Shown here: positions 1 to 48,407 of the stretch, in pieces
How the letters are laid out: each line of letters opens with the position of its first letter
Position numbering within the stretch: the stretch's first letter is position 1
Virus record (IMG/VR): IMGVR_UViG_3300035661_000095
Location: 1 to 48,407 of that record
DNA length: 48,407 nt
Strand: one strand, 5' to 3'
Source: a virus
Notes under the pieces: model-generated
Seen by the model: the letters and a program-made list of their open reading frames with translations, nothing else
Database searches by the model: none
What the model was told of the DNA's origin: nothing
Made by a program: the position numbers and the translations under genes

Positions 1-1
1 G

Positions 2-1318
2 CGCGACCGTGTTCTAGCACCTCTCATGGTTGCTTCTTTGCGTGCAACGGCAAGTGTCACTGCTACGATTACGTGGCCGTATAATGTGTCGACGGCAACG
101 GGTCTGCAACGTTACGTTTGGACACCGTCCAATCCAAGTGCTTGGGTGCTGACGGGTACTGGTGCTGACACAGTTGATGTGTATGTCAACGGTGTGCTCG
201 TTGAGACCGGCCTGCCAATTACGCAGGATGGTTCACAGTTCTACGTCACAGCTGCTAACCCGGTTGTGCTGAATGAGTACGACATTATTGACATTATCCG
301 TCCAGTCCACACAATCACGACTGCTGAAGCTGCGTTTAACCCAGACGTGGTTGACGACGGCACGCAGATGATCCAGTGGAAGTCTGATTACGAATACTCA
401 ACAACGACGTTCACGTATGGTGGTGCTAATACTGGTGCCACAACAGTGACAAACTACTACTTCTGGGTAGAAGGGTCGACCACACGTGACGTAACGGATT
501 CGAGCAGCCTATCAGCATTCGAGGTAGCACAGCAGCTGGTTGCAATTCCAACTCCTTACTTCATCGTTCAGCGTCCTAAGGACGACCCATACCTGATGGA
601 GAAGTACGGTTATGGCATGATTGAGTACGGATCAATCTTTAGTCTCGGCATTCTGACAGAGGCGGACTACCAAGTGCCGGTGCTGTATCGTGAAGCAATC
701 ATTCGTAAGGTTGCAAGCTACATCAACGACGACAACCGTTACTTCGTTCGTTTCACCCGCGACTGGGCTCTTCGCGATGATCCTGCTGCCAACGGCAAGC
801 AGATGAATCTGAAGAACAAGCACCAGGAGTGGTTGATGTTCCGTCGTGATCAAACGAGCACGATTGCTCGTGTTCTGTGGGATCGTTTGGTTGAATCTCT
901 AATCGGCTACAAGCTAACCGATTCGTCTATCCGCGTACCTTCGCTTGAGCGCGAGCTGTACGATGCTGCACTAGGCACGGACACTCGCTTCGGTCTTGGA
1001 ATTGATCAAGCATTCGTTGATAAACAGCTTGGCCTTGCGACAGTACTTGCGTACTTGACCAATCCGCTGAATGACTTCTCTCCAACGGATATCGATGCTT
1101 TCTTCGCGACACATTCGTTTGATACTCCTGCGAATATTGCAGTAGCGATGGATACGATTTACACAACGTTCAACGCCTTGCACGTCAACGCAATTTGGTT
1201 CGAAGCGTTATCTGACGCCCTATCCACTCGCGCTAAATACAAGGAACTACTGAAGACGTCCTGGATCGCCCTGCACGGTATTCGCGTGCTTGAGGTTGGG
1301 GGTCTTTTCGACGACTGA
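2..1318 (+). CDS. Tail or baseplate structural protein (C-terminal part, gene starts upstream)
   Basis: The reading frame is open to the left edge of the window, so the methionine at 26 is probably internal and the true start lies outside. The visible part is about 438 residues. The first ~120 residues are Thr/Val/Asn-rich beta-type sequence typical of phage virion proteins. The remainder is more helical and charged, with a motif around DDPYLMEKYGYGMIEYG. I do not recognise a named family. Virion function is inferred from composition and from the following genes in the same direction, which also look like tail or fibre proteins. A mobile nuclease gene follows after 37 nt. Confidence 0.75.
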   Translation, partial: RDRVLAPLMVASLRATASVTATITWPYNVSTATGLQRYVWTPSNPSAWVLTGTGADTVDVYVNGVLVETGLPITQDGSQFYVTAANPVVLNEYDIIDIIRPVHTITTAEAAFNPDVVDDGTQMIQWKSDYEYSTTTFTYGGANTGATTVTNYYFWVEGSTTRDVTDSSSLSAFEVAQQLVAIPTPYFIVQRPKDDPYLMEKYGYGMIEYGSIFSLGILTEADYQVPVLYREAIIRKVASYINDDNRYFVRFTRDWALRDDPAANGKQMNLKNKHQEWLMFRRDQTSTIARVLWDRLVESLIGYKLTDSSIRVPSLERELYDAALGTDTRFGLGIDQAFVDKQLGLATVLAYLTNPLNDFSPTDIDAFFATHSFDTPANIAVAMDTIYTTFNALHVNAIWFEALSDALSTRAKYKELLKTSWIALHGIRVLEVGGLFDD

Positions 1319-1329
1319 CCCTCCTGTGT

Positions 1330-1337
1330 CATAAATA
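1330..1337 (+). promoter_or_regulatory. T4-type late promoter (CATAAATA)
   Basis: CATAAATA differs by one base from the T4 late consensus TATAAATA. It lies 18 nt before the ATG of the nuclease gene at 1356. With T4 spacing the transcript would start near 1343, just before the AAGGAG ribosome-binding site at 1343-1348. Bases 1333-1338 (AAATAG) can pair with 1349-1354 (CTATTT), enclosing that ribosome-binding site in a short, A/U-rich hairpin on read-through RNA. Confidence 0.6.
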
Positions 1338-1355
1338 GATCAAAGGAGCTATTTT

Positions 1356-2084
1356 ATGCCAGCAAAATTATCACAACAGACGTTTATTGACCGTGCCATG
1401 CAAAAGCATGGCGGTCAATACACATATGAAAAAGTAGAGTTTGTAAACGTAACAACAAAAGTTGAGATTACGTGCCCTAGTCATGGATCATTCATGCAGA
1501 CACCTAAAGACCATATGCACAAGTATGGCTGTCCCAAATGCGGTGGGACGGGTAAGGTAACCACGCAAGAGTTCATCGCTAGAGCTCGACAAGTACACGG
1601 CTCCACATACTGCTATGACTCAACAACGCTCATCAGTATGAATAAGAAGGTCGCGATTAAGTGTTATGATCATGGAACGTTCCTACAGCGGCCGGCTGAC
1701 CACTTGAATGGTGCTGGGTGCATGAAATGCTCTATGTACGTGCGTGGCAAGTATTCAGATTCGTATTTTACAGAGAATCCAGATGAACAGAATCACCATG
1801 CACTATTGTATTTGGTTACCGTTGACGATCGGTTTTGCAAGATTGGCATAACTAAACAGAGAGTCAGTCAACGATTTGGAACAAGCAAGGTCAAAACTAT
1901 CATTTCCGTATCAACAACCCTTGGAGAAGCATACCGACTAGAACAGGCACTACTTCATAAGTATAAGGGGCAACGATATCGTACTGTTGGACTTACGTCC
2001 CGTCAGTTTGCAGGGTGGACAGAATGTTTTCCATTGGCGATGGTTGAACCGTTTACTAAAGAATTGGAAACCCTGAATGGCTAA
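1356..2084 (+). CDS. Free-standing homing endonuclease-like protein: two zinc modules plus T5orf172/MUG113 (GIY-YIG-like) domain
   Basis: The 242-residue protein has two repeats of the form F-x-x-R-A-x(4)-HG-x-x-Y ending in C-x-x-HG-x-F-x(9)-C-x-x-C (residues ~9-63 and ~72-125). These are zinc-binding DNA-recognition modules common in phage mobile nucleases. A C-terminal domain (residues ~148-235) carries LYLV, CKIGITKQR and RLEQALLHKY, matching the T5orf172/MUG113 branch of GIY-YIG-like nucleases. The start has a clear AAGGAG. It sits between two structural genes and overlaps the next start by 8 nt, as expected of an inserted mobile gene. Homing activity is inferred from the family and not shown by the sequence. 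Confidence 0.75.
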   Translation: MPAKLSQQTFIDRAMQKHGGQYTYEKVEFVNVTTKVEITCPSHGSFMQTPKDHMHKYGCPKCGGTGKVTTQEFIARARQVHGSTYCYDSTTLISMNKKVAIKCYDHGTFLQRPADHLNGAGCMKCSMYVRGKYSDSYFTENPDEQNHHALLYLVTVDDRFCKIGITKQRVSQRFGTSKVKTIISVSTTLGEAYRLEQALLHKYKGQRYRTVGLTSRQFAGWTECFPLAMVEPFTKELETLNG

Positions 2085-4092
2085 CACACTTTCTTCTGCA
2101 CTGTTTCGTGTCGATCCAACGGAAGGCCTCTTGGAGTATATCCAAGAGGTCAAACCATACCACTCGAAGGTGCTTGATGTTTTTGTTGAGTATGTGTACT
2201 CAGAAGCTCTGAAAGCAGGCGTTACGGATAAAATGTTCCTAGACGTTGGCATGACGGGTCCCAATGGTGATGCTCCTGTAACGTATTCGTGCGGTTTTGG
2301 CTTCGTTTGGAATCCGTACAGTGAGGCGGACAGTGGTGATTTGCCTCAAGCAACGATTGTTAGCGCACAAGGACCGATCAACTTACTGGCTTCCGTTGCT
2401 GGTACTGGTGCCGTTCAGATTACACTAACACCAGACGCTAGCGGCTTCACGTTCACGGTTGGTGACAGGGTGACGTTTACCACTGATGGAACGTTCCCAA
2501 CCGCAACAACGACGATTCTACCAGGCGTGCAATACTATGTTGTCACAGTCATTGGTAATGTGATTTACGTATCTGCAACGTCAGGTGGATCACCAATTGG
2601 CTTTACAAGTGCGGGTACTGGCCAACTGCGTGTTCAGCCTGTCGGCTTGAAAGTCAATTCATTCCTCGTTAACCAATCGCCTGGCACGCCGATCGATTGC
2701 GTTGTTGATGCTTTAACAACGAATCAATTGGTAATGGCTACACCGTTTCAGATCATTGCGGCGACAGGCACAATGAAGCAGATCGTTGTTACCGGCAATC
2801 TGGTCTCAGGTACTGTTACAGTAGCACCCGGTGATTATGTGTACGTTAACGGTAACGGTGATACGACGGCAAATGGTAAGTTTACTGTCGCGAATGTAAC
2901 AGTAAACGGCCCACAAACGCAGTCTACAGTCACGTTGGTTGAGCCAATCTCCCTGCTCGTCCAAGGCAATGGGCGCTTAAACGTTCCCCTTAGTGCGGAT
3001 AACGTTCCATATTGGCCGGCCGGCGCAGCCATCAAGCTGACAGACGCAGGCGGATATCCTGCACCCATCAATGGCGTGGACACGTATTACTTCAACCCAT
3101 CGACGAAGTTTGGTGTGTTTAACTTGGCCGCCACTCGCTATCCGCAAACTTACACGGATATTGTTGACATTACGTCACTGGGCACTGGTCAATTGGCAGT
3201 GTTCCGCACGGAACCATTTGTCCCTGGTGATGCTGTGATTGTGACAGGCTCTTACCTTGGTATTAACGACGGATCGTACACAGTAAATTCGATTCAAGCT
3301 GAGGGTGCAAACTTCCGCTTGACAACATTGGAAAACGTCAAGCAAACAACGCCCGTTGGTCAGTCAACCGACGGTGCAATGGTGTATGCCGGTTCGTATG
3401 GTGATGCATACTGCGCAGTAGCGTCTGCTCCTGATTTGTACACCGCTGCATTCTTTCATGAACAGATTCAGTTTGTGTTCGGCCCTGGTGCACAGGCCTA
3501 TCTGTTGGACACTTTCTCGGGAACCGGCGACCTTTCTACCCACACCGTTGATAGTGGCCACACGTGGAGCATCTTCCAGGTGGTTGACGATCTGAGTGAA
3601 CTGATTTTGACAGGCGACGGCTTTGTTACGACAGCGGATACGAACATCTGGGCTCGCTCTAGTTGGGCCGCCCCAAGCAACGGCAACTTCTACACAGAGG
3701 TTGACGTGTACGTCAAGTCCGCTCCCGCTACTGGTGATCCGTACTTCCGCTTCTTCGCCAAAGAAACAAATGTAATCGACTTCTTTGGCCCATACGTCGA
3801 CATCTATCCGAATCTGACAACCAATCAGATCATGGTCCAGATCAACGACGGTGCTGAAACAGGCGGAACAACACACACGCTATCCTCTGGTGTGGCTGTC
3901 AACAACATGATTACTGTTCGCCTGGAAGTAGTATCTGGTAACCAGATCAAGGGTTACATCAACGGAGTGCTTGTATATACCTCCGCAGTATTGACATACC
4001 CGCCATTGACGTTCACAGGTTTCAATTTTGGTGTGCCAGCTGGAGATCCAACACAATTCAAACTCAGCCGCATTGAGGCTGTCAACACATAA
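2077..4092 (+). CDS. Virion protein with C-terminal LamG/concanavalin-like domain (tail fibre or baseplate)
   Basis: The 671-residue protein opens with a helical segment containing YIQEVKPYHSKVLDVFVEYV. A long beta-rich region of repeated Val/Thr/Gly strands follows (residues ~90-470). The last ~190 residues, from LLDTFSGTGDL to the end, resemble a LamG/concanavalin jelly roll: a DTF..G opening, FYTEVDVYV, TVRLEVVSGNQIKGYINGVLVY and a closing strand. Such domains are frequent in host-binding fibre or baseplate proteins. No strong ribosome-binding site is visible, because the start lies inside the end of the preceding nuclease gene; that gene may have displaced the original leader. The exact virion position is unknown. 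Confidence 0.75.
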   Translation: MANTLSSALFRVDPTEGLLEYIQEVKPYHSKVLDVFVEYVYSEALKAGVTDKMFLDVGMTGPNGDAPVTYSCGFGFVWNPYSEADSGDLPQATIVSAQGPINLLASVAGTGAVQITLTPDASGFTFTVGDRVTFTTDGTFPTATTTILPGVQYYVVTVIGNVIYVSATSGGSPIGFTSAGTGQLRVQPVGLKVNSFLVNQSPGTPIDCVVDALTTNQLVMATPFQIIAATGTMKQIVVTGNLVSGTVTVAPGDYVYVNGNGDTTANGKFTVANVTVNGPQTQSTVTLVEPISLLVQGNGRLNVPLSADNVPYWPAGAAIKLTDAGGYPAPINGVDTYYFNPSTKFGVFNLAATRYPQTYTDIVDITSLGTGQLAVFRTEPFVPGDAVIVTGSYLGINDGSYTVNSIQAEGANFRLTTLENVKQTTPVGQSTDGAMVYAGSYGDAYCAVASAPDLYTAAFFHEQIQFVFGPGAQAYLLDTFSGTGDLSTHTVDSGHTWSIFQVVDDLSELILTGDGFVTTADTNIWARSSWAAPSNGNFYTEVDVYVKSAPATGDPYFRFFAKETNVIDFFGPYVDIYPNLTTNQIMVQINDGAETGGTTHTLSSGVAVNNMITVRLEVVSGNQIKGYINGVLVYTSAVLTYPPLTFTGFNFGVPAGDPTQFKLSRIEAVNT

Positions 4093-4117
4093 CCAAACGC
4101 ATATAAGAGGAATACAC

Positions 4118-4345
4118 ATGCAATCCGAATATAGAACATCCGACATCGTCTTGGCTTCTTACCTGAAGCTAAGTGGTTGCCAGATGCTGAGGATCGAGAA
4201 ACAAGGACAAAAAGGCACGTTTGTGTTTGAGCAAGTTCGTGAAGAACTAATTCGTGCGTACGATCTCGGCAAAGCCTCTGTAGAGCCTGTAGCCCTTAAC
4301 AATGCCATCAAACAGTTGACGACTTCCGTGCGTCGGATGGACTGA
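4118..4345 (+). CDS. DUF5659-like small protein
   Basis: This 75-residue protein starts at ATG 4118, preceded by AGAGGAAT; the open frame extends further upstream but lacks a ribosome-binding site there. The pattern SDIVLASYLKLSGCQMLRIEKQ followed by G-TFVFEQ resembles DUF5659, a small phage family of unknown function ('sD..lAayL...G......'). It lies between two structural genes, and its stop codon overlaps the late promoter of the next gene, so it is probably expressed in the virion gene block. Confidence 0.7.
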   Translation: MQSEYRTSDIVLASYLKLSGCQMLRIEKQGQKGTFVFEQVREELIRAYDLGKASVEPVALNNAIKQLTTSVRRMD

Positions 4346-4351
4346 TAAATA
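4344..4351 (+). promoter_or_regulatory. T4-type late promoter (GATAAATA)
   Basis: GATAAATA overlaps the TGA stop of the preceding gene and lies 21 nt before the ATG at 4373. An AAGGAG follows at 4360-4365. Spacing and motif match the other late promoters in the window. Confidence 0.6.
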
Positions 4352-4372
4352 TCCGATCAAGGAGAACATTTA

Positions 4373-5584
4373 ATGTCAACAAACAATGTAAATTTGCCCA
4401 TCCACGTCAAGGGCCACTGCAAGATCGTCGACGATCTTGGTAACGTCCTACTCGACAAGGATAACGCAATTCATCCTCAGAACATGGCGCGTATCATCGC
4501 TCGTGCTCTTGCGAACGAAGCGCAGTCGCAGATCTACCGCATGGCATTCGGTAACGGTGGTACTCTTGTTGATGCTGCGTTCACGGTAACATACAAGACG
4601 CCAAATGATGGCCAGTCACCCGACATTGCTACGTGGGACAGTCGCATTTACAATGAAACGTACTCAGAAATCGTCGATGCGGGTCAGACAGCGCTGAATC
4701 CTCTGCTTGGCACGGATCCAGGTTCTGCTGACGGCAATACTGGCGTACGAGCTGGCGGTGGCGCCGTTCCTTCAAGCGATCCCGTCTCCGTTTTGCACGT
4801 GTCTGGTCCTGGCGTCCGTTCAAACGAACTAGGACTAACATCGGAAGTGATCATCTCGTGCACATTGAATGGCAATGAACCACGCGGCCAATTCATTAAC
4901 GACGGTGTTGTCGTTAGCACAGAATCGGACTTTGTATTCGACGAAATCGGCTTGTACACGATGGGTGCAAGCGCGATTAACACCTCAGGTTATCACCAGA
5001 TCGCCTTCGGTACAGTTTCGAAGACGTCAACAGATGATACTGGGTTGCTGCCCGGTCACACGTACTCTTTCAATATCACGATTGACGGCGGATCGCTGCA
5101 GACAATCACGTTCACAACACCTTCTAGTGGCGGTTCGGGTGCTAGCAGCGAAATTTTGTACGGTGATCTATGCCAAGCCCTGAACACGAATGACGTCGCT
5201 TGGACAATTCTACCGGGTGCTCCTGCAGCGACATTCCTGATTACTGATTTAACGGGCGGTACGTTCCCGTCGATCACGGGCGCTCAAACATCTGGCTACC
5301 TGCAGGTTCAGAGCCCTTCTTCGGGAGCTATCTCAGCTGTTAACTTGTCTGGGTCTGCCACGTCAACGTTCTTGACACAGCTAAACCCACCGTCAGGAGC
5401 ACAACTATTGGCACCAGTTCAGGGTACGGTTGCGGGCTTGCAAAACTCGCCCACCAATCCGTCTGCTCAACGTGAGCGTCTGCTATCTCACCTGATCTTC
5501 TCGCCCGTGCTGAAGACGGCCAACCGTACGCTCGCAATCACATACACGATTACGATCTCTGTTGCTCGCACAATCACGTCGTAA
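4373..5584 (+). CDS. Phage structural protein, probable tail fibre/baseplate component
   Basis: The 403-residue protein has a clear AAGGAG before the ATG. Its N-terminal ~110 residues are mixed alpha/beta, with HPQNMARIIARALANEAQSQIYRMAFGNGGT. The remainder is Ser/Thr/Gly-rich beta sequence typical of virion surface proteins. It is the last gene of the rightward block and ends at a strong palindromic terminator. Assignment to the tail or baseplate rests on composition, the late promoter directly upstream and neighbouring structural genes; no specific family is recognised. Confidence 0.7.
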   Translation: MSTNNVNLPIHVKGHCKIVDDLGNVLLDKDNAIHPQNMARIIARALANEAQSQIYRMAFGNGGTLVDAAFTVTYKTPNDGQSPDIATWDSRIYNETYSEIVDAGQTALNPLLGTDPGSADGNTGVRAGGGAVPSSDPVSVLHVSGPGVRSNELGLTSEVIISCTLNGNEPRGQFINDGVVVSTESDFVFDEIGLYTMGASAINTSGYHQIAFGTVSKTSTDDTGLLPGHTYSFNITIDGGSLQTITFTTPSSGGSGASSEILYGDLCQALNTNDVAWTILPGAPAATFLITDLTGGTFPSITGAQTSGYLQVQSPSSGAISAVNLSGSATSTFLTQLNPPSGAQLLAPVQGTVAGLQNSPTNPSAQRERLLSHLIFSPVLKTANRTLAITYTITISVARTITS

Positions 5585-5601
5585 CCAAGTACAACGGACG
5601 A

Positions 5602-5629
5602 AAAAATAGCCGCTTAAGCGGCTATTTTT
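5602..5629. terminator. Bidirectional intrinsic terminator
   Basis: A perfect palindrome, AAAAATAGCCGC-TTAA-GCGGCTATTTTT, has an A run on one side and a T run on the other. It sits between convergent genes (stops at 5584 + and 5651 -), so it can end transcription from both directions. Confidence 0.9.
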
Positions 5630-5650
5630 GTTTGCAAATCAGTTGCCTGA

Positions 5651-6034
5651 TTATTGCGTGTTGGTATTGACTGTACCAGCTGCGCCCGTGCCCATCTGAC
5701 CGGCGCGTGGGTCAAGAATACGGCCGTTAGGCGTCATCTGACGAACAAGCTGGTTGAAGTAGGTAAGAGCGTTTACGCCGTTGCCGAGTGTCTTGTTTGC
5801 CATTAGATCCCACAGTTCGAACGTGCGAGCGTTACGATCCATCAGGATGCCGGCGAGTCGCTTCTTGTCAATTTCGTCCAAATCGTTCGTCTTGAAGAAC
5901 AGAACGTTACCTGAAGCGTCACGCTTCATGATTGCGCATTCGTGAAGAATGCCATCGTTATGCAACTCGATCCACTCAATGTGAGGGAGTGAATTCGGTG
6001 CCTTTTGAACTTTGTAAGAAACTGCTGCTGCCAT
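5651..6034 (-). CDS. Hypothetical phage protein
   Basis: This 127-residue protein starts at ATG 6034 with an AGGAGAT ribosome-binding site 7 nt away. It contains IEWIELHNDGILHECAIMKR and a central Asp/Lys-rich stretch, and ends in a low-complexity Gly/Thr/Asn tail. There is no signal peptide or membrane segment. A late-type promoter (GGTAAATA) lies upstream and a PAAR spike-tip gene next to it, so a virion or assembly role is likely. I do not recognise the family. Confidence 0.7.
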   Translation of the reverse strand: MAAAVSYKVQKAPNSLPHIEWIELHNDGILHECAIMKRDASGNVLFFKTNDLDEIDKKRLAGILMDRNARTFELWDLMANKTLGNGVNALTYFNQLVRQMTPNGRILDPRAGQMGTGAAGTVNTNTQ

Positions 6035-6071
6035 GTTGGTTATCTCCTATGAGTAGTTGTACCGTAAAAGA

Positions 6072-6079
6072 TATTTACC
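6072..6079 (-). promoter_or_regulatory. T4-type late promoter (GGTAAATA, minus strand)
   Basis: GGTAAATA reads leftward 37 nt before the ATG at 6034. It matches the nnTAAATA pattern seen before other late genes here, though its first two bases depart from the T4 consensus. Confidence 0.5.
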
Positions 6080-6123
6080 AACAGAGTTTTAGCAGTGACC
6101 TATCTGTGTTTCTCCGGTCCCCA

Positions 6124-6417
6124 TCAACCAATTTTAACGTCAGATGATCCACCAACAATCACAGCGTTTACATGAGATCCGCTCCCGTGTGGGCTATCAA
6201 GATCACCAATGATCGCAGCTTCAATTCCGTTAATGTACACATGCTTGCTGTTGCCGCCAAGAATTGTGGCGGCGGATCCGTGCGGATGAGCGGTTGTCGG
6301 ATCCCCCTTGCGTGCAGCAGCCTTGCCGTTGACGAATACGTTAGGGCTGCCGCTAGCGATCACGTTGTTGGTTGGGTCGCAGGAGATTCCATCTCCCACC
6401 CGTGCAATGCCTGCCAT
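6124..6417 (-). CDS. PAAR-domain protein, tail spike tip
   Basis: This 97-residue protein matches the PAAR family in length and layout. It opens with MAGIARVGDGISCDP and has repeated beta strands with PNVFVNGKAAARKGDP, HPHG, ILGGNSKHVYING and DSPHGSGSH. PAAR proteins form a sharp metal-binding cone on the tip of the central tail spike (T4 gp5.4, VgrG), where His and Cys residues hold an iron or zinc ion; several are visible here. An AAAAGGAGAAAAA ribosome-binding region precedes the ATG. It is read from a late promoter at 6441-6448, as expected of a virion protein. Confidence 0.92.
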   Translation of the reverse strand: MAGIARVGDGISCDPTNNVIASGSPNVFVNGKAAARKGDPTTAHPHGSAATILGGNSKHVYINGIEAAIIGDLDSPHGSGSHVNAVIVGGSSDVKIG

Positions 6418-6440
6418 AGTTTTTCTCCTTTTTCCGGTGG

Positions 6441-6454
6441 TATTTAGGTAAATA
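6441..6454. promoter_or_regulatory. Face-to-face overlapping late promoters (CCTAAATA minus, GGTAAATA plus)
   Basis: On the minus strand, CCTAAATA (6448-6441) points at the PAAR gene. On the plus strand, GGTAAATA (6447-6454) points at the membrane-protein gene. The two octamers share two base pairs. With T4 spacing the rightward transcript would begin near 6460, which rules out the ATG at 6454 as a start and favours 6475. Confidence 0.6.
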
Positions 6455-6474
6455 TGGGATTCTGGGAGTTCACT

Positions 6475-6846
6475 ATGTCAAACATCATCGCCAAGGCTGG
6501 CGACCTTATTCAAGCGATTCCATTCACGGGGGCGACATGGTTCGTCATCGCAACACTCGCACTGTTTGTAATCTTGTTCGCACGTGCTAGCCATGATCCA
6601 AAAAGCCCAATTCGCTGGGAAGACATGGTTATCGATTCGTCCAACGATCGTGCATCACCGTACAAACTAGGCTATCTTGTTGGTGTAATCGTCGGCACTT
6701 GGATCGTGCTAACGTTCACAGACCACGACAAGCTAACGTACGACATCTTCGGCATGTATCTGACGTATTTGCTTGGTGGTGCGGGATGGAATTCGTTCCT
6801 GAAGAACAAGACGGCATCACCAGCGGATGGTGCAGATCCTAAGTAA
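6475..6846 (+). CDS. Small membrane protein, possible holin-like
   Basis: Start 6475 is chosen over 6454 because GGGAG lies 7 nt upstream and the predicted late transcript starts after 6454. The 123-residue product has a hydrophobic helix at residues ~15-36 (TWFVIATLALFVILFA) and another at ~66-82 (LGYLVGVIVGTWIVLTF). A third Tyr/Leu/Gly-rich segment around ~93-107 (YLTYLLGGAGW) precedes a polar tail. Such topology is seen in phage holins and in other inner-membrane proteins. Function is not established. It is late-expressed, and its end overlaps the convergent neighbour by 8 nt. Confidence 0.7.
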   Translation: MSNIIAKAGDLIQAIPFTGATWFVIATLALFVILFARASHDPKSPIRWEDMVIDSSNDRASPYKLGYLVGVIVGTWIVLTFTDHDKLTYDIFGMYLTYLLGGAGWNSFLKNKTASPADGADPK

Positions 6847-7249
6847 GACCGCACGCCTCAATTAAGCCACCACTAATCAGCACATGGGAAGCGCTCTTGA
6901 TGGGCGCTTCCGTCATTTTGGCCACAAAAGAATCATACTTGTAGGGGTTGTAGCCAATTTCAACCAGTTGGTCTAGCGGCCGCTCCATTTCCGTCATCCC
7001 GACGTCAACTATCAGTCGTGGCTCATAGTTGAATAGATAGCCAACATCGCCAACAATCCCCGCATGAACGTTCTTCCGTTGCGTTGCAAGAACGCGCTGC
7101 CTTCCTGCCTCTGACACCACAAAGGACGCGTTATCTACCCACAGAAATGTACTGTAGCCAATAACGCGGCCTTTGTAGACGCCTTCAACAGCACGTAACG
7201 AATACGTGTAACCGTCCTTGTGTAGGTTGCGGTAAATGAAGCAACGCAT
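6839..7249 (-). CDS. Conserved phage hypothetical protein
   Basis: The 136-residue protein begins MRCFIYRNLHKDGYTYSLRAVEGVYKGRVIGY and continues with VSEAGRQRVLATQRKNVHAGIVG. This layout is shared by a widespread uncharacterised family in phages and plasmids. The N-terminal part reads like a nucleic-acid-binding beta fold; that is inference. Its start is immediately adjacent to the stop of the RNase H gene, so the two are probably co-translated. Confidence 0.75.
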   Translation of the reverse strand: MRCFIYRNLHKDGYTYSLRAVEGVYKGRVIGYSTFLWVDNASFVVSEAGRQRVLATQRKNVHAGIVGDVGYLFNYEPRLIVDVGMTEMERPLDQLVEIGYNPYKYDSFVAKMTEAPIKSASHVLISGGLIEACGLT

Positions 7250-8163
7250 CAGCAGCTCAACATCGGAATGTACTGATCCAGTGATTCCTTAATTTTGACC
7301 AGCTTGTACTTGCCGATGAATCGCAGAATATGGAACATTGAGAACTTCCGTTGCTTGGCTACAGACGCAGCAACGGAATACTTGATCAACTCACGAATGT
7401 CTTCCGGTTGTTTGGTCAGATCGATCAGGATCTGATTTTCCTCAAACAATTGTTGAACTGTGAATTCAATCTTGTCCTGATTTGTCCACGTCGTTTTCAT
7501 TAACTGGACACGCTCGAACGGATCGTCATACGCCTTCTTGATCCGCGTGGACCGGACACCAGGGTATGCTGACTGGACATTGTCGGTTGGGTCACCTCGG
7601 AGACATTTTGTGAATACGTAGAACTCAGGATCGCCGTCAAAGTCTGACAAGACTTGAGGCTTGTCAGTCGCTGGTGAGACAATTCGGACACTGGGGTAGC
7701 GAAGTAATTGCAGCAAGTCACTGTCAGTACTGATCACGATCACTTCATGCTCTGTCTCATCTTGACAGAGCTCGCAATAGCCAGCGATCAAGTCGTCCGC
7801 TTCAAGATCATCCTCCACGAGCGTGATGATTGTAGTATGAGATCCAATCAGCGCCTCGAATTCCTTCATGTGCTCGATGAACTTCTGGTACTTGATCTGC
7901 TGCGACGGTGTCATGTCCTGCCGGCGGTTGCCCTTGTACGGCTTCTTCGAGATGCACTTGTCGCTGGCAGTGTACGCCTTGCGCCATGACTTGCGGTCAA
8001 ATGCCATCACAACGCGGTCAGGTTTGAACTGGCGAAAGTACTTGTTCAGCATTACTAGTGCAGAGTGGGTTGCTAACCCCGCCAGGGTTTCGTCGCTCTC
8101 TTCCTTTTGGACGAAGAACGTACGGTACAGCAAGTTTGAAATGTCAAATACGAGTGATTTCAT
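7249..8163 (-). CDS. rnh: T4 RNase H-type 5'-3' exonuclease (FEN-1 family)
   Basis: At 304 residues it matches T4 RNase H (305). It has the acidic residues of the two-metal FEN/5' nuclease site: D7 in VFDISN, D56 in MAFDRKSW, the cluster EDDLEADD (117-124), STDSD (145-149), and GDPTDN (190-195) of the helix-hairpin-helix region. The family removes RNA primers and flaps from lagging-strand fragments, working with clamp, polymerase and ligase, all encoded in this window. It overlaps a small upstream ORF by 20 nt and belongs to the leftward replication cluster. Confidence 0.92.
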   Translation of the reverse strand: MKSLVFDISNLLYRTFFVQKEESDETLAGLATHSALVMLNKYFRQFKPDRVVMAFDRKSWRKAYTASDKCISKKPYKGNRRQDMTPSQQIKYQKFIEHMKEFEALIGSHTTIITLVEDDLEADDLIAGYCELCQDETEHEVIVISTDSDLLQLLRYPSVRIVSPATDKPQVLSDFDGDPEFYVFTKCLRGDPTDNVQSAYPGVRSTRIKKAYDDPFERVQLMKTTWTNQDKIEFTVQQLFEENQILIDLTKQPEDIRELIKYSVAASVAKQRKFSMFHILRFIGKYKLVKIKESLDQYIPMLSC

Positions 8164-8332
8164 GAGCTTTGTCTAGTTTTTGTCTGTATTCGTTTATCAG
8201 CGTGTATGCGGCATAGTTCTGTTGCTGAAGATCGTCGATCTCATTGAGCAACAGAACCATATCAACGTCGCTGTTAGTCGGCTGAATCAAGGAAGGCAGC
8301 TGATCCTTCAGCCGACTCCTGCGCCATCGCAT
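8144..8332 (-). CDS. Small hypothetical protein with helical C-terminal half
   Basis: A 62-residue ORF lies between the RNase H gene and the upstream coiled-coil gene. The start could be GTG 8335 or ATG 8332; neither has a good ribosome-binding site. Its second half (MVLLLNEIDDLQQQNYAAY...) has heptad-like leucines suggesting a coiled coil. It overlaps the start of RNase H by 20 nt, which fits translational coupling. The protein is unrecognised, and the ORF might be chance. Confidence 0.45.
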   Translation of the reverse strand: MRWRRSRLKDQLPSLIQPTNSDVDMVLLLNEIDDLQQQNYAAYTLINEYRQKLDKAHEITRI

Positions 8333-8368
8333 CACTGAAATGGCGCTTACTGATTTTGCACGCAGGTC

Positions 8369-8809
8369 TCATAGGAAGTCGTTAACGCGAGGTTGATCCG
8401 ACTTGTCGATCACCTTCTGTTCCAGTCGTTCGACTACGTGCTGGTACATGTTGGCAAGCCACTTTTGGACGAGCGTTTCGTCATCGCGAGCGGTCATTCC
8501 CTCATCCTTCAGGTATTGAACAAACGCCTCGTTCCAGTCGAGTTTGATCTCAAGACCGCGAACGGGGTGATGTTCAGCGCTCTTGATTTCAACCCACGGC
8601 TCAGTGCTATCGCGCTTAGATTGGTCAGCAACTGCTTGTTCCCGAAGGACCGCCGCTTCTGCTTCTGCCTGTTCTAAGCGTTGCTGGAGCTCTTGCTCTC
8701 GTTTGGCACTCTCAGCAGCCTGCTGGTTGACGGCAGCTGCAAGACTAGAGAATCGCTGTTCAAGCGCAAGTTGGTCGCGCTTCCACCAATTTTTGAATGC
8801 TTGCCACAT
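8369..8809 (-). CDS. Hypothetical coiled-coil protein next to sliding clamp
   Basis: The 146-residue protein has an N-terminal WQAFKNWWKRD segment and a long Ala/Glu/Gln-rich coiled coil at residues ~18-65. A compact C-terminal part contains VRGLEIKLDWNEAFVQYLKDEG and KWLANMYQHVVERLEQK. It starts 2 nt after the clamp stop, so the two are likely translated together. I know of no family. The adjacency suggests a replication-associated role but does not prove it. Confidence 0.65.
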   Translation of the reverse strand: MWQAFKNWWKRDQLALEQRFSSLAAAVNQQAAESAKREQELQQRLEQAEAEAAVLREQAVADQSKRDSTEPWVEIKSAEHHPVRGLEIKLDWNEAFVQYLKDEGMTARDDETLVQKWLANMYQHVVERLEQKVIDKSDQPRVNDFL

Positions 8810-8811
8810 GA

Positions 8812-9528
8812 TTAGGTCCTCGGAAGAACATAGACGTCAAGACCGTTGACAGAGACTTTCAACATGCCACGGGACGTGACAAAGAAGTAGCCGTCAGGAT
8901 TTGCCTTGAACAGCGTCTGTAGCAGCTTGATGGGATAACGGTTGGCAAACTTTGGGTCTGACGTGTCGTCTGGTTGAACGTTATCAACTGTGTCGCCAAA
9001 TTTGAATGACAACTTGTCGCCGTTGATGTCAGAGACTTCAAACGAGACTGAATCTTTGCTGCCAATCATTGTCAGCTCATCAGATTCCATAGCACTCGCA
9101 CCCTTTTGCATGTGCAGAACTGCTTCCGGATGCATCCGAACACGATACTTCACAGCATCGTTCAGAGCCTTTGGGGCACGGATCGTTGCGGGGTTGGCAC
9201 AACGGTAATCGATCTTCGTGCCCTTTGCCTTCATTGTGAGCGCCCGTGCGTACCGAGCGTCTTCAGGACCGTCTACAATGACGTCCATCTCAAAGTTGTC
9301 AATCGACCGTGCGATTGCATAGCGGGAAGAGAACACGTCCGTTCGGTTGAGACCGATCGAACCAAATGGTAACTCTGGAACATTAGTTGTATGTAGCAGA
9401 ATCACGGTGCTGTCTTCGTCGACGGCTCGGACGCGATCCTTCTCAATGATGATGCCATCGATGCCAACTAACCGTGCTGTGGTTACGACATTCTCGATGT
9501 ACGCAAGGGATTGCTGATCGACCTTCAT
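8812..9528 (-). CDS. 45: DNA polymerase sliding clamp (gp45-like)
   Basis: The 238 residues compare with 228 in T4 gp45. The sequence shows the duplicated clamp fold: an N-terminal repeat with LVGIDGIIIEKDRVRAVDED and a C-terminal one ending GYFFVTSRGMLKVSVNGLDVYVLPRT. The trimeric ring tethers the polymerase to DNA. In T4 it also activates late transcription with gp33 and gp55, relevant because T4-type late promoters are abundant here. The start is set by GGAG 5 nt before the ATG. A possible sigma70-type promoter lies between this gene and the peptidase gene. Confidence 0.9.
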   Translation of the reverse strand: MKVDQQSLAYIENVVTTARLVGIDGIIIEKDRVRAVDEDSTVILLHTTNVPELPFGSIGLNRTDVFSSRYAIARSIDNFEMDVIVDGPEDARYARALTMKAKGTKIDYRCANPATIRAPKALNDAVKYRVRMHPEAVLHMQKGASAMESDELTMIGSKDSVSFEVSDINGDKLSFKFGDTVDNVQPDDTSDPKFANRYPIKLLQTLFKANPDGYFFVTSRGMLKVSVNGLDVYVLPRT

Positions 9529-9558
9529 GGAGGTTCTCCTTATTATTGTTGTCAGATT

Positions 9559-9587
9559 ACACTACAGGTTTAGTCTGTAGAAGTCAA
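9559..9587 (-). promoter_or_regulatory. Possible sigma70-type promoter for the clamp gene
   Basis: Reading leftward, TTGACT (9587-9582) and TAGTGT (9564-9559) are separated by 17 bp. The -35 box overlaps the stop codon of the upstream gene. The -10 element is imperfect, so support is moderate. Confidence 0.4.
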
Positions 9588-10444
9588 CGATGACGACGTT
9601 GACTCTTGGGTTGTGTGGCTGGAGGCATTTCGCCGGTTTCCACCCAGTATTTCAATGTGATCGCATCGGTTGTACGTCGGTCGTTCGACGGGGTGTTCAA
9701 CAGCACCATTACCACACGCCGCGACGCAATTTTGGTCATCATTACCATACAGTGGCCAGCGTCATTGATGAAGCCTGTCTTTTGAACGATCGTGTCCCAT
9801 CCTGCCAATTTGACAAGACGGTTCGTAGTTCCGTATCCGATTGTATGACTACGCCGCTTGCTGTACTGCGTCATTTGGAACGAAGTAGACGTGCTAAAAT
9901 CACGGATAACTGGGTAGTTCGCAGCCGCTGAGACGAGCAGTGCGAGATCGCCGACGGTAGAGACGTTTGTGTTGATCAACCCCGTAGGATCGACAAATTT
10001 GCTGTGAGTCATCCCCAGCAACTTAGCGGTGGCATTCATCTGGAGAACGAACGCAGGTACCCCTCCTGGGTAACTCCGCGCCAGAGCTGCTGCTGCTCGG
10101 TTCTGAGAGTTCATCAATGCGAGGTGCAGCAGCTCAGCGCGGGTGAGCGTAGTTCCCACGGGCAGGGATGTTCCCGTTGGATAGCCTCGCAGCATCGTTG
10201 CTGCCACGTCATCCTCTGTAATTGTGATCTTCTCATCCATTGGCTGCTGCTCGTTCAGAATCACGATTGCGTTGACCAGCTTTGTAATCGAAGCAATTGG
10301 CCGAACGTCGTCCTGATTCTTCTGGAACAGCACATCCTTAGTGTCAGCGTCAATCACAAGGACCGACTTCGCAGATGGATCAGGCTGAGCATTTGCGACT
10401 TGCGTCAGAAGCGCCAGCACAATTGCAGCGAGATATCGGACCAT
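9584..10444 (-). CDS. D-Ala-D-Ala carboxypeptidase/endopeptidase (PBP7-like, peptidase S11)
   Basis: The 286-residue precursor has a signal peptide (MVRYLAAIVLALLTQVANA). All three penicillin-binding motifs are present: S52-I-T-K55, S113-Q-N115 and K222-T-G224. Family members cut or trim peptide cross-links of peptidoglycan in the periplasm. Length and motif spacing match low-molecular-weight PBPs such as PbpG. It lies between the clamp and polymerase genes and is an unusual cargo for a T4-type replication cluster. It may remodel the wall for lysis or against superinfection; those roles are inference. The C-terminus is basic (SQRRHR) with no amphipathic anchor evident. Confidence 0.9.
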   Translation of the reverse strand: MVRYLAAIVLALLTQVANAQPDPSAKSVLVIDADTKDVLFQKNQDDVRPIASITKLVNAIVILNEQQPMDEKITITEDDVAATMLRGYPTGTSLPVGTTLTRAELLHLALMNSQNRAAAALARSYPGGVPAFVLQMNATAKLLGMTHSKFVDPTGLINTNVSTVGDLALLVSAAANYPVIRDFSTSTSFQMTQYSKRRSHTIGYGTTNRLVKLAGWDTIVQKTGFINDAGHCMVMMTKIASRRVVMVLLNTPSNDRRTTDAITLKYWVETGEMPPATQPKSQRRHR

Positions 10445-10453
10445 GATTACCCC

Positions 10454-13288
10454 TTAAAATACCAGCAGACTATCCACAAATAGACTCTGCTTCGATGGAG
10501 GTTCCTTGCCAATAGCCTTCAGAATGTTGTTCAGAGGGTTATCAACCAAACGCTCAACGTGAGCCTCTCGGTCAACGCGGAAGTGATCCAGGAACCATTG
10601 TGGGATCACTTCCGAATCGGTAGGAATAGCAATACTCTTGAACTTGCCGTGGTTACCGATCAAGTAGAACACCTTGATCTTCATGCCTGAAGAGATTGGT
10701 GTACTAATGTTGTCCTTGTAAGTTATGAGACTTTCATTGTAATAGATCGACGCGGCAACATGACCAGGCAGTCGAGCCGTCTTTCCTTTGTCAGCATACT
10801 TCGTGGTGTACTCTTCAATCTTATTGACACCCTTCGGCATGCCAATACGCATCAAATCAGTTGCGTTCTTGAGCTCTTCTTTGTACTCAACAATCGACAC
10901 GGAGATTTCTTCCCAGGATTCACCCTTAAGGAATCGCTCAATAAAGCCGTTCAGCTTCTTGGACACTTCTGCTGGAAGTGTTGTTTTCTTTGTGTCTAGG
11001 CCCATCACCTTCAGCTTGTCGACCGTCTTACCGTCCAAGTCAATCAAGTGCAGGATGTATCGCTTCTTTTCTACGAAAATACCACGGTCTGATACGATTT
11101 CGCGTCCGGCCTTGATGATGTTGTCGTAGCCTGTCGTACACAAGAACGTGTTGCGCATGAACTCAGGGTACGATGCGTTGACCTTATCCGCAATTGCATC
11201 GGCAATTGCGATCGCCTCTTCAGGCGTCTGTGCGTACGTTTTGAAGTACGTTGAGTCGGTGTCACCGTAGATCACGGAGTCAGACTGGTGCTTGCCATTG
11301 AAGTACGGGCCGTTAAGGGAAACCATCCGGGCTTCATCCTCATCGTACCCCATCTCAGCAGCTCCATCAAGGTCAGTGTACATTGGGAAGTTGACGTCGT
11401 ACGTCCCTTCAAGAGTCAAAGCAACAGTACGACATTGGTGTCGTAGAATTGCTCGGCCCGTAGCTGTGGTCGACTCGCCCATTCGCAGGTCATAGAAACG
11501 GAAGTACAGGTTCGTTAGAGCACCATAGAGGCTGTTCAGTTTGATCTTGTACACATACTGCAGGCGGTCGTAATAACCTGCCTTTTCGTAATCGCCCGCA
11601 TTTGCTGCGTCCTTCTTCATGCCCTGATACTGCTTACGCATTGCGTACCACTCAGCAAGAAGCGCCGGAATGAAACCTTGCTTCGTCTGATCAAACACCG
11701 TGCCGTAGCCGGACACAGCCCACTTACGTTCGATGAAGTACTCACGCCACTCAGCAGCAGTCTTTGTCACTTCCTGTCCTGTTGCTTCAACACGGAACGT
11801 TAGTCGTGCGTGGCTGCCCTTGGCAATCTCATCAGCATCCTTAACGAATCGTGTGAATTGACCACGCAGGGTTTCCGGAGAAATGTTCAACGACCGAATC
11901 GCAGATGGGTACAGGGAGTTGATGTCGATTGAGCCAATGAACTCATGCAATCCAACCTGAGGTAGCAGAACCAGTGCACCGTCAATTGCTCGATCAACCT
12001 CAGGCTCTGTGACGTTCTTGACAACGCGACGAAGAGAGTGGTGACAGTAGTTAACAAGCGCGAGTTCAGCAAGCTTCAGCGTGCCGAGAACGTGCGTGAA
12101 TAGACCGGTGGACAGGTGGTAGTTTTGGTTCGCAATTTCGATGTATCCGAGCTTGCGTTCAAAGCCGTACAGAATCTCCGTATCTCGGATGTTGTATCGA
12201 ACGAAGAACGGGAAGTTGTTGCGGTACAAATCAGCAAGGTTGCCCTGATACTCTAGCTTGGGCAGCAGTGGAGCGCCAGTCTTGTCGTCAACAAGAATGT
12301 CTGCTGAAACAGTAGCCAGCTTGTATGATTCTTTCTCACCTGGCTCGTACTTCTTGACTAGATTCATGTAGTCAGTGCGAATGCGACCAACCAGATCGAT
12401 CGTGTTGCCCATCAGTTTGCCGGTGTTCTTATTCTCAACAGCACGGAACGTTGGCGCGCCATATGTTGGGAAGTCGAGCTTCTTTAGCCACTTGAACTTG
12501 TTGGCTTTAGAGATCGACGGATTCGGGTTCTCCGTGTACGACAGACGGAGCTTGCCCGTGCGCTCATCGATCGTCTCTGCAGTCTCCAGAGAGATTTGTT
12601 CACCGTCCAGCACTCTTGCGATCCGTTGTGCAATGTACGGCATGTCGAAGAAGTCGCTGTTCCAGCCGCCAAGCACGTCGCTATCTTCAATCTCAAGGAT
12701 CAAGTTCAGCAGCAACTCACGCTCTGTGTCACAGACGATGTAACGAACGCGCAAGTCTGGATCAATCGGAGCTTCTGGAGCAGCCTGTTCTACGGCAATG
12801 CGAAGACTATCATCGTTCCAGTCTTGTCCCTCGGGAGGAACGCACATAACGACAATCTCTTTCTTCCAGCAGTGGATTAACGCAACGGAATTGATAGGTG
12901 CGTACGGATTCGTTGCAACCATGTCAATCACACGAACGCCGAGTTCTGGATCGTAATCAACTTCGATATCGAGGAGGGTGATGTGTAGCTTTGGCGCGGG
13001 CTTACCGTAGTATTCATTGGACAGTAGGCGCAACTCAGGAGAAATATCACTCTCCCACGTCTGCACGCGCTCAGCAGCATGCTTCTTCTTTGCTGCGTGA
13101 AACTGTGCACCCGTTTCGAATTCGGCCTTCGCTACCTTCGTGCCAAAGATGGTAGTGTAATCACCATCTTCATCATCGTAATAGTAGTAGTACGGTGCAT
13201 TGTACTGTTTGAGAACGCGTTCGTCGTCTTCGTTTCGCTCCCAAACGTAGACCTTGTTCTCTTTCGTTATTGCGGAAATGTAACTCAT
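10454..13288 (-). CDS. 43: Family B DNA polymerase (gp43-like)
   Basis: The 944-residue replicative polymerase is similar in size to T4 gp43 (898). The 3'-5' exonuclease motifs are D107-I-E109, GWNSDFFD (208-215) and Y365-x3-D369. The polymerase motifs are DINSLYP (455-461), K583-LNSLYG (motif B) and YGDTDS (674-679, catalytic D676 and D678). All catalytic residues are present, so it should both copy and proofread. The C-terminus ends in KQSLFVDSLLVF, plausibly the clamp-binding tail. The start is supported by GGAG 7 nt upstream. A hairpin separates it from the DsbA-like gene. Confidence 0.97.
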   Translation of the reverse strand: MSYISAITKENKVYVWERNEDDERVLKQYNAPYYYYYDDEDGDYTTIFGTKVAKAEFETGAQFHAAKKKHAAERVQTWESDISPELRLLSNEYYGKPAPKLHITLLDIEVDYDPELGVRVIDMVATNPYAPINSVALIHCWKKEIVVMCVPPEGQDWNDDSLRIAVEQAAPEAPIDPDLRVRYIVCDTERELLLNLILEIEDSDVLGGWNSDFFDMPYIAQRIARVLDGEQISLETAETIDERTGKLRLSYTENPNPSISKANKFKWLKKLDFPTYGAPTFRAVENKNTGKLMGNTIDLVGRIRTDYMNLVKKYEPGEKESYKLATVSADILVDDKTGAPLLPKLEYQGNLADLYRNNFPFFVRYNIRDTEILYGFERKLGYIEIANQNYHLSTGLFTHVLGTLKLAELALVNYCHHSLRRVVKNVTEPEVDRAIDGALVLLPQVGLHEFIGSIDINSLYPSAIRSLNISPETLRGQFTRFVKDADEIAKGSHARLTFRVEATGQEVTKTAAEWREYFIERKWAVSGYGTVFDQTKQGFIPALLAEWYAMRKQYQGMKKDAANAGDYEKAGYYDRLQYVYKIKLNSLYGALTNLYFRFYDLRMGESTTATGRAILRHQCRTVALTLEGTYDVNFPMYTDLDGAAEMGYDEDEARMVSLNGPYFNGKHQSDSVIYGDTDSTYFKTYAQTPEEAIAIADAIADKVNASYPEFMRNTFLCTTGYDNIIKAGREIVSDRGIFVEKKRYILHLIDLDGKTVDKLKVMGLDTKKTTLPAEVSKKLNGFIERFLKGESWEEISVSIVEYKEELKNATDLMRIGMPKGVNKIEEYTTKYADKGKTARLPGHVAASIYYNESLITYKDNISTPISSGMKIKVFYLIGNHGKFKSIAIPTDSEVIPQWFLDHFRVDREAHVERLVDNPLNNILKAIGKEPPSKQSLFVDSLLVF

Positions 13289-13304
13289 TGAGTCTCCAAG
13301 AAGG

Positions 13305-13325
13305 AAAGCGGCACAAGGCCGCTTT
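13305..13325 (-). terminator. Hairpin between DsbA-like and polymerase genes
   Basis: AAAGCGGC and GCCGCTTT form a perfect 8-bp stem with a 5-nt loop. On the leftward strand it is followed by a pyrimidine-rich stretch (CCTTCTT) rather than a pure T run. It may be a weak terminator or an attenuator before the polymerase gene. Confidence 0.5.
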
Positions 13326-13327
13326 GT

Positions 13328-13690
13328 TTATTCGTCACCAGCTTCGTCGTCGACCGGCGCATCCAGAGGATCGCCTCCGATCTGGTCCGCGTCACGCAGT
13401 TTACCTTCGATCACTGTCTCGTACAGGATCTCAAAGTGGTGATTTTCTTCCTGGAGATCGCCGTAGTTATGCTTGTACATAACTGTAGCTAACTTACGGA
13501 CGAGCTTCTTGTCGACACCGTACTCAACGGCGATGTCAGCAACAGACTCTTTCGCACCTTCCTTTGCATCATCAGCTTGTTGGAAGTAGTGGGTAATCGT
13601 GGCAAGTGCTGATTTGAACTTCTTCCGAACTTCCGGATCAGCCAACACGTTGCCCTTGCTTTCCTTTTCCTTCTTTGCGAACTTTGCCAT
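13328..13690 (-). CDS. dsbA: DsbA-like double-stranded DNA-binding protein
   Basis: The 120-residue, highly charged helical protein has VADIAVEYGVDKKLVRKLATVMYKHNYGDLQEENHHFEILYETV. That resembles T4 DsbA (89 residues; '...ELGVDGKMFNRLLALYHKQERDVFEAETEEVVELYDTV'), which binds DNA near late promoters and can boost late transcription. The N-terminus is Lys-rich and the C-terminus Asp-rich, making it longer than T4 DsbA. AAGGAGAAAAAC precedes the start. The assignment rests on recalled family similarity. Confidence 0.75.
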   Translation of the reverse strand: MAKFAKKEKESKGNVLADPEVRKKFKSALATITHYFQQADDAKEGAKESVADIAVEYGVDKKLVRKLATVMYKHNYGDLQEENHHFEILYETVIEGKLRDADQIGGDPLDAPVDDEAGDE

Positions 13691-13727
13691 GTTTTTCTCC
13701 TTATAGGTGTATTCGTCTCAGTGTTTT

Positions 13728-13757
13728 ATGTTACGTTTTTCACGTCTGTTAAGTCAA
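13728..13757 (-). promoter_or_regulatory. Possible sigma70-type promoter for the DsbA-like gene
   Basis: TTGACT (13757-13752) and TAACAT (13733-13728) are separated by 18 bp on the minus strand, ahead of the DsbA-like gene. The -35 box overlaps the end of the upstream gene. Confidence 0.4.
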
Positions 13758-14444
13758 CGTGAGGTTGTTCTTACGGTTAAACGATCGAACTACGTTGTCC
13801 AGCTTTGATTTGACGCTGATGACGTAGTCATATTCCGCAGGATCTGGGATGTTTTCAACACCACCAATACCGGCGTTCCAAGCTGCGACAGCCCGGTCCC
13901 AATCGCCACCACACAGCTGCATGTACAGTTTGAAATGGGTAGCGGCAATTCGGATGTTTGCTTCGTCATTGGTCAACAGCAAAGCGATGATTTCCTCGTC
14001 AGCAAGCGATGCGTACACCCGCCCAGGGAAGTACTTTTTGACCATTTCGGGATGGCGTTGCAGGATCGAACGAGCGGCAACGACTTGTACCTGCATCACA
14101 CCGTACGAACGCTTACCAACTGGTGCACCCTTTGTACCAACTGGATCAGCGGCGCCACCGCCACTTTCCTGCAGTAGGATTGCTTGCAGGGTTTCAGCGT
14201 TTCCGACCTCACGGCCGATCATAAACACCTTCTTCATGTTAGCAGACATGCTGCTCTTGACCATCACTGGTGTCGAAATTTCAACCAGTTCAACGGACAT
14301 TTTGTGAACAGGCTCTGCCTGTTCAACGGTCTGCACAGGAGTAGCCCTGGCAGGATCGACGCGGGTAGTTGTGCCGCCGATCAATAGCACTACGAACAAA
14401 ACAATAATCGCAGTGACGTTGGTGAATAGATGAGTATTCTTCAT
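13749..14444 (-). CDS. Membrane-anchored or secreted lytic transglycosylase (SLT domain)
   Basis: Start 14444 is chosen because AAGGAAAG lies just upstream; a longer frame to 14495 has no such site. The 231-residue product begins with a signal anchor (TAIIVLFVVLLIGG, residues ~11-24). A goose-lysozyme-like SLT domain follows: catalytic E93 in LLQESGG, YGVMQVQ (114-120) and AVAAWNAGIGGVENIP. Such enzymes cleave glycan strands in peptidoglycan without water. Together with the nearby PBP-like peptidase, the phage carries activities against both glycan and peptide parts of the wall. An entry, lysis or wall-remodelling role is inferred. Confidence 0.88.
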   Translation of the reverse strand: MKNTHLFTNVTAIIVLFVVLLIGGTTTRVDPARATPVQTVEQAEPVHKMSVELVEISTPVMVKSSMSANMKKVFMIGREVGNAETLQAILLQESGGGAADPVGTKGAPVGKRSYGVMQVQVVAARSILQRHPEMVKKYFPGRVYASLADEEIIALLLTNDEANIRIAATHFKLYMQLCGGDWDRAVAAWNAGIGGVENIPDPAEYDYVISVKSKLDNVVRSFNRKNNLTLT

Positions 14445-14535
14445 CGTCTTTCCTTTTCGTCGAGTGAATAGATCCCCATGCGAACTGAATCGCATAGGGA
14501 AGTTACAACGGTTAAGTTGTTAGATCAACTGCGGA

Positions 14536-15156
14536 TCACAACACCGAGTTGAACCACTTCGTATAATCCCCAGGGAAGTCTTGGGGATTATACAGGTACG
14601 GCGTCTGAGCTGCAATGTGAATGCGAGCCTGATACAGATCGCCGGCTAAAATAGGAGCGGTGCAGTTGATGAAGTGCGGATCGCTGGGAAACACAACCAA
14701 CGTACCACGCTGAGGGTTAAAACCGAATTTGTGTTGCGCAAATTCGAGCTTACCGCCGTACACTTCATAATCTGCCTCGAAAGGCACCTTGTCCTGGTAG
14801 TCGCATAGGAACAGTACGGCTGAGAAATCTCGTCCGCGCGTGCGTAGCCACTTACCGCGAGTGAACTCACTGTTTTCACTCTGATGCTGTCCCCTGCTGC
14901 CTTCGGGGAACCACTCAAACGTGACACGTTCTGTGCCACGATACACAAATTGGTAATATGCCTGCAGCTCGGGCATGATCATCTTAATCCGATTGTAGAT
15001 TACCTTCTCTGCACCTTCGCTGTATTTGATCGTCTTCACCTCGTGACCTTCTTTGTCCGTATCTGGGACATTGAAGTCAATGGTGTCGATCAGATCCTCA
15101 CACTTCAAAGGCGATACGAAGTTCTCTACAATGTAAAAAGGTGATTTTGTTTCCAC
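14536..15156 (-). CDS. 2-oxoglutarate/Fe(II)-dependent oxygenase (prolyl-hydroxylase-like)
   Basis: The 206-residue protein has the double-stranded beta-helix signature near its C-terminus: YGGKLEFAQHKFGFNPQRGTLVVFPSDPHFINCTAPI...YQARIHI. H161 would be the distal metal ligand and R178 the 2-oxoglutarate contact. The proximal HxD motif is not classical; H91-QSE94 is the best candidate, so iron binding is uncertain. The family hydroxylates proteins or nucleic acids and is frequent in large T4-like phages, substrate unknown. It is 5 nt from the retropepsin-like gene, suggesting co-expression from the late promoter at 15775. Confidence 0.8.
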   Translation of the reverse strand: METKSPFYIVENFVSPLKCEDLIDTIDFNVPDTDKEGHEVKTIKYSEGAEKVIYNRIKMIMPELQAYYQFVYRGTERVTFEWFPEGSRGQHQSENSEFTRGKWLRTRGRDFSAVLFLCDYQDKVPFEADYEVYGGKLEFAQHKFGFNPQRGTLVVFPSDPHFINCTAPILAGDLYQARIHIAAQTPYLYNPQDFPGDYTKWFNSVL

Positions 15157-15161
15157 GACTA

Positions 15162-15746
15162 TTACTCTTTGATGCGATTGATTGCAGCCGTCTGAAGATA
15201 CACGAGGATGTCACCCAAGGAGACATTGTTCTCGACTAACACTTCAATGGCCTGCATAATTTGGCTTTCGTTCTTGACGCCGTTGGGCATCGCTGCCGTT
15301 TGGTCATCAGGAGCTGTACCCTCTTCATCACCGCCCTTATTAGGGTCGATGGTAAAGTGGCCCGCCTTTAGGATGTTCTGCCCGATCAGAACCATGGAGT
15401 CCATGTTGCTGCGATCGTTCAGGTTAAATTGGGCTCCGCGGATGGGTGTGCCGTCAACAGTAACATCAATTTCAACGATTGGACGAGGTTGGCCTCCACC
15501 GTCTGCAGAGTGCACTTCCTGCACACCCTTCAGGTCTAGTGTGACCACATTGTCGCCAATGGCTTCGCTCGAGAATGAGACTTGGCCACGTTGTTGATTA
15601 ACATTGATATTCGTGGCATGGAGCGACGACGTGGTGGCACCAGTATCAACCTTGCCCTCAACAGCACGATTACCGAAGGACGAGAATTCGACCTTTGCTG
15701 TGTTGCCAAGTACCTTGCCGGTATCACCTGTTTCGAGATTGTCCAT
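15162..15746 (-). CDS. Retropepsin-like protease (ATP-dependent zinc protease/RimK-associated family)
   Basis: The 194-residue protein has the single-domain aspartic protease signature D34-T-G-A37 in EGKVDTGATTSSLHA. It is followed by RPIVEIDVTVDGTPI and NDRSNMDSMVLIGQNIL, the pattern of the retropepsin-like family often called putative ATP-dependent zinc protease (Pfam Zn_protease). A ~60-residue C-terminal extension starting with GGDEEGTAPDDQ is unlike the usual family end. Relatives in bacteria associate with ATP-grasp ligases; an ATP-grasp protein is encoded at 35201-36034. A late promoter (CATAAATA) lies 29 nt upstream, so it is probably made during assembly. Confidence 0.8.
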   Translation of the reverse strand: MDNLETGDTGKVLGNTAKVEFSSFGNRAVEGKVDTGATTSSLHATNINVNQQRGQVSFSSEAIGDNVVTLDLKGVQEVHSADGGGQPRPIVEIDVTVDGTPIRGAQFNLNDRSNMDSMVLIGQNILKAGHFTIDPNKGGDEEGTAPDDQTAAMPNGVKNESQIMQAIEVLVENNVSLGDILVYLQTAAINRIKE

Positions 15747-16414
15747 TACTTTGCTCCATACTTTGTGTGATAGCTATTTATGCGCAAAAGTAGCGGCTCG
15801 ATGTACGGATCAATCGGGCGCTCAAACACTAAAGGAACTGATCCCTTCTCAACGCTCATGAGAATCACTAGGTGATCGATTTGGATTCCGTAACGTTCCT
15901 CAAACATCAAGGCATAGGCCGTAGTTTGAAGGTAGTAGTCCTCAATCATTGACGTATTCTTGTTGTTTGTTGACGTCTTGAAGTCAATGATTGCCAGCTT
16001 CCCCTTGTACTCCCCAACGCAGTCCACTCGTCCCGCAACACGCATGGTGTCGCTCCATAGAGCGCTCTCTTGCGTTAGGATGTTGTTAACCTTCTTCAGG
16101 GGAAGGCGCAGCTGGTTGAAATCGGGAATGTGCTCGAGCTTGTGCCCCTGTGTGGGGTTTGGATCGTTATCGAGATGCTTCTCGATCATCGCATGCACTG
16201 CCGTGCCGCGTTTGGCGGCACGCCGCATTTCTTTGTCCGCTCGGTCAGCACCCATGCTAGCACGCCATTCTTGGAGCCAGACTTTCTCACCTGCCCCAAG
16301 AACGGTGGTAATCGATGGGTATTTCTTGCCTTCTGGCGTGACGTAGAATCGACCCTTGGGGCCTTCAATTGTCTTCAGTTCTACAGGACTAATCGTGTCT
16401 AAATGTGTGAACAC
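15746..16414 (-). CDS. PD-(D/E)XK exonuclease, RecB/Cas4-like
   Basis: The 222-residue protein carries a complete nuclease core: H74 in GTAVHAMIEKH, D131 in AGRVDCVG, D144-F-K146 in AIIDFKTS, and Y-LQTTAYAL after it. This is the arrangement of the RecB/Cas4 branch of the PD-(D/E)XK superfamily. No Cys cluster for an iron-sulphur centre is seen, unlike Cas4. The likely role is DNA end processing in replication or recombination. The start overlaps the late promoter region of the downstream gene, and its stop shares a base with that gene's start codon. Confidence 0.85.
   Translation of the reverse strand: MFTHLDTISPVELKTIEGPKGRFYVTPEGKKYPSITTVLGAGEKVWLQEWRASMGADRADKEMRRAAKRGTAVHAMIEKHLDNDPNPTQGHKLEHIPDFNQLRLPLKKVNNILTQESALWSDTMRVAGRVDCVGEYKGKLAIIDFKTSTNNKNTSMIEDYYLQTTAYALMFEERYGIQIDHLVILMSVEKGSVPLVFERPIDPYIEPLLLRINSYHTKYGAK
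15775..15782 (-). promoter_or_regulatory. T4-type late promoter (CATAAATA, minus strand)
   Basis: CATAAATA lies inside the end of the nuclease gene, 29 nt before the ATG of the retropepsin-like gene at 15746. The predicted start site is near 15769. Confidence 0.65.
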
Positions 16415-16416
16415 TG

Positions 16417-16734
16417 TTATTGAGGTAGCTGAGGTGCATTACCTGGTGTTTGCGTCTGTGCAGCACCAGGCGTCTTCGTCTGGTTTGATGCCTGCATCGG
16501 GTTCTGCGTCTGACCAGGCTGGGGCGCGCCATCCTTGGTTGCGTCCGCTTGCGCCTGCTTCTGCTTGAGGGCCAGCATCTTTTGTAGAGCGGCCTTGCGC
16601 GTCAGAAGCGGTTGTGTGCGTTGATTGATTTGTGTATCAATCATTGCAATGTCGGACGTGATCTTGGCGATGTCTTGTTGGACATCTTCCACAACCATAC
16701 TTAGGTAACTCTTAAATGACAACTGGGCGTCCAT
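16417..16734 (-). CDS. Hypothetical protein with coiled-coil and Gln/Pro-rich tail
   Basis: The 105-residue protein has an N-terminal helical part (VVEDVQQDIAKITSDIAMIDTQ...) and a low-complexity tail rich in Gln, Thr, Pro and Ala after residue ~60. It overlaps the upstream gene by one base, so it is probably produced with that late gene and may be a virion or assembly partner. Not recognised. Confidence 0.65.
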   Translation of the reverse strand: MDAQLSFKSYLSMVVEDVQQDIAKITSDIAMIDTQINQRTQPLLTRKAALQKMLALKQKQAQADATKDGAPQPGQTQNPMQASNQTKTPGAAQTQTPGNAPQLPQ

Positions 16735-17903
16735 TATTTGACCCTACCAATGATGAATTCGGCGATGTCGTACGGGTGTACGCGGCCCTTAGCGGGGGCT
16801 ACCTTCTTCGGTTGTGCTACTTGGGTGTGTGGAACACGTGAAGGGGTGCGATACGTGCGCTCCTCTTCTTCTGGTGCTGTCTCGCGATTTGGAACCAAAG
16901 GCATATCAGCACCGTCAGTGTCGTCATCAAGGCTGTCGCCAGAATCGCGTGCAAGATCGTGCTTCCACTTAGCCAGTTGTGCTAGACGCTTGGCTTCCTT
17001 GCTCTCTTCCTTCTTAGCCTTGTTGTAGCTGTCCATGTCCAGGTACTGCTCTTCTTGCTTAACACGAGCCATTGTTTGTGCAACGATCGCGTTTGCTTCC
17101 TTGCCCTTTGCCTCTGCTTCGCGAGCACGCGCCTCTGCCTTACGGGCTTCAGCGTCAGCCTTCATCATGTCAATGACTTGCGTCAGTAGGCCGGCAGCGT
17201 CGGCATCCCCACCAGCAGCTGGCTCTGGTTCGCCGAGGTCCATGTCACCTCCAGCATTCGGATCGTTTGGATCGCCTAGGTCGCCTTCGCCACCAGGATC
17301 AGCCTGCTCACCGCCTGCAACAGCTTGGTCTTCTTCTTCGTCTTCAGCGATTTCTGGCCACTTAACATCGACAATGTCAAACTGATCCTTCAGCTTGAAC
17401 AGTACTTCAGCAATCTCTGGCACAGTTTCGTCTTCCTCCTCGAAGCTGGCCATCATCGATTGGAGGGCCTTTTCAAAGTCTTCAGCTTGGTCGCGCTTGA
17501 CAGTGACGCGGACTGTAGCGCCATTATCATCCTCAAGGCCAAACGAGACGGTATCACGGTGGTCGACCTTTTCTTTCTGCTCAAGGCCCTTTAGCTTTGC
17601 CATCACCTCTGTGGTGTCAAGGGCTGGCTTTGCCCCACCTGCAGCGTCACCCATACCTTGACCACCCATTGCCGAGTCGAACGCTTCCTTCAGACCAAAG
17701 ATGCCCTTCTTCTTGGACTTCTTGCCAGCATACGGGCCTGGGATTGGCTTGATGGACGTGCCAGGCTTGGTGTTCTTCACTAGAGAGGAGAACAGGGGCA
17801 TAGCAACAATCCCCATAGCGCCGCCGCCTACAGCACCCCCTGCCGCATCTTCTGCAAGAGCTTGGGTCTTGGCGTTATCGTTTAGTTGTTTCAGCAGTTT
17901 CAT
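16734..17903 (-). CDS. Late hypothetical protein, acidic with Ala/Glu coiled coil
   Basis: The 389-residue protein has a Gly/Ala-rich N-terminus (GGAVGGGAMGIVAMP), a small folded segment around DTVSFGLEDDNGATVRVTVKRD (residues ~120-145), and a strongly acidic linker. A charged Ala/Glu/Lys helix follows (EARKAEARAREAEAKGKEAN, ~255-275), then a disordered tail. It is read from its own late promoter (17940-17947) after a terminator, indicating a separate late transcript. A structural or scaffold role is possible but not shown. Confidence 0.65.
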   Translation of the reverse strand: MKLLKQLNDNAKTQALAEDAAGGAVGGGAMGIVAMPLFSSLVKNTKPGTSIKPIPGPYAGKKSKKKGIFGLKEAFDSAMGGQGMGDAAGGAKPALDTTEVMAKLKGLEQKEKVDHRDTVSFGLEDDNGATVRVTVKRDQAEDFEKALQSMMASFEEEDETVPEIAEVLFKLKDQFDIVDVKWPEIAEDEEEDQAVAGGEQADPGGEGDLGDPNDPNAGGDMDLGEPEPAAGGDADAAGLLTQVIDMMKADAEARKAEARAREAEAKGKEANAIVAQTMARVKQEEQYLDMDSYNKAKKEESKEAKRLAQLAKWKHDLARDSGDSLDDDTDGADMPLVPNRETAPEEEERTYRTPSRVPHTQVAQPKKVAPAKGRVHPYDIAEFIIGRVK

Positions 17904-17939
17904 GGATTCTGTTCCTCTACAGCGTGTAGTTTCGTGCTG

Positions 17940-17947
17940 TATTTATG
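17940..17947 (-). promoter_or_regulatory. T4-type late promoter (CATAAATA, minus strand)
   Basis: CATAAATA lies 36 nt upstream of the ATG at 17903 and immediately downstream of a leftward terminator. It begins a new late transcript covering 17903 to at least 16417. Confidence 0.65.
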
Positions 17948-17954
17948 GAACCAG

Positions 17955-17981
17955 AAAAGAAAAGAGCCTCCGAAGAGGCTC
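17955..17981 (-). terminator. Intrinsic terminator (minus strand)
   Basis: GAGCCTC/GAGGCTC forms a 7-bp stem with a TTCG tetraloop on the leftward strand, followed by TTTTCTTTT. It ends the transcript of the gene at 17986-18279. Confidence 0.9.
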
Positions 17982-17985
17982 TCGT

Positions 17986-18279
17986 TCACCGTAGACCAGA
18001 AGTTTTGAAGGATCGCCACGCTGGTTTCATCACAGCACCATATGTGTGATCAGCCCACGTCTCGAAGTTGAACATATTGCTCAGGTATCGAGCCTTGTAC
18101 TCAGCGTACTCTTCATACAGCTTCGCGACGGCTTCACGTTGATCCGGTTCAACGTCCGACAGGTCGATTGCGCGGATCAGATCCTTTGGAACTTGAACGG
18201 GGATGATGACACGGGACGATTTCTCACCACTGTCCTTCTCGTAGATGATCGTGGTGATTTTGCCTTCGGTTAGTTTCAT
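17986..18279 (-). CDS. Hypothetical protein with beta-strand N-terminus
   Basis: The 97-residue protein begins MKLTEGKITTIIYEKDSGEKSSRVIIP, a beta-hairpin pattern, followed by helical charged sequence. It has a ribosome-binding site (AAGGATAT). It is the last gene before an intrinsic terminator and follows the gene at 18311. No family is recognised with confidence. Confidence 0.7.
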   Translation of the reverse strand: MKLTEGKITTIIYEKDSGEKSSRVIIPVQVPKDLIRAIDLSDVEPDQREAVAKLYEEYAEYKARYLSNMFNFETWADHTYGAVMKPAWRSFKTSGLR

Positions 18280-18310
18280 GTGATATCCTTCTGGTTATAA
18301 GTGGGTAGAG

Positions 18311-18613
18311 TTACTTGGCTGTGCGCTTGATGCGCTTGACCGGAGCAGGGGCGACGTCGGTAACGTCTTCTGCCGGGGCTACAGCCTTCACCTTGGCTGC
18401 CTCCAATTCCTTGGTGATCGTCTCCAGGAGGGTGTTCTGGATGTCGCGGATTGCCCCGCGGACCATCAGCAGGTTGCTGGTCAGATCAACTTCCTTCTGA
18501 CGCCAATCATCGAAGTACTTGATCATTTGTTGAACTTCTGCACTCATCTTCGATACTTCGAATGATGAGCTATCAACGTTGATGATTGTGGTTGGTTCGA
18601 GCTTCAGTGACAT
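18311..18613 (-). CDS. Small helical protein (possibly DUF6447-like)
   Basis: The start is set at 18613 because AAAGGAG precedes it; upstream methionines lack a site. The 100-residue product reads TIINVDSSSFEVSKMSAEVQQMIKYFDDW and then a long helix. This resembles small DUF6447-type proteins (a short beta segment, then 'LS...q.l...d..i..l...l'), but the match is weak. The C-terminus is Ala/Lys-rich and basic. A late promoter (CGTAAATA) overlaps the helicase stop codon just upstream. Confidence 0.65.
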   Translation of the reverse strand: MSLKLEPTTIINVDSSSFEVSKMSAEVQQMIKYFDDWRQKEVDLTSNLLMVRGAIRDIQNTLLETITKELEAAKVKAVAPAEDVTDVAPAPVKRIKRTAK

Positions 18614-18638
18614 ATCGTCTCCTTTATTGTTATTGGTG

Positions 18639-18646
18639 TATTTACG
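18639..18646 (-). promoter_or_regulatory. T4-type late promoter (CGTAAATA, minus strand)
   Basis: CGTAAATA overlaps the TAA stop of the helicase gene and lies 26 nt before the ATG at 18613. It could switch the downstream small genes to late expression independently of the helicase. Confidence 0.55.
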
Positions 18647-19991
18647 ACTCTGGCAAGTCGAAGATGTCAAGCAGTTTTTGCTGCTTTGGGGTTCTCTTCG
18701 CCTTCAGATCGGCGATCTTGTTACTTATGACACCATCGTCATCGACTTCTTCATCCTTCGGCATGTTCTTGATCCGCAGGCTGTTGTTGTCCCACTTCAG
18801 GTAGATCGTCTTGCCAACACCGTCGCTGCTACGAGTCTTCAGGAATGCAAATCCAATCTCGCCAGCGGCTTTCATGGTTGAATTCATGATGATTGACACA
18901 TACCAGTCAACAGTATTGACCTTACTGATACCGCCAGCGATGTGGCTGTGATTCAACTCTTGAGCATCAATGGCAGAACGGTTCTGTTGGGAAGCAGTGG
19001 CACCATACATGTTGTATTCAAACAAGATATCACGAAGCTGTTCAGCTGAGCGCTTGTCTTTCTCGAATACATTATCCGCTGAAACGTGCTCATTTGCTCC
19101 CATAATATCAAGGTAATCGATCACTAACAGGTCAGGGATATATCCATTTTTGAGTTCAAACTCTTTCAGGAATCCGCGGATTGCGTTAGCATTCGTGCCT
19201 GATGGCATGTGCTTGATTGTCAATCGACCCATATGCTGGCCGATATCTTTGACCTCATCAGCAATTCGGCGGTAGTTATCCTGCCAGCAAACCGATGAAA
19301 TCCCAGTGTACATCGTGTCGAATCGCTGAGCAATCAACTCTTCAGACAGTTCTAGAGATATGTACAACACATCCATCTTCTTGCCAGCTCCTGGGAACTT
19401 CTCTTGCATCAAGAAGTTTAGTGCTAAGTTGGCGAGAGTGATCGACTTACCACCGCCGGAGTTAGCCGAGAACAGCAAGATTTCCTTGCGTGCCAGGCCA
19501 CCACCGAGCAGTTGATCAAATGCGGTCCACAAGGTTGGGGTGCGTTGCGGTGTCGCTGCAAGGGCCCGTAGTCGTTCAAGTGGCGATAAGAAATACTCAA
19601 GGCCAAGTTCACGATTCAAGGACACAGAAATCGCGTCCTTGATTAGGTTCTCAACACCGCCATAATCCTCATCTGCAATCATCTTCGGTGCAGCGAGGAT
19701 TGCCTGTTGCACCGCGCGGCGGCGACAGAATGTTTCAATCTCATCCGAACAGTACATAATCTGATCTCGGGTAATGTGGTGTGTTTCTAGATGAACGCCA
19801 GTTTCAGCCTTGACCTGTGCTGGGTTCGGCGTTGCACTATACTTGTCGTAGTATGAGTGCAAAAAGTCAACTGTCTTGCGATACTCTGGATCGAAGTATG
19901 TCGACTTGACAATTCCTTTGCATCGCGCAAAGGTATCCGGGGAGGAAATCAAGTACTCCACCAGAAGGCGTTGTTTGTTGTTATTATCCAT
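18642..19991 (-). CDS. 41: Replicative DNA helicase (gp41/DnaB-like)
   Basis: The 449-residue protein is close to T4 gp41 (475). It has an N-terminal helical domain and a RecA-like motor with Walker A SANSGGGKS ending at K182-S183. The hydrophobic Walker B run LLVIDYLDIM and the DnaB-type ATASQQNRSA motif follow. The hexamer unwinds the replication fork and partners the primase encoded at 31826-32893. AGGAGA lies 8 nt before the start. Confidence 0.95.
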   Translation of the reverse strand: MDNNNKQRLLVEYLISSPDTFARCKGIVKSTYFDPEYRKTVDFLHSYYDKYSATPNPAQVKAETGVHLETHHITRDQIMYCSDEIETFCRRRAVQQAILAAPKMIADEDYGGVENLIKDAISVSLNRELGLEYFLSPLERLRALAATPQRTPTLWTAFDQLLGGGLARKEILLFSANSGGGKSITLANLALNFLMQEKFPGAGKKMDVLYISLELSEELIAQRFDTMYTGISSVCWQDNYRRIADEVKDIGQHMGRLTIKHMPSGTNANAIRGFLKEFELKNGYIPDLLVIDYLDIMGANEHVSADNVFEKDKRSAEQLRDILFEYNMYGATASQQNRSAIDAQELNHSHIAGGISKVNTVDWYVSIIMNSTMKAAGEIGFAFLKTRSSDGVGKTIYLKWDNNSLRIKNMPKDEEVDDDGVISNKIADLKAKRTPKQQKLLDIFDLPES

Positions 19992-20031
19992 ATCTTCTCC
20001 TATTTGGAGATTATAGAATCAAAAAGTCGGA

Positions 20032-21033
20032 TTAAACTACCAACACGGGCGGGTATGTAGACCTCAACACTGACGGTTGAGCATACCCCTTGCCAGTTGT
20101 ATAGAACAACTCGGGTGCGTCTGAGTTCAAATATGCCACGTCGATGTATTTGTCGTACACACGGTCGATAGTTGCGTACGGTGGTGAGCCGAGCAGAATC
20201 AAGCACTCACCAGCCGCAGGAGGTGCACCAACGTAGTTGCTTACGTAGAATGCAGAGCCTGCAGGCACATCACCAGCAGCGAAGTATGCTGGTGCGAGCG
20301 GTGTTGTAGTTAGGTTGAAGCTTCGAACCGTGTACTTTTTGCCATTGATCACCACGTTGCGAGCGCCCGACCATGGGGAATTGATCGATGCGACGTTGTC
20401 AATGCCAGAGTACTGGATTGTTACGTCTTGAGCAATACCAGACGTGCGATACGTCAACGCGAGGGCTACAAGTGGGGAGGACGACAGCGTTGCGAGAGTC
20501 AGCTCACCAACGTCGCTCGTAATCTGCACGGCGGTCGTTGATGCAGCCGTTGCTGCTGTAGAGGATGGGTTAGTTGAATTTTGGGAGGACAGTGCGATGC
20601 ACTGTGCAAGTCCAGATTCAGCTGTATCAAACGTGACCTGGACGGTGTTCAAGTCAATTATTGTTACAGTCTTTGGATTCGAGCTGACGAGCGTCTTCAC
20701 GCCGTCAATGATTCGGTTGACGTAAATGTGGATCTTGGGACGATTCTGAAGATCGTGCTTAATTGTCCACGTCAGCGATTGGACGGGCTGCTCATGTGTG
20801 TACAGCACCTTCCGTTGGAACCAATCTTCAACGCCCTGCACTTCTGGAGGGAAGGCAGGGGTTTCATTGATATCTTTAGTCAATGTCACTCGGTGTAGTT
20901 TGCCTTGGCATCCATGTGTAATGATGCAACGAGATAGTACGTCCAGTCCCTGTTTGTTAGTTGGGACACGGACGCTTCGCGTGCATACGTTGCACTTATA
21001 GACGCTTTCGCCTTTAACTACGACCTTTGGCAT
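20032..21033 (-). CDS. Probable virion protein with N-terminal zinc ribbon
   Basis: The 333-residue protein begins with a Cys cluster (KCNVCTRSVRVP...RCIITHGCQGKLHRV), a likely zinc ribbon. Ser/Thr/Ala-rich beta sequence follows, and a domain near the C-terminus has IDRVYDKYIDVAYLNSDAPE. Composition resembles phage tail or baseplate proteins. It is 3 nt downstream of a small gene served by a late promoter, supporting virion expression. Its exact role is unknown. Confidence 0.65.
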   Translation of the reverse strand: MPKVVVKGESVYKCNVCTRSVRVPTNKQGLDVLSRCIITHGCQGKLHRVTLTKDINETPAFPPEVQGVEDWFQRKVLYTHEQPVQSLTWTIKHDLQNRPKIHIYVNRIIDGVKTLVSSNPKTVTIIDLNTVQVTFDTAESGLAQCIALSSQNSTNPSSTAATAASTTAVQITSDVGELTLATLSSSPLVALALTYRTSGIAQDVTIQYSGIDNVASINSPWSGARNVVINGKKYTVRSFNLTTTPLAPAYFAAGDVPAGSAFYVSNYVGAPPAAGECLILLGSPPYATIDRVYDKYIDVAYLNSDAPELFYTTGKGYAQPSVLRSTYPPVLVV

Positions 21034-21036
21034 TGC

Positions 21037-21351
21037 TTACTTCTGAATCAGGTTAGCGAAAGCGTCAACAGCACCGTTGATGATGATGCTGGATGTGCGT
21101 TCGTTGTAAGCCTTCTCAAGCATGTCAGGGATCTCAAGTGAGATGCTGAGCAGTTGGCTCTTGCTAAACTTGTGCTTGCCTTCGGGGTTCGTCAGACTGT
21201 GGGGGAACAGGTCGAGAACGAACTGGCCAGGGACCTTTTGAACTGGGCGAATTGCCAAAGGTTGGTCGATCGTATACGCTTCGGTCGTTTCTTCGACAAC
21301 CTTGCCGATCAGTTCAGCGCCGTTAGGCAGGGAAAACAGAATGTTGGCCAT
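21037..21351 (-). CDS. Hypothetical protein, possible Sm-like beta fold
   Basis: The 104-residue protein begins MANILFSLPNGAELIGKVVEETTEAYTIDQPL and has a later KFSKSQLLSISLEIPDMLEKAYNE. Small phage proteins with G-x-L/I-x-G-x-V patterns can adopt Sm-like barrels; this is only suggestive. A CATAAATA late promoter lies 20 nt upstream. It probably shares a transcript with the putative virion protein downstream. Confidence 0.65.
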   Translation of the reverse strand: MANILFSLPNGAELIGKVVEETTEAYTIDQPLAIRPVQKVPGQFVLDLFPHSLTNPEGKHKFSKSQLLSISLEIPDMLEKAYNERTSSIIINGAVDAFANLIQK

Positions 21352-21370
21352 TTATGGTCCTTTGTTGATA

Positions 21371-21378
21371 TATTTATG
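21371..21378 (-). promoter_or_regulatory. T4-type late promoter (CATAAATA, minus strand)
   Basis: CATAAATA is directly adjacent to the stop codon of the gene at 21379-21957 and 20 nt before the next ATG at 21351. Confidence 0.65.
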
Positions 21379-21957
21379 TCACCGGCAATTGGCAAAGAAC
21401 GGCGCGTACTCGCGACATGCATTGACACGGATTGCGTAGTAGTAGGGGATGCCGTACAGGATGATTTCTGAGTCGGCAGCAATCCCTTCACGTAGGTTAT
21501 CTGAAACGTACGTATACTTCAACAGGTCTGAAACAAGGTCAGAAGCCTGAGATGGGTCATCAAATTGCTCACACATCGTATCGATTACGTGCTGGTACTC
21601 CGTACCAGAGTTTGATACTTCTTTGCTGTATAGGTACTTGTATCCGTTGATCGGAAACACGTAGAACAAGTCCGAACCCTCATGAATGTGGGGCTTTACG
21701 GGGTATGAGAACACAGCTCGTTGGCGAAGGTTCGCAAACTCACTCCCAAACGCCCGTTCAAATACCTCAGACACTTGATCATGGCGCTTTTGCAAGCGCA
21801 CCTTAACTTTGTGGAAGTTGAAGTACGTTTCGGGTAGAGCCTTCAACAACGGAGAGCCCGCAGCTTCCGTTAGGAATTGCGAGCACTCTCGTTTGATTGT
21901 CTGAATTTCTTGAATGCCGACACCGACATTCGTCCCGATAAGGTCTTCAATGAGCAT
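21379..21957 (-). CDS. Hypothetical late phage protein
   Basis: The 192-residue protein has no signal or membrane segment. Visible features are an N-terminal helical part (TNVGVGIQEIQTIKRECSQFLTEA), a central YPVKPHIHEGSDLFYVFPINGYKYLYS, and a C-terminal EIILYGIPYYYAIRVN. It is preceded by a late promoter (21983-21990) and belongs to a run of late leftward genes, so a virion or morphogenesis role is likely. No family is recognised. Confidence 0.65.
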   Translation of the reverse strand: MLIEDLIGTNVGVGIQEIQTIKRECSQFLTEAAGSPLLKALPETYFNFHKVKVRLQKRHDQVSEVFERAFGSEFANLRQRAVFSYPVKPHIHEGSDLFYVFPINGYKYLYSKEVSNSGTEYQHVIDTMCEQFDDPSQASDLVSDLLKYTYVSDNLREGIAADSEIILYGIPYYYAIRVNACREYAPFFANCR

Positions 21958-21982
21958 GGTTACCCCAGTTTTGCAACCGAGG

Positions 21983-21990
21983 TATTTATG
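21983..21990 (-). promoter_or_regulatory. T4-type late promoter (CATAAATA, minus strand)
   Basis: CATAAATA lies 26 nt upstream of the ATG at 21957, in the gap between two leftward genes. Confidence 0.65.
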
Positions 21991-22008
21991 TCACTGAGAC
22001 CGCTCGGT

Positions 22009-22284
22009 TCAGGCAGAGGCCTGTTCTTGATTCAGGTCTTGAATGACCTGATCGATGAACTCATTGCAAGCTGCAATGTTCTTCTGCAGGACGCAGCGTG
22101 GGCCTTGCACAACCTCGTTCAGCAGGTAGGCGAACGCAGTCTGCAACTGATACGCCTGGTTGGCGCCCTTAGCGTTGCTGCGGAAGGGACGGTTGAGTTG
22201 ACTGGTAGCCTGATTGAACGTGGTCGTCAGGTAACGGACGATCTGACCGATATCCTTTTCCTTGGGGGCTTCTTTTTCTGCCAT
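22009..22284 (-). CDS. Hypothetical helical protein, first gene of the leftward cluster
   Basis: The 91-residue protein is largely helical and Gln/Ala/Asn-rich, with VRYLTTTFNQATSQLNRPF and VVQGPRCVLQKNIAACNEFIDQVIQDLNQEQ. It is the first gene after a strong sigma70-type promoter at 22355-22382, with a 65-nt leader, suggesting early expression. No family is recognised. Confidence 0.65.
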   Translation of the reverse strand: MAEKEAPKEKDIGQIVRYLTTTFNQATSQLNRPFRSNAKGANQAYQLQTAFAYLLNEVVQGPRCVLQKNIAACNEFIDQVIQDLNQEQASA

Positions 22285-22354
22285 GGTGGGTGTCCTATGG
22301 ATGACAGTTGATGAAAACGATCTGCGGGCTGCAGATCACGAACTAACGCTTTTC

Positions 22355-22382
22355 AGTATACGAATTGTTAATCGATCGTCAA
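22355..22382 (-). promoter_or_regulatory. Sigma70-type promoter (TTGACG-16-TATACT, minus strand)
   Basis: TTGACG (22382-22377) and TATACT (22360-22355) lie 16 bp apart on the minus strand, close to the bacterial consensus. The start site would be near 22349, upstream of the gene at 22284. It is probably a host-polymerase early promoter for the leftward cluster. Confidence 0.7.
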
Positions 22383-22385
22383 CTG

Positions 22386-22415
22386 TTGATAACAAACAGA
22401 GGGGTCAGCTAAAAT
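22386..22415 (+). promoter_or_regulatory. Sigma70-type promoter for the nrd operon (TTGATA-18-TAAAAT)
   Basis: TTGATA (22386-22391) and TAAAAT (22410-22415) are 18 bp apart. The start site would be near 22422, giving nrdA a leader of about 210 nt. It is divergent from the promoter at 22355-22382. The 22285-22633 intergenic region therefore holds two divergent promoters, one late-type octamer, a possible leader ORF and two small hairpins (22509-22524 and 22559-22574). Confidence 0.55.
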
Positions 22416-22470
22416 GAAATGAGACTACCGCAGCGTCTTTCAGTTCGTTCCGACGGTTCAAAATAACAAC

Positions 22471-22478
22471 ACTAAATA
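22471..22478 (+). promoter_or_regulatory. Possible late-type promoter (ACTAAATA)
   Basis: ACTAAATA fits nnTAAATA but departs from the T4 consensus in its first two bases. A T4-spaced start site near 22484 would leave the possible leader ORF at 22487 almost leaderless. It may be chance. Confidence 0.35.
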
Positions 22479-22486
22479 GGCCACCT

Positions 22487-22603
22487 ATGAACCGACATCA
22501 ACACCAAAACGGTCTGTCGACCGTTCTTCTTCTTCTTCCTCCCAATGCAATGTTGGGGCGACTGGGTCCAGTCGTACGTATGCGCGTGATCATTGGTAAC
22601 TAA
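22487..22603 (+). CDS. Possible leader peptide ORF upstream of nrdA
   Basis: A 38-codon ORF lies in the nrdA leader. It begins MNRHQHQNG and contains four consecutive Leu codons followed by two Pro, ending RMRVIIGN. Two hairpins with 6-bp stems and 4-nt loops (22509-22524 ACGGTC/GACCGT, 22559-22574 CGACTG/CAGTCG) fall inside it. The layout recalls amino-acid-operon leader peptides, where ribosome stalling affects downstream RNA folding. No ribosome-binding site or T-run attenuator is evident, so translation is doubtful. Confidence 0.25.
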   Translation: MNRHQHQNGLSTVLLLLPPNAMLGRLGPVVRMRVIIGN

Positions 22604-22633
22604 TTCTAATAACAACAACAAAGGTACTCTTAC

Positions 22634-24439
22634 ATGAAAGATGTGTACTTAGGCATCGAAATTGACACATCGCGCGATGCATTGCTCGATGAGATCGGTA
22701 TTCAACGTCTCAAAGACTCGTACATGATGGACAACGAGACGTCGCCGCAGCACCGATACGCATACGTATCGCACGCTTTCGGCAGCAACCCAGAACACGC
22801 ACAGCGCTTGTATGACTATGCAAGCAAGCACTGGCTAGGCTACTCCACCCCGGTTCTATCATTCGGCCGCAACAAGGTAGGCCTGCCAATTTCGTGTTTC
22901 CTAGTGAACGTTCACGATTCCAAGGAAGGTCTGGTAGACGCTCTGTCGGAAACGAACTGGCTGTCTATGCTGGGAGGTGGTGTTGGTGTGTATTTTGGCA
23001 CCCGCGGCGCCGATGAGAAGTCCGTTGGTGTTCTACCGCACATGGGCGTATACGATCGTTCCAGTCTAGCGTACAAGCAGGGTACTACTCGGCGCGGCAG
23101 CTACGCTATGTATCTTGATATCAGCCACCCAGATATCACCGAATTCCTTGAAATGCGCAAGGAAACTGGCGACCAGAATCGTCGCTGCTTAAACCTCCAC
23201 CATGGCGTTAATATCCCTGATGAGTTCATGGAGATCATTGAACGCTGCATGTACGACGAGAATGCTGATGACTCATGGGAACTGCGCGATCCTCAGTCTG
23301 GCAAGCTACATGAAACGGTTTCAGCGCGCGAATTGTGGACAAGGCTCCTCGAGCTTCGTGCTGGCCAAGGCCGCGGTGAGCCGTACATCCACTTTGTGGG
23401 GAACGTCAACAAGGCGATCCGTCCGATCCTCAAGGAACGCGGTTACAAAGTTGTGCAGTCCAACCTGTGCTCTGAGATTGAGCTGATGACGGACAAGGAT
23501 ACAACTGCTGTCTGCTGCCTGTCTTCGATCAATCTGGCTCACTGGGATGAGTACAAGGACAACTACCAGTTCTTCAAGGACATTGCAGAGATGCTGGACA
23601 ACGTCCTGCAGTACTTCATCGACAATGCTCCTCATCAGATTTCCCGTGCCATCAAGTCGGCCGTTGAAGAGCGTTCGATTGGTATTGGGATTATGGGTTT
23701 CCACTCATACCTGCAGAAGCACCTGATTCCGTTCGACTGTGCTATCGCAAAGTCGACGAATATTCGAATCTTCAAGCAGTTCCACGCTCACCTGGAGCGT
23801 GCCAATGCCGATCTCGGCGCTGAACGTGGATCGCCGAAGTGGCTGGAAGGTACCGGCCTTCGCTTTGCTCATATGAGCGCTCTTGCACCCACGGCGAGCA
23901 ATGCTCTGATCTGCGGTAATGTTTCGCCGTCGGGTGAGGCGTGGCGCGCAAATGCATTCCGGCAGGACACGCTGTCGGGGACGTTCATTCAGAAGAACAA
24001 GCAACTAGACGAGCTGCTGAAGGTCAAGGCTGCACAAGGCCGATGCAATTACGATCAGGCGTGGCTACAAATCGTTCAAGACGAAGGATCAGCGCAGTCT
24101 TTGGATTGTCTGACACAGGATGAGAAAGACGTGTTCAAGTGTGCGTCTGAAATTGACCAATTGTGGACTGTTGAGCACGTGACAGATCGTCAGCCGTACA
24201 TTGATCAGGGCCAATCGTTCAACGTGTTCATTCGTCCCGACATTTCTATTGCTAAGCTGCACATGATCCACTTCTCTGCTTGGAAAAAGGGTGCGAAGGC
24301 AATGTATTACGTCCGCACTGAAAAGCTGGCGAACACCGACAAGGTTGGTAAGCGTGTCAAGCGAGTTCGGATTGAAGAGGAAATTGAGACAATGCGTAAG
24401 GTTGCCGAAGGCGAAGATTGTTTGGCGTGTCAAGGTTGA
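22634..24439 (+). CDS. nrdA: Ribonucleoside-diphosphate reductase class I, large subunit
   Basis: The 601-residue NrdA reduces ribonucleotides to deoxyribonucleotides with NrdB. Visible motifs include GLPISCFLVNV (first redox Cys), QSNLCSEIEL (N, active Cys and Glu), TTAVCCLSSINLAHW (second redox Cys), MSALAPTASNA, and the Tyr pair MYYVRTEK of the radical path. The C-terminus ends CLACQG, the swinging thiol pair. It is much shorter than E. coli NrdA (761) and lacks the N-terminal ATP-cone, so overall ATP/dATP allosteric inhibition is probably absent, common in phage enzymes. nrdB follows after an inserted HNH gene. Confidence 0.96.
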   Translation: MKDVYLGIEIDTSRDALLDEIGIQRLKDSYMMDNETSPQHRYAYVSHAFGSNPEHAQRLYDYASKHWLGYSTPVLSFGRNKVGLPISCFLVNVHDSKEGLVDALSETNWLSMLGGGVGVYFGTRGADEKSVGVLPHMGVYDRSSLAYKQGTTRRGSYAMYLDISHPDITEFLEMRKETGDQNRRCLNLHHGVNIPDEFMEIIERCMYDENADDSWELRDPQSGKLHETVSARELWTRLLELRAGQGRGEPYIHFVGNVNKAIRPILKERGYKVVQSNLCSEIELMTDKDTTAVCCLSSINLAHWDEYKDNYQFFKDIAEMLDNVLQYFIDNAPHQISRAIKSAVEERSIGIGIMGFHSYLQKHLIPFDCAIAKSTNIRIFKQFHAHLERANADLGAERGSPKWLEGTGLRFAHMSALAPTASNALICGNVSPSGEAWRANAFRQDTLSGTFIQKNKQLDELLKVKAAQGRCNYDQAWLQIVQDEGSAQSLDCLTQDEKDVFKCASEIDQLWTVEHVTDRQPYIDQGQSFNVFIRPDISIAKLHMIHFSAWKKGAKAMYYVRTEKLANTDKVGKRVKRVRIEEEIETMRKVAEGEDCLACQG

Positions 24440-24463
24440 CCCTCGCGGAAGGTTGCGAAGGCT

Positions 24464-24498
24464 AATAAATAGTCCATGGAGGGATCCATGGACTATTT
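24464..24498 (+). promoter_or_regulatory. Late promoter overlapping an RBS-sequestering hairpin
   Basis: AATAAATA (24464-24471) is a late-type promoter. Bases 24467-24480 pair perfectly with 24485-24498, a 14-bp inverted repeat closed by a GGGA loop. The ribosome-binding site GGAGGG (24478-24483) lies at the top of the stem and in the loop, and the ATG (24488-24490) lies in the 3' arm. RNA read through from nrdA would hide both. A late transcript starting near 24477 would lack most of the 5' arm and expose them. Confidence 0.8.
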
Positions 24499-25102
24499 CA
24501 AAGCATATCAACAACTAATTGAAACACGATCTCATCGCGGTCATAAACGTGAACAAGGATATGAGGTTCACCACAAAGTTCCCAAAGCAATGGGTGGGAC
24601 TAACGAAAAGGAGAATCTTGTTAGGCTAACCTATAAAGAGCATTACGTTGCTCATCATTTGTTATGCAAAATGCATCCAACTGAAGCTGGAATTCAATAT
24701 GCATTTCTGTGCATGCTTCGTGATCCACATGGACATCGGCTTCTCACTGCTCGAATGATTGACACTATTAAGCGTAATTATTCTGAGTTTAAGAAATGGC
24801 ACCACAAAATTAACAATCCTGGACGTACAGCGCAATCTCGAAGAGCAGCATCAAAGCGTATGTCCGGTGACCAGAATCCAATGCGCGGTAAGCCTGAAAA
24901 GAATCCAACAGCTGCACCCCATACGGTTGTGTTTATGGATGGAACTACAAAAACATACCAATATGGCAAGTTAGGATATGAACAGTTAGGGATACCACGT
25001 GCGACGTGGATACGAGCTGTGATCAAACAACTACCGATACCAAAGTATGGCATCGAGCAAATTATCAAGGATGATAAACATGATGACAAAGACGAAGACT
25101 AA
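24488..25102 (+). CDS. HNH homing endonuclease inserted between nrdA and nrdB
   Basis: Start 24488 is set by GGAGGG 4 nt upstream; ATG 24476 would lie within the hairpin's 5' arm. The 204-residue protein carries an HNH motif: YEVHHKVPKAMGGTNEKENLVRLTYKEHYVAHHLL (residues ~25-60). A basic region with SGDQNPMRGK follows, and then a modular DNA-binding-like C-terminus (YGKLGYEQLGIPRATWIRAV). HNH mobile genes sit in or beside nrd genes in T4-like phages (for example MobE), so the location is typical. It overlaps the nrdB start by 23 nt. Its A/T-rich codon use contrasts with nrdA, consistent with separate origin. Confidence 0.88.
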   Translation: MDYFKAYQQLIETRSHRGHKREQGYEVHHKVPKAMGGTNEKENLVRLTYKEHYVAHHLLCKMHPTEAGIQYAFLCMLRDPHGHRLLTARMIDTIKRNYSEFKKWHHKINNPGRTAQSRRAASKRMSGDQNPMRGKPEKNPTAAPHTVVFMDGTTKTYQYGKLGYEQLGIPRATWIRAVIKQLPIPKYGIEQIIKDDKHDDKDED

Positions 25103-26084
25103 ATTGACAGACGTACGAAGCACATTTAAGCCGTTCGTCTATCCAAAGTGCTACGAGCTGTGGCTTAAGCACGAGCAGATTCACTGGCTGCACTCTGTGG
25201 TGCCAATGCAACAAGATGTGTACGACTTCAAGAAGCGTTTGAGTGCTGGACAGAAGGACTTCCTAACGCAGATTTTGCGTCTGTTCACACAAGGAGACGT
25301 TGATGTTGCAGCTGGCTATGTTAACAACTACCTGCCAGCATTCCCACAGCCTGAAGTTCGGATGATGTTACTTGGCTTCGCAGCACGTGAGGCTGTTCAC
25401 ATCGCTGCGTACAGCCACCTGCTCGAAACACTGGGCTTCCCAGACACTACGTACAACGAGTTCATGAAATACAAGGAGATGGCTGACAAGCACGAGTTCA
25501 TCCTGAAGATCGCTGAATCGGGTGATGCGACGAAGGTGATTCAACAAATGTGCGCCATCTCTGCGTTCACGGAAGGGATGCAGCTGTTCAGCTCATTTGT
25601 GATGCTGCTGAATTTTGGTCGCAATAACCTGATGCCTGGCACGACAAAGATCGTGACGTGGTCAATCATTGACGAGACGACTCACTGTGAAGGCATGACG
25701 TACTTGTTCCGTGAATTTGTCAAGGAAAACAAGGACGTTTGGACCAATGAACTGAAGGCAGAACTGTACGGTATCGCTGAGAAGATGGTTGAACTCGAAG
25801 ATGCGTTCATCACTCTTGCATACAAGCAACTGGATCCATCAGAATTCAAGCAGCAGTTGTCCAGGGAAGACATGCATGCGTACATTCGATACATTGCAGA
25901 CCGCCGATTGATTGGCATGGGTCTCAAGGGCATCTTCAAGCAAAAGAAGAACCCCCTGCCCTGGGTCGACGAAATGCTTGCTCTGCCGTCACACACCAAC
26001 TTCTTTGAGCAAACGGAGTCGAGTTACTCCAAGGGCGCTCTGCAGGGGACGTGGGATGACGTGTGGGGTGCTCTGAAGCAATAA
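25080..26084 (+). CDS. nrdB: Ribonucleoside-diphosphate reductase class I, small subunit
   Basis: Start 25080 (ATGATGACA) is preceded by AAGG at 9 nt; the longer frame to 25047 lies inside the HNH gene and has no site. The 334-residue protein has the di-iron and radical residues: D73 or D75, E104-x-x-H107, radical Y111, E165, E199 and H202 (DETTH). The Tyr identifies a class Ia/b-type tyrosyl-radical subunit. It forms the active enzyme with NrdA. A strong terminator follows the stop. Confidence 0.96.
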   Translation: MMTKTKTKLTDVRSTFKPFVYPKCYELWLKHEQIHWLHSVVPMQQDVYDFKKRLSAGQKDFLTQILRLFTQGDVDVAAGYVNNYLPAFPQPEVRMMLLGFAAREAVHIAAYSHLLETLGFPDTTYNEFMKYKEMADKHEFILKIAESGDATKVIQQMCAISAFTEGMQLFSSFVMLLNFGRNNLMPGTTKIVTWSIIDETTHCEGMTYLFREFVKENKDVWTNELKAELYGIAEKMVELEDAFITLAYKQLDPSEFKQQLSREDMHAYIRYIADRRLIGMGLKGIFKQKKNPLPWVDEMLALPSHTNFFEQTESSYSKGALQGTWDDVWGALKQ

Positions 26085-26103
26085 CCGCACACATGCGATT
26101 ACG

Positions 26104-26132
26104 AAAGGCCGGCTTGTCCGGCCTTTCTTTTT
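26104..26132 (+). terminator. Intrinsic terminator after nrdB
   Basis: AAAGGCCGG and CCGGCCTTT form a 9-bp stem with a CTTGT loop, followed by CTTTTT. It ends the nrd transcript. Confidence 0.92.
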
Positions 26133-26142
26133 GCTATATACT
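26114..26142 (+). promoter_or_regulatory. Sigma70-type promoter overlapping the nrdB terminator
   Basis: TTGTCC (26114-26119) and TATACT (26137-26142) lie 17 bp apart. The start site would be near 26149, just before the AGGAG of the HAD phosphatase gene. The -35 lies in the terminator loop and arm. Confidence 0.5.
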
Positions 26143-26164
26143 GACTGTTATAGGAGAAAATGAG

Positions 26165-26677
26165 ATGACAACAATCGTAGAAATCAACGTCGACCTTGAT
26201 GGGGTCCTGGCAGACTTCGAAAAGCGGGCGCTGGCAATTGCAGGGTTCTATCCCGAGCACGACCCGAACAACAAGCAACTGAAGAGTGACTTTTGGAAGG
26301 CTCTCGCTGCTCACAGGCGCAAGGGTGGCAAATTCTTCGAGGAAATGGACCCTTTGGAGGACGCATTCGTGTTGTGGGAGCATCTGCGCACGTACCACAT
26401 TCCAAAGGTAATCTGCTCTGCACCTGGCCATCTGCCGAATGCTGCGGACGAGAAGCGGGCTTGGGTGCGCAAGCATCTTGGCCACGAGGCGGCAAATTTC
26501 GCCCGCTTTGTGAGCACTTCTCGTGACAAGGCGCAGTTCGCCGGTGTTGGCAGGATCTTGATTGATGATCGCAAGAAGTCGATCGAGCCGTGGATCGAAG
26601 CTGGAGGAATTGGCATTCTGCACAAGAGTGCCCATGACACAATCGCCCAACTCAAGAAGATCGTGGTGCACCAATGA
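26165..26677 (+). CDS. HAD-family phosphatase, 5'(3')-deoxyribonucleotidase-like
   Basis: Start 26165 is set by AGGAG 8 nt upstream; the longer frame lies across the terminator. The 170-residue protein has the HAD nucleophile motif VDLDGVLADFEKRA (D10, D12). Motif II is VICSAPGH (S with the preceding hydrophobic strand), K in DKAQF, and the metal-binding acidic pair is in ILIDDRKKSI. This resembles short 5' nucleotidase C-type proteins. It may act on nucleotides, fitting its place beside the nrd genes; the substrate is inferred. Its stop overlaps the next start (ATGA). Confidence 0.8.
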   Translation: MTTIVEINVDLDGVLADFEKRALAIAGFYPEHDPNNKQLKSDFWKALAAHRRKGGKFFEEMDPLEDAFVLWEHLRTYHIPKVICSAPGHLPNAADEKRAWVRKHLGHEAANFARFVSTSRDKAQFAGVGRILIDDRKKSIEPWIEAGGIGILHKSAHDTIAQLKKIVVHQ

Positions 26678-27048
26678 GCTACCAAGCGTTTGTTCTAACA
26701 GAAGCGTCGCGTGCGAAGGTGGCGACGCTTTTCCCGCCAAAGTTTCCCGAGTGGATTGGCCATCACGTGACGCACGTATTTGGTGGCCCGTTCAAGCAAG
26801 ACATCCCGTATGGCTCAACTGTGACCTTCGACATTATCGGTTACGCAATGGAGGACGGTCTTGAAGCTTTTGTCGTTGCGATGAGAGACGGGACGAAGAT
26901 ACGTCCTAATGGGAAGCTGTACCACGTAACATGGTCGCTTGATCGCAGCAAGGGCAAAAAGTCTGTTGATTCCAACAGACTGATCGCGGAAGGCTATACA
27001 CCTCTGCATGGACCGAGTATTGCTACTCAGTTTGAGCTGGTCGATTAG
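26674..27048 (+). CDS. Conserved hypothetical protein with RNA-processing-like motifs
   Basis: The 124-residue protein is translationally coupled to the HAD gene through an ATGA overlap. It contains FPPKFPEWIGHHVTHVFGGP and KLYHVTWSLDRSKGKKSVDSNRLI. Similar short proteins occur widely without assigned function; the two His-containing strands (HHVTH and YHVTW) recall 2H-phosphoesterase or tRNA-ligase accessory domains, but I cannot confirm that. It meets the gene on the opposite strand with a 4-nt overlap. Confidence 0.65.
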   Translation: MSYQAFVLTEASRAKVATLFPPKFPEWIGHHVTHVFGGPFKQDIPYGSTVTFDIIGYAMEDGLEAFVVAMRDGTKIRPNGKLYHVTWSLDRSKGKKSVDSNRLIAEGYTPLHGPSIATQFELVD

Positions 27049-27290
27049 TCGTCTTCGTATCGGCGCTTCCCAGCGCGCGGAATGAAGATTTCCTCAGGTT
27101 CATCGGAGTCTCGCTCTTCGATGAACCTTCCCCATTCCCGAAGACTGTCGAACCCTTGACCTTCGAGGTTGTCCCAGACGTATCCGTCATCATCAACCTC
27201 AATATCGTACTGCTCCTCGAGTTCGTCGAGCGACATGCAGTCGATGTCATGCATCACCGTACAGTGGGTGTGCACATGGTGCTTGCTCAT
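27045..27290 (-). CDS. Small acidic hypothetical protein
   Basis: The 81-residue protein is rich in Asp, Glu and His, with an N-terminal HHVHTHC cluster. Its middle is MSLDELEEQYDIEVDDDGYVWDNLEG and its C-terminus is basic. AGGAAA precedes the ATG. It converges on the gene at 26674. No family is recognised. Confidence 0.6.
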   Translation of the reverse strand: MSKHHVHTHCTVMHDIDCMSLDELEEQYDIEVDDDGYVWDNLEGQGFDSLREWGRFIEERDSDEPEEIFIPRAGKRRYEDD

Positions 27291-27304
27291 TTGTTTTCCT
27301 GCAA

Positions 27305-28651
27305 TTACTTTGTGTAGATACCTTTAGTATACTTGGTTAGAACTTCTTGCAGTTCCGTCAGGTACACTTGTTTGCGCTTGTCTTCAGAGGCTAACAATTC
27401 GAGGTACACCTTCATCTGGGCCTCAGCCTCTTTGATTCGTTCATCGTTCTTGATACGCTCGTCTTCCGTGAACCGGTAAATTGGCAGGTCAGCGATGTAG
27501 TCAAGATACACGATCTTGATTTGTTCGAGGTACTCTTTCAGTTCCGAACGTGACTGCGTCTTCCGGGCGACGCTACCAACATTGTGTTTGATAGCGGTTC
27601 GGATGTCGTAGTAGCGTTGGATGTCAATTGCTAGTAGGTCGCGCAGGCGCTCATAGCGCTTAACATACCACGTTAGTCGCCAGTCGGTAAACTTAGCGAT
27701 CAACTCTTCGGGCGTTGTGTTCCACACGGCTTTGCCTGTGAAGTCCAGCACGTTAAGATTCTCAAACTCGCGCACAGCTAATCCGAGCATCTTCAACAAG
27801 TCAGCTTCCTCAACGGTGCTGAGATAGCCACGCTTGAACTTCAGTTTGATGTCGATCACATTCTTCGAATTGTCAACATAATCCAGCAAGATCCCCTTCT
27901 CAATCAACCCATCGAGCTTGGCGATCACTTCAGGGTGAGAGGTGCTGTACGGCAGCATCGTGATCACTGCTGTTGATGTATCTTTGACTTCAACCTTGCC
28001 CTTGAAGTAGTATGCTATGCCCCGTTCCGTCGTTTCCTTAGCGTACGCTTGAGTGTCAAGCGGTCGGAACTTTGGCATCGGGTTAGACAGCTTTTTAGCG
28101 CCCTTCAGGTGTGAAATCTGTCCGATGATCAGATCATCTAAAGCTCGAGGCAGAATCGTAGATGCAAAACCCACACCTGTGCCAGAGCTTGGGTTCAACA
28201 AAGCGATTGGGATTAGTGGCAAAAAGTGGACGGGCTCCTGAAGAGTGCCGTCGTAGTTCTCCATCATTGGAACAATCTCAATGTCCCGAAACACGACATC
28301 GTTAGTGAACTCGGACGTCTCAACGGCAGTGTATCGAGCTGCACCATACGCCTTTGGATTCAACAGTGTGCCGAATGCACCATCACCTTTCAGCAGAGGG
28401 ATGTTGTTACCGTATGGAGCTGCAAGAGTGTTGATAGACCCCTCTGGTGAGTCGTGGGGGTGAATCGGCATTGTTGCGCCGGCCAGAGATGCACTCTTGT
28501 AGTGCTTCCCGTCGCGACCCGTCCACAATACGCGCCGTCCGCTCGCCTTCAGGCCATCCGTTGCAGCCACGATTGCTCGCATCTGCATGACGTATAGCGA
28601 ATAGTCACGACGCTGTTGGCTAATGTATTTCGAGGATTCTGGCTTTTTCAT
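27305..28651 (-). CDS. 52: DNA topoisomerase II medium subunit (gp52-like, GyrA/ParC type)
   Basis: The 448 residues match T4 gp52 (442). It has the type IIA breakage-reunion core: KASGRRVLWT, HPHDSPEGSINTLAAPYGNNIPLLKGDGAFGT, and catalytic Y107 in AARYTAV. It then has a coiled-coil region near the C-terminus with no GyrA-type C-terminal wrapping domain. With the ATPase subunit at 29330-31234 it forms a topoisomerase that relaxes and decatenates phage DNA. It is coupled to the metallophosphoesterase by an overlap of start and stop. Confidence 0.94.
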   Translation of the reverse strand: MKKPESSKYISQQRRDYSLYVMQMRAIVAATDGLKASGRRVLWTGRDGKHYKSASLAGATMPIHPHDSPEGSINTLAAPYGNNIPLLKGDGAFGTLLNPKAYGAARYTAVETSEFTNDVVFRDIEIVPMMENYDGTLQEPVHFLPLIPIALLNPSSGTGVGFASTILPRALDDLIIGQISHLKGAKKLSNPMPKFRPLDTQAYAKETTERGIAYYFKGKVEVKDTSTAVITMLPYSTSHPEVIAKLDGLIEKGILLDYVDNSKNVIDIKLKFKRGYLSTVEEADLLKMLGLAVREFENLNVLDFTGKAVWNTTPEELIAKFTDWRLTWYVKRYERLRDLLAIDIQRYYDIRTAIKHNVGSVARKTQSRSELKEYLEQIKIVYLDYIADLPIYRFTEDERIKNDERIKEAEAQMKVYLELLASEDKRKQVYLTELQEVLTKYTKGIYTK

Positions 28652-29325
28652 CGGGTCAGGTAGGCTAGGGCGCGTTCGTACACGCTCTTGATGTTGAGGG
28701 GTGCACAGCCAGTATGTTCAACACAGATGTTGATATTGTGTTCATTGGCCAGATTCTGGTGAATGTGACCGTGCACGTTACCACATCCAGGAGGAACAGT
28801 ATCCAGTGGATAGTGGGTAAACAGCAGCTGGAAATTGGTGCCAGGAATGTCACGAACCATGCACAGATGCCGCTCATGCATGTGGAAGTTGATCAGAGCG
28901 CCGCTTCGATCCATGTCGTGGTTGCCGACAATCTGGATTTTGTAGCCAGGTAAGCGATCAAGGATTTCATTCATCGCAGTGACGGACATAAACGCTACAT
29001 CACCACCGAAAATCACGATGTCTTCAGGCTTAACGTTGGCCATATAGTTGTCGATCATTGCCTGGTTCATCTGCTCGACCGACTCGTACGGTCGAGCACC
29101 ATCTGCGTACTTGATGATGTTTTTGTGTCCGAAGTGAGTGTCACTCCACACCCAGATATCGCCTGTGGGTTCTGACGTTAGGTGGTTGACAGCCTGCCGC
29201 TTAGACTCAATCGCCTTCCATCGGGTGATTGAGCGAGCTTTTGGTGTTGTCCGGCCACGATGAATGTCCGGGTGTTCGAGATCGTGCAAATACCATGCAC
29301 GGAGTGTGTCGTATGTTTGTTTCAT
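28648..29325 (-). CDS. Calcineurin-like metallophosphoesterase
   Basis: The 225-residue protein has all family metal motifs: SDTHFGH, FGGDVAF, GNHD, THYPLD and GHIH. Members hydrolyse phosphodiesters or phosphomonoesters with two metal ions. An N-terminal extension of ~55 basic residues precedes the domain (TTPKARSITRWK). Its placement between the two topoisomerase genes suggests a mobile or accessory cargo within a conserved pair. Substrate unknown. Confidence 0.88.
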   Translation of the reverse strand: MKQTYDTLRAWYLHDLEHPDIHRGRTTPKARSITRWKAIESKRQAVNHLTSEPTGDIWVWSDTHFGHKNIIKYADGARPYESVEQMNQAMIDNYMANVKPEDIVIFGGDVAFMSVTAMNEILDRLPGYKIQIVGNHDMDRSGALINFHMHERHLCMVRDIPGTNFQLLFTHYPLDTVPPGCGNVHGHIHQNLANEHNINICVEHTGCAPLNIKSVYERALAYLTR

Positions 29326-29329
29326 TTGA

Positions 29330-31234
29330 TTATTCCAGAGGATTGGTCAGCCATGCCTTACGAGCGTCAGCGTCGTCGCTGAACAACAGCGTAAGCACGT
29401 CCTTAACCTTTCCGTCGTCGACGATTGAAATCATCGTGTCGCTCTTACCAGACAGAATCATCTCCCAATCTGCAGGAGCCATTGAGCCGAGACCCTTGTA
29501 GTACCGAACCTCGTAACCTTTGTACTTTTCCTTGACTGCTTCGTATTCGGACCGGCGCGTAAAGTGGATCCGCGTCTTCCCCTTGACCACACAAACGTTT
29601 GGAGCGACCAACCGTTTGATGATTGGTGGGTACTTTGGATCGAACAGTTCTGGCCAGAACTTGTAGAACATATTGACCAGCAGTGTGAAGATATCATCTC
29701 CGTCGTAGTCAGCGTCAGTTGCAACCACAATTTCACCGTAGTTAAGCTCACTACGAACAGCGCGCTTTCCAGGAGTCAATCCAATTGCCAGCAACAGTTC
29801 TGAGATTTTACCCATCTTCAGAGCTTGTGCAGGAGTCGCATCGTACACGTTGTTGATCTTACCCGTCAACGCAAAGGCTGCAGTCGTCGTTGGGTCACGA
29901 ACTTCACTGATCTGACTTTTGGCAGAATCACCTTCTGTGATCAGGATTCGGCATTTCATCCGGTCCTTTCCTGTAGCATCAAGCAAGCCGGGAACTGGCT
30001 TGCGCATCTTCTTTTCGTGTTCCTTCAACGCTTCTCGATCAGCTTGACGGTGATACCGGCTGTTGGCGTGCTCAATTACCTCATCCAGCCACTGGCTGGT
30101 CTTCTTAGCAAACGCCTTCCACTGATTATCGATTGACCCAACAAGTTCGCGACGGAGGTCGGGCCCAGTCAGGCGCGTCTTCGCCTGACTGTCGTATTCA
30201 GGATTCTTGACCTTCAAGCTTGCCAGAACGAGCATTCCACGCGTGATGTCTTCGTTCGTGATCTCAATCTTCATCTTCTTCGCTGTGCTGGCAAGTTCTG
30301 CCTGGACACGAGCTGTGAATGCGTTGAAGAACTGCGTATTGCACTTACCTCCGTCAAACAGCATCGAGCTGTTGACCCACGTAAACATCTGTGAGTCAGG
30401 GCGGTCGTGCGCATTCAAGATCACGAAGATTTCACCAACCACATTCAGCTCATTGATCTCGAAAGCGTAAAACTGCTTATCGCCTGCGATCTGCGCCACC
30501 AGTTCGATTAGACCCTTTTTGTACCGATATCGCTTGCCGTTGTACTCGACAGTCACATCGGGATTGGTTATCGCAATCTCAATCGCACGATTACGGATCA
30601 ATTCTTCCGGAAGGGCGACGCTCTTGAATACCAAAGGATCGAGTTGAAATGTGACCTTTGTGCCGGTTGGCTGGGGAGTTGTGGGTTTTGTGATCTTCGG
30701 CTTGGATACCTTGTCCGCACCATCAACAAATCGCTGGTGATACTGCTTACCGTCGCGATTGATCACAACGTCAAATTCACTCGAACAGTAGTTAGTACAC
30801 GCTGCACCAACACCGTTTTGACCAATTACTCCAACCTCTTTGTCGTCTGTGAAGTTGCGACCAGCCTTTAGGCTACCTAGAGCAATTTGTGGCGTTGGGA
30901 CACCAGTGGCGTGTGTGTCGATTGGGATACCACGACCGTTGTCCCCCACGGAATACCAGCCAATGTCTGGCTTCGCGTCAAGCTTCAGCAACTTGATTCG
31001 CGTCGTCAGGTGTGAGAACTCATCGAGCGCGTTGTCGACAACTTCACCGATTGCCTTGTACACGGAGGGAATGAACTCCACTTCCTTGACACTGAGAGTA
31101 TCTTCGGTTAGTAGAGGAATCGCGTAGATGGTTGGACTCATACTACCGAGGTAGATTTGAGTGCGTAACCGAACGTGTTCACGGTCACTTAGCGCTTGAA
31201 TATCTGCGCCAGTGTACGTCTTATCCTTTGCCAT
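29330..31234 (-). CDS. 39: DNA topoisomerase II large subunit (gp39/60-like, GyrB type)
   Basis: Start 31234 is chosen because AAGGATA precedes it; the longer frame starts with GTG and lacks a site. The 634-residue protein has a GHKL ATPase (E64 in GEVVDNALDE, DNGRGIP at 98-104, GQNGVGAACTN around 139-148). A transducer and a TOPRIM domain follow, with ITEGDSAKS (E434) and DADYDGDD (507-514). It is one uninterrupted polypeptide, whereas T4 splits this subunit into gp39 and gp60. It works with the gp52-like subunit encoded just downstream. Confidence 0.95.
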   Translation of the reverse strand: MAKDKTYTGADIQALSDREHVRLRTQIYLGSMSPTIYAIPLLTEDTLSVKEVEFIPSVYKAIGEVVDNALDEFSHLTTRIKLLKLDAKPDIGWYSVGDNGRGIPIDTHATGVPTPQIALGSLKAGRNFTDDKEVGVIGQNGVGAACTNYCSSEFDVVINRDGKQYHQRFVDGADKVSKPKITKPTTPQPTGTKVTFQLDPLVFKSVALPEELIRNRAIEIAITNPDVTVEYNGKRYRYKKGLIELVAQIAGDKQFYAFEINELNVVGEIFVILNAHDRPDSQMFTWVNSSMLFDGGKCNTQFFNAFTARVQAELASTAKKMKIEITNEDITRGMLVLASLKVKNPEYDSQAKTRLTGPDLRRELVGSIDNQWKAFAKKTSQWLDEVIEHANSRYHRQADREALKEHEKKMRKPVPGLLDATGKDRMKCRILITEGDSAKSQISEVRDPTTTAAFALTGKINNVYDATPAQALKMGKISELLLAIGLTPGKRAVRSELNYGEIVVATDADYDGDDIFTLLVNMFYKFWPELFDPKYPPIIKRLVAPNVCVVKGKTRIHFTRRSEYEAVKEKYKGYEVRYYKGLGSMAPADWEMILSGKSDTMISIVDDGKVKDVLTLLFSDDADARKAWLTNPLE

Positions 31235-31247
31235 GGTATCCTTATAG

Positions 31248-31493
31248 TTATGTACGTTTCGCACGACTATCGATCAGTCGATTCAAGTCGGTCAACGCAA
31301 CCTGAAGTGCTGCGTAAATGTTGTTTATCGAGGGATTCGCGTTGAATCCTGTCATTTGATAGACCAGGGAAATCTTGCCAATTATCAGCTCTTGCTGTTG
31401 GGTTAGTTGTCCCAGAGTCATCGTATTCCACAAATCGGAACGGATGGTTGTTGCAATATCTAATTCATCAGTCGGGGTCAGGGTTGTGTTCAT
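31248..31493 (-). CDS. Small hypothetical helical protein
   Basis: The 81-residue protein starts at ATG 31493 with GGAGT 8 nt upstream, inside the end of the SprT-like gene. It is helical with LTQQQELIIGKISLVYQMTGF and IYAALQVALTDLNRLIDSR. Position and overlap indicate real translation in the primase-SprT-topoisomerase operon. No family is recognised. Confidence 0.6.
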   Translation of the reverse strand: MNTTLTPTDELDIATTIRSDLWNTMTLGQLTQQQELIIGKISLVYQMTGFNANPSINNIYAALQVALTDLNRLIDSRAKRT

Positions 31494-31932
31494 CGGGGCA
31501 CTCCTTTAGCTCAAGGTTGGTCGTTCGCATGATTCGCTTTTGCCACTTGAAGAATTGCTCGCCGTGCGTCATATGCGAATGGTGGAAGTGGTCCCACGCA
31601 TGAACCATTTCATGTACTAAGACCATTAGAAAGAGTCTGCGGCTCTCAAATCGTGGTTGGATCGTCAGCTTGATGGCGCCTGCGCGGGCGGGGATTGCCC
31701 ATGCATGCTCGCGCCTGTGCTTGATCAATGTGATTGCGGCGACACGTGGAAGTTTGCCGTAGAACACAGCATGATTCAACTTTCGCCACCAGTAATGGAT
31801 CACCTTAGGCGACAACTCTACGAGTTCATCTCCTCTTTTTCGCAAGTGCCGCTTTATCAGCGTCCTTGCCTTTTGATGTTCCTGCTTCACAATAGACACC
31901 CAACTGTGTATCAGCGGAGAACCGATCTCCAC
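31468..31932 (-). CDS. SprT-like zinc metalloprotease
   Basis: The protein carries the SprT/Spartan catalytic motif HEMVHAWDHF (HExxH) followed by HGEQFFKWQKRIM, with a preceding beta strand KLTIQPRF. Family members bind DNA and degrade DNA-crosslinked proteins. The zinc ribbon of full SprT is absent. The frame opens with GTG at 31932, over 100 nt inside the primase gene. The true start may be later, for example TTG or GTG codons just after the primase stop, so the N-terminus is uncertain. The location beside primase and topoisomerase fits a role in protecting replication. Confidence 0.8.
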   Translation of the reverse strand: MEIGSPLIHSWVSIVKQEHQKARTLIKRHLRKRGDELVELSPKVIHYWWRKLNHAVFYGKLPRVAAITLIKHRREHAWAIPARAGAIKLTIQPRFESRRLFLMVLVHEMVHAWDHFHHSHMTHGEQFFKWQKRIMRTTNLELKECPDEHNPDPD

Positions 31933-32893
31933 TAGTATTCTGAAGGATTGTCATTTGCGTGTACAGTTGGCCGTACTTGATTATTGCATCATTTACGTCC
32001 TTGCACGATCCGATGTCCGGCGTGCTGACTGCCCATCCAAGGTCTAGTCCCTGCCTAGCAAGCAGATGTCCGTCGCCAAATCTATCAGGAATCACGACCT
32101 TCGGTCGTGATGACCGACTGATCCACTTGATCTGGTTCGCAGTCATCTTGTTACTGAAGACAGCAACTCCCTTTAGATGGTGCGCATCGAACCATCCCTC
32201 TACAATATATAGAGGTTCTTCTGAATGGCGCTCTATTTGATCATAGCCACTAAGAATGTTGTTACGTGGGACATTCGGGCTAAGATATTTCTTTTGGTGC
32301 ATATCCGTTAGGTCACGGCCTTGCCAAAATACCAACTTGTTACCCTTATACGTTGGGATAATCAGACGACCGTACCAACGTGTGCAATCAGGATGGTCTG
32401 CTTTTGCAACGAGGTGGAACGGGTGGGACTTCCAATCAACGCCACGCCCCGTTAGGTACTCAATCGCGTATTGCGCGAAGTCGTCGCTAGGATCGTCTTT
32501 TAGCGGATAGAAGAACGGCGGCATCGCAATCTCGTCCGGCTCAATGCTGACGAATTCTACCGCTTTCCCGCCCTGCATCCCTGCTTCTCGCATTTCCAAA
32601 CCGCGGAATAGGACAGCCTGCCAGTCTGTTTCTGGGATTCCAAACGCCTCCAGCACAACTTCCATGTTCTTCGGCATTGAATCGTGCTTGGCAGGATCGT
32701 ATCCACCACTATGTCCGCAGTTGAAGCAGTTATACCCAACGGACTCCCCTTCAAATTTGAAGCCAGCACGTTTGCCCTTCTTGCCATGGTCTCCACAAAC
32801 CTTGCACAGCACACTAAAAAACCCGCGCGCGTTTGCACGCGGCGGGAGTGGGATATGCTGACGAATGACTTGTTGTAAGGTAGGAGCTTCCAT
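31826..32893 (-). CDS. 61: DNA primase (DnaG/gp61-type, zinc ribbon plus TOPRIM)
   Basis: The 355-residue primase is close to T4 gp61 (342). It has an N-terminal zinc ribbon (C30, C33, H36, C56, C59). The polymerase core includes WYGRLIIPTYKGNKLVFWQGRDL, and the TOPRIM motif has IVEGWFDAHH and VVIPDRFGDG. It makes RNA primers for the lagging strand together with the gp41-like helicase. The C-terminal ~40 residues are Lys-rich and probably flexible. Confidence 0.92.
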   Translation of the reverse strand: MEAPTLQQVIRQHIPLPPRANARGFFSVLCKVCGDHGKKGKRAGFKFEGESVGYNCFNCGHSGGYDPAKHDSMPKNMEVVLEAFGIPETDWQAVLFRGLEMREAGMQGGKAVEFVSIEPDEIAMPPFFYPLKDDPSDDFAQYAIEYLTGRGVDWKSHPFHLVAKADHPDCTRWYGRLIIPTYKGNKLVFWQGRDLTDMHQKKYLSPNVPRNNILSGYDQIERHSEEPLYIVEGWFDAHHLKGVAVFSNKMTANQIKWISRSSRPKVVIPDRFGDGHLLARQGLDLGWAVSTPDIGSCKDVNDAIIKYGQLYTQMTILQNTSGDRFSADTQLGVYCEAGTSKGKDADKAALAKKRR

Positions 32894-32909
32894 GACTCCT
32901 TACCTTACA

Positions 32910-33722
32910 TCATTCTTCTGAAGAAGTCTTGGGTTGACGTTTTGCGCGCGTTTTCTTCACTGGACCCGTCCTCTTTGCGGGGACAGTCTTCTTTGCGGGT
33001 GGTGACTTTTTGACCTTCTTCTCAACTGCTGGTGCGAGCAGAGCGGCCACCGCTTCGATTTCGGCTTCTTGCTCAGCCTTCTCCTCTGCTTCCTGCTTTT
33101 CCTTCATCACTTTAACCATGCACTCGAGGCGAGTGCGAATTTCAGGGGTTTGCATCCACATATCTTCACCACGGGTGATGCGATCGAACTCTTCACGTGA
33201 TAGGAACGGGATGTAGACATCCTCAGCAAGCGCTTGGAACCATTTAACGGTTGCTTCGAGCTCGGATACCAGTTCGTTGCCCTTACCGATGAGACCACCG
33301 TTGAAGTTGTGGAACATCATCATGCAGTTGTCGTTGACGACCATTTCGTCACCAGCCAGGAAGATTAGCGTGCCCAGGGAGTAGGCAGTGGCTTCAAGAA
33401 CGGTAACGATTCGCGCCTGGGAGTTACGCATTGCGTTAATCAGTTGGACACCGGTATCGATCTGACCACCTGGAATGTTCAAGTGAATGAAAATGGTATC
33501 GGATGGATTGGCAAGGGTGATCCTGTGGATCATGTCTGTGTAACCTTCAGCCTCACCAACTGGCTTGCTCAGATAGAAGTGAACATGCTGGGCAGTGAAT
33601 GTTTGCTCAAACACTCGGAATGGTTTCTTTCCCACGTCGGCGAATGGGAACTTAACTTCAATCTCGTCTTCATCCTCGTCATGGTTACTTCCAGGTTTGC
33701 TGTAAACATATTTGTAAGTCAT
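32910..33722 (-). CDS. ClpP-like serine protease with basic C-terminal tail
   Basis: Start 33722 is set by AAAGGAG 6 nt upstream; an earlier start at 33746 lacks one. The 270-residue protein has the ClpP fold motifs: FIHLNIPGGQIDTG, nucleophile S115 in ATAYSLGTLIFLAG, and H138 in MMMFHNFNGG. A long acidic helix and a tail rich in Lys, Pro and Arg (from residue ~235) are unusual for ClpP. A late promoter (TATAAATG) lies just upstream. Phages use ClpP-type enzymes as prohead proteases, so a capsid-maturation role is plausible; host-ClpX partnership is the alternative. Confidence 0.87.
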   Translation of the reverse strand: MTYKYVYSKPGSNHDEDEDEIEVKFPFADVGKKPFRVFEQTFTAQHVHFYLSKPVGEAEGYTDMIHRITLANPSDTIFIHLNIPGGQIDTGVQLINAMRNSQARIVTVLEATAYSLGTLIFLAGDEMVVNDNCMMMFHNFNGGLIGKGNELVSELEATVKWFQALAEDVYIPFLSREEFDRITRGEDMWMQTPEIRTRLECMVKVMKEKQEAEEKAEQEAEIEAVAALLAPAVEKKVKKSPPAKKTVPAKRTGPVKKTRAKRQPKTSSEE

Positions 33723-33745
33723 GCATGCTCCTTTAGTTGTGCACA

Positions 33746-33753
33746 CATTTATA
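33746..33753 (-). promoter_or_regulatory. T4-type late promoter (TATAAATG, minus strand)
   Basis: TATAAATG differs from the T4 consensus only at its last base. It lies 23 nt upstream of the ClpP-like start at 33722, with AAAGGAG downstream of the predicted start site. Confidence 0.55.
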
Positions 33754-33802
33754 TATGCTCAGTACCGACGTTGAATAACCCGAAGAGCCGCGGGAAATGG
33801 GG

Positions 33803-33837
33803 GTAAAAACGAAGAAACCAGCCGAAGCTGGTTTCTT
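33803..33837 (-). terminator. Intrinsic terminator of the tmRNA gene
   Basis: AAGAAACCAGC and GCTGGTTTCTT form an 11-bp stem with a TTCG tetraloop on the leftward strand, followed by CGTTTTTAC. It ends the tmRNA transcript and shields the late ClpP-like gene. Confidence 0.92.
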
Positions 33838-34162
33838 GGGACTTTGTTACAAGGTTACCTACCCCGTCGCGAACCCTGGATTAGAGGGCGAGCGCGAATT
33901 GCATGTTTACGTTTGCATTTACGTTTTGGCAATGGATTACGTCCATAACTTCGGATAGCCGTCACATTATACTTGTCCGTGAGTCGAAGCCTGGTCAGGC
34001 CCATTAGGAATCACCCGCCTACGTAGCTTGTTACTAACTCAATGCCCCGGAGCCCGCGACAAAGTGAGTCAACTACGATCGTCGACTGATGATTTCTGGT
34101 GGACCTGGGCGGAATCGAACCGCCGTGTTCCCGTCGTTCCCATGAAACAGTTTACTATCATT
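33838..34162 (-). ncRNA. ssrA: Circularly permuted tmRNA (ssrA)
   Basis: Read leftward, the acceptor piece comes first and the coding piece second, the reverse of ordinary ssrA. The acceptor piece has a perfect T arm (GGCGG-TTCGATT-CCGCC, 34124-34108) and ends CAGGTCC-A-CCA at 34097. After 94 nt the coding piece begins at 34002 with GGGCCTG, which pairs with CAGGTCC over seven positions including a G3-U70 wobble, the alanine identity element, with A73. It continues CAGGCTTCGACT, the tmRNA D-loop signature, and includes the tag frame at 33916-33881 and a helix after it (CGCUCGCCCU/AGGGUUCGCG). tmRNA with SmpB rescues stalled ribosomes and tags unfinished proteins. Exact mature ends are not determined, and I could not resolve helix P2. 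No SmpB gene is seen in the window. Confidence 0.92.
33881..33916 (-). other. tmRNA proteolysis tag frame (A)ANVNMQFALAL
   Basis: From the resume codon GCA (33916-33914) the frame reads A-N-V-N-M-Q-F-A-L-A-L and stops at TAA (33883-33881). It opens GCA AAC like E. coli (tag (A)ANDENYALAA) and shares the FALA/YALA core. The last residue is Leu instead of Ala, and acidic residues are absent. Confidence 0.88.
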
Positions 34163-34167
34163 GTCCG

Positions 34168-34175
34168 TATTTATC
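34168..34175 (-). promoter_or_regulatory. T4-type late promoter for the tmRNA (GATAAATA, minus strand)
   Basis: GATAAATA reads leftward with a predicted start near 34162, about 38 nt before the T arm of the acceptor piece. It implies late-phase expression of the tmRNA. Confidence 0.6.
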
Positions 34176-34193
34176 TGGCTTTCGGTGAAGATT

Positions 34194-34201
34194 GCTAAAT
34201 A
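34194..34201 (+). promoter_or_regulatory. Late-type promoter (GCTAAATA)
   Basis: GCTAAATA lies 47 nt before the LAGLIDADG gene start and is divergent from the tmRNA promoter 18 bp to its left. The leader contains ACGGG/CCCGT arms (34209-34231), which do not cover the ribosome-binding site. Confidence 0.5.
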
Positions 34202-34248
34202 ACTGCAGACGGGTTCATAGTACCCCCCGTTCAGAAGGAAATCAACGC

Positions 34249-34656
34249 ATGACCCTAGACCATATCATTTACGCGGCGGGTTTGTTTGACGGAGAGGGCA
34301 CTGTTACCTTAACGAAGATGAATGCTGCCAATCAATTTCGAGCGCCAGGAGTATCGTTGTCCAGCACGACTTACACCCTGGTTGACTTCATGAAGTCAAC
34401 CTTTGGTGGACAAATTATCAAACTTAAGCGCGCCAAGAGTCAAGGACACAAACAAGCTTGGCATTGGCAAACCTATCGTGGGTCTGCCATCAATGTGCTG
34501 GAGCAAATTTCTCCATACCTTCGTGAGCCTGAAAAACGACGCAGGGCGTTACTGATCCTTGAGCAATACAAGGTAGTAACGCCCCGCAATGGTAAGTACA
34601 CACCAGAACAGATTGAGCTCAAAGAGGCCTTTGAAGCCACCTTCTTTGCTCAATAA
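34249..34656 (+). CDS. Single-motif LAGLIDADG homing endonuclease
   Basis: Start 34249 has AGAAGGAAA upstream. The 135-residue protein has one LAGLIDADG helix, YAAGLFDGEGTVTL (residues ~8-21), followed by a beta sheet pattern and helices (LVDFMKSTFGGQI, INVLEQISPYLREPEKRRRA). One-motif members act as homodimers. It lies beside the tmRNA gene, the kind of RNA-gene neighbourhood that mobile nucleases favour. Its A/T-rich codon use differs from the flanking genes. Confidence 0.88.
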   Translation: MTLDHIIYAAGLFDGEGTVTLTKMNAANQFRAPGVSLSSTTYTLVDFMKSTFGGQIIKLKRAKSQGHKQAWHWQTYRGSAINVLEQISPYLREPEKRRRALLILEQYKVVTPRNGKYTPEQIELKEAFEATFFAQ

Positions 34657-34658
34657 GG

Positions 34659-34841
34659 TCAATCGTCATTCTCACCCTCCATCACCCGCCTCAGCTCACG
34701 CTTGCCGGCTGTCCGGGCGTGCTTGTGCATTAGCTGCTTAATGCGGCGGCGCGATTCACGGACGTCTCGCTTACCAACGTCCGTTTCAACCTCACTGAGC
34801 TTGTCAAACTGCTCCGTTTTGTCTAGTGGTTTTATTTTCAT
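34659..34841 (-). CDS. Small basic hypothetical protein
   Basis: Start 34841 (MKIKPLDKTEQ) is chosen; the frame extends upstream inside the neighbouring gene without an adequate start. The 60-residue product is highly charged and helical (RDVRESRRRIKQLMHKHARTAGKRELRRVMEGE), suggesting nucleic-acid binding. It overlaps the upstream gene by 38 nt. No family is recognised. Confidence 0.5.
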   Translation of the reverse strand: MKIKPLDKTEQFDKLSEVETDVGKRDVRESRRRIKQLMHKHARTAGKRELRRVMEGENDD

Positions 34842-35214
34842 CTCCAACCGGTTGCAGGCCTTGCTCGACCCACCTTGTGTTGAAATTATCAATGTACTTG
34901 TTGATCCGCTGGCGGACAGCCAGCATGTCTCGAACAGACAGGTAGTCAAACAGCTTTTCAAAGTAAGCCTCTGCCAGATTCTCCGAATCGTTCGCTGCTT
35001 CGTGAATCCCCGCCTGCTCCAGAATGTCGTGGCGGTACATCCCGTAACCAAAGTATTTCCCGTCTTCCGAAGTGCCACGCTCAACAGTAACGTTCAACCG
35101 TTCTGTTGGGGATATGTAGATAATGTGGTGCTTGCGAGGAACCCACAGAACATCTGGCATCTTTTCTGCAACAAATGTCGCAATGTCCTGATACGGATGG
35201 CTACATTGTGTCAT
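34804..35214 (-). CDS. Hypothetical protein
   Basis: Start 35214 follows AAGGAG by 5 nt and overlaps the end of the ATP-grasp gene. The 136-residue protein has IATFVAEKMPDVLWVPRKHHIIYISP and FEKLFDYLSVRDMLAVRQRINKYIDNF. It is probably co-translated with the ATP-grasp gene. Function unknown. Confidence 0.65.
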   Translation of the reverse strand: MTQCSHPYQDIATFVAEKMPDVLWVPRKHHIIYISPTERLNVTVERGTSEDGKYFGYGMYRHDILEQAGIHEAANDSENLAEAYFEKLFDYLSVRDMLAVRQRINKYIDNFNTRWVEQGLQPVGDENKTTRQNGAV

Positions 35215-36034
35215 CACAGCTCCTTATTTTATGGTCAAGCAGATCTGGCTCCGTAGGGACGTTGAACGCCTCCTCTAGTGCAAACACGAGTTTCTGCATA
35301 TCACCAGCGTAGAAGCCTGATGCATTGATAGTATTGATCTCCATGATCTTGATCCCACCGTCTTGAGTATCACAGACGTCAATAACAAATGCATCAAGAG
35401 GCTGCCATTCAGCAACCCGCTCCTCAACGTACTGATGGAACCGTTCGTCTACGGGAGCCTGGTAATGGACAGTCCGGCCGATCTTGTACGTTGACGCCGT
35501 AACAATCTTGCCTTTGACGATCCAGAACCGGTGTTCATTCAGCGTCTTCTTGACGGGGCTAACTTGGATCAAGGTGTCATTCTTCAGGCTGTTGCCGTAG
35601 TCGAGATTCAGTGTGCAGACATTCCGCTGCCATTCCTCGAACTCATCACGGTCGTAGACCTTACCTGCAAAATACTTCGTATCGTTTGCTGGACGAACAA
35701 ACATTTGCTCATTCGTAAACACAGCGTCGTCAAATCTGGTGATCACTGAGTCAGCGTTGAACATATGCTGCCCCCAGTGATCAAGCTGGACACTAAAGTC
35801 GAACGGCTCAAGGTCAAATACACCCGGATACCACCCCTTCTTCTTAGCAAGGTGGCGGAGTGAATATGTACCAAAACAGATCACCGGGCCTTCCGGGTTA
35901 ATGTCAGGTTCGATCTCACCAACAAACGGAACGACCTTGTGGATAGAATACGGAATATCGAATCGGTCGAGTGTTTCAACCAATGACTTCCAGCCGTCTT
36001 CATTGGAGATGTTTACTTGCAGTATCCAATGCAT
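35201..36034 (-). CDS. ATP-grasp protein (R2K/DUF4343-like)
   Basis: The 277-residue protein shows the ATP-grasp layout. An N-terminal part has ICFGTYSLRHLAKKKGWYPGVF, followed by FVRPANDTKYFAGKVYDRDEF, VSPVKKTLNEHRFWIVKGKIVTASTYKIG and DAFVIDVCDTQDGGIKIMEINTINASGFY. The last stretch supplies the acidic and Asn metal ligands (EINTINASG). Members ligate an acid to an amine using ATP, often on peptides. R2K-type ATP-grasp proteins are common in large phages with unknown targets. The retropepsin-like protease at 15162 belongs to a family that associates with ATP-grasp enzymes. Confidence 0.82.
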   Translation of the reverse strand: MHWILQVNISNEDGWKSLVETLDRFDIPYSIHKVVPFVGEIEPDINPEGPVICFGTYSLRHLAKKKGWYPGVFDLEPFDFSVQLDHWGQHMFNADSVITRFDDAVFTNEQMFVRPANDTKYFAGKVYDRDEFEEWQRNVCTLNLDYGNSLKNDTLIQVSPVKKTLNEHRFWIVKGKIVTASTYKIGRTVHYQAPVDERFHQYVEERVAEWQPLDAFVIDVCDTQDGGIKIMEINTINASGFYAGDMQKLVFALEEAFNVPTEPDLLDHKIRSCDDTM

Positions 36035-36321
36035 TATTCCACGCGTAGCGCTTGCAACAGAGCTTGCTTGATCTCATCCTTGGGGGCGCGGGCTTCCGGC
36101 TCCCAACGATCGATCACGTACTTACCGCCGTCTTGACGCATGATTGGATTGTGGGGTTCGTCACAGAATCGGGTAAGCGCCATTTCAAGTGTCGCATCAA
36201 CGTCACGAGCATCAATCGTGATCGAGAACGGATGTTGACCATTTTCGCCCGACAACGCGAACGTCCGCAGCTTGGCGAACTTGCACCAGCTGTGGCTTTC
36301 AACTTGCTTGGCGGTGATCAT
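36034..36321 (-). CDS. Hypothetical protein
   Basis: The 95-residue protein begins MITAKQVESHSWCKFAKLRTFALS and ends with KDEIKQALLQALRVE. Its stop shares a base with the ATP-grasp start and its start overlaps the end of the next gene upstream, so it sits in a tight operon. Not recognised. Confidence 0.65.
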   Translation of the reverse strand: MITAKQVESHSWCKFAKLRTFALSGENGQHPFSITIDARDVDATLEMALTRFCDEPHNPIMRQDGGKYVIDRWEPEARAPKDEIKQALLQALRVE

Positions 36322-36605
36322 TGAAATTCTCCAATGGAGAACACTTCACCGTCAGCAGCTCGCAAGCCTTCTGGCGCATAGTTGATCAGGATCTGATCCT
36401 GATTGCGGAACACGACAAAGCGGCCGCTACGGTCGTTTGGAAAATTCGGCTGTGGAGCCAGCGTAACACACACAGCCTCAGCATGCTTTAGCCAGTGGCC
36501 TAACGCAACGGAGAAGCAGCGCATGCCAGTGAGGATTGCATCCTCACTCCCTGATGTTGTATCGTTTTGTGTGTACGTAGAAATCGTCTTGTCTGTTGTG
36601 TTCAT
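36318..36605 (-). CDS. Hypothetical protein
   Basis: The 95-residue protein contains GMRCFSVALGHWLKHAEAVCVTLAPQPNFPNDRSGRFVVFRNQDQ. It overlaps both neighbours by 4 nt, indicating coupled translation with the Acb1-like gene upstream. There is no membrane segment and no recognised family. Confidence 0.65.
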   Translation of the reverse strand: MNTTDKTISTYTQNDTTSGSEDAILTGMRCFSVALGHWLKHAEAVCVTLAPQPNFPNDRSGRFVVFRNQDQILINYAPEGLRAADGEVFSIGEFQ

Positions 36606-37132
36606 TTTTCCGTTCCCTCGTTTTTGGCCCAGCTCAAATCAAGATCCTCGCCATATTCTTCAACGATTTCCAGCTTCTTGACAACGCTCTTGATATCTGG
36701 TAGTTCTGCTTCGTCTAAATCACCAATGTCATATGACAGTGTGACGTGTGTTTTGTATTCAGGGAAGTCATACGTCGCTTGATGTTCATCCATCAGTTGT
36801 TCATGGCGTTCGTTCAGCTTGTCACACTTGAACTCCATTACGAGGCAACGTGTTCCCTCTTCTCCGTCCTGTTCGCCTTTTGATTCCCACACATCCAAGC
36901 CAGTCGGCTTGCCGATCCACGGTGGATCGATCTTACCTAATGGCTCGTAATCAGGGCAATGCTTGCGGCTGTACAGTAAAGTGCAGTGCATCTTTGACGC
37001 TGCTAACCCGTTAGGGATGTCATTGTCTTTGATGTACTTTTCGATCGCATCCTTTGTGTCCTGGCTGAACTTTACGGCTGCGTATGTTCCACTTGGTGTG
37101 TGTTTTTCTTGTAGTAACTCATCGAGGGTCAT
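36602..37132 (-). CDS. acb1: Acb1-like anti-CBASS phosphodiesterase (2H family)
   Basis: The 176-residue protein has both HxT motifs of 2H phosphoesterases, H49-C-T51 and H129-V-T131. The surrounding sequence is characteristic of the T4 57B/Acb1 group: GTYAAVKFS, KMHCTLLYSRK, ERHEQLMDEHQATYDFPEYKTHVTLSYDIGDLD. Acb1 degrades cyclic di- and trinucleotide signals made by CBASS, preventing host suicide. Length and layout match the T4 protein. It starts an overlapping run of small genes ending at the ATP-grasp operon. Substrate range cannot be read from sequence. Confidence 0.85.
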   Translation of the reverse strand: MTLDELLQEKHTPSGTYAAVKFSQDTKDAIEKYIKDNDIPNGLAASKMHCTLLYSRKHCPDYEPLGKIDPPWIGKPTGLDVWESKGEQDGEEGTRCLVMEFKCDKLNERHEQLMDEHQATYDFPEYKTHVTLSYDIGDLDEAELPDIKSVVKKLEIVEEYGEDLDLSWAKNEGTEK

Positions 37133-37149
37133 TTAACACTTGTCTTTCA

Positions 37150-37422
37150 TTATGTCACCGACTCAAAACCGGTGAGGCCCTCTTTCAAAGTGTTGGGCAC
37201 CACAGCTTGGCCATACATCCAATGTTGCGTTGTCATAACATGGCCTTTGCGAACGTATTTATCAACATAGTTTTTGAAGTGACTGAAGTGATAGGGCTCG
37301 TCGACCTGAATCACATATCCTTCAATCTCACCACCGTCAGCTTCACGCTTCGCTTTGTACTCTGCGTACTTCGTCTCAATCATCTTGCGGTCATACGGAC
37401 CCCAGTAGATCACTGGACTCAT
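37150..37422 (-). CDS. Hypothetical protein
   Basis: The 90-residue protein begins MSPVIYWGPYDRKMIETKYAEYKAKREADGG and contains YHFSHFKNYVDKYVRKGHV. Its start overlaps the DHFR stop by 4 nt. A GATAAATA on the minus strand at 37263-37256 lies inside it and could act as a late promoter for Acb1, but it may be chance. Not recognised. Confidence 0.65.
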   Translation of the reverse strand: MSPVIYWGPYDRKMIETKYAEYKAKREADGGEIEGYVIQVDEPYHFSHFKNYVDKYVRKGHVMTTQHWMYGQAVVPNTLKEGLTGFESVT

Positions 37423-38132
37423 TTGCGTTTCCAGATGGTGAAGCGCAAGTCTGGTGTCTTGTCGTTGACGAACTGCTGCTCCATGTTGAAGTGCTTCAAC
37501 GTATAGTTGGTTGGAAAAAACCGGTCCGCGTCAACCTCTTTGTTGACAACCGTGATGTACAGCGTGTTCGCCTTAGCGATTCCTTCACTGTAGATCCGCT
37601 CGCCACCGATGAAGAACACCGTCTTATTCTCAGCGTCCTCAAATGTCAGATGCTTGTCGACCTCACTGATCGACTTAACTGCGATTGCATTATCCTTGGG
37701 CAGCGGCGATGACGTTACCACAAAGCACTTGCGGCCAGGCAAAATGCTCTCGTCACCCTTGCTGCCGAGGTGGTTGACCAAGTCATCGTAAGTTGCGCGA
37801 CCCATCACACAGATGTGGCCCTCTGTCTTTTGTTGGAACCACTTGAAGTCAGCAGTATAGTTCCACGGGATCTTGCCGTCCTTGCTGAACCCACCACAAA
37901 GGTCTACTGCTACAATGCACGCGTACTGCTGGCGCGGGCTCTTGTTAATCAGCTGCTGTGTGATTCGTGCCCAGCGATCCGCCTCCATCTGAGCGCGCAT
38001 TGCGGCCTGGTGCTGCTCATACGCTTGCCGTTGTTGGTGGGCATGCTGAGCATGAGCCTGTCGAGCAGCCTGCTCAAACGCGGCGCGGCGCGCTGCTTCT
38101 TCTTGTGTAGCGGTGTCTTGTTCGGTCGTCAA
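37419..38132 (-). CDS. frd: Dihydrofolate reductase with Gln/Ala-rich N-terminal extension
   Basis: The start appears to be TTG at 38132, with GGAG 7 nt upstream and a TTGA overlap with the preceding stop. Residues ~1-65 are a charged Ala/Gln/His helix (EEAARRAAFEQAARQAHAQ). The DHFR domain starts around residue 70: YACIVAVDLCGGFSKDGKIPWNYTADFKWF, VMGRATYDDL, CFVVTSSPLP and VFFIGGERIYSEG. The enzyme regenerates tetrahydrofolate consumed by thymidylate synthase, also encoded here. Phage DHFRs usually lack such an extension; internal Met45, Met49 are alternative starts but have no clear site. Confidence 0.9.
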   Translation of the reverse strand: MTTEQDTATQEEAARRAAFEQAARQAHAQHAHQQRQAYEQHQAAMRAQMEADRWARITQQLINKSPRQQYACIVAVDLCGGFSKDGKIPWNYTADFKWFQQKTEGHICVMGRATYDDLVNHLGSKGDESILPGRKCFVVTSSPLPKDNAIAVKSISEVDKHLTFEDAENKTVFFIGGERIYSEGIAKANTLYITVVNKEVDADRFFPTNYTLKHFNMEQQFVNDKTPDLRFTIWKRK

Positions 38133-38353
38133 ACCCTACTCCTCTTCTTGGTAGGTGGCATGTACGTATCTTTGTAGATTTCGTACCACTCTTCAAACTC
38201 TTCCCACTTGCAGTTGCGAACCTGATCCGCAAACTGCAGCAGCTGATTGGACAGTTGTTGATGGCGTGACGCAGGCTGGCCAGCGAACAATTCTTGCTGG
38301 CGGCCATGCAAAATCACATGATACTTCATTCCAACTTCTGGTCCGTGAACCAT
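38129..38353 (-). CDS. Small hypothetical protein coupled to DHFR
   Basis: The 74-residue protein starts at ATG 38353 with AGGAGA 7 nt upstream. It contains KYHVILHGRQQELFAGQPASRHQQLSNQLLQFADQV and a basic end (PPTKKRSRV). Its stop overlaps the TTG start of DHFR. Not recognised. Confidence 0.6.
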   Translation of the reverse strand: MVHGPEVGMKYHVILHGRQQELFAGQPASRHQQLSNQLLQFADQVRNCKWEEFEEWYEIYKDTYMPPTKKRSRV

Positions 38354-38423
38354 TCATTTCTCCTGTTAGTTCACTACATCCTAACACAATCGGGATGTAG
38401 TGAAAATAGGTAATATTGTTGGG

Positions 38424-38794
38424 TTACAGCATCGCCTTCAGCTTATCTTGACCGATAACGGTGACACCGATGGAGCGAGCCTTCTGCGCTTTCGTCGAAG
38501 TGCTGTTTGGTTCGGCAGTGACGAGGTACGTGGTATTCTTGCTGACCGACGAGCCCATCGAACCACCTGCGTTGATGATCTGCTTCTCCAGCTCCGCTGA
38601 GCGGAAGCCGGTGAAGAACCCGTCATTGCCGATGTACAGGTGTTGTTCTGTTGGCCGCCCAGTTCAACCTCGCCAATCATCATCGTGACATACGCTACCG
38701 TCTTGCCCTCACGGTGATGACGGTCGCGCTCAGATGTGACCAGTTCTATGGCTTGATGCAGCCGATCCAAATCGAGGTTGCGTGGTACGATCAT
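38424..38794 (-). pseudogene. BRCT-domain protein split by a -1 frame change
   Basis: ATG 38794 has GGAG 6 nt upstream and reads MIVPRNLDLDRLHQAIELV through EVELGGQQNN (about 50 residues). A BRCT domain then continues in the -1 frame: IGNDGFFTGFRSAELEKQ, INAGGSMGSSVSKNTTYLV and KARSIGVTVIGQDKLKAML, ending at TAA 38426-38424. The BRCT frame is closed by TGA at 38666-38664, so the switch must fall around 38630-38664. No slippery heptamer is obvious. The domain resembles the BRCT at the C-terminus of the nearby ligase. It could be a broken gene, a programmed frameshift or a sequencing error. Confidence 0.65.
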
Positions 38795-38815
38795 AGCATC
38801 TCCGCAACGGAACTC

Positions 38816-38846
38816 ACATAAATACAGATTATACACGTATTTATGT
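38816..38846. promoter_or_regulatory. Inverted pair of late promoters (CATAAATA / CATAAATA)
   Basis: ACATAAATAC (38816-38825) and GTATTTATGT (38837-38846) form a perfect 10-bp inverted repeat around an 11-nt centre. Each arm contains a CATAAATA late promoter, pointing toward the other. The plus-strand copy serves the nuclease gene at 38858 and the minus-strand copy serves the BRCT gene at 38794. Both predicted start sites fall in the central loop. Confidence 0.65.
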
Positions 38847-38857
38847 AAGTAGAGAAC

Positions 38858-39565
38858 ATGACAAAAGATGAAGCAAAACAACAAGGATCCAGATTCTACG
38901 ATAGTGTTGGCCCTTGTCGGGCGTTCGGGCACGTGGGTCGTCGCTACACGTCAAACAGTGGGTGCGTTGAGTGTTGTAGTACAGAGAAACGAGCGAGCGG
39001 CCGGACTCAGTGGCGAGCAAATAACACCGAACGCAGACGATATACGGACAGAGCATATGCCGAGCGAAACAAGGAGCGCATCAGCGCCTACCACAAAGAA
39101 CGATATGGGACATTGCTCAAGGATACCCGCTTGGCACAGTACCAGGCTGAAAAGCAGCGGCAATCGGAACTTATTAAGGATCTATATCTTGGTAAAGAGA
39201 TGCCTGTACCGGTGAGTTTCAGTCTTGAGGACTTATTTCGACAACACATAGTGTGGCGCATTGTTAATGAAGTTACGTCAACAGTTCGAATAGAATATTC
39301 ATCAACAGGAAATAGATCTAAGGGTCAAATAGATATCTATCTACCTGACCTTGGCGTAGGAGTGGAGGTAAAATTGGACGCTCCTTACTGGTCTCTGTCG
39401 CTGATTCGTGCTCAAGTGGACAAGTACGAGCGATGGCTAGGGCAAGGGAACGTATACGTTACGTCTCCATCCGGGAGGTGGGGGATGCTCCCAGACGATC
39501 TTATAGAGATGCTAAAAACTCGTCCTTTGATACAATCCGAATGCCCAACGCCCGCGCTTTTGTGA
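38858..39565 (+). CDS. Putative mobile nuclease: zinc-binding N-terminus plus PD-(D/E)XK-like domain
   Basis: The 235-residue protein begins with a Cys pattern CRAFGHVGRRY...GCVECC, like the zinc modules of phage endonuclease VII and HNH proteins. A highly basic Arg/Glu helix follows (residues ~45-90). The C-terminal domain reads GQIDIYLPDLGVGVEVKLDAPYWSLSLIRAQVDKYERWL; the D-x(n)-E-x-K arrangement matches a PD-(D/E)XK nuclease core. It is on the opposite strand to its neighbours, has its own late promoter and overlaps the ligase gene end by 65 nt. These are features of a free-standing homing endonuclease. The catalytic assignment is inferred. Confidence 0.65.
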   Translation: MTKDEAKQQGSRFYDSVGPCRAFGHVGRRYTSNSGCVECCSTEKRASGRTQWRANNTERRRYTDRAYAERNKERISAYHKERYGTLLKDTRLAQYQAEKQRQSELIKDLYLGKEMPVPVSFSLEDLFRQHIVWRIVNEVTSTVRIEYSSTGNRSKGQIDIYLPDLGVGVEVKLDAPYWSLSLIRAQVDKYERWLGQGNVYVTSPSGRWGMLPDDLIEMLKTRPLIQSECPTPALL

Positions 39566-41456
39566 GTTTAGTAGATGAATCGGTAGGATCAGCTGCCACT
39601 ACAACGTGCGTCTTGTTTGATACACCAGACGCAACACGTCCACCAAGCTCTTCAATCTTTATATCCAGGGACTTATCACGAAAACCCGTAATGACGATAT
39701 CCTTGCCGGTCAGATTGCCGACAGCCTTTTCCTCATACGGAGCAAACGTCACGTACGGGCGAATCACCTCGAGGAATGCCTCGAACTCCGGGTAGCCGCG
39801 GGCGATCTTCGTAGCCGTCTTCGTGTCGAATCCTTCGATCCCAACAATCTTGCTGACCTCTACACAGTAGTGCATCTCGCCTTTGAACGCTTCGTACAGC
39901 TTCTTCATCTTCCGCTTACCCACGCCACGGCCGAAGGCACTGTGCGAGCCCATCAGATCCGGCAGCGCCATGTTCGTCAGCTTGTCACGAAGACCTTTGT
40001 GGATCTTGGAGCCAATCGAGCGCGATTTGACCAGGCTACTGATGTCTTCAACTGTCAGCGGGATGATCTTTTCCGGAGTGTCGAACCCCATCTCGAACAT
40101 CATCCTGAGGTTCCCTGCACCGAGGTGCGGGACGTCAATCGACGAAAAAAAGTCGTTCAGACGCTCGAAATTAACAGTCTCGTTGTTGCTAACATCTGCC
40201 ACGACGAGGTCAACCCCAGTATCCGTCCACACCGCTTCACCATCGTCGGGCAATTGCGGGCCAGACGGAGCAGGCGTTGCGACGCCCAAAATATAAGGGA
40301 TCACATCGCCTGAACGCGTGATCTTGAGGATCGCGCCAGGACCGATGTTGTTTTCCTTGATGAACTTCGCATTGAATCCAGTGAGGTTCGTGATAGTCAC
40401 GCCAACGAGATTGGTCGGTTCAATCTGAACGCGCGGCTTGTAATAGCCGTCTTTCGATACGTTCCATTCAACGTTCGTGCAGCGAGCCTCTGCATAGTTC
40501 GACGAATCAGCGACCTTGAACTTGACAGCGTACTCAGGATTCAGGTCGTCAGTCTTGATCTTGGCCCGAATCTTCGCGCTGTTAATGTCGATCACGATAC
40601 CGTCCAACTCATACTCAGAGTTCTTACGGACGCGGTTGAGGATGTCGGTCAGGTCTTGTTCGTCGAGATCGCCCGCAATTGCGGTTTCGTACTCGACGAC
40701 GTGGAAGCCGTATGCCTTCAGTTGCTTCAGTTGGTCCTCTTTGGTCGTTGTCGAGCCGACGATTTCGTATGCAACCGTGTCGATCGCATCATACATCTGG
40801 TCGTGCAACGACGATGAGTTCATCAGGCCGGAGACCATGTTGCGCGGGTTTTTGTAGATGCGGCCGCCGCGCGCATACTTGCCCGTATTGACGATCGCAA
40901 ACTCTACCGGCTTGATGATATTCTCAGCGCGGACAGTGACGGGAGCGCCCGTCTTGTTGTCGATCTTTGCTGGAACGTCGTGCAGTTTGCGCGCGTGTCG
41001 GGTGATGTCAGCGCCTTGCACGCCATCCCCACGCGAATACGCAATCTGAAGGTTGCCGTTGATGTCGTACACGTACATCGCACTGGCGCCGTCCAGCTTG
41101 TTCGAAATCACCAGCAACTCAGCCGCGATGTAGTACTTGCCGACCCAACGCTCGAAGTCTCCGCCGACATACACTTGATTCAGCGAACCCATTTGGAAAG
41201 GCAGTGTGATCTTCCCACCGCGGACGGAGCTGCCAACGCCCGTGAAGTACACGTTTGCCGGCGCGAGGCGCGCAGCGTATTGTTTCAGGGCGTCGTATTG
41301 ATCATCTTCCAGAAGGTCGATCGCCTGTTGTTCGTTGAAGTACAAATCATCTGCGAGCGTCAGCAGCTCGATGATTTGTGCAACGGAAAAGTCCTCGTAC
41401 GACCCGAGGACGAACATTTCCTTGGCAATTTGCTTGCCCTCTTGGATAGTCAGCAT
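39501..41456 (-). CDS. ligA: NAD-dependent DNA ligase
   Basis: The 651-residue ligase has adenylation motif K120-L-D-G, SRGDGVQGADIT, an OB fold (KFKVADSS..., ILKITRSGDVIPYI), a helix-hairpin-helix region and a C-terminal BRCT domain (DIVITGFRDKSLDIKIEELGG...). The four-Cys zinc finger normally between OB and HhH regions is not seen; that stretch has no Cys pair. T4 itself uses an ATP-dependent ligase, so this is a non-homologous replacement. It seals lagging-strand nicks. A good sigma70-type promoter lies upstream. Confidence 0.94.
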   Translation of the reverse strand: MLTIQEGKQIAKEMFVLGSYEDFSVAQIIELLTLADDLYFNEQQAIDLLEDDQYDALKQYAARLAPANVYFTGVGSSVRGGKITLPFQMGSLNQVYVGGDFERWVGKYYIAAELLVISNKLDGASAMYVYDINGNLQIAYSRGDGVQGADITRHARKLHDVPAKIDNKTGAPVTVRAENIIKPVEFAIVNTGKYARGGRIYKNPRNMVSGLMNSSSLHDQMYDAIDTVAYEIVGSTTTKEDQLKQLKAYGFHVVEYETAIAGDLDEQDLTDILNRVRKNSEYELDGIVIDINSAKIRAKIKTDDLNPEYAVKFKVADSSNYAEARCTNVEWNVSKDGYYKPRVQIEPTNLVGVTITNLTGFNAKFIKENNIGPGAILKITRSGDVIPYILGVATPAPSGPQLPDDGEAVWTDTGVDLVVADVSNNETVNFERLNDFFSSIDVPHLGAGNLRMMFEMGFDTPEKIIPLTVEDISSLVKSRSIGSKIHKGLRDKLTNMALPDLMGSHSAFGRGVGKRKMKKLYEAFKGEMHYCVEVSKIVGIEGFDTKTATKIARGYPEFEAFLEVIRPYVTFAPYEEKAVGNLTGKDIVITGFRDKSLDIKIEELGGRVASGVSNKTHVVVAADPTDSSTKLTKARALGIRIVSKDEFLASL

Positions 41457-41486
41457 GAATGGTCTCCACGATCAGTTGATGCGGAG

Positions 41487-41515
41487 ACTATACTACGACT
41501 ACGGCTGAGGGTCAA
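41487..41515 (-). promoter_or_regulatory. Sigma70-type promoter for the ligase (TTGACC-17-TATAGT)
   Basis: TTGACC (41515-41510) and TATAGT (41492-41487) lie 17 bp apart on the minus strand; the start site would be near 41480, 24 nt before the ligase ATG. This indicates early expression by host polymerase. Confidence 0.75.
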
Positions 41516-41518
41516 CGG

Positions 41519-41860
41519 TCAAACTTTGCGGATCTCGAACGTAATTGAGGTCGTATTAAGGCAGTTGAACTGCTGGAACTCAAGATCGAGGACCAATGTA
41601 CCACGCGTCATTGAGTGTAGGTCATTGTTGCGTGTGTCACCGATCACGTCATATGTGGTGATAACATGTTCTTCAACCAACTGCTCCATGAACATGTCGA
41701 TATAGTCGGATACGCCCGAGAAGTCGTACGGTTGAGAGAATTGTGTCGTACGAACATATACGAACTCTTCTACTGTGTTTTGAACGGTTTGTACCACACG
41801 CTCAAGCAAACGCTTAGTGTTTACATTGCGAGCCTTGTACGTAACATTGAAGTGAGCCAT
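41519..41860 (-). CDS. Hypothetical late protein
   Basis: Start 41860 (MAHFNVTYKARN) follows GGAG by 6 nt. The 113-residue protein is mixed alpha/beta with RLLERVVQTVQNTVEEFVYVRTTQF and a C-terminal beta pattern (GTLVLDLEFQQFNCLNTTSITFEIRKV). It is the sole gene between a perfect TATAAATA late promoter and the ligase promoter, so it is probably a late virion or assembly protein. Not recognised. Confidence 0.65.
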   Translation of the reverse strand: MAHFNVTYKARNVNTKRLLERVVQTVQNTVEEFVYVRTTQFSQPYDFSGVSDYIDMFMEQLVEEHVITTYDVIGDTRNNDLHSMTRGTLVLDLEFQQFNCLNTTSITFEIRKV

Positions 41861-41927
41861 CTTATTCTCCGGAAGATTGCTCAACGGCACCACAGCGACG
41901 CCGTTGTATGACGTATCGTATTGGCAT

Positions 41928-41935
41928 TATTTATA
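41928..41935 (-). promoter_or_regulatory. T4 consensus late promoter (TATAAATA, minus strand)
   Basis: A perfect T4 late octamer overlaps the TAA stop of thyA. It lies about 68 nt before the next ATG at 41860. Confidence 0.7.
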
Positions 41936-43688
41936 CAGCCACATCCATTTTTAGCACGGGGTGTGACGTGTAGTTGACGATCCTGAAATCTTCATACTTG
42001 AAGTCGTCAATGTCCGTAATTTTCCGTGCAAATTCAAACGTTGGGGATGGCAGAGGATCGTGAGTTAGTTGCACCTCCAGTTGCTCTATGTGGTTCTCAT
42101 AGATGTGAACGTCGCCGCCGTTCCAAATGAAATCACCTGGAACCATGTTTGCTACCTCACATAGCATCCGGAGGAGGATGCTATATTGAACGATGTTGAA
42201 TGGGACGCCGAGGCCGATATCGCACGACCGCTGATTCAACATCAGCGACAACTCGTACATCGGCACGTCTGTTTCTTTCCAGAAATCAGCGCCTTTGTGC
42301 TGGTTTTCACTGATGTCTTTGATGACTTCTTGGCCGTGTAAGGCGACCGCATGTTTTGTCATCTCTTCAACAGTCCGTGGGCGTGCAAAGCACTGGAACG
42401 TGTAATGGCACGGTGGCAGGGCTTGCTTTCCGTTCGCAACATTGTCGTCGAATGAGACGGAGGTGTCAGGCAGGACTGCGGGGTTCCATGCTGTGACGAT
42501 CATTCGACGGTCGTTCGGGTTGTTCTTCAGAGAATGGACCAGATTGGCGATCTGATCGATTGGCAGGCGATATCGAGCAACACTCCCTGGTGGAATATCA
42601 AGGTATTGAAAAGTAAAACCTTTGTGATGAGTGTATTGACCGGTTAGTACTTTCCGAATGATGGGTCCTGACAGTCCGTGAATCGACGCGAACTGATCAA
42701 TTGATAGACTTGTGAATTTACGACCGTCAGGTGAGGTGGCAATGAATGGTCGAGGATTTCGACGATACAGTGTATTGTGTTGGGTGCTCAGCCACACGCA
42801 TGTCGTCTTAGAGTAGCAATTAGATTCGTAATAATCCTTATCAAGTTCGTACGCTAAGGGGTTCAGCCGCTTGGTGTTCCAGCCTGGAATCCGTTTTACA
42901 TCACGTTGGAACGTTGCAAAGTTGTGCCAGTCAGGGTGTACGTGTACCCCGGCCCCGCCGTACAGAGCGTATTCTATTGTTGATGAATTGTAGCATCTAT
43001 CCAACATTTTATACCAATGGCGCTGCAATTGCTTTAGCATTGGGTCTGTCTTATCGAATTCGCCAAGATATCCAACACCAGAGACTCGAGGCAAGAGCAC
43101 ATCAATAATATGTCCACGCTTAATCACGCTGCGTCGCACATTCGTTTTTATATAGCCCGTCGCCTTGAACTGTACGGTGTATGTTTTTTCTTTTCCTGAT
43201 TTTCCGTCATGTCTGATAACCAACAATTCACCACATTCTTTTGTACGGTGGTGGCTTCCAACGAAATCATCAGCTGTTTGCTCTGGCTCAATAAGTTCAC
43301 GTGTGGCTAGTGCAGCCACACAGGGGCTGATCCGGCGCGGTTGCACAAATACCACACTGGGTTCGACCGCCCAGTTTCTCCACTGGTCGCCGTAGACGGG
43401 CCCTAGCTCACCTTCCTTATTTGCCCATTCTCGCCAGATGGTAACGCCCTGACGTTCCAACTCTCGGGAACTTGTATTTGCCTGCAGATACCACAGCAGC
43501 TCAATAATGATCGAACGAGTATGGATTTTCTTGGTTGTCAACATCGGGATTGTGCCGTCACGGAGATCAAACTTCATTTGATGACCGAACACAGACAGCG
43601 TGTCTACGCCTGTGCGATTTGACTTGCGCACACCGCGGGTAAGGGCTGTTTTAACCAGCTCTAAGTATTGCGTATCGTGGAAAGTCAT
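41931..43688 (-). CDS. thyA: Thymidylate synthase with in-frame homing-endonuclease-like insertion
   Basis: The 585-residue frame begins as ThyA through GPVYGDQWRNW (residue 106). It resumes around residue 374 with RLPIDQIANLV, NNPNDRRMIVTAWNP, catalytic C427 in LPPCHYTFQCF, QRSCDIGLGVPFN (486-498) and HIYENHIEQL. All dUMP-binding and catalytic residues are present, and N498 marks a true thymidylate synthase rather than a dCMP hydroxymethylase. The intervening ~267 residues belong to a different family. Without them the enzyme would be ~318 residues, near T4 Td (286). Whether the insertion stays in the protein or is removed from RNA or protein is unknown. It makes dTMP from dUMP. Confidence 0.92.
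   Translation of the reverse strand: MTFHDTQYLELVKTALTRGVRKSNRTGVDTLSVFGHQMKFDLRDGTIPMLTTKKIHTRSIIIELLWYLQANTSSRELERQGVTIWREWANKEGELGPVYGDQWRNWAVEPSVVFVQPRRISPCVAALATRELIEPEQTADDFVGSHHRTKECGELLVIRHDGKSGKEKTYTVQFKATGYIKTNVRRSVIKRGHIIDVLLPRVSGVGYLGEFDKTDPMLKQLQRHWYKMLDRCYNSSTIEYALYGGAGVHVHPDWHNFATFQRDVKRIPGWNTKRLNPLAYELDKDYYESNCYSKTTCVWLSTQHNTLYRRNPRPFIATSPDGRKFTSLSIDQFASIHGLSGPIIRKVLTGQYTHHKGFTFQYLDIPPGSVARYRLPIDQIANLVHSLKNNPNDRRMIVTAWNPAVLPDTSVSFDDNVANGKQALPPCHYTFQCFARPRTVEEMTKHAVALHGQEVIKDISENQHKGADFWKETDVPMYELSLMLNQRSCDIGLGVPFNIVQYSILLRMLCEVANMVPGDFIWNGGDVHIYENHIEQLEVQLTHDPLPSPTFEFARKITDIDDFKYEDFRIVNYTSHPVLKMDVAV
42570..43370 (-). mobile_element. HNH-type homing-endonuclease-like insertion inside thyA
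   Basis: Residues ~107-373 of the thyA frame read TADDFVGSHHRTKECGELLVI, then HWYKMLDRCYNSSTIEYALYGGAGVHVHPDWHNFATF. ELDKDYYESNCYSKTTCVWLSTQHNTLYRR follows. This is the signature of a common phage family related to HNH nucleases ('W..ML.RCY...YGG.GV.V...W..F'). A modular DNA-binding segment closes it (SLSIDQFASIHGLSGPIIRKVLTGQYTHHKGFTF). It is in frame with both thyA halves and has no stop. There is no intein start Cys/Ser or terminal His-Asn, and too little non-coding room for a group I core outside the ORF. Confidence 0.8.
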
Positions 43689-43867
43689 TGTTGCACCTCA
43701 AACAGCATGTCTTCTCGTGTCCATTTCTTCCAGCTGCCGACCATGTTGTCAACGGGGGTTACTTCAACAATCTCGTCGATCTTACCACTCTTCAATTTGT
43801 TCTGAGCGCGGCGGCCCGTTTTGCGAACCTCCACGCCTTCGAATACGTACGTTTGCTCAGATGTCAT
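43685..43867 (-). CDS. Small hypothetical protein between thyA and Thg1-like gene
   Basis: The 60-residue protein overlaps both neighbours by ATGA junctions, so it is almost certainly translated. It begins MTSEQTYVFEGVEVRKTGRRAQNKLKSGKIDEIVEV, a beta-strand-rich basic domain. Unrecognised; its place suggests coordinated expression with ThyA. Confidence 0.7.
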   Translation of the reverse strand: MTSEQTYVFEGVEVRKTGRRAQNKLKSGKIDEIVEVTPVDNMVGSWKKWTREDMLFEVQQ

Positions 43868-44604
43868 GCTGCTACCTTGTCGATATACACGTGCTGATCT
43901 ATGTATGCTCGATCTTGTGTGAAGATTGGAATCTCCTCATCTACAGCCAAGCGTAGATCACCGTCGTTGACGACGCACGTTCCGCGCTTCATCCACGTTG
44001 GTAGGTCGTTCCAGTTGACGCCCTTTTCCAGCATCAGCATGTCCTGCACTTCGCTGTTGTTCTTAGCGTGCATTTGCTTCTGAGAGAAGTGGTAGTGCCC
44101 AAGCATTTGAATACTGTTGCGGGAGGCATCCTGTTGACGCCAGAGGAAGTTGTTTGTCGCTTCTTCCTTCGGAATGTTGAATGCTCGTGCGTCAAACTTC
44201 GCAAAATCCTCTGGAGCGCGCAGCTCATTCCGGCGAAACGCGCAGTTGAAGGCGTTGGCAGTGGCTGTCGCAATCACAGAGACGATCTTTTGAACATTGT
44301 AGCCAAACCACGCTTGCGTTTCAAGCGTGTCGTAGTCGCGCAGTAGTAGCGTAATTTCGTCCGATTGAGTGTAGCCCAGTACGCATCCCTGCGCTTCTTT
44401 GACGGCTGCCACGGTAGCTGCAACCATTGCGGTGTGCATTGTTTCACTGAACGGAACGACACCTGTGTCGGGGAGGTTCCGTGCGTAAGTGTGGAAGGCT
44501 TTACCGTCAAGGCGAATGATGACGGGTGTTCGTTTCATGAGGAAGTCTTTGGAAACTGCCTCGTACCCCTTCATCCTATCGCCTAGGGAGTCTTTTGTAG
44601 TCAT
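43864..44604 (-). CDS. Thg1-like 3'-5' nucleotidyltransferase (tRNA-His guanylyltransferase family)
   Basis: The 246-residue protein has the family core: PVIIRLDGKAFHTYARNL (metal-binding D33), GCVLGYTQSDEITLLL (second acidic cluster, S81-D82-E83), and FDARAFNIPKEEATNNFLWRQQDASRNSI. These enzymes add nucleotides in the 3'-5' direction. Eukaryotic Thg1 adds G to tRNA-His, while bacterial and phage Thg1-like proteins repair 5'-truncated tRNAs. A role in repairing host tRNA cleaved by anti-phage nucleases is plausible but inferred. AAGGATA lies upstream of the start. Confidence 0.9.
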   Translation of the reverse strand: MTTKDSLGDRMKGYEAVSKDFLMKRTPVIIRLDGKAFHTYARNLPDTGVVPFSETMHTAMVAATVAAVKEAQGCVLGYTQSDEITLLLRDYDTLETQAWFGYNVQKIVSVIATATANAFNCAFRRNELRAPEDFAKFDARAFNIPKEEATNNFLWRQQDASRNSIQMLGHYHFSQKQMHAKNNSEVQDMLMLEKGVNWNDLPTWMKRGTCVVNDGDLRLAVDEEIPIFTQDRAYIDQHVYIDKVAA

Positions 44605-44652
44605 AATGGGTATCCTTTGAAGGTACCCACCTACCTTACAGCAATTGTTAGG

Positions 44653-45006
44653 TTACGACAAGAGACGAGTTTGGGTGGTTTTGTCAGTTTTCCACCAACG
44701 AACGAGTGCAGTGGAAGTTGCTGCAAGATATGTACCGAAGAAGATGTTTGTCACGATTACCGCATCTGAATACTGCGTCATGCTCGGCTCAAGCATCAGG
44801 AACGCAACTAAAACGGCATTTCCTGCCATGATAAACATTGAATGATAACGATCGGTGCGCGTTTTGATCCAGTCGAACTGTAACGCACGCTTCATCATCT
44901 TGTTATACGCTGTGAGGATATACAATCCCCAGCACAGCGTTGCTGCAGTCCACAACGTAATCGCTAGAGGCAGATTACTTAGAACCTGTTCCGCTGTTGG
45001 CAACAT
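44653..45006 (-). CDS. Small integral membrane protein
   Basis: The 117-residue protein has hydrophobic helices at residues ~15-33 (AITLWTAATLCWGLYILTA), ~57-73 (FIMAGNAVLVAFLML) and ~82-99 (AVIVTNIFFGTYLAATS). A short basic C-terminus follows. It overlaps the upstream membrane gene by 32 nt and shares its late promoter. Lysis functions (holin) or membrane remodelling are possible; no family is recognised. Confidence 0.65.
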   Translation of the reverse strand: MLPTAEQVLSNLPLAITLWTAATLCWGLYILTAYNKMMKRALQFDWIKTRTDRYHSMFIMAGNAVLVAFLMLEPSMTQYSDAVIVTNIFFGTYLAATSTALVRWWKTDKTTQTRLLS

Positions 45007-45196
45007 TTACTGTCTCTCCCATTTGCTTTTTGAGCTCAACCTGTGTTTCAGTGCGCGTGCTTGCAATCATCGCGTAGTACGGAGGAGCTGCAGGATGGAG
45101 ACTAGTTGCAACAGCTGTGATAATAGCTGTCCCTACAATCACGAGTGTAATTGCTCGCAGAATTTCACGAACGATGGCGGACTGGCTGATGTTCAT
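44975..45196 (-). CDS. Small single-span membrane protein
   Basis: Start 45196 (MNISQSA) is chosen since GGAG lies 7 nt upstream; the frame to 45208 begins with TTG. The 73-residue product has one hydrophobic helix (LRAITLVIVGTAIITAVATSL, residues ~13-33) and a polar outer part ending GETVNVANSGTGSK. It is the first gene after a perfect TATAAATA late promoter. A lysis-related role is a guess. Confidence 0.65.
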   Translation of the reverse strand: MNISQSAIVREILRAITLVIVGTAIITAVATSLHPAAPPYYAMIASTRTETQVELKKQMGETVNVANSGTGSK

Positions 45197-45222
45197 TGTG
45201 GGCTCCAATGATGATGGTTTGG

Positions 45223-45230
45223 TATTTATA
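45223..45230 (-). promoter_or_regulatory. T4 consensus late promoter (TATAAATA, minus strand)
   Basis: A perfect TATAAATA lies 27 nt before the ATG at 45196. It drives the two overlapping membrane-protein genes. It is divergent from the promoter at 45266. Confidence 0.7.
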
Positions 45231-45265
45231 GATCAAGGGTAAAACTTCTGAAGAATGGTCTGACC

Positions 45266-45273
45266 CATAAATA
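45266..45273 (+). promoter_or_regulatory. T4-type late promoter (CATAAATA)
   Basis: CATAAATA lies 24 nt before the ATG at 45298, with AAAGGAG in between. It is divergent from the promoter at 45223. Confidence 0.68.
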
Positions 45274-45297
45274 TCTACCAGCAAAGGAGAGCAAAGA

Positions 45298-45594
45298 ATG
45301 GCCACAAAACTCGCACCATCAACGCACGTGTTGGAGTTGAAAGACCTGATTACCATCATTTCCCTGGCCGTCTCTCTGACGGTTGCTTGGGGCTTGTTTA
45401 CAACCCGTATCACGGTTCTAGAACGTGAGGTTGTTGACTTGCAAGCAACCGATAAGGCACAAGCTGCTTTGATTGAAAAGCTAGACAATCAAGTGCTGCG
45501 GTTGAACGCACACCAACAGGATGACGAGCTGATTTTGGACCAAGTGTTTTCAATCCTTCGTCGACCGCCTCCAACTCGACACGCCACAAACTAA
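45298..45594 (+). CDS. Late membrane-anchored coiled-coil protein
   Basis: The 98-residue protein has one N-terminal hydrophobic helix (LITIISLAVSLTVAWGLF, residues ~17-34). A coiled coil follows with regular heptads (ITVLEREVVDLQATDKAQAALIEKLDNQVLRL) and a polar tail. The layout resembles small phage proteins with an inner-membrane anchor, including some spanin or Rz-like subunits, but no family match is certain. It is a monocistronic late unit bounded by a promoter and terminator. Confidence 0.7.
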   Translation: MATKLAPSTHVLELKDLITIISLAVSLTVAWGLFTTRITVLEREVVDLQATDKAQAALIEKLDNQVLRLNAHQQDDELILDQVFSILRRPPPTRHATN

Positions 45595-45618
45595 AAAGCC
45601 GCTTCACAGCGGCTTTTT
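45593..45618. terminator. Bidirectional intrinsic terminator
   Basis: AAAAAGCCGC and GCGGCTTTTT form a 10-bp stem around TTCACA, with an A-rich left side and T-rich right side. It separates the rightward gene at 45298 from the leftward PhoH gene. Confidence 0.9.
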
Positions 45619-45633
45619 TCTTAGGAAGATTGG

Positions 45634-46428
45634 TTATTGGATCCCCTCGTCTTCCGTGGCGGTAATCCATTCCTTGACAAACTCGCTGCGGACGATGTCG
45701 TGCTTGGTAAACGTCACCGTTGAGAAGCGGCTCATGCGACCAGCAACTTTCATCGCGTCTTCCATGCCTGATACGTCACTGCGGTGTTTGCGCAGGTCGG
45801 TTTGAATCAGGTCACCGACAAAGATCACACGAGAGTTATTGCCCAAGCGCGTCATGATTGAGTTAATTTCGTGGAACGTCATATTCTGACCTTCATCTAC
45901 CACAATCACAGCATTATCAAACGTCATACCGCGGATGAACGACGTTGTGTCAAACGTGATCATGCCGGCATCCTTCATGTCCTGGTACGTGTTTGCACGG
46001 CCCATCAGATCATGCAAGATGTCCTTATATGGACGTTCGTAGATTTGTGTCTTTTCTTCGAGTGTACCTGGAAGGTGACCTACGTCACGAGTTGCAACAA
46101 CAGAGCGAACAAGAATGATCTTGTCCACTTCTGTCTGTGGATCTAACACATCTTTTAGTGCAAGATACATTGCGACAAACGTCTTACCTGTGCCAGCGCT
46201 GCCGCCAGCCATGATGTTGTATCCGTTCAGATAGTCGTGAATCATCTCCGTCTGTGGTGGCGTCAACGCTTCAATTGGCTTGAGATCGCGAGGAGACCAT
46301 GTTTTGCGCTTTGTTGGGCCTTCCTGCTGGGCCCGGCCGTTTGCCAGTAATGCTTGTTCTAGTTGTCGTTCGTATGCGGTCTGTTGTGAGTGGCGGGTGA
46401 ATGCTTTTACGGCGCGCTTTCGGGACAT
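45634..46428 (-). CDS. phoH: PhoH-like ATPase
   Basis: The 264-residue protein has Walker A G76-S-A-G-T-G-K-T83, Walker B VIVVDEGQNM, and PhoH signatures LVRSVVATRDVGHLPGTLEEK and VIFVGDLIQTDL. PhoH proteins are RNA-helicase-like ATPases common in large phages and in phosphate-starved bacteria; the phage role is unresolved. AGGAGG precedes the ATG. The leader is about 134 nt long after a late promoter at 46568. It contains an unproven 44-codon ORF from 46541 and a hairpin GCGGAA/TTCCGC (46475-46490). Confidence 0.92.
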   Translation of the reverse strand: MSRKRAVKAFTRHSQQTAYERQLEQALLANGRAQQEGPTKRKTWSPRDLKPIEALTPPQTEMIHDYLNGYNIMAGGSAGTGKTFVAMYLALKDVLDPQTEVDKIILVRSVVATRDVGHLPGTLEEKTQIYERPYKDILHDLMGRANTYQDMKDAGMITFDTTSFIRGMTFDNAVIVVDEGQNMTFHEINSIMTRLGNNSRVIFVGDLIQTDLRKHRSDVSGMEDAMKVAGRMSRFSTVTFTKHDIVRSEFVKEWITATEDEGIQ

Positions 46429-46567
46429 AGGTAGACCTCCTGTGGTAGGATTTTGGAGTGCAGGGGTGGGAGTTGCGGAAGAATTTCCGCTAGGGAGAAA
46501 AGCGTGACAGGAACGAAAAAATGCGAGCGAAAAGTCGTCATTAACTGTCCAGAAGGATGTGTATGAC

Positions 46568-46575
46568 TATTTATC
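46568..46575 (-). promoter_or_regulatory. T4-type late promoter (GATAAATA, minus strand)
   Basis: GATAAATA lies between the SpoVR stop and the phoH start, with a predicted start site near 46562 and a long phoH leader. Confidence 0.55.
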
Positions 46576-46618
46576 GCTCGCATTTTGCGAAACAAGAAAA
46601 CCGTATGTTTCCGCGCTG

Positions 46619-48133
46619 TTAATCCTCGTAGTCGTCCGTATCGTTTGGATCGAACGTGTACCGCTCCACCATTTCTCCGCTCGGGTCCATCGAGCGGATC
46701 TCCACTTCATACCCCCACAGAGCAGCAACGTGCTCCAGGGTCCTACGAGTATCATCCTCGTCCAGCAGGTGACGTTTGAACGACGTGTGCTCCAGAATCA
46801 TCTTCCGGTCGCCGCGAACATCGACGTCTACCACATTGATATACGGCAGTCGGTTGTTGACGTTCTGTTGCTCTGCGAGCTTCTCGCGAATGATTCGGTA
46901 ACCTTCGTCATTCTGAATTGCCTCTACCTGGATCTTCGGATTCTCGTCGTCGTCCAGCATGTAGAACAGCTGGAAGTCACGGATCACCTTCGGAGACAGA
47001 TATTGCAGGATGAAGCTCTCGTCCTTGAAGTTGTACGCAGCGTACTGGCACTCAGCGAGCCAGTCTTCCTTGCCGCACAGATCAGGGAACCAGCGACGGT
47101 CTTCGTCTGTCGGTTCCAGGCACATCCGCTTGATGTCCTTGAACATTGCCCAGCCGAGTGCGTACGGGTTGATCGCAGCCATCGGCCGTTGATTGACAAC
47201 GCCAGAGTGGCTCTCGAAGAACTCCAGCATGAATCCGTCGGTAACCAGTCCCCGCTCGTACATCTGCTCAAGAATGTTGTAGTGCGTGAACGTAGCCCAG
47301 CCCTCGTTCATGATCTGCGTCAGCATCTGAGGGTAGAAGTACTGCGCGACCTTGCGGACGATTCGCAAAATCTCACGCTTCCACTGCTCGAGATTCGGAG
47401 CATGCTTCTCAATGAAGTACAGGATGTTCTCTTCAGATTCCTTTGGAAACTTCTCATGCTTACGCTTGACAACCTCGTTCTTGGTTGTAGGAATCGTCCG
47501 CCACATGTCGTCAAACGTTGATTCCTCATGCTCAATCCGAGCCTTCTCTCGCGCCTTCAGCTTTTCCTTCGACAGCTGCGGCGGCCGCTTGTAACGGTCG
47601 ATCCCTTGATGACGAAGCGCGTGGGCGTGATCGAGCACCTTTTCCACTTCCTGCTCCCCGTACTTTTCTTCGCATTCGCGAATGAAGTGCTTAGCGTACG
47701 ACAGGTAGTCGATGATCCCTTCAGCGTCAGTCCACTGCTTGAAGTGGATGTTGTTCTTGAAGAACGAATTGTGACCGAAGCAAGCGTGCGCCATCACCAA
47801 GCACTGCATCATCAGCGTGTTCTCTTCCATCAGATAGGCGATGCCAGGATTGCTGTTGATCACAATCTCGTAGGCGAGGCCCATGTGACCGCGACTGTAC
47901 TTGTCCGACTCCGCAACGAATTGCTTGCCGAACGACCAGTGAGAGTAGTACACAGGCATGCCGACTGCGGAGTACGCATCCAGCATTTGCTCACTGGTGA
48001 TGATTTCGATCTGGTTTGGGTAGTACGAAATCTTGAATTCGTCCTCCGCGATCTTGCGGATTTCGTCGTACGCTCGGTCGATGTCTTCAAACGACCAGTC
48101 CTTACCTGCTTCGAACTTGGTTACTTCTGTCAT
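46619..48133 (-). CDS. spoVR: SpoVR family protein (YcgB-like)
   Basis: Start 48133 is preferred (GAGAGGAAG upstream, TGATG overlap with the YeaH stop); GTG 48136 is an alternative. The 504-residue protein is full length for SpoVR. It has YYPNQIEIITSEQMLDAYSAVGMPVYYSHWSFGKQF, ENTLMMQCLVMAHACFGHNSFFKNN, NEGWATFTHY and GVVNQRPMAAINPYALG. Bacterial SpoVR/YcgB is linked with the PrkA/YeaG kinase and YeaH in stress and stationary-phase responses; its biochemistry is unclear. Here it directly follows YeaH, so the bacterial module is preserved. Confidence 0.95.
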   Translation of the reverse strand: MTEVTKFEAGKDWSFEDIDRAYDEIRKIAEDEFKISYYPNQIEIITSEQMLDAYSAVGMPVYYSHWSFGKQFVAESDKYSRGHMGLAYEIVINSNPGIAYLMEENTLMMQCLVMAHACFGHNSFFKNNIHFKQWTDAEGIIDYLSYAKHFIRECEEKYGEQEVEKVLDHAHALRHQGIDRYKRPPQLSKEKLKAREKARIEHEESTFDDMWRTIPTTKNEVVKRKHEKFPKESEENILYFIEKHAPNLEQWKREILRIVRKVAQYFYPQMLTQIMNEGWATFTHYNILEQMYERGLVTDGFMLEFFESHSGVVNQRPMAAINPYALGWAMFKDIKRMCLEPTDEDRRWFPDLCGKEDWLAECQYAAYNFKDESFILQYLSPKVIRDFQLFYMLDDDENPKIQVEAIQNDEGYRIIREKLAEQQNVNNRLPYINVVDVDVRGDRKMILEHTSFKRHLLDEDDTRRTLEHVAALWGYEVEIRSMDPSGEMVERYTFDPNDTDDYED

Positions 48134-48407
48134 CACGGCTTCCTCTCGAACAGTTTGACGAAAACAGGATACACGTTTTCGTGACTGGTGATCAACGCAG
48201 CACTCAGGTTCCGTTTCGTATCACTGAGCGGCTTGTACACACTCCACAAATTGTGTCCTGTCTGCTCAGTGGCGTAGTCAGATTCATACTCAGAGTTTAC
48301 CTGCACGTACGCATAGTACTGAACGATCGGCAGCAGCTTGTTGACAACCGTATCAGTGACAAGCTCGTTGTCCTGACCCCAGTTGTCGCCGTCCGAAGAG
48401 TGGGCGA
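48133..48407 (-). CDS. yeaH: YeaH/DUF444 family protein (C-terminal part, gene continues beyond the window)
   Basis: The frame is open to the right edge of the window. The visible ~90 residues read AHSSDGDNWGQDNELV, KLLPIVQYYAYVQV, NLWSVYKPLSD and ENVYPVFVKLFERKP. This matches the C-terminus of YeaH (E. coli-type 'QASDGDNW...LLPLVQYYAYIEI...IYPVFRELF'), a von Willebrand-like protein encoded with the kinase PrkA/YeaG. Its stop overlaps the SpoVR start. A PrkA gene would be expected just upstream, outside the window. Confidence 0.88.
   Translation of the reverse strand, partial: AHSSDGDNWGQDNELVTDTVVNKLLPIVQYYAYVQVNSEYESDYATEQTGHNLWSVYKPLSDTKRNLSAALITSHENVYPVFVKLFERKP

What the first reader, a model, noticed from the sequence alone, without database searches (positions are those of the whole stretch)
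33838..34162. Phage-encoded circularly permuted tmRNA
The acceptor end (T arm, CAGGTCC-A-CCA) is transcribed before the coding end (GGGCCTG...CTTCGACT, tag frame), the opposite of standard ssrA. The two ends form a complete 7-bp acceptor stem with the G3-U70 wobble required for alanylation. Two-piece tmRNAs are known from alpha-proteobacteria, some cyanobacteria and some beta-proteobacteria, and ordinary tmRNAs occur in some phages. A permuted one in a T4-like phage is uncommon and suggests capture from a host. It could sustain ribosome rescue late in infection or redirect tagged proteins.
Basis: partly seen in the sequence, partly recalled or inferred. Interest (0 to 1): 0.92.

Follow-up and report, generated by a model that had tools for sequence, protein, structure and literature searches.

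The report
Phage gene for a two-piece tmRNA
A large bacterial virus carries its own copy of tmRNA, the RNA that frees stuck ribosomes, in the rearranged two-piece form; this is real and conserved in its relatives, but such virus-borne copies are already known, so the new points are details (an odd tag ending and a nearby protein-cutting enzyme gene).

Summary
On the minus strand the window encodes a circularly permuted (two-piece) tmRNA. Rfam RF04321 matches end to end (72.9 bits, E 3e-12). The acceptor stem is 7/7 with G3·U70, the T arm is intact, CCA is encoded, and a tag frame and terminator follow. The same gene, at the same place, is in 14 of 18 related phage contigs (up to 350 kb). In the other four the contig ends 59-734 bases upstream of the neighbouring gene. 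Acceptor and T stems covary.

It is not rare. Two-piece tmRNAs in phages are published (Melnitz and others, PMC9004378), and 114 IMG/VR contigs share its exact 26-nt T-arm/acceptor sequence. "T4-like" and "recent capture from a host" are not supported: it is an old feature of a large-phage clade with a betaproteobacterial-type tmRNA.

Most likely it is processed by host enzymes, charged with alanine, and works with host SmpB (none found in the phage records) to rescue ribosomes during infection. Unusual points: the tag ends in Ala-Leu (59 of 60 phage tags compared end in Ala), and in this clade the gene always lies just upstream of a ClpP-like protease gene. A new member of a known kind.

The parts
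34167..34175 (-). promoter -10-like element GATAAATAC; relatives have TATAAATAC at the same place, five of them with TTGAC 17-18 nt upstream
   Evidence: the consensus scan finds no full sigma-70 promoter in the window itself
34097..34159 (-). acceptor piece of the permuted tmRNA (transcribed first), ending in encoded CCA
   Evidence: RF04321 match
34108..34124 (-). T arm GGCGG-TTCGATT-CCGCC
34101..34107 (-). acceptor stem 3' strand CAGGTCC
   Evidence: pairs 7/7 with 33996-34002, G3-U70
34003..34096 (-). 94-nt internal transcribed segment, folds as an extension of the acceptor stem; to be cut out
33996..34002 (-). acceptor stem 5' strand GGGCCTG, start of the coding piece
33954..33958 (-). 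CTATC, pairs with GATAG at 34159-34155 (outer part of P2, joins the two pieces)
33881..33916 (-). tag reading frame, GCA resume codon to TAA: ANVNMQFALAL*
33838..33880 (-). 3' part of the coding piece with GGGGTA..CCTTGTAAC, a sequence that recurs after the tag in related phage tmRNAs
33812..33837 (-). intrinsic terminator hairpin (11 pairs, then T-rich tail)
32910..33722 (-). ClpP-like protease gene directly downstream on the same strand; Ser115, His138, Asp187 kept
34249..34656 (+). small homing-endonuclease-like gene (PHROG 5046; motif AGLFDGEG), divergent from the tmRNA, not detected in the relatives

Best explanation
This is a working phage-borne permuted ssrA gene. One transcript carries the acceptor piece first, then a 94-nt spacer, then the coding piece (shown by sequence). 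Host RNases cut out the spacer (inferred), leaving two RNAs held together by the acceptor stem and P2. Host alanyl-tRNA synthetase charges it through G3-U70 (inferred from the conserved identity pair). Host SmpB carries it into ribosomes stalled on broken mRNA, such as those left by host mRNA decay or RNase-based defences, and it releases them while adding the tag ANVNMQFALAL. The benefit to the phage is a continued supply of free ribosomes. The gene is an old, vertically kept part of this phage clade.
For: Whole-model covariance hit. In 11 distinct clade sequences the acceptor stem is 7/7 and G3-U70 is kept. In the nine that align without gaps all 108 pair cells form standard pairs, 7 of 12 pairs change on both sides, and the covariation score is 0.54 against 0.15 in shuffles (0/500). 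The resume-codon context GTAAATGCAAACG, stop codon, post-tag sequence and terminator are kept. Presence in 14 of 18 related records at the same site; the other four end 59-734 bases upstream of ClpP. No SmpB in any of 19 records, so the host must supply it.
Against: No expression data. This copy scores lowest of its clade on RF04321 (72.9 against 97-126 bits). The inner part of P2 pairs poorly (several non-standard pairs). The promoter matches the consensus poorly. The tag ends in Leu instead of Ala. In leave-one-out sequence profiles, however, it is within the clade's range.
Confidence: 0.75

Rival explanations
1. The window's copy is decaying: it was functional in the clade but lost a strong promoter, part of P2 and the degradation end of the tag, perhaps after the homing endonuclease gene landed beside it.
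For: Lowest RF04321 score of 15 records; poor inner P2; no consensus promoter although five relatives have TTGAC-N17-18-TATAAATAC; tag ends -AL; a homing-endonuclease-like gene, found in none of the relatives, begins 90 bp upstream.
Against: All elements needed for charging and for the tag are intact. Leave-one-out profile scores are not outliers (acceptor piece 36.9, clade 10.6-42.1; coding piece 33.2, clade 26.2-74.7). Its acceptor and T stems differ from those of most relatives by compensated changes.
Confidence: 0.15
2. Tag-and-protease module: the phage tmRNA tags proteins and the neighbouring phage ClpP-like peptidase, driven by host ClpX or ClpA, degrades them or changes the fate of tagged proteins.
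For: The tmRNA lies 103-1152 bp upstream of the ClpP-like gene on the same strand in 14/14 relatives and in the window. A second, distant phage group shows the same order at about 1 kb (L071, L082, L104). The catalytic triad is invariant in 14 homologues and the fold matches ClpP.
Against: Gene order of the whole block is conserved, so adjacency may be plain synteny. XacN1 has both genes far apart, and RAS14 has ClpP but no tmRNA hit over the cut-off. Only 3 of 80 other phage tmRNA loci have a strong ClpP-like gene near. Each gene has its own terminator or promoter-like signals, and no ClpX/ClpA-type unfoldase was found.
Confidence: 0.12
3. Decoy: the RNA mainly binds and occupies host SmpB or alters host trans-translation, and the tag is irrelevant.
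For: A tRNA-like-domain-only tmRNA of phage DS6A is reported to inhibit tmRNA (PMC4131195; PMC11915505).
Against: The tag frame, resume context and stop codon are kept here, and all ten other distinct clade members keep open tags ending in Ala; a decoy would not need them.
Confidence: 0.08

Closest known systems
Betaproteobacterial two-piece tmRNA (Rfam RF01850; merged model RF04321)
   Same: Order of pieces, T arm, acceptor stem with G3-U70, resume region, length; best of the clade-specific models for the window and for most of its relatives
   Different: Carried by a phage; below the RF01850 cut-off (73.7 against 84); tag ends -ALAL instead of -ALAA
Two-piece ssrA of OM43 phage Melnitz and relatives (PMC9004378)
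   Same: Permuted ssrA in a large lytic phage that shows no sign of integrating
   Different: Melnitz ssrA is alphaproteobacterial in type and has a glutamine riboswitch; no Rfam riboswitch is near the window's copy
tmRNAs of huge/jumbo phages (PMC7162821, PMC11242549)
   Same: Large phages with tmRNA among translation genes
   Different: Those reports do not describe a ClpP-like gene beside the tmRNA in the passages read
Permuted tmRNA of Xanthomonas phage XacN1 (found here, no feature annotated in the record)
   Same: Permuted tmRNA in a 385-kb phage that also has the ClpP-primase pair
   Different: There tmRNA and ClpP are about 49 kb apart; tag ANANTFDYALAA

Membership tests
Permuted (two-piece) tmRNA | Acceptor piece encoded upstream of the coding piece | tested here: met
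   RF04321 1-213/213 on the minus strand
Permuted (two-piece) tmRNA | 7-bp acceptor stem with G3-U70, then A-CCA | tested here: met
   7/7, G3-U70; covaries in the clade
Permuted (two-piece) tmRNA | T arm with TTCGA loop | tested here: met
   GGCGG-TTCGATT-CCGCC
Permuted (two-piece) tmRNA | P2 helix joining the two pieces | tested here: inconclusive
   outer 5 bp GATAG/CTATC pair; inner part has several non-standard pairs
Permuted (two-piece) tmRNA | Tag frame with Ala resume codon and stop | tested here: met
   GCA...TAA, ANVNMQFALAL*
Permuted (two-piece) tmRNA | Processing into two stable RNAs | not testable with these tools
   needs RNA from infected cells
Permuted (two-piece) tmRNA | Works with SmpB | not testable with these tools
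   no SmpB gene in 19 phage records; host SmpB would be needed
Proteolysis tag of the -LAA type (typical of tmRNA, not defining for it) | C-terminal Ala-Ala (or at least Ala) | tested here: not met
   ends Ala-Leu; 59 of 60 phage tags compared end in Ala
ClpP peptidase (neighbour gene) | Ser-His-Asp triad on a ClpP fold | tested here: met
   S115, H138, D187 invariant; PF00574 46 bits; Foldseek best hits all ClpP, model of moderate confidence
T4-like phage | T4-type core gene content and order | tested here: inconclusive
   T4-type topoisomerase subunits, but NAD-dependent ligase and only about 33% identity to known phages; the window is a 48-kb fragment

The most novel reading that the evidence does not exclude
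The phage carries its own tag-and-destroy pair: a tmRNA with an altered tag end (-ALAL) next to its own ClpP-like peptidase, so that proteins from rescued ribosomes are steered away from, or into, a phage-modified Clp protease instead of the host's normal ssrA pathway.
Probability: 0.1. Interest if true: 0.75.

Novelty: new member of a known kind. Interest (0 to 1): 0.35.

Why it matters
Ribosome rescue by phages is still untested in nearly all cases. This clade offers a conserved, always-present permuted tmRNA beside a ClpP-like gene, so the question whether phages use tmRNA for rescue only or also for directed proteolysis becomes testable.

Tried and rejected
DNA similarity of the locus to cultured phages: no match. 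Exact repeat of the window's tag sequence in IMG/VR: none, so the -AL ending could not be confirmed in a second assembly. ClpP relatives in bacterial genome contigs to name a host: none, so the host stays unknown. T4 late promoter: TATAAATA matches the T4 late consensus, but five relatives also have a -35 TTGAC at the right distance, so a sigma-70-like promoter is at least as likely; not decided. Replacement of the window's tmRNA by one from another phage: its identity to other phage tmRNAs (up to 68%) hardly exceeds that to its clade (up to 63%) and is inflated by the shared 26 nt used for fetching; not concluded. The 26-nt match as a tRNA 3' end: rejected, nearly all are tmRNAs. PHROG's name 'RNA ligase' for the upstream gene at 36602-37132: Pfam calls it Acb1, an anti-CBASS protein.

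Full report
What is there. On the minus strand the window holds a circularly permuted tmRNA gene. The acceptor piece (34159-34097) comes first, then a 94-nt spacer, then the coding piece starting at 34002 with the tag frame at 33916-33881 and a terminator at 33837-33812. Rfam's RF04321 matches over its whole length (72.9 bits, cut-off 47, E 3.3e-12). RF01850, the betaproteobacterial form, gives E 7e-22 but stays under its cut-off. ARAGORN finds nothing, as for two of ten other distinct loci of the clade.

Relatives. Two neighbouring proteins brought in 18 related IMG/VR records of 18-350 kb. Fourteen have the permuted tmRNA (97-126 bits), ten distinct sequences apart from the window's. The four without it end 59, 357, 502 and 734 bases upstream of the ClpP-like alignment, while the tmRNA lies 103-1152 bases upstream of the ClpP start in the others, so they do not count clearly against it. 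Gene order is DHFR - Acb1 - tmRNA - ClpP - primase - topoisomerase where these were tested. In all 11 distinct sequences the acceptor stem is 7/7 and G3-U70 is kept. In the nine that align without gaps, 7 of 12 stem pairs change on both sides, all 108 cells are paired, and none of 500 shuffles reaches the covariation score.

How it likely works. Shown: order of pieces, stems, identity pair, CCA, tag frame, terminator, conservation. Inferred: cutting by host RNases, charging by host alanyl-tRNA synthetase, use of host SmpB (no SmpB in 19 records), rescue of ribosomes stalled during infection. Five relatives have a sigma-70-like promoter TTGAC-N17-18-TATAAATAC right in front of the gene; the window keeps only GATAAATAC at 34175-34167 and no full consensus.

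What is unusual. (1) The tag is ANVNMQFALAL. Of 60 phage permuted tmRNA tags that could be read here, 59 end in Ala and only this one in Leu. From general knowledge, the last residues of the tag are what ClpX reads, so this tag may be a poor degradation signal; that is an inference, and an error in the assembly cannot be excluded (one search found no second copy). (2) A ClpP-like gene always follows. It has the Ser-His-Asp triad and a ClpP fold by prediction (mean pLDDT 72). A second, unrelated phage group shows tmRNA about 1 kb upstream of a ClpP-like gene. But synteny alone could explain the first case, only 3 of 80 wider loci (55 with at least 2.5 kb downstream) show it, and in XacN1 the two genes are far apart. 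(3) A homing-endonuclease-like gene lies beside the tmRNA only in the window.

What is known. Buchholz and co-authors described a two-piece tmRNA in the OM43 phage Melnitz and 53 distinct two-piece tmRNAs among cultured phages (PMC9004378). Huge phages are known to carry tmRNA and SmpB (PMC7162821); a Sinorhizobium jumbo phage has one (PMC11242549); the tmRNA database holds 79 phage sequences and explains RF04321 (PMC11915505). Here, the exact 26-nt T-arm/acceptor string of the window was found in 114 IMG/VR contigs; of 80 fetched, 74 are called permuted tmRNA by ARAGORN. Permuted tmRNA was also found in Xanthomonas phage XacN1 and Sinorhizobium phage Phosso, with no tmRNA feature in the stretches of the records looked at.

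Verdict. A new member of a known kind, with two details worth a test.

Noticed in passing
L070, L077, L090, L097, L111, L125, L132 (phage permuted tmRNA loci): These phage tmRNAs encode tags of 27-30 residues sharing the core KVSMGRGFRF, e.g. AKTSTKDVVKVSMGRGFRFARGTEALAA, instead of the usual ten or so. The core was not found in the longer open frames of the fetched loci. Why a tag should be so long and conserved is unexplained.
   Followed up: partly
L063, L103: Two further long tags share another core (ANADTF(D/E)FS...FTGNTV...ALAA).
   Followed up: no
L047 (XacN1 37231-37530) and L048 (Phosso 349596-350198): Cultured jumbo phages carry permuted tmRNAs that have no feature in the stretches of the GenBank records viewed; in Phosso the match spans 603 bp, so its spacer is probably long.
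   Followed up: partly
L082 near 6988 (-), and L071 spacer: In L082 the acceptor piece is followed by GGGCCTG but no coding piece was recognised, possibly a broken copy; in its near relative L071 the spacer is 398 nt and holds a small open frame.
   Followed up: no
L033/L035 (same tmRNA in two records): T loop is GGCGGTA instead of TTCGATT and the spacer is only 5 nt, yet acceptor stem, G3-U70 and tag are kept.
   Followed up: no
window 36602-37132 (-): Gene named 'RNA ligase' in PHROGs (phrog_755) is an Acb1-type anti-CBASS protein by Pfam (1e-33).
   Followed up: yes
window 43864-44604 (-) and 46619-48136 (-): The phage also encodes a tRNA-His guanylyltransferase (Thg1) and a SpoVR-like protein.
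   Followed up: no
window 41931-43688 (-): Thymidylate synthase frame interrupted in its middle by an HNH-endonuclease-like stretch read in frame, possibly an intein.
   Followed up: no
window 33881-33925 (-): The start of the tag frame looks like a short imperfect tandem repeat (ACGTAAATGCAA / ACGTAAACATGCAA), which might explain the unusual tag.
   Followed up: no
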